Made by a program: the position numbers and the translations under genes | DNA from: Rubritalea profundi | GTDB taxonomy: Bacteria; Verrucomicrobiota; Verrucomicrobiia; Verrucomicrobiales; Akkermansiaceae | Reading direction: 5' to 3' | NCBI RefSeq assembly: GCF_002954445.1 | Contig: NZ_MQWA01000001.1 | Coordinates: 1,938,243 to 1,988,732, forward strand | Length of the DNA stretch: 50,490 bases | Part shown: in pieces, positions 1 to 50,490 of the stretch | How positions within the stretch are numbered: the stretch's first letter is position 1 | Layout of the letters: each line of letters opens with the position of its first letter | Notes under the pieces: model-generated | The model's input: the letters and a program-made list of their open reading frames with translations, nothing else | What the model was told of the DNA's origin: nothing | The model's database searches: none

Positions 1-147
1 GAAGGAGAGAGTGGTTATTGACTCTGGCATGATGAGCTTTGATGCATCATAATCCCATTTTGAGAAATTCTGGTAACTCTGTATGAAAAATTGCCGTGTA
101 GTGTGGTCTGCTAGGAATATGTCCTTTGCTAGGTGAATGCGGGCAAT
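1..147 (-). other. Open frame without a start, window edge
   Basis: On the minus strand the frame directly after the desaturase stop stays open to the window edge, about 48 codons. It reads like ordinary protein (it includes QSYQNFSKWDYDASK) but has no ATG, GTG or TTG until near the edge. It could be the beginning of a downstream gene whose start is hidden by a frame error, or chance. I do not recognise a family. Confidence 0.2.
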
Positions 148-1212
148 CTATCCTTTAGCCTGAGCCATACGGTGCTGTTTAAGGTAGCTGAAGCCAACCA
201 ATCGACCATTTTCCTCGTCGTGTAATCGATACTTCAAACATGCCAAGCTACTGCGTAAAGTCATCGGAGGAACCTCTTGGAATATGGGCTCAGAGTTGTG
301 GCATTCTTCTAGTCGGTAATTTGGGATACGCGAGCTAAGGTGGTGGATGTGGTGGAAGCCAATATTCCCCGAAAACCACTGAAGGACTTTAGGTAATTTG
401 TAGAAGGAACTTCCTTCAAGTGCTGCGGCTGCAAAATTCCATTCCTCATTGCGCGCCCAATAGACATCTTCGAATTGGTGCTGCACATAGAAGAGCCATA
501 CCCCAACGGTGTTGGTGACACAGCTGACAGAGAACTGGAGAATGAGATACTTCTCCCAGCCTAAAATAGAGCAACCTGCGGCGATCATGGCGGCAATGCC
601 AATGTTGGTCCACAGTACAGAAAGTCGGTCTTTCATGCTCGCCCGTTTTGTGGAGAAACGTTGCCAAATGAAAAAGAGGGCGATTGGGGAGAAGGTGAAT
701 AGAATCCATGGATTCCTAACGAAGCGGTAGAGCGCACGCATCAGCCAAGACGACGCTTCGTATTCTTTGATTGTCATTGTCCAGACATCTCCGACAGAGC
801 GCCTGTCGAGGTCACCAGTCGTGGAGTGGTGGATCTTGTGCTCCCAGTGCCAAAACCTATATGGGGTGAAGCATAGGACACCTAATAGGTAGCCCAGGAA
901 GTCGTTGGCTTTACGTGATTTGAAAAATGATTGGTGGCCGCAGTCGTGGAAGATGATGAAGATTCTGACGCCTAGCCCGCCAGCAAGAAGTATCAGTGGG
1001 ATTGTCAACCAAATCGAATAATCGTAGGCGAAAGCCATAGCCACCCAAGTAGCCAAAAAGGGAACGAATGTGTTGATTAGCTGCCAACTAGCTTTCGCCA
1101 GATCTGGCTTTTGGTGCTTCACCACAATCTTCCGCCAGACTTTAGCATCCTTGTAGACTTCGGCTTTATCAATGGTGGTTTCGTTGCTCACTAGAATAGT
1201 CTTCTCGTCCAT
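148..1212 (-). CDS. Membrane fatty acid desaturase
   Basis: Integral-membrane, di-iron fatty acid desaturase of 354 aa, which introduces a double bond into an acyl chain using O2 and an electron donor. All three histidine boxes are visible: HDCGH at residues 89-93, HKIHH at about 125-129 and HHIHH at 287-291, with hydrophobic segments around residues 50-85, 105-118, 170-183 and 205-245 as in the family. The length is normal. The order and spacing of the boxes resemble the omega-6/DesA-type group (HxxxH, HxxHH, HxxHH), but regiospecificity cannot be read from sequence. The start is the ATG at 1212; no clear Shine-Dalgarno precedes it. It stands alone, with the kinase-like gene at 1370 upstream on the same strand and a 157-bp gap between them. 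Confidence 0.9.
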   Translation of the reverse strand: MDEKTILVSNETTIDKAEVYKDAKVWRKIVVKHQKPDLAKASWQLINTFVPFLATWVAMAFAYDYSIWLTIPLILLAGGLGVRIFIIFHDCGHQSFFKSRKANDFLGYLLGVLCFTPYRFWHWEHKIHHSTTGDLDRRSVGDVWTMTIKEYEASSWLMRALYRFVRNPWILFTFSPIALFFIWQRFSTKRASMKDRLSVLWTNIGIAAMIAAGCSILGWEKYLILQFSVSCVTNTVGVWLFYVQHQFEDVYWARNEEWNFAAAALEGSSFYKLPKVLQWFSGNIGFHHIHHLSSRIPNYRLEECHNSEPIFQEVPPMTLRSSLACLKYRLHDEENGRLVGFSYLKQHRMAQAKG

Positions 1213-1369
1213 CTTTTACTCATCTGCAAACAAATACCGACAAATAAGGTGAATTTTAGGCGTGATGACCGCTAAATAACTCTGGTTGGTGACTCTACCA
1301 AAGCTGGAACGATTTTCGGCAATCGTCTAGTTCTGGAAAAAAGGTAGGGCAGTCGAGAGGGTGCCGATC

Positions 1370-2053
1370 TTACCAGTTCTCTTGCCACAGGCGGAACCCA
1401 CCATTGAAGGCGGCGTGGTTGTCTACGCGGCGGGTGTTGATAGGGGGTTCTTCTATTAGCTCGGCGTTGCCGCCACCGAGGACAACATCTTCGGCATTGC
1501 AGGCGTGGCGGAGGATCTCAATGATTTTAAGAGCATGGTGGTTCCATTTTTTCAGCTCGAGGCGTTCAAGCCCCGCTTTACCTACATATTCTTCGAAACT
1601 GCGTTCCTTTCGGTAGGGCAGGTGACCGGCTTCTAGTGGGACTGGTGTGTTATCTTTAATAAGAGTGGTTCCTAGGCCAGTGCCGAATCCAAGGAAGAGC
1701 ATGGTGCCTGCCTTGTAGCAACCTATGGCCTGCATGGTTGCATCATTGATGACCTTGGTCGGGAGACCGAATGCTTTTTCAAAGTTGAACCCGATCCATC
1801 CGGAACCTAGGTTGTGTGGGTTTTTGGTCGGTTTGTTGCGACTCACTACGCAGGGGCAGCCCACAGAGATGGCATCGTATTGCCAATGGCTGGTAGCTTC
1901 CAAGACTTGTTGAACGAGACGCTCTGGTGTGAGATCTGAGTCAGAGGGGATTTTGAGGCGTTTCTCTTCGCCGGTGGCTAGGAGTTTGATGTTTGTTCCT
2001 CCTATGTCGACGACAAGAATGCGTTTTGGGTCTGGGATGGATGTTGAGGCCAT
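1370..2053 (-). CDS. ppgK: ROK-family polyphosphate glucokinase-like protein
   Basis: Sugar kinase of the ROK/hexokinase-actin fold, 227 aa. The N-terminal phosphate loop DIGGTNIKL (residues 16-24) is present, as are an asparagine-aspartate pair in VINDATMQA, a glycine-rich GFGTGLGTTL segment and EAGHLPYRK, which matches the EAGH-type motif of polyphosphate glucokinases. These enzymes phosphorylate glucose using polyphosphate and/or ATP. The protein is slightly shorter than typical PpgK (about 250 aa), and the zinc-binding cysteine cluster of many ROK repressors and kinases is absent, which is normal for PpgK. Substrate and phosphate donor are inferred from family resemblance. The start is the ATG at 2053. 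Confidence 0.75.
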   Translation of the reverse strand: MASTSIPDPKRILVVDIGGTNIKLLATGEEKRLKIPSDSDLTPERLVQQVLEATSHWQYDAISVGCPCVVSRNKPTKNPHNLGSGWIGFNFEKAFGLPTKVINDATMQAIGCYKAGTMLFLGFGTGLGTTLIKDNTPVPLEAGHLPYRKERSFEEYVGKAGLERLELKKWNHHALKIIEILRHACNAEDVVLGGGNAELIEEPPINTRRVDNHAAFNGGFRLWQENW

Positions 2054-2312
2054 AACAGTGCATAGGCTACAAAAATATGAGGGGTCTGGGCAATACTGAA
2101 ATTTTTGGAGTAATAACCTGTCAGCTCAATAGAATAGGTGATAAAGCAAATTTCACCACAAATGGGCGAATTTGACGAGTGCTTGAGTGGTCAAAAAACT
2201 ATCTTTATGATAGCCGTCAGCCCTCGCCACTTGAGTTACTCTCGTGTCTGCGAGTTTAGTTAGTATAACATTGTTTTGTGTGTAGTGTGGAAATGAAAGG
2301 ATAGAGAATCGA

Positions 2313-3272
2313 GTGAAAAAAAGAGTATCAAAGAAAGTGAAACGAGCGAAGGAGAGTAGAGGGGAACTTCATCCACGCAATCTACACAATGAAGGGTATG
2401 ACCTGCCTGGCTTGATCGTGTCGCACCCAGCTCTAGGCGGCTATCTGGAAACTACCAAGCATGGAGGCGAATCGATAAATTTCGCGAACCCCGCGGCGGT
2501 CAAAGCATTGAATGCGGTCTTACTGAAGCATCATTATGGGATTATGGGCTGGGATGTTCCTGAGGGGTTTCTTTGTCCACCCATCCCTGGCCGCGTTGAC
2601 TATATTCACTATATTGCAGATCTGTTGAGGGACTGTGGCTTGGGTGGAAAGTCACGATCTGGAGGTTCTCCAGTCAAATTGCTAGATATCGGCACTGGGG
2701 CGAACGGAATCTATTCCCTGTTGGCTATCCAAGTGAACGGCTGGCACTGTGTGGCCAGTGATATTGATCCTTTGTCGCTCGATAATGTGGCCGCAATAGT
2801 ACGCAGAAACCCTTCATTAGAGGCATTTTTAGAACTCCGATTACAGGGTGACAAAGGTCACATTTTCGGAGGGATTATTCAAGAGGGTGAGCGCTTTGAT
2901 GTGAGCGTATGCAACCCACCTTTCCATGCCTCACTTGAGGAGGCGCTTAAAGGGAGTCGCAAAAAACTCGCTAATCTCGCAAATAATCGGAAAGAGAGCC
3001 CAACAAAAGGCGAGACGACCTTGAATTTTGGAGGTCAAAAAGCGGAACTTTGGTGTGCTGGAGGAGAGATTAGATTCCTCAAGAGAATGATGAAAGAGAG
3101 TAAGATTTTTGCCCAACAATGCCGTTGGTTCACCACACTAGTTTCAAAAAGTGAGAACCTCAAACCCTCGATCAAGCTTTTGAGAAAGCTGGATGCAACA
3201 GAGATCAAAGAGATTGAGATGAAGCAGGGAAACAAGATCACTCGCATCCTCGCGTGGACCTTCGTGGGCTGA
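2313..3272 (+). CDS. rlmF: 23S rRNA (adenine(1618)-N6)-methyltransferase
   Basis: S-adenosylmethionine-dependent methyltransferase of the RlmF/METTL16-like family, 319 aa, which in E. coli methylates N6 of A1618 in 23S rRNA. A lysine/arginine-rich N-terminus is followed by LDIGTGANGIYSLL (SAM-binding loop) and the amino-methyltransferase catalytic motif NPPFH at about residues 201-205. The C-terminal WCAGGEIRF and FTTLVSK segments are typical of RlmF. The start is GTG at 2313, chosen because no in-frame ATG lies upstream and AAAGGAT sits about 10 bases before it, one of the few SD-like sites in the window. Single gene, convergent with the gene ending at 3424. Confidence 0.9.
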   Translation: MKKRVSKKVKRAKESRGELHPRNLHNEGYDLPGLIVSHPALGGYLETTKHGGESINFANPAAVKALNAVLLKHHYGIMGWDVPEGFLCPPIPGRVDYIHYIADLLRDCGLGGKSRSGGSPVKLLDIGTGANGIYSLLAIQVNGWHCVASDIDPLSLDNVAAIVRRNPSLEAFLELRLQGDKGHIFGGIIQEGERFDVSVCNPPFHASLEEALKGSRKKLANLANNRKESPTKGETTLNFGGQKAELWCAGGEIRFLKRMMKESKIFAQQCRWFTTLVSKSENLKPSIKLLRKLDATEIKEIEMKQGNKITRILAWTFVG

Positions 3273-3423
3273 TGAAATGGATTTACCGCGAAAAATGCTA
3301 AAACGTACGAAAGCAGGACGAAGCTACTTTTCTGGACTGCGTGTGGCTTTACATCGCTCTACCTGGAATCCACAGGCTGAGCTTTCGGGGTTTTCGCAGT
3401 TAGCCAGCCTATTTATGAGGTCA

Positions 3424-4113
3424 CTACCTTTGGCGTGCAAGGTAGATGCAGTGTCTTGATCGCTTCGACTTCTCGTGTGGTTTAGCGGGGTGCGCTTCGA
3501 CTTCGAACCCTGCTTTTTCCAAGAGTTTCTTAAATTTAGGAGCGGGTTCGGCAAGCCAGTAAGTGACACAACCATTTGGCGTCAGGACGTCTTTTATTTT
3601 TGCGAGGAAATTCGGAGAATACATCTTGTCATTGCCTTCAGTGATCAAATCGTCAGGACTATTGTCGATATCCAGAAGGAGCGCATCATAGCTGCCCTTC
3701 GATTTACTGTTGAGGATGTCAAAGAAATCGCCTTGAGTGATCTTGGTGCGCGGATCCTCGAGCAAAGGGCCGTTGTGTTCGACTAGAAATGTACGGTTCC
3801 ACTCGATGATCGGAGTCATCAACTCAGCGACTTCTACCGTCGCAGGCTTGCCGACGAGTTCGAGCGCACGCTTGAGGGTGAAGCCGAGTCCTAGCCCGCC
3901 AATCAACACTTTTGGGTGATGTGGGCGTGAAGCCTTGCCTTCGAGGATGTCTGCGCAGCCAATCTCGGACAGCATCTGCTCAGAGTAGGTCAGGGCCGTA
4001 CTCATTAGCTCGAAACCGTTGTATTTTAGGTAAAAGTTCCCGTCGTGCTTGTGCAGAGAGAAAACGGTGCCGTCAGCCATTTTTGATTCGCCGAGGTTCG
4101 TGTAAGGCTTCAT
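3424..4113 (-). CDS. Spermidine-synthase-like methyltransferase-fold protein (copy 2)
   Basis: Rossmann-fold protein related to spermidine synthase, about 229 aa from the ATG at 4113 (an upstream in-frame TTG at 4176 is less likely). The nucleotide-binding loop LIGGLGLGFT is clear, followed by the acidic strand VEVAELM and PIIEWNR. Where true spermidine synthases carry a catalytic D-S-S-D type motif, this protein has LLDIDNSPDDL, so polyamine synthesis is not assured. It is a paralogue of the upstream neighbour (4194-4946), the two probably forming a two-gene unit. Homologues are usually annotated 'spermidine synthase' or 'SAM-dependent methyltransferase', and their true substrate is unknown to me. 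Confidence 0.75.
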   Translation of the reverse strand: MKPYTNLGESKMADGTVFSLHKHDGNFYLKYNGFELMSTALTYSEQMLSEIGCADILEGKASRPHHPKVLIGGLGLGFTLKRALELVGKPATVEVAELMTPIIEWNRTFLVEHNGPLLEDPRTKITQGDFFDILNSKSKGSYDALLLDIDNSPDDLITEGNDKMYSPNFLAKIKDVLTPNGCVTYWLAEPAPKFKKLLEKAGFEVEAHPAKPHEKSKRSRHCIYLARQR

Positions 4114-4193
4114 GGCGGCAAGCTTCACTAAAATTTCAAGATGAACAAGCCTAGAGGTCGCTGGGCTTGGATTCAATAGGCATGAAAATGCTC

Positions 4194-4946
4194 TTAAGCA
4201 TGCGTCTTTGCCACGTAGACAGTGCCTGTCGATTCGCCACCCATGATGGGGTTATGGAAGTGGACGACGTGGGACTCGCAGTGTGGGAAGACTTCGGCGA
4301 GGTTCTTTTCAAATGCCTCGATCGGGTAGCCGTCTGACCAGAGTGCGAAAATGCCACCTGGGTGGATTTTCTCGGCCATCTTTCTCAAACCGTCTGGTTG
4401 ATAGAATGAGCCATGGCTGTCGTGCAGGAGAAACTCAGGAGTGTGATCGATGTCTAACAAGATAGCGTGAAACTTTTTGTCGTTATCGCTGGGGTCAAAG
4501 CTGAGTTCGCCGTCATTTGCGTGTGCGCGTTTGAAGAAGTCGCCGTGTTCGAAGCTACAGCGTGGATCAGCAGTGAGGCCTTTGCCGAGTGGGACGAGCC
4601 CTTGCTGGTGCCACTCGATAACCGGCTCTAGGTAATCTACGACAACCAGCGAGCGTACCGAGTCGTGCTCGAGTGCTGCTCTGGCAGTGTACCCGAGCCC
4701 AAGTCCGCCAACCACCACGTCTAACTGGCTTTCACCAGGAAATACTGTAGAAGCAGCCTCTAGACCGCGGTGTGAGAGTTGTTCTTCGACTTCGGTGAAC
4801 AAGCTCGACATCAAGAACTCGGGGCCAAGTAAGATTTCGTAGAGTTCGAGGTTATCCAGAGTCGTCATCGTCCGGCGGCGCAGGACGAGGTCACCTAGTG
4901 GAGTGGGGCGGAAATCGAGTTCTTCAAAACGTGCGAGCATAGGCAT
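4194..4946 (-). CDS. Spermidine-synthase-like methyltransferase-fold protein (copy 1)
   Basis: Paralogue of the gene at 3424-4113. Visible motifs are VVGGLGLGYTARAAL (nucleotide-binding loop), VVVDYLEPVIEWH (acidic strand) and HAILLDIDHTPEFLL at the catalytic position, again lacking the standard polyamine aminopropyltransferase signature. About 250 aa from the ATG at 4946; an ATG at 4940 and a TTG at 4958 are alternatives. The start region overlaps one copy of a dispersed 64-bp repeat (4937-5000), so the first codons may have been supplied by the repeat. Probably co-transcribed with the following paralogue. Function beyond the fold is not assigned. Confidence 0.75.
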   Translation of the reverse strand: MPMLARFEELDFRPTPLGDLVLRRRTMTTLDNLELYEILLGPEFLMSSLFTEVEEQLSHRGLEAASTVFPGESQLDVVVGGLGLGYTARAALEHDSVRSLVVVDYLEPVIEWHQQGLVPLGKGLTADPRCSFEHGDFFKRAHANDGELSFDPSDNDKKFHAILLDIDHTPEFLLHDSHGSFYQPDGLRKMAEKIHPGGIFALWSDGYPIEAFEKNLAEVFPHCESHVVHFHNPIMGGESTGTVYVAKTHA

Positions 4947-5000
4947 GTTTAGGCACAATTTAGGTAGAAAGGCAGAAAATAAAAGTGAGGCGTATCACGG
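4937..5000 (+). repeat. Dispersed 64-bp repeat, left copy
   Basis: This stretch matches 18836-18899 over 64 positions without gaps at 51 positions (hand alignment). The best-conserved core is ATTTAGG, one variable base, AGAAAGGCAG, one variable base, AAATAAAAGTG. Both copies lie in the same orientation and bracket the MoxR operon block. Confidence 0.7.
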
Positions 5001-5271
5001 GGCAGATCTCTAGTACGAGCTTAACTTTTCAGACAACTTCTGTGAAACGTTATATACATTCGCTACCTATGGTTTGCTCGATACCAAATCATGGGTTTCT
5101 TCCAGATTATTGTCTAAATCATAAAGTTCAATATGAGATCCCGATTTTAATAATCTTTATTCAAACCATTCAATCAGTTAATGACCGCCAATATCGCTGA
5201 AAAAACCATGAGGGTATTTTCACGTAGATTCAGCTGATCTAATTTTTCTAGCAAACGTCTAACACTTGCAT
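5001..5271. other. Intergenic A+T-rich stretch
   Basis: No credible coding frame, RNA gene or hairpin terminator seen. The A+T content is higher than in neighbouring genes. It may hold worn remains of the sulfatase fragment that follows. Confidence 0.4.
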
Positions 5272-5574
5272 CTAGGGTTTCAATCCTCGCCGCAACCACG
5301 GCGGTATTTCGGGTATATCGACACCTGATTTGGCACGGTATTTGGAGATCAGCGCAGCTTTTTTCATCATCGGATCGTGGACACTGTTATGACTGACCAT
5401 CAAAAAGAACGGCTCATCCTTATTACGATCAATAAAATTTAAGGATTTTTTAGTGATCAAAGCGACATTATGCCCGTCGTTTTCTTGCGTCTGCCACGGC
5501 TGTTTTAGCTTCGGTTTTGGGTTAAAGGTAATAATAGGTTCTTCAAACCCTTGCTTGTCGGGGTTATGACTCAA
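5272..5574 (-). pseudogene. Sulfatase remnant (internal fragment)
   Basis: About 100 codons match the middle of a type I (alkaline-phosphatase superfamily) sulfatase: a PFFLMVSHNSVHDP segment, typical of the strand-plus-histidine region of these enzymes, followed by ALISKYRAKSG. The N-terminal metal-binding DD and the formylglycine C-x-P-S-R motif are absent, and the frame ends shortly after the conserved region in unrelated residues. It is therefore a decayed fragment, one of two sulfatase remnants in the window. Confidence 0.65.
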
Positions 5575-5644
5575 ACTTAGCGGAGGACTTTGTTCTTTAC
5601 TCTAGTGCAATTTCCACAGAAAAAATGTTGTGCTGCCCTCAAAA

Positions 5645-5672
5645 TTGCCTATTTTCCTCCAGAAAATAAAAT
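5645..5672 (+). promoter_or_regulatory. Candidate sigma70-type promoter of the MoxR operon
   Basis: TTGCCT (5645-5650) and TAAAAT (5667-5672) are separated by 16 bases in an A+T-rich gap upstream of moxR. Position and spacing fit, but this is a visual match only. Confidence 0.3.
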
Positions 5673-5804
5673 AATTAAGACAAATTTCAGCCGCTAAAAC
5701 GTTAGTATGATTAGTCTCCGGAGTAATTCTTGATTCCGCGACTTTTGCCTTTATCCAGCACCTACACTATTACCCTCTCAATGTTAACAAAAGAAAAAGC
5801 ACCG

Positions 5805-6776
5805 ATGGACTCAGACCTTGAGACCACCCAAAATATTCTAACGAAATTTGGCCGCATTAAAACTGAACTCTCCAAGGTTATTATTGGACTTGATGAGGAA
5901 ATAGAGCAGATTTTAATCACCCTCCTGTGCAAGGGACACTGTATTCTGGAGGGTGCTCCAGGCCTGGCTAAAACCAAGCTCATTTCATCAATAGCCTCTC
6001 TTCTCGATCTCAGCTTTAAAAGGGTTCAATTTACTCCAGACCTTATGCCTGGCGACCTCACCGGCTCTGAAGTTCTTCAGCAAGATATGGAAACAGGTGA
6101 ACGCTTCTTCCGCTTTCAACAGGGACCTCTCTTCGGCAACCTCGTTTTGGCAGACGAAGTGAATCGGACTCCTCCCAAAACCCAGAGTGCTCTCCTCGAG
6201 GCTATGGAAGAAAGACAAATCACCATTGGTCAAACCACTCATCCACTACCCAAACCTTTCTTTGTCTTAGCGACCCAAAACCCCATCGAACAGGAAGGCA
6301 CCTACCCTCTTCCTGAAGCTCAGCTTGACCGTTTTATGCTCAAGATTCTGCTTAACTACCCAGATGCTGAAGACGAGTCCAAGATCATTGAGAAGGCCTC
6401 TAGTGAGGATTCGATCACTCTAACTCCTGTCATCACGGGCAAAGAGCTAGAAGACATGCAACGCCTCATCCGGAAGGTTCCAATTTCCAAAACATGCGTA
6501 GATTACGCAGCCACAGTTGTGAGAAGATCTAGACCCAATTCTGCCGACATTCCTCCCGACTTAGCAGATAAGATAGCATTTGGTGCTGGTCCTCGTGCAG
6601 GCATCTTTCTCGCATCTGCCGCCAAAGCAAGGGCAGTTCTGCACGGCCGCCAACATGCCACAACTGAAGATATCCAAACGATGGCATATCCGATTCTTCG
6701 ACATCGTGTCGCTCTGACATTCAACGCCGAATCAGAGGGGATCACTCCAGAAGAAATCATTTCTCAACTACTCTAG
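5805..6776 (+). CDS. MoxR-family AAA+ ATPase
   Basis: MoxR-type AAA+ ATPase of about 323 aa, thought to act as a chaperone that remodels or activates partner proteins carrying vWA domains. Visible are Walker A GAPGLAKTK, the MoxR stretch QFTPDLMPGDLTG, Walker B LVLADEVNR, sensor-1 region ATQNPIEQEGTYPLPEAQLDRF and a C-terminal lid with GAGPRAGIFL. The start at ATG 5805 is chosen by family alignment and a purine-rich AAGAAAAAG just upstream; ATG 5781 is also in frame. It is the first gene of a tight + strand operon (4-bp gap to the DUF58 gene), and the MoxR/DUF58/vWA order is a well-known functional association. Confidence 0.92.
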   Translation: MDSDLETTQNILTKFGRIKTELSKVIIGLDEEIEQILITLLCKGHCILEGAPGLAKTKLISSIASLLDLSFKRVQFTPDLMPGDLTGSEVLQQDMETGERFFRFQQGPLFGNLVLADEVNRTPPKTQSALLEAMEERQITIGQTTHPLPKPFFVLATQNPIEQEGTYPLPEAQLDRFMLKILLNYPDAEDESKIIEKASSEDSITLTPVITGKELEDMQRLIRKVPISKTCVDYAATVVRRSRPNSADIPPDLADKIAFGAGPRAGIFLASAAKARAVLHGRQHATTEDIQTMAYPILRHRVALTFNAESEGITPEEIISQLL

Positions 6777-6780
6777 CCAA

Positions 6781-7722
6781 ATGAGCTCAGTTGAACAACG
6801 GCGAAGGAAAGGACCAGCCCCCCAAACCAACCTTCTTGAGGAATGGCTCACTCCAGAAGACATGGCCTACCTCAAAAAGGCAAGTTTTCCGGTCACTCAG
6901 CGTGTAAGGGGGATGCAGACTGGTGTTCATCGAGCCAGGCTCCGTGGCGGTACAACTGAATTCGCAGAGCACCGGAGCTACTCTCCCGGCGACGAGGTGC
7001 GGAGGCTCGACTGGCGAATTGTTGGCCGATCTGATCGCCTTGAAATTAAACTTTACGACGACCCCTCTACCCTCGAAACAGTTTTTTTGGTTGATGCAAG
7101 CGGCTCAATGTCATTTGCCGAGTCAACCCGTTCCAAGTATCATTTTGCACAAGCCGTTGTTGCCTTTCTCGCGAAAACGATTCTTCAAGAACGAGACCCA
7201 GTTGGCTTACTTATTGCAGGGGACGAGGCTCCCGGGCTCCTCTGGCCAAAAACCTCGAGCACACAACTCAGCCATATTTTACAAACTCTCTACCGAACTC
7301 CAGCATCAGGAGAAACCCGAGTTGCGGAAAGCCTAAGGCAACTGGGGAAATGTCTCCGAAACCCGACTAGAGTGATCGTTGTTTCAGATGCCTTGTTGGA
7401 TCTTCAAACCCTTGAACCGGAACTCGCTTTCCTCACGGGCCGCAAACACCGTTTCCATTTGATCCAAACTCTGGCACCCGAAGAAATTACCTTCGATTAT
7501 CAAAACCCTTTCCGATTCGTCAGCCTCGAATCAAAAGAGTATCTCGATGCCAATCCTCAAGAAATGGCCGAAGCCTACCGCGCTGCCGTTGAGGATCACG
7601 TCGAACTTCTGCGTAAAATTTGCCTATCTAATCGAGCTGGTTACGAACCCTTAGTCACTGATCAACCAGTCGGCTTTGCATTGACGAAATTCATTGAGCG
7701 CCAATCCAGAGTTAAGAAATAA
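6781..7722 (+). CDS. DUF58 domain protein with vWA-like fold
   Basis: DUF58-family protein of 313 aa, the usual partner of MoxR ATPases. The hallmark segment RSYSPGDEVRRLDWR lies around residue 61-75 and the MIDAS-like metal site VDASGSMS around 105-112. No membrane segment is seen, so it is probably cytoplasmic or peripheral. The stop overlaps the next start by one base (TAATG), implying translational coupling with the following membrane vWA protein. Its precise biochemical role is not established; the proposal that it is a MoxR client or adaptor is inferred from conserved gene order. Confidence 0.88.
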   Translation: MSSVEQRRRKGPAPQTNLLEEWLTPEDMAYLKKASFPVTQRVRGMQTGVHRARLRGGTTEFAEHRSYSPGDEVRRLDWRIVGRSDRLEIKLYDDPSTLETVFLVDASGSMSFAESTRSKYHFAQAVVAFLAKTILQERDPVGLLIAGDEAPGLLWPKTSSTQLSHILQTLYRTPASGETRVAESLRQLGKCLRNPTRVIVVSDALLDLQTLEPELAFLTGRKHRFHLIQTLAPEEITFDYQNPFRFVSLESKEYLDANPQEMAEAYRAAVEDHVELLRKICLSNRAGYEPLVTDQPVGFALTKFIERQSRVKK

Positions 7723-9944
7723 TGTTCCTTTCTCCGATATTTCTTATAGGTCTCTTGGCTGTCGGTCTTCCGGTCGCCATCCACTTTCTGACCCGCCAAA
7801 AGTCGAAGGTCTTGGCGTGGGGTGCCATGGATTTCCTCAAAAAATCAATCAATAGCGCAAGCTCAAGAAGGCAACGCCTGCGTGACCGTCTACTCCTTCT
7901 TCTTCGCACTCTAGCGATCATCTTTCTTATTCTCAGCTTTGCTCAGCCCCTCATCTCAAAATTCTTCACCGATTCTCAACTGGAAACCGTCCTCATCTGG
8001 GACATCTCCATGTCGACCTTGACAAAGGGCCAAGATGGAGTCCCTCGCCAAGAGCAGATCCGTCAAGCTGTATTAGATCAGCTTGAGGGGCTGCCAGACC
8101 ACTCCACCGTTCGGGTCCTCTTAGCTGGAGCAGAAATTCGTTGGCTTAAAGACGAACCACTGGCTCTCACCCCGAACAACCGCGAAAGCCTTGCCAGAGT
8201 AATTAAGACGCAACAGGTCGACCTAGGAGGGGACAGCATCGCCAAAGCCATTCTCCTCGCATTAGCTTCTCCATCCGAAAACAGTGAAAAAAAGAAACGC
8301 AACCTAGTCGTCATACACGATCTACAGGAAGGCTCATGGCAAGCTGAAGAAAAAGATCGATGGAGTGCCATTGATAAGCGGGTTTCAGATGCTCCAAACA
8401 TATCTCTGCAACTCGTTGATCTTGAGGAGTTTTTTGTCCATCGAGGCTCTCAAACTGCAGTCGTGTCACTGGAGACGAACCGCGACACCATTGCGACTGG
8501 CTCAAAGCAGCGCTTCCGTGCGATTTTGCGGAACTACTCTGAAGATCGGATCTACGATGCTAACGTGATCTGGCTAATTAATGATCGAGAGGTAGAGCGG
8601 TTGGACTTCGTAGAGTTGCATCCTGAGAGCGAGCTTAACCTTGAGCAGTTTCTCTCCATTGAAGACTCCGGAAGCCAGATTGTCGAATGTCGCCTCGAGG
8701 TAGCTAATGACCCACTTTTGGCTGATAATAGCGCTTTCCTCGCGGTATCTTCGACCACCCAACTTCCGATTCTCATTGTTGATGATACGCAAAGAATAGA
8801 AAAGGGGCAAATCCTTCCATCGCAGTTTATTGTAGCCTCCATGGGGGGGCATCTATCACGCAATCCTAAGGATAAAAAAGCTCCCCCCACTCAGAGCCGT
8901 TCCGTCTTTAAGCCTCGAGTCATTCGGAGTAAAGATCTAGTCAAGACTCAGCTCGATGACCATCTCGCCGTAATTATTGCAAATGCTGACTCCCTCCCTC
9001 CAGCTTCCTACAAGCAACTCAAAGATTTTGTCGCCTCCGGCCGAGGTCTCTGGCTCATGATGAGCCAGAGCGATGGAGCCCTCCCCTCGTGGATAACTCA
9101 ATTATTGAAGAGTCTAGATCTAGACTCACTAAGCCAGACGACACTCCTGGAAAGCCCTGACAAAAAGAAACCCATGAGACTTGCGGCGACCTCTACTAAT
9201 AGTGACTACGCCAATGCTATCGCCGCGAAAAACCTCGACCTCTCCCGGGCAAAAATCACCAAGCTCCATCAGCTCAGTGAGGTCAATTTTCTCGATAATG
9301 AGAAGCTGCTTCAAACCCCCGATGGGCACCACGTCATACTTTCCATTCCCGCAGAACCTGGCAGAGTCATTCTACAAATGTGCGATCTCAATCGGAGCAG
9401 TACGAACCTCCCCATTCTCCAGACCTTCGTTCCAATCATGCGAGAGACACTTCGGGAATGTGTCGGGCATGGGATCTCCATAAAAAACCTTGATCCAGGT
9501 CAACTCCTGCGAGTTCCCAACCTCAACTCCCTCGATGATCAAATCGCTCTCATCATCACCCGGCCCGATGGCTCAACCGAACAACTTAAAAGGCTGAGTG
9601 GCGAGTTTCAAACGGCAAATACTTTTCTCCCAGGTCGCTACACTATCAGAGGCCTCCAAGATGCTGATGGAAAAGAGCTTACCCAGATATTTATAGTCAA
9701 ACGACCTGAAGACGAATCGAACCTCATCGCCCTCGCCGATACCAAGGCAAAACAACTCATCAGCGGAAGCTTTTACGGCTCAAAGAACTCTGAATTGGAA
9801 GAACACAAAGGAAAATGGTCGTTAGCCATCTGGTTTGCGATTTTGGCAGGGTTGCTCTTCCTCGTCGAAGCCATCCTTGCTCACCGCCTAGCAAAAAGCC
9901 GACTAAGCACTTCAGGCAGGATCGAATTAAAGCCGGTTTATTAG
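7722..9944 (+). CDS. BatA-like membrane vWA protein
   Basis: 740-aa membrane protein. The N-terminal ~80 residues (a hydrophobic helix, HFLTRQ, WGAMDFL, an RRQRLRDRLLLLLR stretch, then a second helix) match the aerotolerance BatA N-terminal domain. A vWA-like domain follows with a D-x-S-x-S metal site (WDISMST), then a long beta-rich region with Ig-like character, and a single C-terminal membrane helix (around residues 700-722) with a short cytoplasmic tail. It overlaps the DUF58 gene by one base and is 6 bases from the next gene. Such proteins are presumed to be MoxR-regulated envelope components; the substrate is unknown. Confidence 0.82.
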   Translation: MFLSPIFLIGLLAVGLPVAIHFLTRQKSKVLAWGAMDFLKKSINSASSRRQRLRDRLLLLLRTLAIIFLILSFAQPLISKFFTDSQLETVLIWDISMSTLTKGQDGVPRQEQIRQAVLDQLEGLPDHSTVRVLLAGAEIRWLKDEPLALTPNNRESLARVIKTQQVDLGGDSIAKAILLALASPSENSEKKKRNLVVIHDLQEGSWQAEEKDRWSAIDKRVSDAPNISLQLVDLEEFFVHRGSQTAVVSLETNRDTIATGSKQRFRAILRNYSEDRIYDANVIWLINDREVERLDFVELHPESELNLEQFLSIEDSGSQIVECRLEVANDPLLADNSAFLAVSSTTQLPILIVDDTQRIEKGQILPSQFIVASMGGHLSRNPKDKKAPPTQSRSVFKPRVIRSKDLVKTQLDDHLAVIIANADSLPPASYKQLKDFVASGRGLWLMMSQSDGALPSWITQLLKSLDLDSLSQTTLLESPDKKKPMRLAATSTNSDYANAIAAKNLDLSRAKITKLHQLSEVNFLDNEKLLQTPDGHHVILSIPAEPGRVILQMCDLNRSSTNLPILQTFVPIMRETLRECVGHGISIKNLDPGQLLRVPNLNSLDDQIALIITRPDGSTEQLKRLSGEFQTANTFLPGRYTIRGLQDADGKELTQIFIVKRPEDESNLIALADTKAKQLISGSFYGSKNSELEEHKGKWSLAIWFAILAGLLFLVEAILAHRLAKSRLSTSGRIELKPVY

Positions 9945-9950
9945 AAAGAA

Positions 9951-12569
9951 ATGACAAGTATCGAAACATCATTGCCTCCCGTCATGCTCGTCTTAGGGGC
10001 AGGGCTATCGATGGCTTTTTTCCTCTATCTTCTTCGTCAGCAAACCCAAGATCACTCTAAGCTGTCGCGCTGGTCGCTTTTTTTTCTCCGCTCAATGTTG
10101 TGCCTGTTGGTCTGGATCTTGATTGCTCAACCACGAGCGGTTAAAACTATTGAAGAATTCCTCCCAGTCTCTGCAAATCTGGCCATTGATGTCTCACAGA
10201 GTATGTCTCTCATCGACGAAGCTGGTCCAAACACCTCTGTCTGGATGAGTCTCTCAGACCCAAAGCCACTCGACGAGGCTCTCACTCTAACTGAGGCCGC
10301 TCGGATTCGCCTCAATCTGCTGGCCCGCCAGCTTAGCGGATCTCCAAAATATTTCGATGCCGAGATCGAGAGCGTCCTCGAAATTCTCAATCAGGTTAGC
10401 GTAAAACTCAGCCCCCTCAAAAGTAATCATTCATTAACCAGACTCCTCAAAGCGCCATTGAAAACGTTAGAGTCTTCAAAAAGTGTCCTCAATGACATCA
10501 ACTCGGATGACTTCCTCATCGACCTGAATCGTTCATCACAGCTCGTTTCTCAAACCGCTCGTAGTTTGCGGCGAATCATCGCTGTGCAGAAGCCAGCCAC
10601 GATAGCATCAAAACAAACCCCTCGAATAAATTTCGTTAATAATTGGCTCAAAGGTTCGCAAAATATGTTTGAAGATCTTTCAAAGCGCTACGACTTTCGG
10701 TTCTCAACATTCTCAAATGAACTCTCTCGACAAGATATTAATAAGACTCTCGAGGTGGATCGAACCGGAGTAGCTAAAACTCAGCTATACCAAAGCTTAA
10801 ATAACATCGGGAGACGCGATCACACGAAAGGAAGACAATTCTCGATGCTTGTCACCGACGGTTTTGACTCAGGTGATATGGAAAAGAATTTCTCCAATGA
10901 TATCCTGAGCCAACCCTTGCTCGTTTTTCCGATTGGAGACCCCAATACCTTTCCCGATTCGCGCATCAAGTCGGTAGTCTGCCCCTCGAGAATCCAAGAA
11001 AAAGACACCTTCATAGCAACGGTCCTGATTTCCTCTGTGAACACTACTCCTGAAACAGTAACTCTTGTTTTAAAAGAAGGGGACGAAATCTTGGCAAGCA
11101 AAGAGGTTCTCTTGAAAGGAGACGGCACAAATCTACAAGTCGATCTTGAATGGCAAGCCTCAGGCCCTGGCACACACAAGTTCGAAATCGAATTATCCCC
11201 GATTACAGGAGATGAGCTCCTCCAAAATAACACGCATATCTTAGACTGTGCCGTTCTCAAAAACCACTACAAGGTCTTGGTTTCCGACACATTTCCGCGC
11301 TGGGAAACGCGTTACCTTCAAAACCTCTTTAATCGAGATCCCTCGATTAAGATGAGCAGCATCGTCTTCCAACCGAGTCACAGCTTCCCTGGAAAAAATC
11401 CCAAACAACCCATGACACTGCCCTTCGACTTAAAGTCATGGAAGCTCTATGATCTTGTCATTCTCGGAGACCTCACTCCTGAATACCTCACTCCTGTGCA
11501 TCAAAAACTTGTTGCCAACTACGTCAACGAAGGAGGGAACCTCATTATCATGGCTGGTCCCAACGGTATGCCAGCTCGCTTTATTGACGGCCCCTTAGAA
11601 CCTTTAATTCCCATGACCAAGGTTGCTGACTCTGTGATTCATGGCTCATTCATCGTGCACCCTCCTGTCAATGAACCCATCAACCGTATGGTTCTCCTCA
11701 ATCGCGGCCAAACCCAACAGGTCTGGCAATCAATCTTCCAGGTCACGCCCCAACACACTCTCGTTCCTTGGCTCAAGGCAAAGGAGTCTGCGCGCACACT
11801 CCTTACCGCAACTGATAAGGAAAATGGAACAACCTACGATTTTTGCGCAACACAGCGCTATGGCAGCGGTCGAATCGCCTACTTTGCGGCCCCTTGTCTT
11901 TACCACCTGCGCTTCCGATTTGGAGACGAATATCATGCAAAACTTTGGGGGCAATTGATTCGTGGAATGTGTGTCGATAGCTTTGGGTTTAGCGACACCC
12001 TGATCGCGACGAGACTTGACCGACAGTTCTGGAAGTTGGGTGAGGAAATCCAGGGACGTCTCCGAATTCGAAATGAATACGGAGAGCCATTTAATAGCCG
12101 CAACTTTAACGCAACCTTAAGCAAAGAGGGCACGATCATCGCCGAAATGAAGCCCGTCCCAATTGCCGACCGACCGGGAGACTTCTTTGTCCGTTTTAGC
12201 GACATCCCCCCAGGGAACTACCAGCTCGGCTACTCAGGGGAAGCCATTCAATCAATTTTGGAAGCTGATCAAAAATTCAATCCTGACCAAGATCCCGTCA
12301 CGCTGACGGTTGGAGAAGGAATTAAAGCCCTGGAACTACAGACACCCGCTGCTCCCTCCCAATTTTGGAGCCAAGTGAACAACCTCCCACTTGCGGCCAC
12401 GATCAGCCCAGCAACTCTTCCTCTCATGATCGAAGCTCTTGATCTAAAACCCGAAACACTCAAGAGAACATCAAAACGTCCTCTTTGGAACACGTGGTGG
12501 TTTCTTATTACCATTCTCCTTGTCGCAGCCTCTGAATGGGTTCTGCGTCGACTGACCGGCCTCTCCTGA
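9951..12569 (+). CDS. Large membrane protein with vWA and GATase1-like regions
   Basis: 872 aa. Two N-terminal membrane helices (about residues 8-26 and 42-62) precede a vWA-like domain whose metal site is visible as LAIDVSQSMSL. A region around residues 500-560 (DLVILGDLTPEYL, then NYVNEGGNLIIMAGP) resembles the glutamine-amidotransferase-like fold often found in these paralogous operon proteins. A final helix near the C-terminus (WWFLITILLVAASEWVL) re-enters the membrane. It resembles the preceding gene in architecture and probably arose by ancient duplication. The large extracytoplasmic part suggests periplasmic interactions. No enzymatic residues are recognised. Confidence 0.8.
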   Translation: MTSIETSLPPVMLVLGAGLSMAFFLYLLRQQTQDHSKLSRWSLFFLRSMLCLLVWILIAQPRAVKTIEEFLPVSANLAIDVSQSMSLIDEAGPNTSVWMSLSDPKPLDEALTLTEAARIRLNLLARQLSGSPKYFDAEIESVLEILNQVSVKLSPLKSNHSLTRLLKAPLKTLESSKSVLNDINSDDFLIDLNRSSQLVSQTARSLRRIIAVQKPATIASKQTPRINFVNNWLKGSQNMFEDLSKRYDFRFSTFSNELSRQDINKTLEVDRTGVAKTQLYQSLNNIGRRDHTKGRQFSMLVTDGFDSGDMEKNFSNDILSQPLLVFPIGDPNTFPDSRIKSVVCPSRIQEKDTFIATVLISSVNTTPETVTLVLKEGDEILASKEVLLKGDGTNLQVDLEWQASGPGTHKFEIELSPITGDELLQNNTHILDCAVLKNHYKVLVSDTFPRWETRYLQNLFNRDPSIKMSSIVFQPSHSFPGKNPKQPMTLPFDLKSWKLYDLVILGDLTPEYLTPVHQKLVANYVNEGGNLIIMAGPNGMPARFIDGPLEPLIPMTKVADSVIHGSFIVHPPVNEPINRMVLLNRGQTQQVWQSIFQVTPQHTLVPWLKAKESARTLLTATDKENGTTYDFCATQRYGSGRIAYFAAPCLYHLRFRFGDEYHAKLWGQLIRGMCVDSFGFSDTLIATRLDRQFWKLGEEIQGRLRIRNEYGEPFNSRNFNATLSKEGTIIAEMKPVPIADRPGDFFVRFSDIPPGNYQLGYSGEAIQSILEADQKFNPDQDPVTLTVGEGIKALELQTPAAPSQFWSQVNNLPLAATISPATLPLMIEALDLKPETLKRTSKRPLWNTWWFLITILLVAASEWVLRRLTGLS

Positions 12570-12605
12570 TTTCCTCCTGATTTGACTGAACCCGACCAAG
12601 CTACC

Positions 12606-15600
12606 ATGAAACACGAGCACTCAACTTTGTCATCAAAATCCCTGGAATTACTCTCGATAGAGAAGAGCCGACGAATACGCATTCGATTTCTCTATCTTTT
12701 TCTGGCTCTCGGTGGCGCCGCTCTCTTGATCGCAGTAGCTGCCATGTTCATTGACTGGAAACTCGGGTTCCAATCCCCAGTGTGGCGTTTCCTTCTAACG
12801 ATGACGGCCTTCGGATCCCTCATGGCTATTCTAAAATGGGTTTGGGGGAAAATGAAGTTTAAGTCTGATCAAGCAGAAACAGCTAAATGGCTCGATGAGG
12901 TCAACCCAGCCCTACAGGAACGACTAACAACCTCGGTGGAACTGAAAGATTCAACAAACCACTCCCCCGAGTTACTCAAGGCGGTAGGAGAGCAGGTCGA
13001 TGATTTTAAAATCAAAAGCGGAGGGACGCAATTAGTCAAAAGCCGCTCATTCACTTGGGCCGGGGTCACCTTTGCAGCGTCAATTGCCCTACTCTTAACT
13101 CTCATCGTCATAACGGGTCAATCATTTCCTAAGTTGTGGGATCGACTTGTTCACCCCTGGAACGACAACTCACTTACGCTACTTACTCAAAATGAGGGTG
13201 AAGTTTTTCACCCACGAGGTCAGGACTTTTCCATTGCAGTTGCCATCTCCGGGAAAATCCCAGTACAAGCAAAAATCCAGGAACGCTCGGCCAACGGATC
13301 AATCGAAGAACGCTGGGTCGATATCGATAAAAACACCGGATACGTCAGCTACATAGTTTCAAAAGCGTCCGAAGACTTTTCTTACCGAATCGAAGCTGGT
13401 GATGCCCAGATCGATTGGCAAAAGGTCAGCATCATTGACAAGCCTTCGATTGTCAGTGCTCAGATCAAGATCTCCCCCCCAGCATACACAAAGCTTGCGC
13501 CATGGACTCTGACAAAGCTTCCCCGCCAACTCAAAATACCTCAAGGAAGCCAAGTTGATTTTAAAATCAAAGTGGACCAAGAGATTCTTCAAGCTACCTT
13601 CGACAAGCGCATAGACCGCAAAGTAATTCAGGAATTCCTGACTCGTAGCGCAAGAAAAACCTACATCCACAATCTGAGTCTCGCTGACACTATCCACGCT
13701 GATCTCAAGATGACTTCAAAAGTCGGCAATCTCAGCTCAAAATTTAAGATCAGCTTGATCTCACTCGCCGACAAAGCACCCAAAGTCCGTCTTCTCAAAG
13801 AAACGGAGACTTTTGCGATGAAGGCCGACGAAAAACTTGATGTTAAGTTTCAAGCAACTGACGACTACGGAGTCGAAGCCGCTCAGTTAGTAGCAGAGGT
13901 CACAAATCCAGACGGAACAAAAGAAAGCTTCAGCTTTCCAATCGACCTTGCCTATCAAAAAGGAACAAAGAAGCTGGAATCCTCTGTATCTCTTGATCTC
14001 AGTAAACTACCGATCAAAAAAGGCTCAAAGCTCACTTATATAGTCGAAGTGACTGACTCAAGAGGGGCCGCTTCATTCCAGGCATCGCAACCGCTCTCTC
14101 AAGATGAACTGGAAGGGGAAAGACGAGATCTCCAACGAGATTTAGCCCAAATAAAGCAGCTTGAGGAAAAACTCAGAAATGCCAAAGAGGTAAACGAAAA
14201 GGCGCTGTCAAATGGAGAATTCAAACCTAACAGGGGAAATCAAAAGCAGCTTACTCAAGAGACTCAGGAGCATCTGAGCCAGGCAAGAAAACACGCCGAC
14301 CAGCTTCAAGATAACAACACTAGGGAGTCGCTAGACCTGAAGAATGGGATTGATAAAGCAGATCAAAAACTCGAGGACTCAAAGACAGCACAAGATCCAA
14401 CAAGCGATCTCAAAGCCAGCGAAGCTGAAATCGATAAGGCACGTAAAGCACTTGATGAAATGAGGCGCCAACTTGAAGGGGAAATCGCCAAAAATAAGGC
14501 CGACCAAGAGAACTCTGCCATTCAACAGCTCAAGCAACAAAAAGCAGAACTTCAGCAAGCGATTACAAAGATAGGAGATCTTAAAAATCAACTGACCAAT
14601 GCTGAGTCATCTAACAAAGAGGCCATCAAAGCTCAGATTAAAGATACACAACAGAAACAAGGTCAGAATGGAGACTTCAAGTCTTCACAAAAAAATGGTC
14701 AGCGAAGTCAAGCCGCAAAAGATGACTCGTCAACAACGGGCGCTACGGCAAAAACGCGCCGGCACCTCGAGAAGGCAAATCAGTCAGCTAATTCGCTGGC
14801 TGAAGGAGCCCAATCTCAGTGGAAAGACGTGAAAACTGGAATTGCTAAGGCACAGAAAAGCCTTGGTAATAGCAAGTCCTCTAATGTCTCTTCAGGCAAA
14901 CTACGCGAAATCGGAAATAATATTAGAGGGGCACAAACCGCACTTAACCGTCTAGATCAGGAAGTAAAGAAAGCAGTTCAAAAAATAGGAAATCAGCTTA
15001 GTCAACAGTCACAGTTAAAACAACTTCGATCAGCATTGTCGGCAGCAAAGCAGCAGGCTAATTCAATCCGACAGAAAATTTCGGGACAGCAAGGACAACA
15101 AGCGCTACAGGGGCTACAGCGCAAGAACTTTGAGGATCTTTCCGACCGAGTCGATGATCTTCAGAAAATGGCCCAAGAGCTTGACTCAGACCCTGTCAAA
15201 GACGACGTCTCGCAGGCAATTGCCAAAACCAAACAATCTATTGAACAAGCGACTGGTTCTAGTAATTCAGCATCTCAACTTCAACAAGCCGAAGAACAAA
15301 TCGACAAGGCAATAAATGCTATCGGCAAAGCACAAGAAAAGAGCCGTAACGAGAATAATCGACCTTCCGCCATTCCTCCCGCAGAAAAACAGGTTAAGAA
15401 GCGAAAACTTGATATAACCCAGAATCAGCCCCCCTCAAAATCCAAACCTGCAGAAGTAGTCGTAGACGAATATGCACAGCACTTTCTCGCTGGTGACGGT
15501 CTAAAAAAGAAGCAAATCGCAATTCAAGAAGTCCTCGATGAGATATTAAAGAACGCACAAAAAGGTCGTCAGCTTACCGCGAAAATTTGCTTTAATGATG

Positions 15601-15956
15601 CATTAAAAGAAAAAAATGTGGCTCGCACTGGTGAGGGCTTGAAAAAGGCATCTCGCGAAGTTTCTCCCAAGTTGATCGTGATTCTTAAAAACGGTGTGAA
15701 CCGCGCAGAGCAGCTCAGAAAGTTGAGCGCAGACACTCCATACTCATTCTTCGGACTGCAATCGAAGGCCATGGTGGAGAATGGATTCCTTCCCGCGATC
15801 AAGGCAATGGAAGAGGCTCTGAATAATCCGAAGCCGGACTTAATTAAAGAGAAACTCGATTCAATCGATGAGCGACTCCGTTGGGTCATCGCGTTACTAA
15901 AGAAAACAGAATCCCAGTTTGAATCGATGATAAAGATGGAGGAGATTGCGACCTAA
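12606..15956 (+). CDS. Giant membrane-anchored coiled-coil protein
   Basis: About 1116 aa from the ATG at 12606 (an in-frame TTG at 12582 is possible). Three hydrophobic helices lie in the first ~190 residues, followed by a beta-rich segment to about residue 500 and then roughly 450 residues of Gln/Lys/Ala/Glu/Ser-rich sequence with strong coiled-coil character. The layout resembles DUF4175-type proteins found in similar operons. The C-terminal ~150 residues (AQHFLAGDGLKKKQ onward) look globular and helical. It sits between the vWA proteins and another coiled-coil gene, consistent with a structural or scaffold role in the envelope (inference). Confidence 0.75.
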   Translation: MKHEHSTLSSKSLELLSIEKSRRIRIRFLYLFLALGGAALLIAVAAMFIDWKLGFQSPVWRFLLTMTAFGSLMAILKWVWGKMKFKSDQAETAKWLDEVNPALQERLTTSVELKDSTNHSPELLKAVGEQVDDFKIKSGGTQLVKSRSFTWAGVTFAASIALLLTLIVITGQSFPKLWDRLVHPWNDNSLTLLTQNEGEVFHPRGQDFSIAVAISGKIPVQAKIQERSANGSIEERWVDIDKNTGYVSYIVSKASEDFSYRIEAGDAQIDWQKVSIIDKPSIVSAQIKISPPAYTKLAPWTLTKLPRQLKIPQGSQVDFKIKVDQEILQATFDKRIDRKVIQEFLTRSARKTYIHNLSLADTIHADLKMTSKVGNLSSKFKISLISLADKAPKVRLLKETETFAMKADEKLDVKFQATDDYGVEAAQLVAEVTNPDGTKESFSFPIDLAYQKGTKKLESSVSLDLSKLPIKKGSKLTYIVEVTDSRGAASFQASQPLSQDELEGERRDLQRDLAQIKQLEEKLRNAKEVNEKALSNGEFKPNRGNQKQLTQETQEHLSQARKHADQLQDNNTRESLDLKNGIDKADQKLEDSKTAQDPTSDLKASEAEIDKARKALDEMRRQLEGEIAKNKADQENSAIQQLKQQKAELQQAITKIGDLKNQLTNAESSNKEAIKAQIKDTQQKQGQNGDFKSSQKNGQRSQAAKDDSSTTGATAKTRRHLEKANQSANSLAEGAQSQWKDVKTGIAKAQKSLGNSKSSNVSSGKLREIGNNIRGAQTALNRLDQEVKKAVQKIGNQLSQQSQLKQLRSALSAAKQQANSIRQKISGQQGQQALQGLQRKNFEDLSDRVDDLQKMAQELDSDPVKDDVSQAIAKTKQSIEQATGSSNSASQLQQAEEQIDKAINAIGKAQEKSRNENNRPSAIPPAEKQVKKRKLDITQNQPPSKSKPAEVVVDEYAQHFLAGDGLKKKQIAIQEVLDEILKNAQKGRQLTAKICFNDALKEKNVARTGEGLKKASREVSPKLIVILKNGVNRAEQLRKLSADTPYSFFGLQSKAMVENGFLPAIKAMEEALNNPKPDLIKEKLDSIDERLRWVIALLKKTESQFESMIKMEEIAT

Positions 15957-16014
15957 CCCATAAGTTCAAAAAAATGCATACCCTCACAATCGAAGACATG
16001 CCACCAGGTGGCAC

Positions 16015-17497
16015 ATGACCGGGCAACCCCTACCCGACGCTCCGTGCTGAGCTGTCAGATCAAAACGTTCAAAGCCTCATTGCCTCACTCAAACTTAAAA
16101 GAGAAGTCCTCAAGCGGTTAAGTAAGCTCCTGCAAGAGAACCCTGAACTGCGTGTGAAAATGCTCACCTCCGGACAACAAAACGGAGGCATTTATAGGGA
16201 GGAGTTTTCAAGACTAAGGAATCGGCAATTGTTGCTCGCCAAATTCACCCATGAATTGTCTGGTAAAGGAGAAGCTCTTCCATGGAAACTCCAAATCATT
16301 TTACAAGGACGTTTCTTGGATTTCTCTAGCCAAACTACAAATGCTATGGGGAATGCTCAAATTTGGATTCCTAAAGGCGCTTCTGAGGAACAGCGTGCAA
16401 AACTAACAAAGGCCTTCTCCGATATTTCGAATATCGCCGCAAAGATGGCTGAAACACCAGCCGATCAAATCGAGGGAATCAGGAGCCTTTTTGGACAGCT
16501 CGAAAAAAATCGTGAACGAGCAAAGACTCTCCTTTCGGATGGCAAAATTGAAAATCTTGATCCAGATTTCACCGATATCCGACTAAAAGATCATCAAGCC
16601 ATGCTGCCGTCGATAAAGTCGAACATCTCTCTCCTAAACCATCTGGAAGAGAAAAACTACCAGGCATTCATTACTCAACTGCAAAAGGAACTAAATGCCG
16701 AAACTGCGGATGCCGTTTTCGGTCTTTCAGGCGAACTTTCTTCGTTGAGTGGCGTTTCTGAAAAAGGAGATGAAGCGATTGAAGAACTCAGTCAAATCAT
16801 GGAAATAGATCTCCTCTCCACGCAGAAAAAAGTAGTGGATCACCTGCAAGGTCCTGGGCTGAAAAATGCAATCCCTCACCAGCAAAAAGCTGCAGAGTTG
16901 TTAAAAAAAGGAGTCAAACTACTCGACTTTGCGGTCGTCGAATTTGTCAAAGCTAAGAACAAACTTGAACTACCGTCTCCACCAGAAGGTGCCGAACCAG
17001 TAAAAGACCCTAGCGAAGAGCAAATAGAAGAAGCCCTCAGAAAAGCTCTGGCAGCTCTTGAGAAAGAAGCCCGACAGTCAGACGAAAAAAAGATGGGTCT
17101 CGGCCTTGGTACAACTAGAAATCTGAAGATGAAGCAGGATTGGGAGAAGACTTCTGAAAAGAAAAAGAAGGAAATGGAAAAGAAGCGCCGCCAGATGCAG
17201 CAAGCCAGTGCAAAGCAAAAACAGCAGGCTAAAAAGGCTCAGCGTGCTGCCGCTAAAGCGCAACAAATGGCCAGCCAAAAAGGTCAAAACATCGCCGAAC
17301 GCCTCAACAAACAAGTCGCTGTTCCCTGGAAAAATCGTCAGACGCAGTCATTCGATGGGCAAGTGACCTGGAACAAGCTCGCGAGCGAACTCAGACAAAG
17401 TTTGACTCAAGATATTGAGTCGGATATTCCCGAGGAATATCGTGAAGCCATCCAGCAATACTTCCGTGAAGTTGCCGAAGCCAACAAAGAGCAATAA
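16015..17497 (+). CDS. Helical coiled-coil protein, 5' end frameshifted
   Basis: Uninterrupted frame from GTG 16154 to 17497 (447 aa), but the same frame is open and protein-like upstream to about 16022. The best explanation is a start at ATG 16015, preceded by AGGTGG, with one extra G in the GGG at 16020-16022. Removing it gives MTGNPYPTLRAELSD joined in frame to the rest, about 493 aa. Downstream the protein is almost entirely helical, with a very Lys/Gln/Ala-rich coiled coil at the C-terminal third (KKKKEMEKKRRQMQQ). No membrane segment or known domain is recognised. It lies 9 bases upstream of the next operon gene. Confidence 0.7.
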
Positions 17498-17506
17498 AGA
17501 ACATTC

Positions 17507-18673
17507 ATGAAAACTCTCATCTATCTCACTCTGCTTATCTGCTCTCTGAGCTCCTGTTTTGGCCAGACTAAAAAGGCTCCTCTCTCCCTGATTGCTCCTT
17601 CTGATCCACTTCCTCAAGCTCTCTCCGACAAGGAAATTAAAAGTCTGACCTACAGTGTGGACAAAGGACTGAAAGCTCTCGCGATGCTCCAATTGAAAGA
17701 TGGGAGCTTCCGTACAGTCGGCCACGCCAAGCCAGCCATCACCTCCTTTGCTATCATGGCATTTCTTTCTCGAGGTCATAAACCTGGCGAGGGACCCTAC
17801 GGTAAACAACTCGACAAAGCGTTAAACTACGTCCTTGCCGTCCAAAAGAAAAGCGGACTTTTTGCGGAACAGGAGATTAACTACCCTTTGATCAACACCA
17901 AACCTCAAGGAGGTGACTTTTATGGTCAAGGTGGTGCCTCAAAGACCTATTGCCACGCTATTTGTATGCTAATGCTTGGGGAAGTCTACGGACTAACCGA
18001 GCCTCAACGAGCTTTCCGAATCAGACAAGGCATCACGAATGGCCTCAAGTGTACACTGCAACTCTGGGACATCAGAAAAAGCACTGCCCAAGATGATGGC
18101 GGATTCCGCTACACTCGTCCCTGGACCGATCACACCGAAAGCGATATCTCGGTCACTGGTTGGTATGCAGCTTCACTGCGCTCGATTCGTAATGCCGGGT
18201 TTGACGTCCCGGAAAAGGTCATGAACCGCATCGCCCACTACGTCATTGGAAACCAGCACTCCAATGGAGGCTTTCGGTATATCGGCACGACACCAAGTTC
18301 CTTCGTGATGACCGCTGCTGGTACTCTTTGTGTTGCACTTGCTGGAAAACATAACCATCCAGCTCTCAAAAAATCATGTCTTTATCTTAGCAGATTTAGT
18401 GCCGATTACCGCCGATCTTTTCTCGCATACGATGGGAAATACTACCCTTACTACACTTGTTACTACGTGACGCAGGCTTCATTTCAAATGGGTGGTGCTC
18501 TTTGGGCTCGATGCATGAAAGAGTGCTATCGTTACCTCCTACCCAAACAAAGTTCCTCTGGGCTTTGGCCAAATATTGGATCAGCCTCACATTACGGATC
18601 GGCTTACTCAACTTCTCTGGCAATCATTGCACTCACTCCCTCCCTGCAACTTCTTCCAATCTACCAAAGATAA
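17507..18673 (+). CDS. Alpha/alpha-toroid (squalene cyclase/prenyltransferase-like) lipoprotein
   Basis: 388 aa with a signal peptide whose end (LSSC at about residues 14-17) looks like a lipobox, so it is probably a lipoprotein. The rest holds repeated alpha/alpha-toroid motifs typical of the prenyltransferase/squalene-oxidase repeat family: LQLKDGSFR, QHSNGGFRY and KQSSSGLWPN. The catalytic DxDD of squalene-hopene cyclase is not seen, so it is more likely a binding or structural module than a cyclase. It is the last gene of the MoxR operon, and such toroid proteins recur in MoxR/vWA loci of planctomycetes and relatives. Confidence 0.78.
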   Translation: MKTLIYLTLLICSLSSCFGQTKKAPLSLIAPSDPLPQALSDKEIKSLTYSVDKGLKALAMLQLKDGSFRTVGHAKPAITSFAIMAFLSRGHKPGEGPYGKQLDKALNYVLAVQKKSGLFAEQEINYPLINTKPQGGDFYGQGGASKTYCHAICMLMLGEVYGLTEPQRAFRIRQGITNGLKCTLQLWDIRKSTAQDDGGFRYTRPWTDHTESDISVTGWYAASLRSIRNAGFDVPEKVMNRIAHYVIGNQHSNGGFRYIGTTPSSFVMTAAGTLCVALAGKHNHPALKKSCLYLSRFSADYRRSFLAYDGKYYPYYTCYYVTQASFQMGGALWARCMKECYRYLLPKQSSSGLWPNIGSASHYGSAYSTSLAIIALTPSLQLLPIYQR

Positions 18674-18788
18674 CCAACAATCTTGCAGCACTTTCAAATA
18701 GCCTCATTTTCTTCCAGGGCATTGGTATCCAAAGTTAGGAGGATTGGTACTTCCAAAAATCGGCCAGTTGATAGGGTAGGATTTTTTT

Positions 18789-18815
18789 GATGTATAGGGG
18801 TGTGATGTATAGGGG
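18789..18815 (+). repeat. Two tandem GATGTATAGGGG units
   Basis: GATGTATAGGGG occurs at 18789-18800 and again at 18804-18815 (with one extra G), separated by three bases, 15-bp period. It lies just before the 64-bp dispersed repeat and may belong to the same element remnant. Confidence 0.6.
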
Positions 18816-18835
18816 GACAGAGCAGAATGGCACGC

Positions 18836-18899
18836 GCATGGCTATGTTTGCGCAGGATTTAGGGAGAAAGGCAGGAAATAAAAGTGTGCCGTATTTCGG
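18836..18899 (+). repeat. Dispersed 64-bp repeat, right copy
   Basis: Same orientation and ungapped alignment with 4937-5000 (51 of 64 positions identical by hand). In the right copy no gene starts within it. Divergence of about 20 percent suggests an old duplication or family members of a small mobile repeat. Confidence 0.7.
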
Positions 18900-19003
18900 T
18901 GTTCTTGTCGCAACTTGAACAGAGAAATATAGGGGAGAACCAAGCTTGATCTGGAGAAGGGATTTGGAGTAAGAATTACCTAGTCTAGAGCGTAACAATT
19001 AAT

Positions 19004-19471
19004 ATGAATACTAAAGTGATTGAAAAACTTATTGCCCATCCCGCAGATCTTTCTACCGAAGGCGCCTATCAGGCGATCCTTGACGTCGTACTTGAGGCGT
19101 TTTCTTTTAGCACGGGGACGATTCACAGTTTAAATACGGAAACTGAATTGCTAGAGCTTGTGGCGCAGCAAGGGATCCCAGAGTTCTTACTGGATAAGGT
19201 GAATTTGATACCTATCGGGAAAGGGATCGCTGGAGCTGCCGCTGAGAAGCGTGAAGCTGTAGAGATGTGCAACCTTCAGACGGATACTTCAGGGGTGGCG
19301 CGACCGGACGCTAAGAGGACCAAAGTAGCCGGCTCCATTGCGGTTCCAATGCTCAAGGGGGACGAACTCAAAGGAACATTTGGCATAGGCCTACAGGAGC
19401 CTTACGACTTTTCTTCAGAGGAAATTTCTCAGCTCAATCAAGTGGCAACTTGGTTAGCTCAGGCGTTGTAG
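19004..19471 (+). CDS. GAF domain protein
   Basis: Stand-alone GAF domain of 155 aa, a small-molecule-binding module. Typical features are the helical N-terminus, FSTGTIHSLN, the LIPIGKGIAG turn, and the final strand pair AVPMLKGDELKGTFGIG followed by FSSEEISQLNQVATWLA. No output domain is attached, so it could be a sensor acting in trans; the cysteines of free-methionine-R-sulfoxide reductase are not evident. It is 24 bases upstream of the asparaginase-domain gene and probably co-transcribed. No Shine-Dalgarno precedes the ATG. Confidence 0.85.
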   Translation: MNTKVIEKLIAHPADLSTEGAYQAILDVVLEAFSFSTGTIHSLNTETELLELVAQQGIPEFLLDKVNLIPIGKGIAGAAAEKREAVEMCNLQTDTSGVARPDAKRTKVAGSIAVPMLKGDELKGTFGIGLQEPYDFSSEEISQLNQVATWLAQAL

Positions 19472-19495
19472 GCTGAACAAACTACATCCGAAATT

Positions 19496-19975
19496 ATGTT
19501 GGTGTTAACTACAGGAGGCACGATAGATAAAATCTATTTCGATGCTCTATCTCAGTATGAAATCGGCGAACCAACAGTTCCGCATATTTTTAAAGAGGTG
19601 GGGTTTACTCTACCCTATCACTGTGATTCGCTCATGAAAAAGGATAGTCTAGAGGTCACAGAGGCTGATAGAGAGTTGATCCGTAAAAGATGTGAGGAGG
19701 CTAAAGAATCACAAATTGTGATCACCCATGGCACGGACACGATGTGTGCGACTGCTGAATTCCTTATTGGAGTTGAAGGGAAAACGATTGTGCTGACTGG
19801 GGCTCTAGCTCCATCGCGTTTCCGCGAAACCGATGCTGTATTCAATGTCGGAACGGCACTAGGAGCAGTGCAATCAATGCCAGCTGGAGTGTATCTGGCA
19901 ATGCACGGCCAGGTTTTCCGTGCTGGTGAGGTCTGGAAGAACCTAGAAACACGCCGATTTGAGCTTATCCAATAA
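19496..19975 (+). CDS. Single-domain asparaginase-like protein
   Basis: 159 aa covering only the N-terminal domain of type I/II L-asparaginase (normally about 330 aa). Both threonine motifs are intact: TTGGTIDK at the N-terminus and THGTDTM around residues 79-85. The C-terminal domain that completes the active site between subunits is absent, and the gene ends cleanly with its own stop, as in many annotated 'asparaginase domain-containing' proteins, so it is probably not a recent truncation. Activity on asparagine is uncertain. The last 11 bases overlap the end of the convergent hydrolase gene. Confidence 0.8.
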   Translation: MLVLTTGGTIDKIYFDALSQYEIGEPTVPHIFKEVGFTLPYHCDSLMKKDSLEVTEADRELIRKRCEEAKESQIVITHGTDTMCATAEFLIGVEGKTIVLTGALAPSRFRETDAVFNVGTALGAVQSMPAGVYLAMHGQVFRAGEVWKNLETRRFELIQ

Positions 19976-20809
19976 CCTCGCTTGAGGTGGGATCAAGGAA
20001 TCCTTGATCTATCAAAAATCCTTCGGCAGACTCGAGAGTTTGCACGAAGTAGTGTTGGTTGACATTGAAGTTGAAGAAAGAATGGGTCGCGCGGTTGAAG
20101 GGAACGAAGCGCGCGACGTTGCGTTTACTACTGAGGCGCTGGGCGAATTTTTCAACACTCGCGACAGGAACAATAGGATCTTCGTTGCCGTGGAAAAAGA
20201 GCATGGGTGGAAGCTTGCGGCGGATGTTTTTGCTAGGGCTCGTGCGTCGCGCGTCGCGCTTGTGGCTGAAGTTCTCCATGCCAATACCACGTTTGGTGGT
20301 GTCGAAGATGGCACTCCAGAGGATGAGTGCATTGGGGGCGCCTGAGAAAAAGCCGTTGTGCTCGACTTTCTTATGCATGGCGGCACAGAGGGCGAGGTGG
20401 GCTCCAGAGCCTGAGCCACCAGCAATTATTTTTTCGGGTCGACCCCGAGGTAACGATTATTTTTACGAATCCAGAGGATGGCTGTCTGAGCATCGCTAAT
20501 GGATTCGAGAGGCGTGGTGGAGTGGACGGATGAGGTGCGGTATTCCGTGACGATTCCTACCGCGCCAAGGGCGACGAAGTTGAGGGCTTGGGGGACAAAC
20601 TGAGTGACCATGGACTGGTCCCATTTTCCTCCGTGGAATAGGATGATAGCGCTGCGTCTGTCGTTTTCACTATGTCCTTCTGGGTAGAAGCAATGGAGCG
20701 TTAGCTCGCCTTGCTCAGTGCGCTTGTACACGATAGATTCTGCGTCCTTGAGGAGTTCTTCATCGCGGATAACGGCGATGGGGGAGACGGTTTTATCGGA
20801 GGAATCCAT
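19965..20809 (-). pseudogene. Alpha/beta hydrolase (esterase-like), frameshifted
   Basis: Two adjoining frames make one esterase/lipase-like protein of about 281 aa. The N-terminal frame (20809 down to about 20430) contains the oxyanion HGG (ILFHGGKW) and ends after GVDPKK. The other frame continues with IIAGGSGSGAHLAL, then FFHGNEDPIVPV (catalytic Asp region) and ATHSFFN (catalytic His region). The shift lies at a run of six A on the coding strand; a seventh A restores the frame. The nucleophile elbow reads GGSGSGAH rather than the usual GxSxG spacing, so loss of function is possible independent of the shift. Confidence 0.7.
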
Positions 20810-20872
20810 GGATTGGTTTTTAGTAGAGGTTTAGGTTTTACCTCTGAGCTAGTTTATTGTGCAATGCTTTGC

Positions 20873-21772
20873 ATGATCCAAAAGAGATTTTTTTTAATGT
20901 TAGGCGCACTATTACTGATTTTGAGTGTTTCTGGAGTGAGTGCTCAGGGTAATAACCCTCAGCTTCAGAGTCAGTTGAGTGGGGTTTATGGGAAATGGCG
21001 CAGCGCAATGGTCAATCAAGATGTCCGGAGCTGGGCGGCGACGACTTCGAAGAATCGGCAGCTTACGATCCGCAACCGGATCTATTCTGAGCGCAGACCT
21101 TTTCCTAAAGCAGTGTTTCAGCTGCCAGCGGCCCCACCATCGGTGGAAAACTTGAAAAGTTTGAGTGCCCATAAAAAAGGGGCGACGGCGACTTCGGTGT
21201 ACTTTGGTAAAGTGAATTTCAATGTCGGCGGGGACCCAGCAGAGAATTTGTTACTCTTGCACTTTGTCAATGAGGGCGGAGTCTGGAAGTACGACACGGC
21301 AGACTTTATCAATCTCCTGGCATTACCAAAGGTGCGCAAGCAGCTCAAGGAGGGCGACCTCACGTATGTCGAGCAAAAGGACTTTCAAGCGTCAGGTGTG
21401 CCACCGCAAATGCCTATCGCGGTAAATCCAGCCAAGTACATAGCGAAGGTGTACGTCTTTTGTCCAGGTCGTGAGGTGAAGATGAAGGTGAACAAAATCT
21501 CTGACCATCGTTTTCAAGACACCAAGGCATCTGAGGTGGTGATTGGTGGAGGTAGGGACGGCCTCAATGAAGTGCAATTTGCTACCAAGAGCCTGGAGGG
21601 AAGCACAGGCAAAGAGGCGCTCAGCATCCGAGTGTACCTGATGTCTACTGTACCGGGAACCAAACCGATCAAAATATTTGAGTATCAGGTGAATGAGGGG
21701 GGCGCTGTGGAGCCCTTTGGTAGTCAGAATTTTGTGATCGATGCAAAGATAGCTAAAACGTTGAATGGCTAG
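20873..21772 (+). CDS. Secreted protein of unknown function
   Basis: About 299 aa from the ATG at 20873 (ATG 20864 also in frame). A clear signal peptide, MIQKRFFLMLGALLLILSVS ending GVSAQG, indicates export. The mature part has a helical N-terminal region (QLSGVYGKWRSAMVNQDVRSW, resembling SnoaL/NTF2-like solvent helices) and a beta-rich C-terminal half. I do not recognise a characterised family. It is transcribed divergently from the broken hydrolase and ends 44 bases before the sulfatase start, so the two may share a transcript. Confidence 0.75.
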   Translation: MIQKRFFLMLGALLLILSVSGVSAQGNNPQLQSQLSGVYGKWRSAMVNQDVRSWAATTSKNRQLTIRNRIYSERRPFPKAVFQLPAAPPSVENLKSLSAHKKGATATSVYFGKVNFNVGGDPAENLLLLHFVNEGGVWKYDTADFINLLALPKVRKQLKEGDLTYVEQKDFQASGVPPQMPIAVNPAKYIAKVYVFCPGREVKMKVNKISDHRFQDTKASEVVIGGGRDGLNEVQFATKSLEGSTGKEALSIRVYLMSTVPGTKPIKIFEYQVNEGGAVEPFGSQNFVIDAKIAKTLNG

Positions 21773-21816
21773 GGTAGCAAGCTCCCAGTAAGAAATTCTA
21801 TTTGGATGGAGTATGT

Positions 21817-23325
21817 ATGAGTATGAGATTGATGCGACCTAGATTATGGACTCTTGCGGCACATGCCGCGGTAGGTGCTTTACTAACGGCTGGAGCAGCG
21901 ACGGCATCTGAGCGTCCTAACATATTGTTATTCCTTGTCGATGACATGGGGTTGATGGATACCTCGCAGCCCTTTTTGGCGGACAAGAATGGCAAGCTGG
22001 TAAAGACGGCATTGAATACATTTTACCGAACGCCTGCGATGGAGAGTTTAGCTAACTCTGGCGTGGTGTTCTCTTCCTTTTATGCCAACAGCGTGTGTTC
22101 ACCATCGAGAGTGAGTATTCTCAATGGTCAAAATTCTGCACGCCACCATGTGACGCAGTGGATCAATCCGTATAAGAAAAATGCAGGGCCAGCAGACTGG
22201 AATTGGAAGGGGTTGAAGCCAGGAGATGTGACTCTTCCCGGGCTTTTACGTGATGCAGGCTACGGGACGGTTTTCTGCGGCAAAGCGCACCTAGGACCTT
22301 TCGAATCTGAGGGAGTTGACCCGACGAACCTCGGGTTTGATGTCAACATCGCTGGGTCAGCGATTGGTAAGCCAGGAAGTTATTATGGTGAAAAAAATTA
22401 CGGCAAGGGTGGTACACACCCAGTGCTTCATTTGGAACAGTACCACGGGACTAAAACATTTTTGACAGAAGCGCTCACGCTCGAGGTGAATAAAGCTATC
22501 GATAAAGTCCATGCTGCGAAGAAGCCATTTTTTGTCGAGATGAGCCATTATGCACTGCATGCACCTTTCCATTCAGACCCAAGATTTTCTGATAATTATA
22601 GGGACTCAGGAAAATCAGCAAAGGCACAAGCCTATGCGACTCTAGTTGAAGGGATGGATAAATCTCTACAGGACATCCTAGCGCATCTCAACAAGATTGG
22701 TGAAGCTGAGAATACCCTGGTGATTTTTGTTGGGGACAATGGTTCCGATGCCCCTTTGGGTGGGACGCACGCAGTGGCTTCATCCGCTCCATTGAGAGGT
22801 AAAAAGGCAACCCATTACGAAGGAGGCATGCGCGTGCCCTTTATTGTTAGCTGGGCAAAACCAAGTGCGAGTTCTCAACTGCAAAAGCAATTTCCTATCA
22901 ATCCGGGAGTGGTGACGGCTGATTTTGGCAGCATTTGTGACATCATGCCGACAGCTCTGTCGGCGGCTGGAGTCAAGATCCCTGCGAACCATGTGGTAGA
23001 TGGAATCGATCTATCTGGGTACTTGAAAAATCATAGCGGTGAGAAACAGCAGACCTTCCTTATGCATTTTCCTCACAAACACCGGAGCAGCAATTTTACT
23101 GTCTATCGCGATGGTGACTGGAAGGTGATTTACCACTACGACAAGCCTGAGGGCAAACGTATCGAGTTGTTCAATCTCGTAATTGATCCATACGAGTCAG
23201 ATAACCTAGCCGCCAAGGATCCAGCTAAGGCTAAAACCCTGTTAGGAAAGATGAAGGCAGCTCTCGATGATGCTGGTGCGCAATATATGACTCCTGAGGC
23301 TAAAGCGCAGCTGAGTGGTGATTGA
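21817..23325 (+). CDS. Secreted sulfatase (arylsulfatase A-like)
   Basis: Type I sulfatase, about 502 aa, hydrolysing sulfate esters, probably of sulfated polysaccharides. The signal peptide precedes RPNILLFLVDDMG (metal-binding aspartates). The formylglycine motif is C-S-P-S-R in NSVCSPSRVSILNGQ, so it is of the Cys type needing a formylglycine-generating enzyme. FVEMSHYALHAPF, VIFVGDNGSDAP and KKATHYEGGMRVPFIVSW are further family signatures. ATG 21817 is chosen because GGATGGAG lies five bases upstream; ATG 21823 is also possible. It is the only intact one of three sulfatase loci here. It ends 6 bases before the convergent uvrA stop. Confidence 0.93.
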   Translation: MSMRLMRPRLWTLAAHAAVGALLTAGAATASERPNILLFLVDDMGLMDTSQPFLADKNGKLVKTALNTFYRTPAMESLANSGVVFSSFYANSVCSPSRVSILNGQNSARHHVTQWINPYKKNAGPADWNWKGLKPGDVTLPGLLRDAGYGTVFCGKAHLGPFESEGVDPTNLGFDVNIAGSAIGKPGSYYGEKNYGKGGTHPVLHLEQYHGTKTFLTEALTLEVNKAIDKVHAAKKPFFVEMSHYALHAPFHSDPRFSDNYRDSGKSAKAQAYATLVEGMDKSLQDILAHLNKIGEAENTLVIFVGDNGSDAPLGGTHAVASSAPLRGKKATHYEGGMRVPFIVSWAKPSASSQLQKQFPINPGVVTADFGSICDIMPTALSAAGVKIPANHVVDGIDLSGYLKNHSGEKQQTFLMHFPHKHRSSNFTVYRDGDWKVIYHYDKPEGKRIELFNLVIDPYESDNLAAKDPAKAKTLLGKMKAALDDAGAQYMTPEAKAQLSGD

Positions 23326-23331
23326 TGATTT

Positions 23332-25954
23332 CTAGTGCGCTGCGAGGGCATCGGCTAGGAAGGGGGCGGTGCGGGAGTTTTTATTTTTAGCAACGCGCTC
23401 TGGTGTTCCTTGGGCGACGATGGTGCCGCCATGGTCGCCAGCTTCTGGTCCCATATCGATGAGGTAGTCGGCTTCTGCCATGATGGCGGTATGGTGTTCG
23501 ATGACCACTACCGTGTGGCCTTCGTCGACGAGGCGATGGAGGACCTCGATGAGCTTTCGCACGTCTTCCTGGTGGAGTCCTATGGTGGGTTCTTCTATCA
23601 GATAGAGGTTGGTATGTTGCCTCGTCATGTTGCGGATCGACTTGCGTCCCTTGGTGAGCTCGGCAACGAGTTTGAGTCGCTGGGCTTCACCTCCAGAGAG
23701 GCTTGGCGAGGGTTGACCTAGATTAAGGTAGCCGAGACCCGTTTGGTCTAACAACGAGAGCGTGCGGTGGAGTTTGGTGTGGTTTTTAAAGAACTCGGCG
23801 GCAGTCGAGATGTTCATTTTTAAAACGTCACCAATCGATTTCCCGTTGTAGAGAATTTCTAGAGTGGCATGGTTGTAGCGTTTTTCTGAGCAGGCGTGGC
23901 ATGGGACCCAAGTGGTGGGGAGGAAGTCCATTTCCAGTTTGATCCGTCCATTGCCCTTGCATTCTGGGCACTGGCCCTCGGCATTGTTGAAGCTGAAACG
24001 CGAGGCAGTGTAGCCACGCATGCGGGCTTCTGGGACTACCGCGAAAAGCTTGCGGATGTCATCGAGAACTTTGACGTAGGTAGCAGGGCAAGAACGTGAG
24101 GTTTTGCCGATAGGCGATTGATCGACTTCATAGCAATATTTTAGATTATCGAATCCAGTGGCTTTGGAAAAGTAGTTAGAGGTGTCTTTTGTTTGGGTCG
24201 TGGATTTCTTGATGGCGTGGGGGAGGGTGCCGCGCATGAGCGAGGATTTGCCGCAACCTGAGACTCCTGAGATAGTGGTGAGACGCTCTAGCGGGATACG
24301 GACGTCAATGTCCTTGAGGTTGTTGTGGCAACAGCCTGCCAGTTTGAGCCAGGCGTTTTTCTCCGCAATTTTGGGAATACTACGGCGCTTGCCTAACAAC
24401 GGGTGCTGTAGTGGAGCGGCGAAGGAGAGCAAGGTGGGGGAATCCGGGAACTCCTTGAGTGTCTTTTTGAGCTGTGATTTCTTGCCCGTGGTATTTGCCA
24501 CGACATTTCCTCCTAGGACGCCAGCTCCGGGCCCGAGGTCGATGAGTTGGGTGGCGCGACGCATGGTTTCTTCATCGTGCTCGACAACGAGCAAGGAGTT
24601 GCCACGAGCGCGGAGAGCCTCGAGGGTGTCGAGTAGTTGCTGGTTGTCGCGGGGGTGGAGTCCAATGGTTGGCTCGTCTAACACGTAAAGGACTCCAGTG
24701 AGGTTTGATCCTAGCTGGGCTGCGAGTCTGATGCGCTGGGATTCACCGCCGGAAAGCGTGTCGGCTGAGCGATCGAGTGAAAGGTAGTTGAGGCCGACTT
24801 TCTCTAGGAAACGAAGGCGTTGGATGATTTCTGGGAGGATGTCACGGGCTATGAGTTTGTCGCGGCCTATGAATTCCCATTGTTCTAACATCTCAGCAGC
24901 ATCAGTGACCGAGTGTCTGGATATGTGGGCGATGTTGTTGTCATTGATGAAAACGAAGCGGGCATTGTGGTTGACTCGATCGCCCTGGCATTCAGGGCAA
25001 GTGATGCGGATAGTGTCTTCATCAGGCTGGGAAGAATGACTGAGTTCTTCGGCGATTTCGGCTTCAGCCTCGGAGTTGAATTCGTTCGGCTTAGCTTTGC
25101 GTTTCTTCTTTTTCTTGCCGATGGATTGGGTGATAGAGCCATAGCCGCGGCAGTCTGTGCACCATCCGCGAGATGAGTTGAATGAGAAGTGGTGGGGGTC
25201 GAGCTCTGGGAATGAGATGCCAGTGACTGGGGAGACGCGGGCGGTGGAGTAGGTAGTGAGTTGCCAGTTGCCAGTGGTTAGTTCTTTTGCAACCGAGCAT
25301 TGCCCTTTTCCTAAGCTGAGAGCCTGGGTGAGTTGGTCGGCATTAGGTGTTTTATTATCGCAAATGACCGCAAAGATATCGTGTTCTTTGTAGCGGGCAA
25401 GGGCAGTAAATTCTTCTGTAGCGATGAGTTTCCCATCGACTAGGAGAAGCTCAATTCCTTTGCGCCCAGCGGTCGCAGCGACGTCGGTATGGTAGCCTTT
25501 ACGCCCGCGAATGAGTGGTGCGAGCAGGAGGCTGCGAGACTTGGTTTTGAAAGCGGCTTTAAGTTGCTTAGCAATTGCGTCTTGGGTTTGTGAGACCACG
25601 GCTTCGCCGGACTCTGGGCAATGTTGGGTGCCGAGCTTGGCATAGAGTAGGCGGAGGAAGTGGAAGATCTCGGTGACTGTGCCGACTGTTGATTTTCCAC
25701 CGCCGCGGGAGACGCGTTGCTCGATGGCCACAGTCGGAGGCAGGCCTTCGATTTTATCGATGTCGGGCTTCTCTAACTGACCTGCGAACTGGCGCGCGTA
25801 GGGCGACATGGAGTCGAGGAAACGTCGTTGGCCTTCAGCAAAAATGATGTCGAATGCTAGCGTGGATTTTCCTGATCCTGAGAGGCCGGTGACGACGACG
25901 AGTTCATCGCGCGGGATGGTGAGATCGAAGTTTTTGAGGTTGTGCTCGCGGGCT
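23332..25954 (-). CDS. uvrA: UvrA, C-terminal repeat of a double-length excinuclease subunit
   Basis: Second half of the giant UvrA. It carries two ABC ATPase modules: Walker [10 protein letters not shown] (only in the frame restored upstream of ATG 25809) and GVSGCGKSS, two signatures ([18 protein letters not shown]), and zinc-finger cysteines CPECKGNGR with CHACSEKRY about 20 residues later. The first ~50 residues lie in the other frame because one base is missing near 25955, so a protein starting at ATG 25809 would lack its first Walker A. Acts in nucleotide excision repair by damage recognition with UvrB. No transcription signal is seen between the halves. Confidence 0.85.
25254..25281 (-). 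repeat. In-frame heptanucleotide array in uvrA
   Basis: Four consecutive 7-mers on the + strand, TAGTGAG, TTGCCAG, TTGCCAG, TGGTTAG. Encodes [10 protein letters not shown] in UvrA, a loop-like insertion. Confidence 0.7.
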
Positions 25955-28889
25955 CAGAAATCTGGATGGAGTTTGAGTGAGGAGTGCTGAGTGATGAGTG
26001 TGAAGTGGAGTCAATTGCAAATGGCGATTGATCGTTGATGAGTGCTTTGGCCGTCTCGGTGTCAGTTGTTAGTATTTCTTCTGGCGAGCCATGGAAGACG
26101 ACTTGGCCACCGGCAGTTCCTGCGCCCGGTCCGATTTCGATGAGGTGATCGGCGGAGCGAATGACGTCGAGGTTGTGTTCGATCACCAGCAGCGTGTGGC
26201 CAGCATTGACGAGGGATTGGAAAACTTTAAGGAGTTTTTCAATGTCGATAAAGTGGAGTCCAGTGGTGGGTTCGTCCAGGATGAGGAGTTGGCCATTTTC
26301 GGTGACTTTTTTAGTTTTCGAGAGAAGTTGGCAGAGCTTGATGCGCTGGGACTCGCCACCAGAGAGGGTATTGAGTGGTTGTCCGAGTCTGAGGTAGCCA
26401 AGGCCGACGTCGAGGAGCGGCTTGAGAGTTCGGTGGATTTTAGATTTAAGAGTGAGAGTCTTAGACTTCTTCTCACCCTCTGGAATTTTAAAGAATTCGA
26501 GGGCTTCGGTGATGGTGAGGGCGAGTACGTCAGCGACGGATTTACCTCTCAGTTTGATTTCAAGAGCTGCAGAGTTGTAGCGTGTGCCTTCGCATTCTGG
26601 ACAGGTGATGTAGAGGTCGCTGAGAAACTGCATTTCTACCTTTTCAAAGCCATTTCCCCAGCAGCGCTCACATCGGCCAGCGCCAGAGTTAAAGGAGAAA
26701 TAGCCGGCTTTGAGGTTTTGCGCATCAGCTTCATCGGTGAGAGCAAAAAGTTCGCGGATCGCATCGAATGCTCCAGCATAGACGGCTGGGGTGGAGCGGG
26801 GTGTTTTGGTGAGAGCAGACTGGTCCACACGCTCGACACCGGAGATATGGTCGATGCCTTTGATCGATTTGATGAACGCTGGGTCTTCATCGGTGGTGTG
26901 GAGGAAGGCCTTCTGCAGGTTGCGGTGGATCACATCATTGGCCATGGTCGATTTACCGGAGCCTGACACCCCTGTTAGGCAAATGAATGTGCCGATGGGG
27001 AGCGCGATGTTCTGGTTGTCAATGTTGTGCTTGTAGGCACCTGTGAAGCTGAGCTTCTTGCGTGACTTCCGTCGCTTTGCGGGAGGCTTGATTGATTTCT
27101 CGCCAGTAAGGTAAGGGAGGGTAATCGATTGCGGATTGTTGATTGCTGATTGTTGGATGTCATGGAGAGGACCGTGGAAGGTGATGTTTCCTCCATGTTC
27201 ACCAGCAGCTGGGCCTATATCGATGAGGTTGTCAGCTTGGCGCATGACAGCCTCTTCGTGCTCGACGACGACGACGGTATTTCCTTTGTCACGCAGGTTG
27301 TGCATGATGGAGATGAGGCGGTTGACGTCGCGGGCGTGGAGGCCAACGGTAGGTTCATCCAGAACAAAGAGCGTGTTGGTGAGGGCTGCTCCGAGGCAGG
27401 TTGTTAGGTTGACGCGTTCGATCTCGCCACCTGATAGATTGCGGGCTGGGCGGTCGAGGGTGAGGTAGCCTAAGCCGACTTCATTGAGGTAGGACAAGCG
27501 CGCTTGGATTTCACTCATCGCGTGCTTCAGTGAACTCGATTCCTGGTTTTTGATTTCTGATTTGAGATTGTGGAACCAATCATTGAGATCTGTCAGTGGG
27601 ATGTGCCAGAGGTCGGGGAGGGATTTACCTTCGATCTTGAAGCAGAGAGCTTCTGGCTTGAGGCGGGTGGCATTGCACGCTGGACACTCGGTGTAGGCGC
27701 GGTAGCGGGAGAGGAAGACGCGGACGTGCATTTTGTACGCCTTGGTTTCCATCCAGTCAAAGAAGCCGCGAACTCCATACCATTTACCCGCTTTCCAGAG
27801 TTTGTCGGCATTGCCTTTTTCGCCTTTGAGCACCCATTCTTGATCCTTTTTAGGCAAGAGGTGCCAGGGGGTGTTAGTGTCGATGCCTTGGACGCGTGCG
27901 CAGCGAATGAGGTCGTCTTTGCACTCAGCTCCGCGTTCACCTTGAAAGGGTTTGATGACTCCTTCTTTGATCGTGAGAGTGGGGTCTTGGACAGATTTTT
28001 GAAGGTCGATTCCGATGATTCGGCCGAAGCCTCGGCACTCTGGGCAGGCTCCCAGTGGGGAGTTGAATGAGAACAGCGAGGCAGTGGGGGGGCGGAGTGT
28101 GAAACCGGTGTTTGGGTTGTGCCATTCCGTGCTGAACCCGCGGATTTGAGATTCTTTATTTGAATTTTGAAATTGGATCGAGCAATGGCCTTTGCCAAAG
28201 TTGAGTGCGGCTTCCAGCGCTTCGTGGAGTCGAGTCTTGTTAGCTTTTGTTAGTTTTATGCGATCTTGAATAATAACGGCCGATGCTTCGCCCCATGGAT
28301 TGCTGTCATCCGTGTCATCCGTGCGCAAGATTTCTTCACCTTTGAGAACTCTGAGGTAGCCTTGCTGGTTGAGAAAGTTGAAGACTTCGGCAGTGGTGGC
28401 GTTTTCAGAAATGGTGATGGGAAAGAGTACGAGGATGTTCTTGCCGGCATGTTGGGAGTATGTCCAATCTACGATTGAACTAGGCGAGTCTGGCTTGATT
28501 TCTTCTCCAGTATTTGGATCAAATGCTCTGGCTAGCTTTGGATAGATGACTTTGAGATAGTCATTGAGCTCGGTGAGGGTGCCGACGGTGGAGCGGGTGG
28601 AGCGAATAGAGTTTTTTTGCTCGATTGCAATTGCCGGCGGGATGTTGTCGATACGATCGACCGCGGGTTTGTCCATCCGGTCGAGGAATTGGCGGACGTA
28701 GGGCGAGAATGTCTCGACGTATCGGCGTTGGCCCTCGGCGTAGAGGGTATGAAATGCGAGTGACGACTTGCCGGATCCAGAGGGGCCAGTGATGACCGTG
28801 AACTGGTTTTTAGGGATGTCGAGATCGAGGTTTTTCAGGTTATGCTGGCGGGCACCTCGAATTTGGATCGCTGGAATGTTCTCTGGCAC
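25857..28889 (-). CDS. uvrA: UvrA, N-terminal repeat of a double-length excinuclease subunit
   Basis: First half of UvrA, 1010 codons before a stop caused by the shift near 25955. Walker A motifs GPSGSGKSS (about residue 35) and GVSGSGKST, signatures NLSGGEIER and TLSGGESQR, and zinc-finger cysteines [11 protein letters not shown]...CPECEGTRY are present, so this half alone is equivalent to a complete normal UvrA. Restoring one base after IQIS gives [10 protein letters not shown], fused to the second half as one protein of about 1852 aa, the tandem form known from Chlamydiae. The final ~30 residues as sequenced are out of frame. Upstream neighbour is the YiiX-like gene, 55 bases away. Confidence 0.9.
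25971..26042 (-). repeat. Heptanucleotide array at the UvrA repeat junction
   Basis: + strand 7-mers TGAGGAG, TGCTGAG, TGATGAG, TGTGAAG, TGGAGTC (25978-26012), with degenerate 7-mers continuing to about 26042. It encodes the Ser/His/Pro-rich linker between the two UvrA halves, next to the frameshift. Confidence 0.7.
27127..27161 (-). repeat. In-frame heptanucleotide array in uvrA
   Basis: Units on the + strand: GATTGCG, GATTGTT, GATTGCT, GATTGTT, GGATGTC. Encodes [10 protein letters not shown] in UvrA. Confidence 0.75.
27536..27570 (-). repeat. In-frame heptanucleotide array in uvrA
   Basis: Units on the + strand: TCGATTC, CTGGTTT, TTGATTT, CTGATTT, GAGATTG. Encodes [12 protein letters not shown] in UvrA. 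Confidence 0.6.
28142..28176 (-). repeat. In-frame heptanucleotide array in uvrA
   Basis: Units on the + strand: GGATTTG, AGATTCT, TTATTTG, AATTTTG, AAATTGG. Encodes [12 protein letters not shown] in UvrA. More degenerate than the others. Confidence 0.55.
28304..28321 (-). repeat. Two in-frame 9-bp repeats in uvrA
   Basis: TGTCATCCG occurs twice in tandem; encodes RTDDTDDS. Different unit length from the heptamer arrays, same gene. Confidence 0.6.
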
Positions 28890-28944
28890 GGCAGCAGTCT
28901 AGCCGTGATCTGGAGCGTGGCAAATCGGGAATCAATGATCCGCG

Positions 28945-29574
28945 TCATTTCCTAGGAACTTCGATGAGCAAAGGTGAATCAGCTAGGTCAGAGGGAGCGA
29001 CAGTGGGGGAATTTTTAGGTAAATTGTCGATGCTGCCAAAGCGCTTTTTAACAAGGGCCGCGACGTCGGGGTCGGAGAGATTATAGGACTCCATAGCTCG
29101 AGGTTCGCAGAGCTCGATGTCGGCGGCGTGCTTGTAAATTTTCCAGACCAACTCAGAGCAATAGAGTTTCTCATCATCCCAGAGGAATTTGAGGTCGTAG
29201 TTTTTGTTGAGTTGTTGTGCTCCCCATGTGTGAGCCAATGCGAGGCATTCAGGGGTGATAGCGGAAGAGTCTTTTAGGCGGCGAGCGTGAAAGCTCTTTG
29301 GGGCTCGTTTGATGAAGTCCTCTAATTTGGTGTATTTTACAGGTTGAACGGCCTCGAGCACCCACCATTGGTTCTCGCGCTTGAAAACCACACCCACATG
29401 GGTCCATTCTGAGTCAGTCGCGGCTTTGATGGCATTGGCTTGTCCTCGGTGGCCGCTTTGAAAGACGATGTCACCATCTTTGAGAGCATAGGGGGTGTGC
29501 TTGCTGTGTTGGCCATAGCCAAAAGAGAGGACGGCTGAAAGCAGAATGATGAGTGGGAAAAGGAGGCGCGTCAT
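28945..29574 (-). CDS. Secreted YiiX/permuted papain-like amidase family protein
   Basis: About 209 aa from the ATG at 29574; signal peptide MTRLLFPLIILLSAVLSFGYG. The permuted papain-like fold of the YiiX/YebB family (NlpC/P60-related) is indicated by KDGDIVFQSGHRGQANAIKAATDSEWTHVGVVF, with the catalytic His in WTHVGVVF and the Cys later in LYCSELVW. Such proteins are predicted cysteine amidases or peptidases of the cell envelope; substrate unknown. It lies between the broken kinase gene and uvrA on the same strand, possibly co-transcribed with uvrA. Confidence 0.8.
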   Translation of the reverse strand: MTRLLFPLIILLSAVLSFGYGQHSKHTPYALKDGDIVFQSGHRGQANAIKAATDSEWTHVGVVFKRENQWWVLEAVQPVKYTKLEDFIKRAPKSFHARRLKDSSAITPECLALAHTWGAQQLNKNYDLKFLWDDEKLYCSELVWKIYKHAADIELCEPRAMESYNLSDPDVAALVKKRFGSIDNLPKNSPTVAPSDLADSPLLIEVPRK

Positions 29575-29638
29575 AGATAAAAGAATCGAGTAATGTGAGG
29601 TGTTACTCACACAGTACTCGATAAATAATTAGATGTCC

Positions 29639-31495
29639 TTAGAAATCTATTCTAGCGTCTGGTACCCTTCTTCTCAGTTTTCGCTTTTTTTTGGGTTCGT
29701 CTCTTTCGATTTGAGGTTCCTCGACTACACGAGCTTTTGCGATGAGGAGGATTCTCTGCCATTCTTGTTTCACGAGTTCGATCTCTTTGGTGAGGTAAAG
29801 GATGGATTCGGAGTGAGCTTCAGTATCTAACTTTTCACATCTAGCTTGGCAGTTAGAAATGTAGACTTCACGCCAGACTTCGAGATCGGGAGCGTACTCA
29901 AGATCGATTGTGTTCTGCTTTAGGATGTGATCTGAGTGTGCCTCTTCGAGGAAATAAAGTGTTTTTCCGATTTTTTTCGGGATGCGCCCCTCAGTGAGGA
30001 TTTTCTTGTAGTAGGGTTTAGCTTCGAGCTCTGCGGTCGGTCTTTCCTCTGAGTCTAGCTTACGGATCACACGCTTAGCGTAACGGATATACCGGTCTGC
30101 ATTTTTAGCGAGGCTAGCATCGTAATCAGAAATAGACTCATCGGTGTTGTCGGAGATCAGCTTACGTATTTTATTGATGAAGGAGAGGTGGTCGAACTCT
30201 GGGATCGCTTGTGCCGCCGCAAGCGCTGCGGCTTTTTTCGCAGCCTGGGCTCTCTTTTCTCGTTTGGCCTGCTCCCTCTCGTTTGAACTCTCGAGCTTTT
30301 GCTCGTGCTGCGATTCTGTCTTCTTCTTCTGAAAGTTTGCGATTGTCCTGCAAGATCAGTTGTTGGCGCTTCATCTCCGCGCGATGTTTGGCTAGTCGGT
30401 CTTGTTCTTGTTTGACTTTAGCTGCTTTGAGATCGGCAGCTTTACGCAATTCAGTTTCTTTGGCCTGAGCTTTATGTTGTAGTTGGAGTTTAGCTTGAGC
30501 GAGGTTTTCTTTCTCGTTGGACGAGTGATTCAGCACAAAGGCAATGCCAGCAGCTACAAGGATGATGAGAGCAATGATCACAATCGCGATGCTTGGCGCT
30601 GAGGACGGCTGTTTTACCTGGATTCTAGTGTGAGGACGCGAGCTGGTGGCGGGTGCCGCAACTGGAGCCGCGAGTGGCTGGTTGGCGACTTGTTCAAGTC
30701 GGGCTGCAAGTTCATCGAGCTCTTCAGCCATTTCTCCAACGTTGGGGTAGCGTAAACTCCTTTGAGGGTGAATTGCTTTGAGGATAATAGTATCGAACGC
30801 TGGATCTGAATCACTGAGGGAAGATGCAGGGGATATACGGATGGGGTGGCATCTGGCCCGTGAGCAGCTCATAGAGCATGGCTCCTACGGAGAAAATATC
30901 AGCCCGCTGGTCGATGTTGTTTGGATCAGTGAGGACTTCTGGCGCTGTATAGCCTTTTGTTCCGTAGATCGTCCCACCATCGTGGGTGTTGCTGAGAGGC
31001 CGAGCCAAGCCAAAGTCGACAATCTTTGGGTGAGCAGAGTCATCAATAAGGACGTTAGCAGGTTTTATGTCACGATGGATAAGTCCAGCATCGTGCGCAT
31101 GTTCTAGTCCTCGGCACATGTCTGATATAAGACGGCTAGCCTCACTCATTTCGACACTTTTTCCGTGAATTAAATCGTAGAGTGAGCGACCTGGGGCTAA
31201 CTCCATCACAATGTAGAGCATTCCCTCAATGTTGCCGAAATCGAATACCTTAACGAGGTTCGGGTGATTGAGCATAGCCATCGCTTTGGCCTCGGTCTCG
31301 AAGCTGGAACTAAACTCTGGGTCTAGCCCCATTTCGTAGGGTAAAATCTTGATAGCCATTGGCCTATCAAGTGAGATTTGCGTGGCTCTAAAAACTGCAC
31401 CCATTCCACCTTGAGCGATGAAGTCCGTGACTTCGAAGGCTGGGAAAAAAGGGGTTGAGTTCTTCGGGTGTGGGTGGTTTGTCTCCTTGAGACAT
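29639..31495 (-). pseudogene. Ser/Thr protein kinase with coiled-coil tail, three frameshifts
   Basis: Three frames add up to one membrane kinase of about 617 aa starting at ATG 31495. Order: short N-terminal leader, Pkn2/Hanks-type kinase domain (AQGGMGAVF, AIKIL, HRDIKPANV, DFGLARP), a helix AIVIIALIILVAAGIAFVL, then a Lys/Glu-rich coiled coil and a C-terminal domain without a recognised family. The shifts are at a run of six T in the coding strand (about 31445-31450), a run of four C (30829-30832) and near 30274-30284. Removing one base at each restores a single frame, and the corrected length divides by three. Kinase residues are intact. Paralogue of the next gene. Confidence 0.75.
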
Positions 31496-31664
31496 CCTCT
31501 ATGCCCAGGTGAGATTAGCGGGGGGGGATGTGTTAGCTTGAGAAGCAGACATTATCCTACTTTCGCGAGATTGGAAACGCCGATTCGTGGGTGAGTTGTC
31601 TCAACCGGCAATTTGAAGCAAGTGTTTGACGCGAGGGAGCCGTCGGAAAGTAGAGAAAAACATG

Positions 31665-34211
31665 CTAGTTTAAGCTCTCGACAAAGGCTTGGGTGCCTGC
31701 TGAAGATACTTTGAGAGATGTCACCGCTTGTTTAGCAGCAGTGAGTTGGCCCTTTCTTTCGAGCTCTTGAATGATGTCTTTAAGCTTCTTCTGGTAGAGG
31801 AGGCGAATCTTATCGATAGTCTCGTCGTAAGTGGAGTCAATGCGGCCTTGTTTTTCGTAAGTGGCAATGGTGAGTTTTTCAATTTTAATGCTGCTCCCCA
31901 TGGACGCGACCCTTTTTTCTATCCTGTCTTTACCGCCGGTGATCTCTTTGATCCGTTGAACTGAGCGAGCATGACGGATTTTGTCAGTTCTGGTAAGCCC
32001 TTTAAGGTAGAGGTCCAAATCCCTCGTGATTCGTTCGACGTTTTTCGTGTGTTCTTCTTCGCGTTTATCGTAAGCGTCTTTGACGAGTTTAGAAGCCTTT
32101 GATTGGAGTGCCGAAAATTCGGAAGTACTGGCTCCACCACTTGTAGACGGTGTGATAGCGCCACCAGCAGGGGCGTCTTTACTCCACTCGAACAAAGTGT
32201 AGGGCACCCTTTTATCCTGTGAGGCGTCTCGCCACTTGCTTGAGGAGGAGGCAATGACTATGCTATTTTTATTTTTTGGGTAGTTGTCGTCCCAGTCGGC
32301 ACCTTTCCATTCTTCGCCACTGAGCCACTTCCACTCATTATTGTCGAGGATTCCGCCGATGCGGCAAAGTTGTCCAGAGGGGACGTTGGCAGTGATCAAT
32401 TCACTGAAGTATATAGTTTCGACTTCGTCCGACGGCGTTGCAATGTGTGCACCAGCCGAGGTGGCAAGCTTTTGAGCTTGGCCAAGAGTCAATGGGTATG
32501 GGCAGAGGTAGAAGCTGCGGCTGCCGAATATGAATGATCCTGGCGGGTAGAGAGGGGTTGGGTTATCGAGTGTTTCAGCTACGCGTTCCATTTGCTGATT
32601 GAGAGCTGCTGGCTGTGAGCTGTCGGCCTTCCACTCGATGAGAAACTTTGCTCTGTCGGTGATTTTCATAGCTGAGGCAAACATATCGCTATCGAGCTGG
32701 GCGAATGCGAGCTTGGAAGTTTTACGGATATCGATGGAGTCGTCGGTCCAAGGGGTGCCATCGGTCCATGCCCACTGTTCGTGTCCGGCAGTAGCGGCAC
32801 CAATCCAGACATTCTCACCGGATGGGATTGACTTACGTATTGCTGAGACGTCTGAGCTGGAGTCTACCGTTGCTAGCTGGGCGCCATGCTTGGCAGCCCA
32901 TAGTTGAGCCTGATGCCATGTCAGTTCTTTATCAATAAAGAGAACGAAACGTTCACCATTGTCGAGGGAGATTGTCTCCTTTGGCATTTCGTTCATTGGT
33001 CGATCCCCTTCGACTAAGCGAGTCCGTAGTTGTTCTAAGGTTTTTCGAGTGACGGTCTTGGTGACTACAGGGGGTTGCGCTGGCTCCTTCAGAGGAGGCT
33101 TCGATCGGGTACTTGCGAGTTTCTCGTTGTCCGCTTCAATTTGGGCAATTTGAGCTTCCCTCGTATCCTTCCATTGGAGGACTCCGTAAATGGCACCAAG
33201 CAGGATGATGATGATGATGAAATTGCGTGCATTGCTACCGCCTCTGCCAGATGTCACTTTTTTAGGAGGAGACTTGAGTAATGTTTTTGAGGTTCGAGCA
33301 GACTTAACATTTGAACTGGAGGCCAAGTTAGCAGGCTTTTTGGTGGCCGGTATGGTTAGAAAAGGTGATGCGCTAGACTTACTTTCTTGTTGTTTAGATT
33401 TACGGAAGACGTCTTCGAGATCGTCGGCAAAGTCCTCGGCTGAGGAGTAGCGTTGAGTCAGATCAGAAGCGATGGCCTTGCGGATGAGCCTGTCAATCAT
33501 CGGGTCGCATTTAGAATGCTTGGTGACTGGCTCATAGAGGTCGCCGGGAATTTTCCCTGCGAGTAGCTCATAGAGCATGACGCCCACAGCAAAAATGTCA
33601 GTGGCTGGACCTACTGTGTCGGGAGCGGCTAAAACTTCAGGGGCGGTGTAGCCTGGGGTGCCAAAAATGACTCCCGACTCGGTGTCGCCTGATGGTCGGG
33701 CGAGCCCGAAGTCGCCGATCTTGGGGATGCCCGAATGGGTGATGAAAATATTGGCAGGCTTGATGTCGCGGTGAAGAATTCCCGCCTCATGCGCATTTGC
33801 TAGGCCCCGGCAGATGGCGATGGTTGCTTCTAACGCACCTTGTTGATCAAGGTGACTTTCATAGGTTTTCTCATAGAGAGTGGCACCATCGACCAATTCC
33901 ATGACGATGTAGAGCATGTTATCAACCTCACCGAAGTCGAAGACGCTGATGAGGTTGGGGTGGTTGAGGCGAGCCATGAGCTTGGCTTCCTTGATGAAGG
34001 ACTCACGGAAGGACTCAGATTCTCCTAGTTCAGGTGGGAGCACCTTGACTGCCACCGGGCGGTCAAGCGAAGTCTGAGTTGCTTTATAGACAGCCCCCAT
34101 GCCACCTTTGGCTATGAGTTTCTCGAATTTATATGCAGGAAGAAGCTCAGCCAGGTGGTCGACACTCGGTGGAATGAACTCTAGAGGTTGGTGTGAATTG
34201 ACGTCAGACAT
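31665..34211 (-). CDS. Membrane Ser/Thr protein kinase with two C-type-lectin-like domains
   Basis: 848 aa. Kinase domain at about residues 28-268 with intact Lys56, HRD 147-149 and DFG 167-169. A basic linker is followed by one membrane helix at 331-346 (FIIIIILLGAIYGV). The outside part holds two C-type-lectin-like domains: residues ~415-528 (WHQAQLWAAKHGAQLATV, VWIGAATAG, FLIEW) and ~558-678 (QAQKLATSAGAHIATP, RIGGILDNNEWKWLSG, YTLFEW). Coiled-coil residues follow to the end. This suggests an envelope receptor kinase sensing a ligand through lectin-like folds (inference). Divergent from the globin gene. Confidence 0.88.
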   Translation of the reverse strand: MSDVNSHQPLEFIPPSVDHLAELLPAYKFEKLIAKGGMGAVYKATQTSLDRPVAVKVLPPELGESESFRESFIKEAKLMARLNHPNLISVFDFGEVDNMLYIVMELVDGATLYEKTYESHLDQQGALEATIAICRGLANAHEAGILHRDIKPANIFITHSGIPKIGDFGLARPSGDTESGVIFGTPGYTAPEVLAAPDTVGPATDIFAVGVMLYELLAGKIPGDLYEPVTKHSKCDPMIDRLIRKAIASDLTQRYSSAEDFADDLEDVFRKSKQQESKSSASPFLTIPATKKPANLASSSNVKSARTSKTLLKSPPKKVTSGRGGSNARNFIIIIILLGAIYGVLQWKDTREAQIAQIEADNEKLASTRSKPPLKEPAQPPVVTKTVTRKTLEQLRTRLVEGDRPMNEMPKETISLDNGERFVLFIDKELTWHQAQLWAAKHGAQLATVDSSSDVSAIRKSIPSGENVWIGAATAGHEQWAWTDGTPWTDDSIDIRKTSKLAFAQLDSDMFASAMKITDRAKFLIEWKADSSQPAALNQQMERVAETLDNPTPLYPPGSFIFGSRSFYLCPYPLTLGQAQKLATSAGAHIATPSDEVETIYFSELITANVPSGQLCRIGGILDNNEWKWLSGEEWKGADWDDNYPKNKNSIVIASSSSKWRDASQDKRVPYTLFEWSKDAPAGGAITPSTSGGASTSEFSALQSKASKLVKDAYDKREEEHTKNVERITRDLDLYLKGLTRTDKIRHARSVQRIKEITGGKDRIEKRVASMGSSIKIEKLTIATYEKQGRIDSTYDETIDKIRLLYQKKLKDIIQELERKGQLTAAKQAVTSLKVSSAGTQAFVESLN

Positions 34212-34324
34212 GGTACTATTAAAATACTTGGGGGTCGTGCCGGGAGAGTTACAATGACTTTACATAAAAGGTCAAGCCTTGCTCAATAGAGATTAAAAGG
34301 CTACAACACAACGACACGCTGGTT

Positions 34325-34732
34325 ATGGATGAAAGAGTAATTATGGATAGGGTAGGCCGTCAAGGCTTAGAACGCATGGTGAAGCTTTTTTATGCAAAGG
34401 TGCCTAGCGATGACATTCTAGGCCCGATGTACCCCAAGGGTGATATGCAGGGAGCTGAAGAGAGATTGTTTGATTTCTTGATGTTCCGTTTAGCTGGTGA
34501 TCCGACCTACACCGAGAAACGGGGACACCCGAGGCTTCGAGGTCGTCACATGCCATTTAAAATAGGTGCACGTGAGCGGGATCGGTGGGTGGAGCTGATG
34601 GCTGCTTCGATGCGTGAAGCTGAGATTCCAGAGGATGCGGCTGTGCAGCTAGATGCTTTCTTTTTACAGGTAGCAGATTTCATGAGAAATGTACCTGAAG
34701 GAAATGGGATTAACTTCAATCCGCGAGCGTGA
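34325..34732 (+). CDS. Truncated haemoglobin-like globin
   Basis: 135 aa, 2/2-fold (truncated) globin. The family signature FLMFRLAGDPTYTEKRGHPRLRGRHMPFKIG contains the conserved proximal-His region (GRHMPFKI) typical of group II truncated haemoglobins, and VELMAASMREAEIP continues the pattern. It binds haem and may handle O2 or NO (family knowledge). The start is the ATG at 34325; no Shine-Dalgarno seen. Transcribed away from the lectin-kinase gene. Confidence 0.85.
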   Translation: MDERVIMDRVGRQGLERMVKLFYAKVPSDDILGPMYPKGDMQGAEERLFDFLMFRLAGDPTYTEKRGHPRLRGRHMPFKIGARERDRWVELMAASMREAEIPEDAAVQLDAFFLQVADFMRNVPEGNGINFNPRA

Positions 34733-34867
34733 CAAGATCCGTGCGTTAGCACTGTAGTTGGATATCGAGCCAGAGTGCCCAATCGGAGCGGATGCCGCCG
34801 TCACTCCGATCGAATTGAGAGTCGTTTATTTGCATGCTGGTTCGACCGAATCAGCTGAGCTAGGTGC

Positions 34868-34993
34868 TCAGCACGGCACGATAGAGGAAGGAAATGCTCC
34901 GAAGGCTCTAAGGATGCCAAAGCAAGCTAGGCCAGCGACTACCCATGTGAGGACGCGATGGCTGGAGTGCTTTTTAGTTGGATTGCTTGGCAT
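34868..34993 (-). CDS. Possible small membrane protein (41 aa)
   Basis: Short frame from ATG 34993 with a Lys/His-rich N-terminus and one hydrophobic helix VLTWVVAGLACFGIL. An adjacent frame continues with protein-like sequence (AEHLAQLIRSNQ), so it may be longer with a 1-base shift. The gap 34733-35069 holds nothing else I can identify. Weakly supported. Confidence 0.2.
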   Translation of the reverse strand: MPSNPTKKHSSHRVLTWVVAGLACFGILRAFGAFPSSIVPC

Positions 34994-35069
34994 ATTAATG
35001 AGAGGCGAATGTGACCCCTTTATTCCCAGAAAAGTGCGGGAGGGGGGGCTCTAGTGAGTGAGTCTAATG

Positions 35070-35693
35070 CTAGCGAACTCGACCTGAGCGTCGGGCTGAT
35101 TGGTACTGGTCGATACCAGAGACGATACCTTCTGCAATTTTTTGACGGTAGTTGCCTTTTTTACAGGCACGGCATTCGCTTGTGTTGGTGAGGAAGCCGC
35201 CTTCAAATAGGATTGCTGGGTTCTTGGCATTACGAATGACGTAGTAGCGGGCGTGTTTGACCTTGCGGTCGTTGGCTCTAGTTTTGCGTAAAATGGCATT
35301 GTGGACGTATTGAGCCAGTGGCTTGGAGTGCGACGTGTAATAAAAGGTTTCAATCCCCTTGGCTGCGCGTCGGTATGTACAGTTATAGTGAATTGAGACG
35401 AAAATGGAGTTGCCGTAACGGTTACCGATGGATGCTCGCTTTTGTAGCGATAAGAAAACATCACTAGTGCGGGTCATGCGGGTGCGGTAGCCTTTTTTCT
35501 GGAGCATGTACTCCACCCGTTTCGCTGTGTCGAGGGCGAGGTGCTTCTCATAGACCTTGCCGTAACTGCCGCCATAGTCTTTTCCGCCGTGTCCCGCATC
35601 GATCACAACGGTGCTAAATGCCCTAGCTTGGCTGATTCCATGGCTGGCGAACCATAGGCAAGTGATGAATGAAATGAGGCGTGTTAGGGGCAT
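35070..35693 (-). CDS. N-acetylmuramoyl-L-alanine amidase (Amidase_3)
   Basis: 207 aa, secreted zinc amidase cleaving the MurNAc-L-Ala bond of peptidoglycan. A signal-like N-terminus precedes VVIDAGHGGKDYGG (zinc-binding His), with a basic YRTRMTRTSD segment, FVSIHYNC (second zinc His) and AILFEGGFLTN (catalytic Glu). An internal cysteine-bearing segment, SECRACKKGNY, is less usual. Single domain without SH3 or LysM repeats. The start is at 35693. Confidence 0.9.
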   Translation of the reverse strand: MPLTRLISFITCLWFASHGISQARAFSTVVIDAGHGGKDYGGSYGKVYEKHLALDTAKRVEYMLQKKGYRTRMTRTSDVFLSLQKRASIGNRYGNSIFVSIHYNCTYRRAAKGIETFYYTSHSKPLAQYVHNAILRKTRANDRKVKHARYYVIRNAKNPAILFEGGFLTNTSECRACKKGNYRQKIAEGIVSGIDQYQSARRSGRVR

Positions 35694-35888
35694 TGAATCC
35701 TTTTAGAGTAGGCTGTGTGGTGATGCGCCTAGGGCGCAAAGAGCTGACAATCAACTCGCATAATCAACAGCATCTGTCAAGAAATCAGCTCTAGCAGCAT
35801 CCAAATAATCAGGTAATTAAAGAGTTTTAGCTTTCAGGAATTATTAAGTTTCTTTGGTACGCTTCAATAACCCGCGAAACATGGGTTA

Positions 35889-36131
35889 CTATGACTGGTT
35901 AGCTGAAGCGCTTTCAAGTGCCGGCCAACGGCTGAGAGCGAGTATGAATAACAAAACTAGAAGGCCTCCTGGCACAAAGAGTAGCAAGGAGAGAGCTGGG
36001 CTTAAGCCTGCCTTTTTGAGAATCATCCAAAAGGGGAGCATGAAGACTCCCGCGAAAATTGTACTAACCATGAGCATCAGAATGATTTCACCACCTTGGG
36101 GCAAGGAGATAAAAGCGATCGGATCTAACAT
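35889..36131 (-). CDS. Small integral membrane protein
   Basis: 80 aa with two hydrophobic helices separated by KKAGLSPA. The pattern FWMILKKAGLSPALSLLLF followed by FILALSRWPA is seen in small bacterial membrane proteins of unknown function. It stands alone on the minus strand between the amidase and the pyrophosphatase gene; no regulatory signal seen. Confidence 0.7.
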   Translation of the reverse strand: MLDPIAFISLPQGGEIILMLMVSTIFAGVFMLPFWMILKKAGLSPALSLLLFVPGGLLVLLFILALSRWPALESASANQS

Positions 36132-36267
36132 GTGGGAATGTTAGTGAGCTAAAGGGGAGTCACTTTTGCCTCCACAGCGGTCCCATCTTCTGGAGAGAAG
36201 GCTGATGGCTAACAGGACGACCGTGATAGTGATGGATTACATGGTTAGAAGACTGTGCAATGGGATG

Positions 36268-37248
36268 TTAGAGGAGCCCAGCAATCACAAGTGAAACAAT
36301 GGCCATGACATTGATGATGATGTTCATGGATGGACCAGAAGTATCTTTGAAGGGGTCACCGACGGTGTCACCGACGACGCACGCGCTGTGGACGTCTGAG
36401 CCTTTACCCCCCAAGTTTCCATCTTCCACGTATTTCTTGGCATTGTCCCAGGCTCCACCGGCGTTCGACATCATCAGAGCCATGAGAATACAGCCGAGTA
36501 GTGCTCCGACAAGAGTTCCGGTGAGGGCGATGGCTCCGGTGCCATTGATGGCATTGAATCCAAATCCGACGACAATAGGAGTTCCCACGGCTAGCAAGGC
36601 GGGGAGGATCATTTTTTTAGTGGCGGCCCTAGTTGCTATATCAATACATTTATCAGTCTCGGGTTCCGCTGTTCCTTCGAGTAAGCCCGGGATGTCACGG
36701 AACTGGCGACGGATTTCGTTGATCATTTCAAAGGCGGCTTCACCCACCGCAGTCATGGTGATGGCTCCATTGAGGAAAGGGACAATGCCGCCGATGAAGA
36801 GGCCGACAAAGAAGGTGGCGAGTATGGAATTATCTGAAAGGTTGAGTGAAATGTCAGATTTCTGGATGAATGCTGTGATCAATGCAAGTGCTGATAGCCC
36901 TGCTGCGCCAATGGCAAATCCTTTTCCTATAGCAGCGGTGGTGTTGCCTACCGCGTCGAGACCGTCTGTGATTTTACGCGTTTCCGGCCCCATTGCTGCC
37001 ATCTCAGCGATGCCACCAGCATTGTCGGCTACTGGGCCGTAGGCGTCGATAGCCATTGTAATACCAACAGTTCCTAACATGCCGACTGCTGCGAGACCGA
37101 CTCCGTAGAGTCCCATAAAATGGAAGGAGACACTGATCGTGACGGCGAGCGTGAGTAGTGGAATGGCGACTGAACGCATGCCGAGGGCGAGCCCCGCGAT
37201 CATGAGGGTGGCGACCCCTGTCTCCGCTTGTTTAGCGAGATCTCTCAC
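36268..37248 (-). CDS. hppA: Membrane pyrophosphatase, C-terminal part (frameshifted gene)
   Basis: C-terminal 326 residues of the membrane-bound pyrophosphatase, joined to the upstream part by one missing G. Contains DGLDAVGNTTAAIGKGFAIGAA, where the Ala after GNTTA and Gly after AI match the potassium-dependent subgroup, and near the end the phosphate-binding segment NAGGAWDNAKKY and GDTVGDPFKDTSGPS. Together with 37245-38342 it makes 691 aa, the usual family length. Pumps H+ or Na+ across the membrane using PPi; ion choice cannot be settled here. Confidence 0.9.
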   Translation of the reverse strand: MRDLAKQAETGVATLMIAGLALGMRSVAIPLLTLAVTISVSFHFMGLYGVGLAAVGMLGTVGITMAIDAYGPVADNAGGIAEMAAMGPETRKITDGLDAVGNTTAAIGKGFAIGAAGLSALALITAFIQKSDISLNLSDNSILATFFVGLFIGGIVPFLNGAITMTAVGEAAFEMINEIRRQFRDIPGLLEGTAEPETDKCIDIATRAATKKMILPALLAVGTPIVVGFGFNAINGTGAIALTGTLVGALLGCILMALMMSNAGGAWDNAKKYVEDGNLGGKGSDVHSACVVGDTVGDPFKDTSGPSMNIIINVMAIVSLVIAGLL

Positions 37249-38342
37249 AGGTTTACCACCGGTGTAATGCTCGGTGACGAGGCCGATGATGATCCCCCCA
37301 CTGCGCCAGCGAAGACGGCAAAAGCTGGATTGTTGCTCAGGCCCATTTGGGCGCAGGTGATAAAGGAGGCGATGATGAAAAGAATGGCGGAACCTATCGT
37401 TCCGATCCTCAATGCGGCCGCAGGTTCTTTTGCCGCCATCAGCTTGACCATGATGATTCCAAGGACCGAGCAGAGGAGTCCCACTGTGGTGAGAGCCAGC
37501 GGCAGGTACATCAGCGTTTCCGCTTTGTCTGCTAGGATGCCGGCTTTTTCAAAGAGTTCGGCGCTGCCGTTTTGGGAAATTCTGGCACCCGCTGCGGCGG
37601 CAATCGCGATGGTGGCAATTTGCGCACCGCAATAGGACTCGAAAATGTCTGAGCCCATTCCGGCAACATCTCCCACATTGTCACCTACGTTGTCGGCAAT
37701 CACACCTGGGTTGCGCGGGTCGTCTTCCGGGATGCCTGCTTCTAGTTTGCCTACGAGGTCAGCTCCCACATCTGCCGCCTTGGTGAAAATTCCACCACCG
37801 ACACGGTAGAAAAGGGCGACGAGCGAAGCTCCCATCGCAAAGCCTTCCATGATTTCTGCCACGTGGATTTTGTGGTCACCTGTGGCGAAGGCCCAGAATA
37901 AAGTTCCTAGACCAATCAAGCCCATCGAAGCCACCGTGAGGCCCATAACCGAACCGCCGAAGAAAGCGACACTCAGCGCGGAGGCTGCCCCTTCATTTTT
38001 TGCAGCTATCGTGGTGCGGACATTGGCTTTAGTCGCGGTGTACATTCCTATGAAGCCCGCAAGCGAGGAGGCCAAGCAGCCAAAAATAAAGGCAATCGCT
38101 TGGTACGTGGCATACTCTGGATTTTGAAAAACAGATATTAAGGTGGCAATAACTACCGCAAACAGAGAAATCAACATGAATTCACGCTTCATGAACATCA
38201 TGGCTCCCTTGTGGATTTTCTCGGCGATCTCAGCGACCTTTCCCTCCCCTCCATCCTTTTTGATAACCGTCCTTAGGATGACTCCTGCAATGGCTAATCC
38301 AATAAGGCCTGCGATGGGGGTGAGAATGTAATTGTTCGTCAT
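37245..38342 (-). CDS. hppA: Membrane pyrophosphatase, N-terminal part (frameshifted gene)
   Basis: N-terminal 365 codons, membrane-spanning, with the pyrophosphate/Mg-binding stretch KAADVGADLVGKLEAGIPED, then NPGVIADNVGDNVGDVAGMGSD. The frame stops at GSSSASSP instead of continuing GIIIGLVTEHYTGGK; adding one G to the run of six G on the coding strand (+ strand 37290-37300) restores it. Because the enzyme is otherwise perfect, the shift is likely an artefact. The start is the ATG at 38342. Confidence 0.9.
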   Translation of the reverse strand: MTNNYILTPIAGLIGLAIAGVILRTVIKKDGGEGKVAEIAEKIHKGAMMFMKREFMLISLFAVVIATLISVFQNPEYATYQAIAFIFGCLASSLAGFIGMYTATKANVRTTIAAKNEGAASALSVAFFGGSVMGLTVASMGLIGLGTLFWAFATGDHKIHVAEIMEGFAMGASLVALFYRVGGGIFTKAADVGADLVGKLEAGIPEDDPRNPGVIADNVGDNVGDVAGMGSDIFESYCGAQIATIAIAAAAGARISQNGSAELFEKAGILADKAETLMYLPLALTTVGLLCSVLGIIMVKLMAAKEPAAALRIGTIGSAILFIIASFITCAQMGLSNNPAFAVFAGAVGGSSSASSPSITPVVNL

Positions 38343-38476
38343 TGTTAGGAGTGTTTAATGCTGGGGCTGTTTTCTTACACGTTAGTTCTAACATTGTTCA
38401 AGAAATGGTTCATTTAATAAACTATAACAAAGTAGGTTAGAGGCAATGAAAAAACACACGTAACAGAATAGTCACG

Positions 38477-39118
38477 TTAAGTTAACAGCTGGAATGTCTC
38501 TGGAGCGCGCATGATCATCGGGTGCGGACGTTGGAGGACGATGTGTTGGTGCGTTCCTTCGATTTTAGTGTTTTCGATAGAGACCTTGCCGTCATCTTTA
38601 CCTGGTATCATGCGGCTATTGATCGAATTGATGCTCCGGTCTCCAGCAATGATACAAAGGGTGTAGCCTGATTGTGGGAGTTTATTCAGCATCGGCTCTA
38701 TGTGTTATTTAGAGAGAACTGCAACATCAGCCTTTGTCGATGGATAGGAAAGAAGGTGCGACTCGAAGTCGTGCTTTTTGAGATACTCAGCGAGCGGCTT
38801 CATTGACTTTGGAGATCTAGCTAAACCATGCACTAGAACCACAGCCTCAGTGGCATCATCGTCAGAACAAGGCGATGCGCGGGATGGGGTGCAGACAGTT
38901 TGGCCTGAATAGTGAGAGGTGAAACGCATTCCATTACTGGCAATGGAATCAATATTTGGAGTGAGTATCTTTGTTTGTCCATTGCAGCCAAGGTCACCAT
39001 AGCGGAGGTCGTCCGCTAAAATGAAAATGACATTGGGCCTCTCAGCCTGTAAAAGGAGACTTGTAGTAAAAAGGGTACTGAGGAACCACTCTTCGGGCTG
39101 AAAAAGCTTCCTGGGCAT
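38477..39118 (-). pseudogene. Chimeric pseudogene: sulfatase N-terminus joined to a gutted lipase
   Basis: From ATG 39118 the frame begins as a sulfatase: signal peptide, [19 protein letters not shown] and the CTPSR formylglycine motif, cut right after it (near 38870). In the same frame follows the start of an alpha/beta hydrolase ([22 protein letters not shown]). A stop (TAA) then occurs after DVAVLSK, and the same frame resumes with HIEPMLNKL and the hydrolase C-terminus (IAGDRSIN, MIPGKDDGKVS), missing about 100 residues including the nucleophile region. This is genuine decay, not a simple 1-base error. Confidence 0.7.
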
Positions 39119-39293
39119 TGCGTTGGAGCTGCTCAATCACGGATGTCTATCAGCTCTATCGTCGTGGCTTGCCACGCTTGGAATCCTTGGCCGCGTCACC
39201 AACACTAGTTGCTGGAGGCTTCCCTTGGAGCATACCCCCACCAATATGGTGTGACCTCTGGGGCTTGGAGAGGTTCCCGTTGTGTTTGACGGG

Positions 39294-39464
39294 TTACTCA
39301 ACCTCTACGGTCTCTAAAAACTTTTTCACGGGACGTTTGACGACGTATTTTTCCTCGACGACGACATTCCCTTTGCGCTTTGTTTGCTTAGTGATGCAGC
39401 TGGTATAGCTGAGACAAATGGTGGCTGTGAGAAGCAGAGCAATGGATCTCTTGATGGTTTGCAT
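39294..39464 (-). CDS. Tiny predicted lipoprotein (56 aa)
   Basis: ATG 39464 to TAA 39294. Basic N-terminus MQTIKRS, a hydrophobic stretch IALLLTATICL and SYTSC, a possible lipobox with Cys at about residue 23. The short tail is basic with repeated valines (KGNVVVEEKYVVKRPVKKF). Found by reading the minus strand; no homology recognised. It sits between two decayed genes. Confidence 0.5.
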   Translation of the reverse strand: MQTIKRSIALLLTATICLSYTSCITKQTKRKGNVVVEEKYVVKRPVKKFLETVEVE

Positions 39465-39617
39465 AGATCAGTTCTACCAAGGTGCGGGCTAAAGAAACAA
39501 GAGCAAAGAGGGCTGACCGTAGCTGGGCTGTAATAAATACTGTAATAGTCGCGTATGGATGCGTATTCATGGAGATGAATAACTGGCTGGAGATGGCCTC
39601 AACGAGTGACAGATAGA

Positions 39618-40117
39618 ATGATGATGAAATTTGAGAGAGTATTGATTTGGGGGGTGTTGGTAGCGATGTTTTGTTATTTCCAGTGGAAGCAGGCTGATGG
39701 AGGTGAGCAAAAGTCCAGCATCAGCTCCCATGTGGAGGAAGATTTCGAACTTGCCCAACCGATGGGGCAGATGCAGAAGTACATGGATAAATTGCACTTC
39801 GCAGGTCTTGAGGGAAATTGGGAACTTGCTGGGTTTTATTTACATGAGTTAGAAGAACAAGCTGAGAAAATAGTAGAGGCTGGAGTGCGTGAAGATGAGG
39901 TGGATGTTATTTAACTCACGCAGCACTTTTGGTCTCATAGATTGAGCAGCTGGAGACGTCTGTGAAGGCTGGTGACTCACCGAAATTCGAGAGTGATTAC
40001 CTCAAGTTGGTGGACCGATGTAACGCGTGTCACCAGACGAGTAAGCATGAATTTATACAGATCAAAGTGCCAGAGTTGAGCATGTTTAGAAATCAAGAGT
40101 ATAGTAAGCAACTCTAA
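39618..40117 (+). pseudogene. Membrane-anchored CxxCH (cytochrome c-like) protein, broken
   Basis: The first frame (from ATG 39618) gives an N-terminal helix, then KYMDKLHFAGLEGNWELAGFYL and ELEEQAEKIVEA, ending at TAA 39912. A second frame, one base over, continues with IEQLETSVKAGDSPKFESDY and RCNACHQTSKHEF, containing a haem-binding-type CNACH, to TAA 40117. A further in-frame TAG (39938-39940) sits before IEQLE. Family resemblance is to small secreted cytochrome-like proteins. At least two lesions imply a pseudogene unless the sequence is wrong twice. Confidence 0.6.
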
Positions 40118-40174
40118 GGTCAGGAACGTGTAATCTACTTGAGTGGGAAGCAGAGAATTAGCCAATAGAGCTGT

Positions 40175-40687
40175 TTACCAGCCTTTATTCATTTCGCCTA
40201 GTGATTGGCCGAAGACGTGGTCTGCAGCCTTGGTGAGTGCTCCATCTCGGTTGAGAATTTCGTCAGCCAATTGGAGGATTAGTCTGTTAGGATTGGCGAT
40301 GGGGCGGATTTTTTGGACGCTTAGCGCCGCATCACGCTCGCTGCCAGGGCCGTAGAAATCAGAAATAACAGCCATGGCGGTCGCGGTGGATCTTGAGATT
40401 CCAGCCATGCAGTGAATCAGAAGGTGGGCATTTTCTGGGATATCCCTTGCGTACTCTAGGCAGGAAATAACATCAACCTGGCCGGGAGCTTGGCCGGTCT
40501 TTGTGACTTCCGTGTCATCGAAGGTTGCAAAGTGGATGTCAGCATTGGGGAAACCGATGTGCATTTGCTTCTGGAAGCTTGCGAGACTGGGGTTAGGGTG
40601 CCAGATGGAAATGATGTGAGTGAATGGCGAACGCTCGATTTTTTGGAAATCGACGACGCCGCAGATGCTGATATTTGGAAGGTACAT
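40175..40687 (-). CDS. Protein tyrosine/dual-specificity phosphatase-like protein
   Basis: 170 aa with the cysteine phosphatase signature LLIHCMAGISRSTATAM (Cys-x5-Arg), preceded by an upstream acidic loop region with FDDTEVTK, whose Asp may be the general acid. Length and arrangement fit a single-domain PTP or dual-specificity enzyme; possible partners are the Ser/Thr kinases nearby (inference only). Start ATG 40687; divergent from mqo. Confidence 0.8.
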   Translation of the reverse strand: MYLPNISICGVVDFQKIERSPFTHIISIWHPNPSLASFQKQMHIGFPNADIHFATFDDTEVTKTGQAPGQVDVISCLEYARDIPENAHLLIHCMAGISRSTATAMAVISDFYGPGSERDAALSVQKIRPIANPNRLILQLADEILNRDGALTKAADHVFGQSLGEMNKGW

Positions 40688-40866
40688 AGTAGAACTGGAG
40701 GATTGCTTGGGATGGATTAGGATAAGTTCTAAGTTTAAGTATAAGGAGGATCCAGCTGTGAGTCATACCTAAAATTTTACCCACCGAGTAATTGCTGCGG
40801 ATGGGTTTGACAACTCGCGGCTTGTGGCATACTGGCTGCCCATCAATTTTCCCATTTAGCAGCACT

Positions 40867-42375
40867 ATGAGCAACAATCAAGTAACGGACAGCGAGTTAA
40901 ACAATAATCCCGATGTAGTCCTCATCGGTGGTGGTATAATGAGCGCTACCTTGGGCGTTATGCTCAAAAAGCTGAAGCCTGACACTACCATTCAGATCAT
41001 AGAGGCTCTTCCGAGTGTTGCATTGGAGAGCTCCCACGCATGGAACAACGCTGGCACAGGCCACGCGGCACTATGTGAGCTCAACTACACCCCGCAGCAT
41101 GCCGATGGCTCTGTGACTATCGACAAAGCGGTCGTAATCAACGAGCAATTCGAGCAATCGAAGCAATTTTGGGCCTATTTAGTGGAACAAGGAGTGATCG
41201 ATGCTCCTGAAGATTTTATCCGTAAAGTTCCTCACATGAGTTTCGTGCGTGGTGAAGATGGGGTTGATTTCCTAGCGAATCGCTTCAAGGCGATGGCGGA
41301 GCACCACTTTTTTAGCGAGATGACATACTCTGAAGATGTCAACGAGATCGGTGAGTGGGCTCCATTGCTAGCGGCTGGCCGTGCGGAAGGTGAGAAGATC
41401 GCTGCTACACGTGTCGACGGAGGTACTGACATCGACTTTGGTTCGCTTACTCATATTCTCATTAACTACCTCACCTCACTTGATGGTGTGACATTAGCCA
41501 CCGAAACAAGTGTGCGTGATATTGATCGCACCAGCGACGGAGGCTGGAAGGTGCGCGTGCGTCGTGATGGTGAGCGAAGCTCCGAAAAAGTGTACGGGAA
41601 ATTTGTCTTCATCGGCGCTGGTGGAGGTTCTCTCAAGTTGCTCCAAAAATCGGGAGTACGCGAAGGTAAAGGTTTTGGCGGATTCCCAGTCAGTGGCCAA
41701 TTCTTGGTCTGTCAGGATGAAGCAATCATTGAGAAGCATGCTGCCAAGGTCTACGGTAGAGCCGCAGTTGGCGCACCACCGATGTCAGTTCCCCACCTCG
41801 ACACTCGGGTGATCGACGGTAAGAAGAGCTTGCTGTTTGGCCCCTACGCTGGATTTTCGCCAAAATTCCTCAAGCGAGGTTCTATTTTTGACCTTATTTC
41901 TTCAGTAAAGCCAGACAACCTCTGGCCAATGCTGGCAGTGGGTCGCGATAACATGTCACTGACCGAGTACCTTTACCAAGAGTGTGTCAATACGCACAAG
42001 GATAGGGTGAAAGCGCTCCGTGAGTTTTTCCCAGATGCCAAGGATGAGGACTGGACGCTTGAGACAGCTGGCCAGCGGGTGCAGATCATCAAGAAAGACC
42101 CAGAGGTCGGTGGTAAACTTCAGTTTGGTACGGAGGTTGTTTCTTCACAAGATGGGACGATCGCCGCATTGCTCGGAGCGTCACCAGGGGCCTCCACATC
42201 TGTTGCCATCATTCTTGAGGTGCTTGACCGTTGTTTTGGTGAAGAGCTGAAGAGCGCAGCTTGGCTGAGTGAGCTTAAGACCATGGTCAGTTCCTTTGGA
42301 AAGGTCTTGGCAAATGATGCCGAGCTCTACCAAAAAGAACGCAAGCGTGCTGATAAAGCGCTCGCAATTCTTTAA
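40867..42375 (+). CDS. mqo: Malate:quinone oxidoreductase
   Basis: About 502 aa, FAD-dependent membrane-peripheral enzyme oxidising malate to oxaloacetate and passing electrons to quinone. FAD-binding VLIGGGIMSATLGVML at the N-terminus, then HAWNNAGTGHAALCELNYTP, and GASPGASTSVAI at the C-terminus are family hallmarks. The ATG at 40867 fits the family N-terminus; the frame open upstream is not part of it. Alone, followed by a hairpin terminator. Confidence 0.95.
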   Translation: MSNNQVTDSELNNNPDVVLIGGGIMSATLGVMLKKLKPDTTIQIIEALPSVALESSHAWNNAGTGHAALCELNYTPQHADGSVTIDKAVVINEQFEQSKQFWAYLVEQGVIDAPEDFIRKVPHMSFVRGEDGVDFLANRFKAMAEHHFFSEMTYSEDVNEIGEWAPLLAAGRAEGEKIAATRVDGGTDIDFGSLTHILINYLTSLDGVTLATETSVRDIDRTSDGGWKVRVRRDGERSSEKVYGKFVFIGAGGGSLKLLQKSGVREGKGFGGFPVSGQFLVCQDEAIIEKHAAKVYGRAAVGAPPMSVPHLDTRVIDGKKSLLFGPYAGFSPKFLKRGSIFDLISSVKPDNLWPMLAVGRDNMSLTEYLYQECVNTHKDRVKALREFFPDAKDEDWTLETAGQRVQIIKKDPEVGGKLQFGTEVVSSQDGTIAALLGASPGASTSVAIILEVLDRCFGEELKSAAWLSELKTMVSSFGKVLANDAELYQKERKRADKALAIL

Positions 42376-42404
42376 TATTGTAGAGCCCTAAAATCGATTT
42401 TCAT

Positions 42405-42438
42405 CAGCTCAGGCCTTATGGTCTGAGCTGTTTTATTT
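42405..42438 (+). terminator. Rho-independent terminator after mqo
   Basis: CAGCTCAGGCC, loop TTAT, GGTCTGAGCTG, then TTTTATTT. One mismatch (G to T) in the stem. Confidence 0.8.
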
Positions 42439-42479
42439 CTGGGGCTTGTCATTGCTGCCGCGACTGCTACTTTGCCGCC

Positions 42480-43577
42480 ATGAAACAGATCTTCCTGATC
42501 CTATGTGCCCTCGCGGTTGCTGGTGTCTCAGCCATTGCGGGTACTCCGCAAGGAGCTGAACGCATTGTTAAAGAGTGCCGGCTCGCCGAGCTTGAGTGGC
42601 AGCAACAGATGCTAGGCGCGAGAACTGCCGCTCAGAAACTCGCCGTTGTGAAAAGGCGTCCAGAACTGGGCTTGTATAGTAAACGAATGGTGGGGGAGAT
42701 CGGTAAAGCTCTAAAGCAAAAGTGGACGATGCCCTACATCATTTGGTTGCTCAATTACCATGGCGGACTGACTGAGCACGAGGTCAGTAATATCATTAGT
42801 CTGATCGGGAAATTTCATGCGGACTCACCATTGTTAGGGGAATTCTGTATTGCTTTAGCTCCAGCTGGGAAGTCGAATTCTCAGCCAGCACAGGCAAGCA
42901 TTGATGGGAAAGTGGTGAACCTTACTATGGAGAAAATTCGATTTATCGAATCAATCATCAATAGCAAACGCAACAAACCATTGCGTGGTCAGGCTTGCCT
43001 CGCCTTGTCAGGAGTCTTGGCTTCGATGGGGGATAGTGCCGAAATCAACAAGCGTCGGTTAGACTTAATCCGCAAGGCCATTATCAATGCTGCAGACACG
43101 AAGGTAGGAAAATTGACTGTTGCGGATCTAGCGAAAGAGGAAGTTTACCGGATGACTAAGCTTTCCAAGCGAGCCACTGCGCCCGACTTGATTGGTAAAG
43201 ATAGTCGATCCCAGCCAATGAGACTGAGTGATTTTCGGGGCAAAGTAGTCGTTCTCGTATTCTGGACCAGCTGGGAGCAGCCGATTGAAGTGCTCGATTA
43301 CCTCCGCAAAATTGAGAAACACTACATAGGTAAGAAGGTGCAAATAGTCGGAGTCAACCGTGACTCACTGAGCGATCTCCGTGAGATTGAAATGGCTCAA
43401 AAAACCAGCGGCAAAAATTTCACGGACCCCAATGGTGACCTTTACAGAGTTTACCGTGTGACGGATTCACCCGTCTGTTATGTGCTCGATGATAAGGGCG
43501 TGATCCAATACAATGGGCCGCTTGGGAGCTTTGTTGACCTCACTGTCTCAGCTCTACTTGCGCCAGCTGGGAAATAG
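42480..43577 (+). CDS. Secreted TlpA/AhpC-like protein without redox cysteines
   Basis: 365 aa. Signal peptide MKQIFLILCALAVAGVSAIA. Helical N-terminal region of about 220 residues, then a thioredoxin-like domain (ATAPDLIG, LSDFRGKVVVLVFWTSW, VQIVGVNRD, YRVTDSPVCYVLDDKG). At the place of the active-site W-C-x-x-C the sequence reads WTSWEQPI, so both catalytic cysteines are missing and thiol chemistry is not expected. It may act as a binding or structural module. Terminator directly follows. Confidence 0.82.
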   Translation: MKQIFLILCALAVAGVSAIAGTPQGAERIVKECRLAELEWQQQMLGARTAAQKLAVVKRRPELGLYSKRMVGEIGKALKQKWTMPYIIWLLNYHGGLTEHEVSNIISLIGKFHADSPLLGEFCIALAPAGKSNSQPAQASIDGKVVNLTMEKIRFIESIINSKRNKPLRGQACLALSGVLASMGDSAEINKRRLDLIRKAIINAADTKVGKLTVADLAKEEVYRMTKLSKRATAPDLIGKDSRSQPMRLSDFRGKVVVLVFWTSWEQPIEVLDYLRKIEKHYIGKKVQIVGVNRDSLSDLREIEMAQKTSGKNFTDPNGDLYRVYRVTDSPVCYVLDDKGVIQYNGPLGSFVDLTVSALLAPAGK

Positions 43578-43613
43578 AATACCCGCCTGAAATGAATCAG
43601 ACGGGTATTTTTT
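43578..43613 (+). terminator. Rho-independent terminator after the TlpA-like gene
   Basis: ATACCCGCCTGA, loop AATGAA, TCAGACGGGTAT and a T run. Starts at the stop codon. Confidence 0.8.
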
Positions 43614-43662
43614 CCAGCTCCTTGACTTAGTTGGACGTTCACACACACACATATGAAAATGA

Positions 43663-44025
43663 TTACGCTGGTGGCGTGTCTGGCAGCTCCATGGCCACTT
43701 GTGCTGCTGGATCCTGCTGATGAGAAAAGTGTTCTTTAGCCTTTTCTGTCGCTTTGCGGGCGGCATCCTTGCCCGCTTGGGCACCTTTATCTAGTCCGTC
43801 TTTGAGTGACTGAGGCAAGAGTTCGTGAGCAAATGCTCCTGCAAAAACGGCACCATAGGCCAGACTGTAGGCGGCTTCAAATGCACCATTAGAGATTGTC
43901 TCCTTTAGCTTGGGAGCTGCGGCGCGCGCTTTTTCTTGAGCATCGCAGCTAGCTTGACCAAAAGCATCTGAGAAGGAATCAAATTGATGTTTAGCTTCTT
44001 CGTTGGGTGTTGCTTCTTCGTTCAT
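43663..44025 (-). CDS. Small Ala/Lys-rich helical protein
   Basis: 120 aa, amphipathic and helical, acidic N-terminus (NEEATPNEEAKHQFDSF), central hydrophobic stretch (AAYSLAYGAVFAGAFAHEL), Ala/Lys-rich C-terminal region (KDAARKATEKAKEHF). No family recognised; could associate with membranes through the central segment. No Shine-Dalgarno before ATG 44025. Confidence 0.55.
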   Translation of the reverse strand: MNEEATPNEEAKHQFDSFSDAFGQASCDAQEKARAAAPKLKETISNGAFEAAYSLAYGAVFAGAFAHELLPQSLKDGLDKGAQAGKDAARKATEKAKEHFSHQQDPAAQVAMELPDTPPA

Positions 44026-44247
44026 AATGGTTTTTGGGTATGGATTACTGAGGCTTTCGCTTCGATTTGATTAAGTAAAGCTGAAGTTGAGAGATCTGTT
44101 GATTACAATGTGCGCTAACATTTATAAGGCATATTTACTTGGAACTCAATGATGATTCTTCGTGATAACCCGACAGCTCGAAAAAATTAGCAAAGATTTC
44201 CTTGCCTCTGAGAGGATTTCTACTAGAACTGCGCCGACCAAACAACA

Positions 44248-44337
<90 letters not shown>

Positions 44338-44340
44338 TTT

Positions 44341-44370
44341 AAAAAAGCCTCACATTTGTGAGGCTTTTTT
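44341..44370. terminator. Bidirectional terminator between tRNA-Leu and manA
   Basis: Hairpin with stem AAAAAAGCCTCACA / TGTGAGGCTTTTTT and a 2-base loop, flanked by A and T runs on either side, so it works for both strands. Confidence 0.85.
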
Positions 44371-44396
44371 GTGTCGTGGATTGTGTGACTTCGGCC

Positions 44397-45031
44397 TTAC
44401 TGAGGGAGAGTTGTTTGTAGAATGATGCAATCAGTGCTAGCAATCATCCCTTTCGCTCCAGCGGGATTGAGCAGGAAGCTTCCGGCTCTGTGGAGGCTGC
44501 CATCGCAGTCGGTGAGGCAGCCTTCTACCACGGTGAGGATGGAGAACTTGTCATCCGCGGGGTTGCTGATTGAGTCGCCTTCCGATAGCTGGAATTGATC
44601 CACTTTGTAGTAGGCGCATTCGGCTAGAGTGTTGCCGTTAGGCGTGTCCATAGTGGGTTCGAAGTCATCGAAGTCGATGCACTTCATGGATTCTTCTATG
44701 TGAAGTTCACGTGGAGTGCCGTCGAGCCCGACCCGATTCCAGTCGAATACCCGGTAGGTCGTGTCTGAGTTTTGCTGGATCTCGTAAATTACCAGCCCAG
44801 CTCCGATGGCATGAAGTCGTCCAGATGGGATGTGTATCGACTCTCCAGCCTTTGGCATGATCGCGTGCACGAGCTTGTCGGGGTCACCATTGTTGAGCGC
44901 GGTTGCGAAGGCTTCGCGGGTTGTGCCATATTTAAGGCCAACATAGATCCGAGCGCCAGGTTCAGCATGGGCGATGTACCACATTTCGGTCTTCGGCTCA
45001 CCATTGAGCTCGGCTGCTAGGTGCTGGGAGG
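44397..45031 (-). CDS. manA: Mannose-6-phosphate isomerase, C-terminal part (frameshifted)
   Basis: Continuation of manA in the neighbouring frame (from about 45031). Contains QHLAAELNGEPKTEMWY, zinc-site region around HIPSGRLHAIGAG and EIQQNSDTTYRVFDW. With the first part it gives about 310 aa, typical of the class I short ManA. The enzyme interconverts mannose-6-phosphate and fructose-6-phosphate. Confidence 0.88.
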
Positions 45032-45328
45032 GTGAACTTGGATCGAAAGATCGGTCTGGGCATCGAGGATTTTGATCAACAAGGGGAAGTTATCAGAGGA
45101 ATAGTCGCCAAAGATTTCTTTGCGCTGGCTGCTCCACAATGCACTCAGAGATTTGCCTTTGAGTGGTCCAGTGGTGACGATCGATTGCGCTTCGGGCCGA
45201 TCTGAGATTTCCCAAGACTCTCCGTAAGGTGTCGTCGAGTCAGGGAGTTTTCTTTGGTAGATGGTCTCTAGTTTTCTGCCGCCCCATACGCGTTGTTGGT
45301 AAATTGGTTGGAATGTGAGTACTGACAT
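45017..45328 (-). CDS. manA: Mannose-6-phosphate isomerase, N-terminal part (frameshifted)
   Basis: First 103 codons from ATG 45328: LTFQPIYQQRVWGGRKL, SWEISDRP, LIKILDAQTDLSIQVHPP, the last carrying zinc-binding Gln/His. The frame breaks at CCC where CCCC would keep it open into QHLAAEL. A 1-base artefact is likely. Confidence 0.88.
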   Translation of the reverse strand: MSVLTFQPIYQQRVWGGRKLETIYQRKLPDSTTPYGESWEISDRPEAQSIVTTGPLKGKSLSALWSSQRKEIFGDYSSDNFPLLIKILDAQTDLSIQVHPPST

Positions 45329-45355
45329 GGTGGTGAATTTTTACTGAAGTTCTGC

Positions 45356-45520
45356 TTACTTTTTATGAAATCGCAGAGAAAATACAGAAGTTTGTGCTGG
45401 TTCTGTGTCATTCGCCTCAGAGCGCATCATGTAGAAATCTCCTTCTGAAGTGTGGACAAGTGATATTTGGCTGTTTATACCAGTGCCAGAGTTATGGGTG
45501 AAGAGAGCTTCACCTAGCAA
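45356..45520 (-). other. Orphan C-terminal-like fragment
   Basis: The minus-strand frame ending at 45356 reads like a real protein end (LLGEALFTHNSGTGIN, MMRSEANDTEPAQTS, SLRFHKK) but lacks a usual start (TTG at best) because it meets the UDP-glucose dehydrogenase gene. It could be a small gene or a remnant. Family not recognised. Confidence 0.25.
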
Positions 45521-45538
45521 ACTGATACCCCATAGAGA

Positions 45539-46885
45539 ATGATGAAAATTTGTTGTATAGGAGCTGGCTACGTTGGTGGCCCGACCATGGCGATGATCGC
45601 TAAGAAATGTCATGACATTGATGTGGCTGTAGTTGACTTGAATGAAGAGCGCATTGCAGCATGGAATTCTGATTGCTTGCCGATCTACGAGCCAGGTCTT
45701 CAAGAGATCGTTGAAGAGCGACGTGGAAAGAACCTTACCTTCTCGACTGAGGTGAAGTCTCACATCAAATCTGCGGACATCATTTTCATTTCCGTAGGTA
45801 CTCCGACCAAGGATTACGGTATTGGTGCAGGCCAGGCTCCGGAGCTTGGGTATATCGAAGGCTGTGCCCGGATGATTGCGGAAGCCTGTGACGGCCCTAA
45901 AATCGTTATTGAGAAGTCTACAGTTCCAGTTCGTACCGCAGAGTTGGTAAAGAGCGTTTTCGACGGCTACAACAAAGGCCATTTATTTGAGATACTGTCT
46001 AACCCAGAATTTCTTGCAGAGGGTACAGCTATTACCGACCTTGAGAACCCTGATCGAGTTTTGATTGGTGGCGACTCTACGGAATCTGGTAAGAAGGCAG
46101 TGCAGACCGTGGTCGATGTCTACAATCGTTGGGTTCCTCGTGAAAAAATCATCACCACTAATGTATGGTCATCAGAGCTTTCTAAGCTCGTGGCTAATGC
46201 TTTCCTCGCTCAGCGGGTCTCTTCAATTAATGCAATTTCCGCAGTCTGTGAAGTCTCAGGAGCGGATGTCGAAGAGGTGGCGAATGCCATTGGAATGGAC
46301 AGCCGTATCGGCCCCAAATTTCTCAAATCCTCAGTTGGCTTTGGTGGTTCATGTTTCCAGAAGGACATTCTGAACTTAGTCTACCTTTCCGGGCACTTTG
46401 GTTTGCCTGAAGTAGCTGAGTACTGGCGTCAGGTCATCACCATGAATGAGTACCAGCGCAAGCGCTTTACTCGTAAGGTGATTCACAGCCTATTTAATAC
46501 ACTCCAAGGGAAGCGCATTGCAGTGCTAGGATTCGCCTTTAAGAAAGACACGAATGATACCCGTGAATCAGCAGCAATCTATATTTGTCGCGACCTGCTA
46601 GAAGAAGGCGCAGACATCGTGGTCTATGACCCACAAGTGCCTGCTGAGGAGATCAAGCATCTCACATCTGATTCGACCAAAATTGCGAACTCTGCAGAAG
46701 AGGCCGCAAAGGATGCGCACGCAGTCCTCATTCTCACAGAATGGGATGAGTTTGTGGCATTAGATTACGCCGCGATTTATAAAGACATGGTCAAGCCTGC
46801 GCACATATTCGATGGACGTAATATCCTCGACCTAGAAAAGCTTGAATCGATCGGTTTCAAAGCCTCGTGCATCGGCAAATCCTAG
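45539..46885 (+). CDS. ugd: UDP-glucose 6-dehydrogenase (animal/plant-like subtype)
   Basis: 448 aa, two-step NAD+-dependent oxidation of UDP-glucose to UDP-glucuronate for polysaccharide synthesis. N-terminal NAD site [28 protein letters not shown], catalytic Cys in [17 protein letters not shown], and [15 protein letters not shown]. The [10 protein letters not shown] form and overall sequence resemble eukaryotic UGDH more than E. coli Ugd. It may work with manA next to it for exopolysaccharide precursors. Confidence 0.93.
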
Positions 46886-46959
46886 TCGCGAATCACTTTT
46901 GTCTAGACCGCAGCTCGTTGATCGGGCTGTGTTTTTTGTGTCCAGCATGGCAAACAACA

Positions 46960-46991
46960 AAAAAGGCTCATCGATATCGATGAGCCTTTTT
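46960..46991. terminator. Bidirectional palindromic terminator
   Basis: A perfect 32-bp palindrome with centre GATATC, arms GGCTCATCGATA, bordered by A and T runs, serving ugd (+) and tRNA-Glu (-). Confidence 0.85.
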
Positions 46992-47012
46992 ATCTAAGCA
47001 TTTCAAGTAAAT

Positions 47013-47091
<79 letters not shown>

Positions 47092-47291
47092 GCAGTAATG
47101 GTTGCCTTGCGGCGTGGCGCAAAGAATCATGCTTAGTGGGTTCGCGCAAGATGAAATTTCATTGGAAGTTAATTTTCCTTTGAGAATAAGAAAATTGTTG
47201 GGCTACAACTCATTGATTCGCCTTGACCTTGAAGGTGACTAAGGTTGTTATCAGCGCTCTGAGATTTGTATCTCGGCCTACTTAACTAACC

Positions 47292-49625
47292 ATGCACGAC
47301 CTGATGACAAAATCTATCGCCCTATCTCGCCTAAGAATTGCTCTAATGAGTGTATTAGCTTTGATGCTAGGCCTATCAATAGCCGGCGCTCAAGACTTCA
47401 CAGACAAGAAGATCAATTCCGTTCAAGTTCGATACAAGGGGGCGAAGACTGTAGACGAAGCTCGCATCCGTAACTTGATGTCAGTGAAAGCTGGTCAGAA
47501 GTTCAGCGCGGAGAAGCTAGACGATGACATTCGCTCGCTTGTTGAAAGCGGACTAGTCGACGACGTCAAAATGTCTGGCGAGGGAAGTGGAGCGGGAATG
47601 ACATTGATTGTAGAAGTTGTCACACGGCCAGCCTTGGCCGGGGTCGGATTTGCTGGGAACGTCAACTTCACTGATAAGAAACTAGCGAAGGAAACAAAGC
47701 TGAAGCCAGGAGCTCCACTGAGTGATGCTGCTATTTACGATGCACGTAAGAATATTGAGAAGTACTACCTAGGCTATGGCTATCCAGATGTTGTTGTCAG
47801 CCACCGTATTCAGTCAACCAACCGCAAGGGCTATTCAGATTTGATTCTTACCATTGATGAGGGTGCACAAACTGAGGTTCGTCATATCAAGTTTCGCGGG
47901 AACAATGCCTACAAGTCACATGTCTTGCAGGGGGAGATGGAGACGAAAGAAAAAGGTCTACTTTCATTCCTTACAAAGTCTGGACGCATTGACGTGACTA
48001 AGCTCGATGAAGATGAAGATCGGGTTCTCGACTACTACCGCAACCGTGGATATCTTCGTGTAGCGAGCAGTGGCTTCCGTCGTGAGGCAGATAAGAAAGG
48101 GAAAGTGAATCTCGTGATGGATATCAACGAAGGGATCAAGTACACTATAGGCCAAATCGCTTTTGCTGGCCCCATGAAGGTCTTCAGTTCCGCCGAGCTT
48201 TCTCCTGTGCTGACTTTGAACGCTAGCGATGGATTCTCCTCGAAGAAGATGCGCAAGGACATCCGCACAATCCGCAGCTACTACGGATCCAGAGGCTATG
48301 CTGATGCTAGAGTTGACCCAGACATTCGCGACGCGGGACCTAGTCAGGTCAATATCACTTACCGCATTACCGAAGGTAAACCTTACAAAGTAGGCCGTGT
48401 GACTATCGAAGGCAACAACAAGACGAAGGACCGAGTCATCCGTCGTGAGGTGCCACTCAAGCCTGGTGATAATTTCAACTCAGTGGATGTAGAAACTACC
48501 CGCCAGCGACTTGAGGGTCTTAATTATTTCTCAAATGTTGTGGCTGAAGGATCTCCGTCGTCTCAGGACGGCTACCGCGACATCAACATCATCGTCGATG
48601 AGAAAAATACTGGTCAGCTCAGTTTCGGTCTAGGATTCAGTTCTATCGATAGCATTGTGGGTTACATCAACGTAGAGGAAACGAACTTTGATATTTCAAA
48701 CCCTTGGGGCTTCCGTGGTGGTGGCCAGCGTTTTGGACTGAATCTCCGTGCTGGTTCAGAGACACAAGATTTCAAAATATCACTCACGGAGCCATGGTTC
48801 CTCGGCCAGCGGCTTTCCTTGGGAACTGAGCTATTCTATCGTGGCGCTCAAAACCTGAGTGATCAATACGACCAACGCAACGTCGGTGGTGCTATCTTCC
48901 TTCGTAAGCCACTGGGCAAGCGTTCCTACCTGAGTGTAGACCTGCGCTACGAAAAAATCCGTGTGGATGTGGAAAGCGATGTTCCGAATGATTCGCTATT
49001 CCAGCAATTTGACGGAAAGTTTACTCGACCAGCGCTGGGCTTGAACTATGTGTACGATAGTCGTAATTCCCTCCAAACCCCACGTAAAGGTCACAAGATC
49101 GATACTGGAATCACCAGTGTGTTTGAGGCTCTAGGCGGTGATTCTGACTCATTCATCTTTAATGTTTCCGGAGCCAAATACTGGAACCTCTGGTTTGACT
49201 CAATTCTCGAGTTAGGTGGCTCGGTTGATATGGTGGAAACCTCTTCTGGTGTCACACCAATCTACGACCGCCAGTTTCTTGGTGGAGCTCGTAACCTTCG
49301 TGGTTTCGAGTACCGTGACGTCGGCCCACGTGACCCAGCTACGGGAGATGTGATCGGTGGAGATTCCGCAGGCTATGCTACTGTCGAGTGGTCCTTCCCA
49401 CTTGTTTCCACAGTACGTGGTGCTTTCTTCTATGATGCTGGATTTGTGAACCTCGATAGCTTCGACTTTGATATCAGCGACTACTATTCTGATGCAGGAT
49501 TTGGTATTCGTATGAATCTTCCATTCGGGCCGATTGCACTCGATTATGCATTCCCACTCGAATCACCAGACCCAACGGCTGATAAAGGTGGCCAGTTCAA
49601 CTTCTACGTTGATTACGAATTTTAG
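47292..49625 (+). CDS. bamA: Outer-membrane protein assembly factor BamA
   Basis: 777 aa. Signal peptide to about residue 33 (MSVLALMLGLSIAGAQ). Five POTRA domains (from INSVQVRYKGAKTVDEARI up to about residue 430), followed by a C-terminal beta-barrel ending in aromatic YVDYEF, the usual barrel-insertion signal. VRGF/L-like barrel lid motif: GGARNLRGFEYRD, matching the conserved L6 RGF motif. It indicates a Gram-negative outer membrane. ATG 47304 is an alternative start. Terminator follows. Confidence 0.95.
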   Translation: MHDLMTKSIALSRLRIALMSVLALMLGLSIAGAQDFTDKKINSVQVRYKGAKTVDEARIRNLMSVKAGQKFSAEKLDDDIRSLVESGLVDDVKMSGEGSGAGMTLIVEVVTRPALAGVGFAGNVNFTDKKLAKETKLKPGAPLSDAAIYDARKNIEKYYLGYGYPDVVVSHRIQSTNRKGYSDLILTIDEGAQTEVRHIKFRGNNAYKSHVLQGEMETKEKGLLSFLTKSGRIDVTKLDEDEDRVLDYYRNRGYLRVASSGFRREADKKGKVNLVMDINEGIKYTIGQIAFAGPMKVFSSAELSPVLTLNASDGFSSKKMRKDIRTIRSYYGSRGYADARVDPDIRDAGPSQVNITYRITEGKPYKVGRVTIEGNNKTKDRVIRREVPLKPGDNFNSVDVETTRQRLEGLNYFSNVVAEGSPSSQDGYRDINIIVDEKNTGQLSFGLGFSSIDSIVGYINVEETNFDISNPWGFRGGGQRFGLNLRAGSETQDFKISLTEPWFLGQRLSLGTELFYRGAQNLSDQYDQRNVGGAIFLRKPLGKRSYLSVDLRYEKIRVDVESDVPNDSLFQQFDGKFTRPALGLNYVYDSRNSLQTPRKGHKIDTGITSVFEALGGDSDSFIFNVSGAKYWNLWFDSILELGGSVDMVETSSGVTPIYDRQFLGGARNLRGFEYRDVGPRDPATGDVIGGDSAGYATVEWSFPLVSTVRGAFFYDAGFVNLDSFDFDISDYYSDAGFGIRMNLPFGPIALDYAFPLESPDPTADKGGQFNFYVDYEF

Positions 49626-49658
49626 ATTGGACTTTAGTTAGCTCTGATTTTTTTTGAG

Positions 49659-49697
49659 AGAGTCTCAGTCCTATAAAGGATTGAGACTCTTTTTTTA
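49659..49697 (+). terminator. Rho-independent terminator after bamA
   Basis: AGAGTCTCAGTCCT, loop ATAA, AGGATTGAGACTCT, then seven T (one G-T pair in the stem). Confidence 0.9.
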
Positions 49698-49974
49698 TGC
49701 TGATCTTCTGAAGGTAGAGGTGATAGGACTCGTGATGTCGGCTATTTTGTTCCTTCAACTAGATGAAGTGGCAGTTTCATTATACTTGTGATTGCTAAAG
49801 TTTTCAGTTGGAAATCGTTTCATCAAGAGGGCTTCGAGCTTGTGGTCAGGTGAGCAATGGGATCTAGAGTTGATCTCTGAAAAAAGTGAAGATTTGATCC
49901 GAATTTAGCTTGCGTATTTTGTGGTTGTGTGGATATTTCCGCTGTCGTCGCAAGGTGACACGCAGCAAGTGAAA

Positions 49975-50049
49975 GCAGGAATAGCTCAGCGGTAGAGCAT
50001 CTCGTTTACACCGAGGCGGTCGGGGGTTCAAATCCCTCTTCCTGTACCA
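49975..50049 (+). tRNA. tRNA-Val (anticodon TAC)
   Basis: Acceptor GCAGGAA / TTCCTGT, anticodon stem CTCGT region with loop carrying TAC, T-loop TTCAAAT, encoded CCA. Nothing recognisable in 49698-49974 except an A+T-rich stretch. Confidence 0.9.
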
Positions 50050-50061
50050 CTTGTTTATAAT

Positions 50062-50094
50062 CCAGCCCTTCTTTATGAAGGCTGGTTTTTTTTT
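50062..50094 (+). terminator. Terminator after tRNA-Val
   Basis: CCAGCCCTTC, loop TTTAT, GAAGGCTGG with one bulge, then nine T. Confidence 0.85.
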
Positions 50095-50119
50095 AGTTAA
50101 ATTTCACACTATCATTCCA

Positions 50120-50490
50120 ATGTCACAGACTATCAAACTCGGCGTTCTAGGCTCAGGTTCAGGTTCTAACATGCAGGCGATTCTTGATGCGATAGAGGCG
50201 GGGACTCTCGATGCGGAGATTGTTTTGGTGCTCAGTGACAACCCTGATGGCTATATCTTAGAGAGAGCGCGTAAGGCTGGTATTCCTGCGGAGGTGATCG
50301 ATTGTGGGGGATTTAAGACAAAGTTCCCTGATGAGAGTCAGAGCGCCGTTGCGGCCCAGCTGAAAGCGGCTGGAGTGAAGCTTGTTTGCCTCGCTGGATT
50401 TATGCGATTGGTGAAGCAGCCGATGCTAGACATCTTTCCCGAGCGCATACTAAATATCCATCCCTCATTGCTGCCGGCCTACCCAGGCCT
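50120..50490 (+). CDS. purN: Phosphoribosylglycinamide formyltransferase, 3' end cut by window edge
   Basis: The first 123 codons of GART transformylase of purine synthesis, transferring a formyl group from 10-formyl-THF to GAR. Starts MSQTIKLGVLGSGSGSNMQA (nucleotide-binding loop); VCLAGFMRLVKQPML and NIHPSLLPAYPG, containing the catalytic Asn and His, are visible. ATG 50120, no Shine-Dalgarno. Confidence 0.95.
   Translation, partial: MSQTIKLGVLGSGSGSNMQAILDAIEAGTLDAEIVLVLSDNPDGYILERARKAGIPAEVIDCGGFKTKFPDESQSAVAAQLKAAGVKLVCLAGFMRLVKQPMLDIFPERILNIHPSLLPAYPG

Follow-up and report, generated by a model that had tools for sequence, protein, structure and literature searches.

A putative receptor Ser/Thr kinase with two C-type-lectin-like domains in Rubritalea profundi and related Akkermansiaceae

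Genes and features at the locus

The window, i.e., the whole stretch of DNA analysed here, comprises 50,490 nucleotides of the Rubritalea profundi genome, and all positions without a locus number refer to it. The gene of interest encodes a kinase domain, one membrane helix, two C-type-lectin-like domains (CTLD1 and CTLD2) and a helical tail. It lies among the following features:

23332-28889, minus strand: long uvrA gene, downstream, present here as two open reading frames (UvrA_inter in 23332-25809; both frames match one relative protein)
28945-29610: Peptidase_C92 (YaeF/YiiX-like) gene, flanked by uvrA and the second kinase (Pfam)
29639-31473, minus strand: second kinase with a helix and a coiled tail, no CTLD seen, split over three frames (tblastn with the L094 relative, three-frame reading)
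31665-34211, minus strand: whole CTLD kinase gene, ATG start, 848 amino acids, in the order kinase, membrane helix, CTLD1, CTLD2, helical tail (open reading frame and translation, Pfam, AlphaFold2)
31668-32129, minus strand: helical hairpin tail, residues 695-848 (AlphaFold2 of the tail alone)
32178-32552, minus strand: CTLD2, approximately residues 554-678, two cysteines, degenerate calcium motifs YPK ... WRD (AlphaFold2, PDB profile search, VIA-align, alignment, count)
32625-32975, minus strand: CTLD1, approximately residues 413-529, no cysteine and no calcium motif (Pfam 429-491, AlphaFold2, PDB profile search, motif and cysteine count)
33171-33230, minus strand: single membrane helix, approximately residues 328-347 (hydropathy)
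33231-33401, minus strand: cytoplasmic linker, residues 271-327, weakly conserved (translation, alignment)
33402-34133, minus strand: Hanks-type kinase domain, approximately residues 27-270 (Pfam 27-237, catalytic residues, nearest solved PknA/PknB)
34325-34732, plus strand: truncated (bacterial-like) globin gene, divergent (Pfam PF01152, 9.5e-24)

The reading frame of the CTLD kinase gene is open throughout, in contrast to several neighbouring genes. The adjoining paralogous kinase reported by the sequence-only reading is present, but in the assembly it is broken over three frames; an intact relative is found at L094 10994-12793. The H+-pyrophosphatase gene at 36268-38342 consists of two open reading frames covering positions 1-315 and 334-645 of the model, and uvrA, which is divided here, forms one open reading frame of 1806-1937 amino acids in the relatives where it is uncut by the region edge. 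Breaks in three genes so close together, several of them of housekeeping type, raise the suspicion of indel errors in the assembly, with real decay as the alternative. A 143-residue open reading frame at 38705-39136 matches the first 96 of 301 Sulfatase positions and then ends, and is probably a broken gene.

The R. profundi genome contains 14 Pkinase matches and only one Lectin_C match at E <= 0.001, namely CTLD1 of the gene described here. The protein has diverged more outside the membrane than inside: over 28 relatives, in two of which the tail is cut or missing, the median identity to the R. profundi protein is 53% for the kinase, 28% for CTLD1, 27% for CTLD2 and 19% for the tail.

Kinase domain

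The Pkinase match covers residues 27-237 (Pfam, E 3e-46), and the nearest solved kinases by sequence are PknA and PknB. The catalytic set is complete, comprising K56, E75, H147-R148-D149, N154, D167-F168-G169, E192, D205 and R254. Judged by these residues, which include the lysine and the HRD, asparagine, DFG and APE positions, the domain is a Hanks-type Ser/Thr kinase, and its earlier description as active-looking agrees with them. The model NF033483 for PknB/StkP PASTA kinases scored 248 bits over residues 27-364, under its cut-off of 450 bits.

K56, D149 and D167 are all kept in 44 of the 50 CTLD copies that carry a kinase. Among the other six, four are cut before K56, L072 is without D149 and L067/L083 is without both aspartates. 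The L072 gene (7915-10476) has thus lost the HRD aspartate and retained the DFG motif, and in the L083 gene (431-4116) both catalytic aspartates are lost. The loss of the HRD aspartate in these two CTLD-bearing kinases suggests that in some species the protein may act without catalysis. At L083 a second pseudokinase-like gene starts 14 bases further on and reaches the contig end, and more pseudokinase-like open reading frames of approximately 300 residues each were observed at L124-L126.

Membrane topology

Hydropathy analysis of the R. profundi protein revealed one hydrophobic stretch at about residues 328-347 and no second one. The helix is present in all 29 aligned members, 28 of which have no second helix. 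One helix between kinase and sensor is the layout of a single-pass receptor kinase, in which the kinase would lie inside. The local charge in the R. profundi protein is +4 before the helix and -4 after it, but across the family the charge comparison favoured the kinase-inside topology in only 15 of 29 members. An outer membrane is expected in Verrucomicrobiota, so that the part beyond the inner membrane would be periplasmic. Since the kinase requires ATP, and given the single helix and the charge on either side of it, the CTLDs and the tail should be located in the periplasm.

Fold of the outer region

The Pfam search gave a Lectin_C match with E 1.1e-9 and a score of 39.4 bits (cut-off 22.6), in two stretches at a loose limit. 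A profile of both outer domains built from 28 family sequences matched the tandem CTLDs of lymphocyte antigen 75 in the PDB at 1.2e-59. The profile of CTLD1 only matched Mincle (1.3e-13) and CD69 (2.3e-13), and that of CTLD2 only likewise matched solved CTLDs.

The AlphaFold2 model of residues 385-848, based on 28 family sequences, had a mean pLDDT of 91.3 and a pTM of 0.64, with residues 679-695 below pLDDT 50; the two latter values indicate that the relative placing of the outer parts is not fixed. In the Foldseek comparison the model matched the tandem CTLDs of Endo180/uPARAP and the mannose receptor with probability 1.00 over approximately 290 columns. These tandem rows, however, had TM values of 0.21-0.26 and rmsd of 16-19, whereas the single-CTLD rows had rmsd of 2-4 and target TM of 0.6-0.8. 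The two-domain arrangement therefore differs from that of Endo180 and the mannose receptor, and only the single domains superpose. VIA-align, whose rows are dominated by CTLD2, aligned this domain with a PLA2R CTLD (Z 18.5, 115 residues, rmsd 1.6). Because each domain alone matches CTLDs and the single domains superpose well, both are assigned to this class, and residues 413-678 have, according to the predicted fold and the profiles, a C-type-lectin-like fold.

Residues 695-848 were predicted as a helical hairpin with pLDDT 94 when the tail was modelled alone. With the tail alone as query, the best PDB profile match had E 0.025 and Foldseek gave none at E <= 0.001; this does not in itself make the hairpin a new fold. 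The tail was also matched in kinases without CTLDs, at L096 8648-10336 (E 5e-7) and weakly at L075 8640-10493 (E 3e-4), and it is accordingly a separate outer module.

The sequence-only reading had proposed a receptor kinase with one helix and two lectin-like folds. This architecture is well supported by Pfam, hydropathy, PDB profiles, AlphaFold2 and Foldseek, and profile search and structure prediction of the outer region returned the CTLD fold and no different one. The two lectin-like domains do not account for the whole outer part, as the hairpin had been overlooked.

Distribution

The tandem-CTLD profile matched 114 of 195 Akkermansiaceae genomes at E <= 0.001, including that of R. profundi, and in 102 of the 195 sampled the best match reached E <= 1e-75. 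In the phylum sample 54 of 288 genomes matched the profile, with E <= 1e-75 in seven, all of them Akkermansiaceae; the best match outside this family was 2.9e-23 and covered one domain. Of 52 distinct tandem-CTLD sequences, 50 are accompanied by a kinase match within their piece; the remaining two are pieces of 482 and 501 residues. The kinase-lectin fusion is thus a recurrent architecture across Akkermansiaceae and no one-off. The phylum sample also provided 23 non-tandem loci. A same-frame kinase match was found in seven of these (L148, L149, L150, L153, L156, L157 and L165) and in none of the remaining 16, some of the matches being weak owing to flanks limited to 1.5 kb. Lectin_C was matched at E <= 0.001 in none of 14 control genomes, and a scan of viral contigs yielded no match.

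Locus organisation in relatives and kinase phylogeny

The comparison covered 37 regions, i.e., that of R. profundi and 36 fetched around kinases, several of them short contigs and some genomes having more than one region. The globin cluster occurs in 17 of the 37, the long uvrA in 15 and both in nine, including R. profundi. A second kinase is likewise a recurrent neighbour of the CTLD kinase. A receptor kinase lies directly upstream of a same-strand uvrA (1806-1882 amino acids) in several genera (L073, L103, L086, L087, L088, L089 and L104). With mechanically chosen start codons, 15 bases separate the CTLD kinase gene from uvrA in L073 and L103, a spacing suggestive of co-transcription of the two genes at these loci.

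In three genomes of other genera (L075, L079 and L080) a kinase without a Lectin_C match precedes uvrA directly. Likewise, a genome of the same genus (G010, locus L096) has, beside the globin gene, a kinase with a membrane helix and the helical tail but without CTLDs. These CTLD-less relatives at the same kind of locus indicate that the CTLDs are dispensable for the function of the locus. In the kinase tree the L096 kinase is the nearest to that of R. profundi and groups with it with support 100/97, on a branch that includes a fairly long row (0.73).

The CTLD kinases do not form a single clade in the same tree, which requires 13 label changes, at least six of them forced by well-supported branches. 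A number as low as 13 was obtained in 65 of 500 label shuffles, so that the CTLD label is hardly clustered on the tree. The CTLD pair resembles a module that can be removed, and the outer parts change on a kept frame of kinase, helix and tail; the kinase tree does not separate loss, gain and exchange of the pair. A fuller version, in which a tandem CTLD cassette has been repeatedly gained, lost or replaced at a globin-kinases-uvrA locus and serves as a periplasmic sensor of proteins or the cell wall, possibly coupled to the DNA-repair gene, appears rather unlikely as a whole.

Sugar-binding motifs and possible ligand

The sequence-only reading had suggested a carbohydrate-sensing receptor kinase, i.e., CTLDs that bind oligosaccharides or the glycan of peptidoglycan and thereby switch the kinase. 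The CTLD fold is common to the sugar-binding proteins DC-SIGN, Mincle and langerin. Calcium-dependent sugar-binding CTLDs carry the motif pair [EQ]P[ND] and W[ND]D, and conserved disulfide cysteines are typical of them. In CTLD1 each of the two motifs occurs in one of 52 distinct family copies; CTLD2 keeps [EQ]P[ND] in three and W[ND]D in 27. The complete pair was found in none of the 52 copies in either domain, the R. profundi copy included, where CTLD2 has YPK and WRD and CTLD1 has no such motif. This result bears on the calcium site and not on calcium-independent sugar binding. At the [EQ]P[ND] position of CTLD2 a looser [SA]PD is present in 22 of the 52 copies, suggesting that this loop is not free to vary, though the classical site is absent. 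Moreover, the R. profundi CTLD1 has no cysteine and CTLD2 has two, and in the family alignments no cysteine column is invariant or nearly so.

An Amidase_3 (N-acetylmuramoyl-L-alanine amidase) gene is located near the CTLD kinase at 35070-35693 and also in the regions of five relatives, and genes for an M23 peptidase and OmpA are present at L086. The amidase gene, the shared fold and the single motifs kept in CTLD2 could be read in favour of carbohydrate sensing, and the nearby cell-wall genes in some genomes hint faintly at a cell-wall ligand. Large glycans are unexpected in the periplasm, which counts against carbohydrate sensing. The structural and profile matches include CD69, NKp80 and LLT1, which are protein-binding CTLDs. 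Given these matches and the missing motif pair, carbohydrate sensing is unsupported, and we regard it as improbable. With a periplasmic outer part and no classical calcium site, a protein or cell-wall ligand seems likelier than an environmental polysaccharide, and we infer that the ligand is more likely a protein or a component of the cell envelope than a free sugar.

Proposed mode of action

On balance, the protein is probably a single-pass receptor Ser/Thr kinase of the inner membrane, with the kinase in the cytoplasm and the CTLDs and hairpin forming a periplasmic sensor that putatively switches it upon ligand binding. The CTLD pair would bind its ligand via the loop surface without a classical calcium site, and either ligand binding or the helical tail may alter receptor dimerisation. 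The altered dimerisation would lead to activation-loop autophosphorylation in trans, which is the mode of activation of PknB/StkP-type kinases. The signal could then pass to cytoplasmic substrates and perhaps also to the second kinase encoded alongside. The CTLD pair would act as a replaceable sensor cassette between the kept membrane helix and the kept tail.

The outer part might instead be mostly a scaffold, with the CTLDs and the tail tethering the kinase to a periplasmic partner and no ligand switching. The long helical tail fits such a role, as does the loss of the HRD aspartate from two CTLD-bearing members, but the catalytic residues kept in 44 of 50 copies, R. profundi included (four of the other six being cut before K56), argue against it, and we regard it as unlikely. 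It is very improbable that the protein is a hypervariable sensor diversified by a retroelement like cyanobacterial kinase-CLec proteins, even though the functional domain found most often in cyanobacterial CLec retroelement targets is a kinase (PMC7517822, excerpts), as the CTLD region is not repeated within 28900-36300 (the only repeat, 30848/33547, being kinase to kinase), the reverse transcriptase matches lie at 2.70 and 2.72 Mb, away from the kinase gene, and the 20 kb around each share only chance-level stretches with it (best E 0.085); a template/variable repeat with a nearby reverse transcriptase was thus not found, and this candidate was rejected.

Comparison with known systems

The proposed receptor kinase resembles the PknB/StkP PASTA kinases in having an N-terminal Hanks kinase, a linker, one helix and an outer sensor. 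It differs from them in that PASTA domains are absent (Pfam, E <= 1) and replaced by the CTLDs and the hairpin, and in scoring under the NF033483 cut-off. Both the profile search and Foldseek place the mannose receptor family (Endo180, DEC-205, PLA2R) closest among tandem CTLDs of solved structure, with 11-16% identity to the R. profundi domains and a different two-domain arrangement; members of this family are animal endocytic receptors without a kinase.

The sulfatase-modifying (FGE-like) domain belongs to the C-type-lectin fold class. Planctomycetota kinases with such a periplasmic domain share the single span and the periplasmic accessory domain with the R. profundi protein but use another domain family (PMC11032199, excerpts). 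The word 'lectin' does not occur in the main text of PMC11032199, whose supplementary list contains 307 architectures and includes Verrucomicrobiota outgroups. In cyanobacteria, Ser/Thr kinases that carry a CLec domain at the C-terminus and are targets of diversity-generating retroelements likewise join a Hanks kinase to a presumed ligand binder of C-type-lectin fold (PMC7517822, excerpts). Their CLec has a retroelement-diversified region (PMC7517822, excerpts). The R. profundi protein instead combines a pair of Lectin_C-type domains with a helical tail, and no retroelement lies near its gene.

Among the open-licence literature matches listed, none describes a CTLD receptor kinase from Verrucomicrobiota. 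To our knowledge, the inputs of kinases in Akkermansiaceae are unstudied. As sister species have kinases at the same locus that either carry or lack the CTLD pair, the role of the sensor is directly testable.

In plant C-type lectin receptor-like kinases the order of the domains is reversed relative to the bacterial CTLD kinase. These plant proteins likewise combine a C-type lectin domain and a kinase in one receptor (PMC7293193). By architecture, bacteria thus gain a counterpart of lectin-type receptor kinases.
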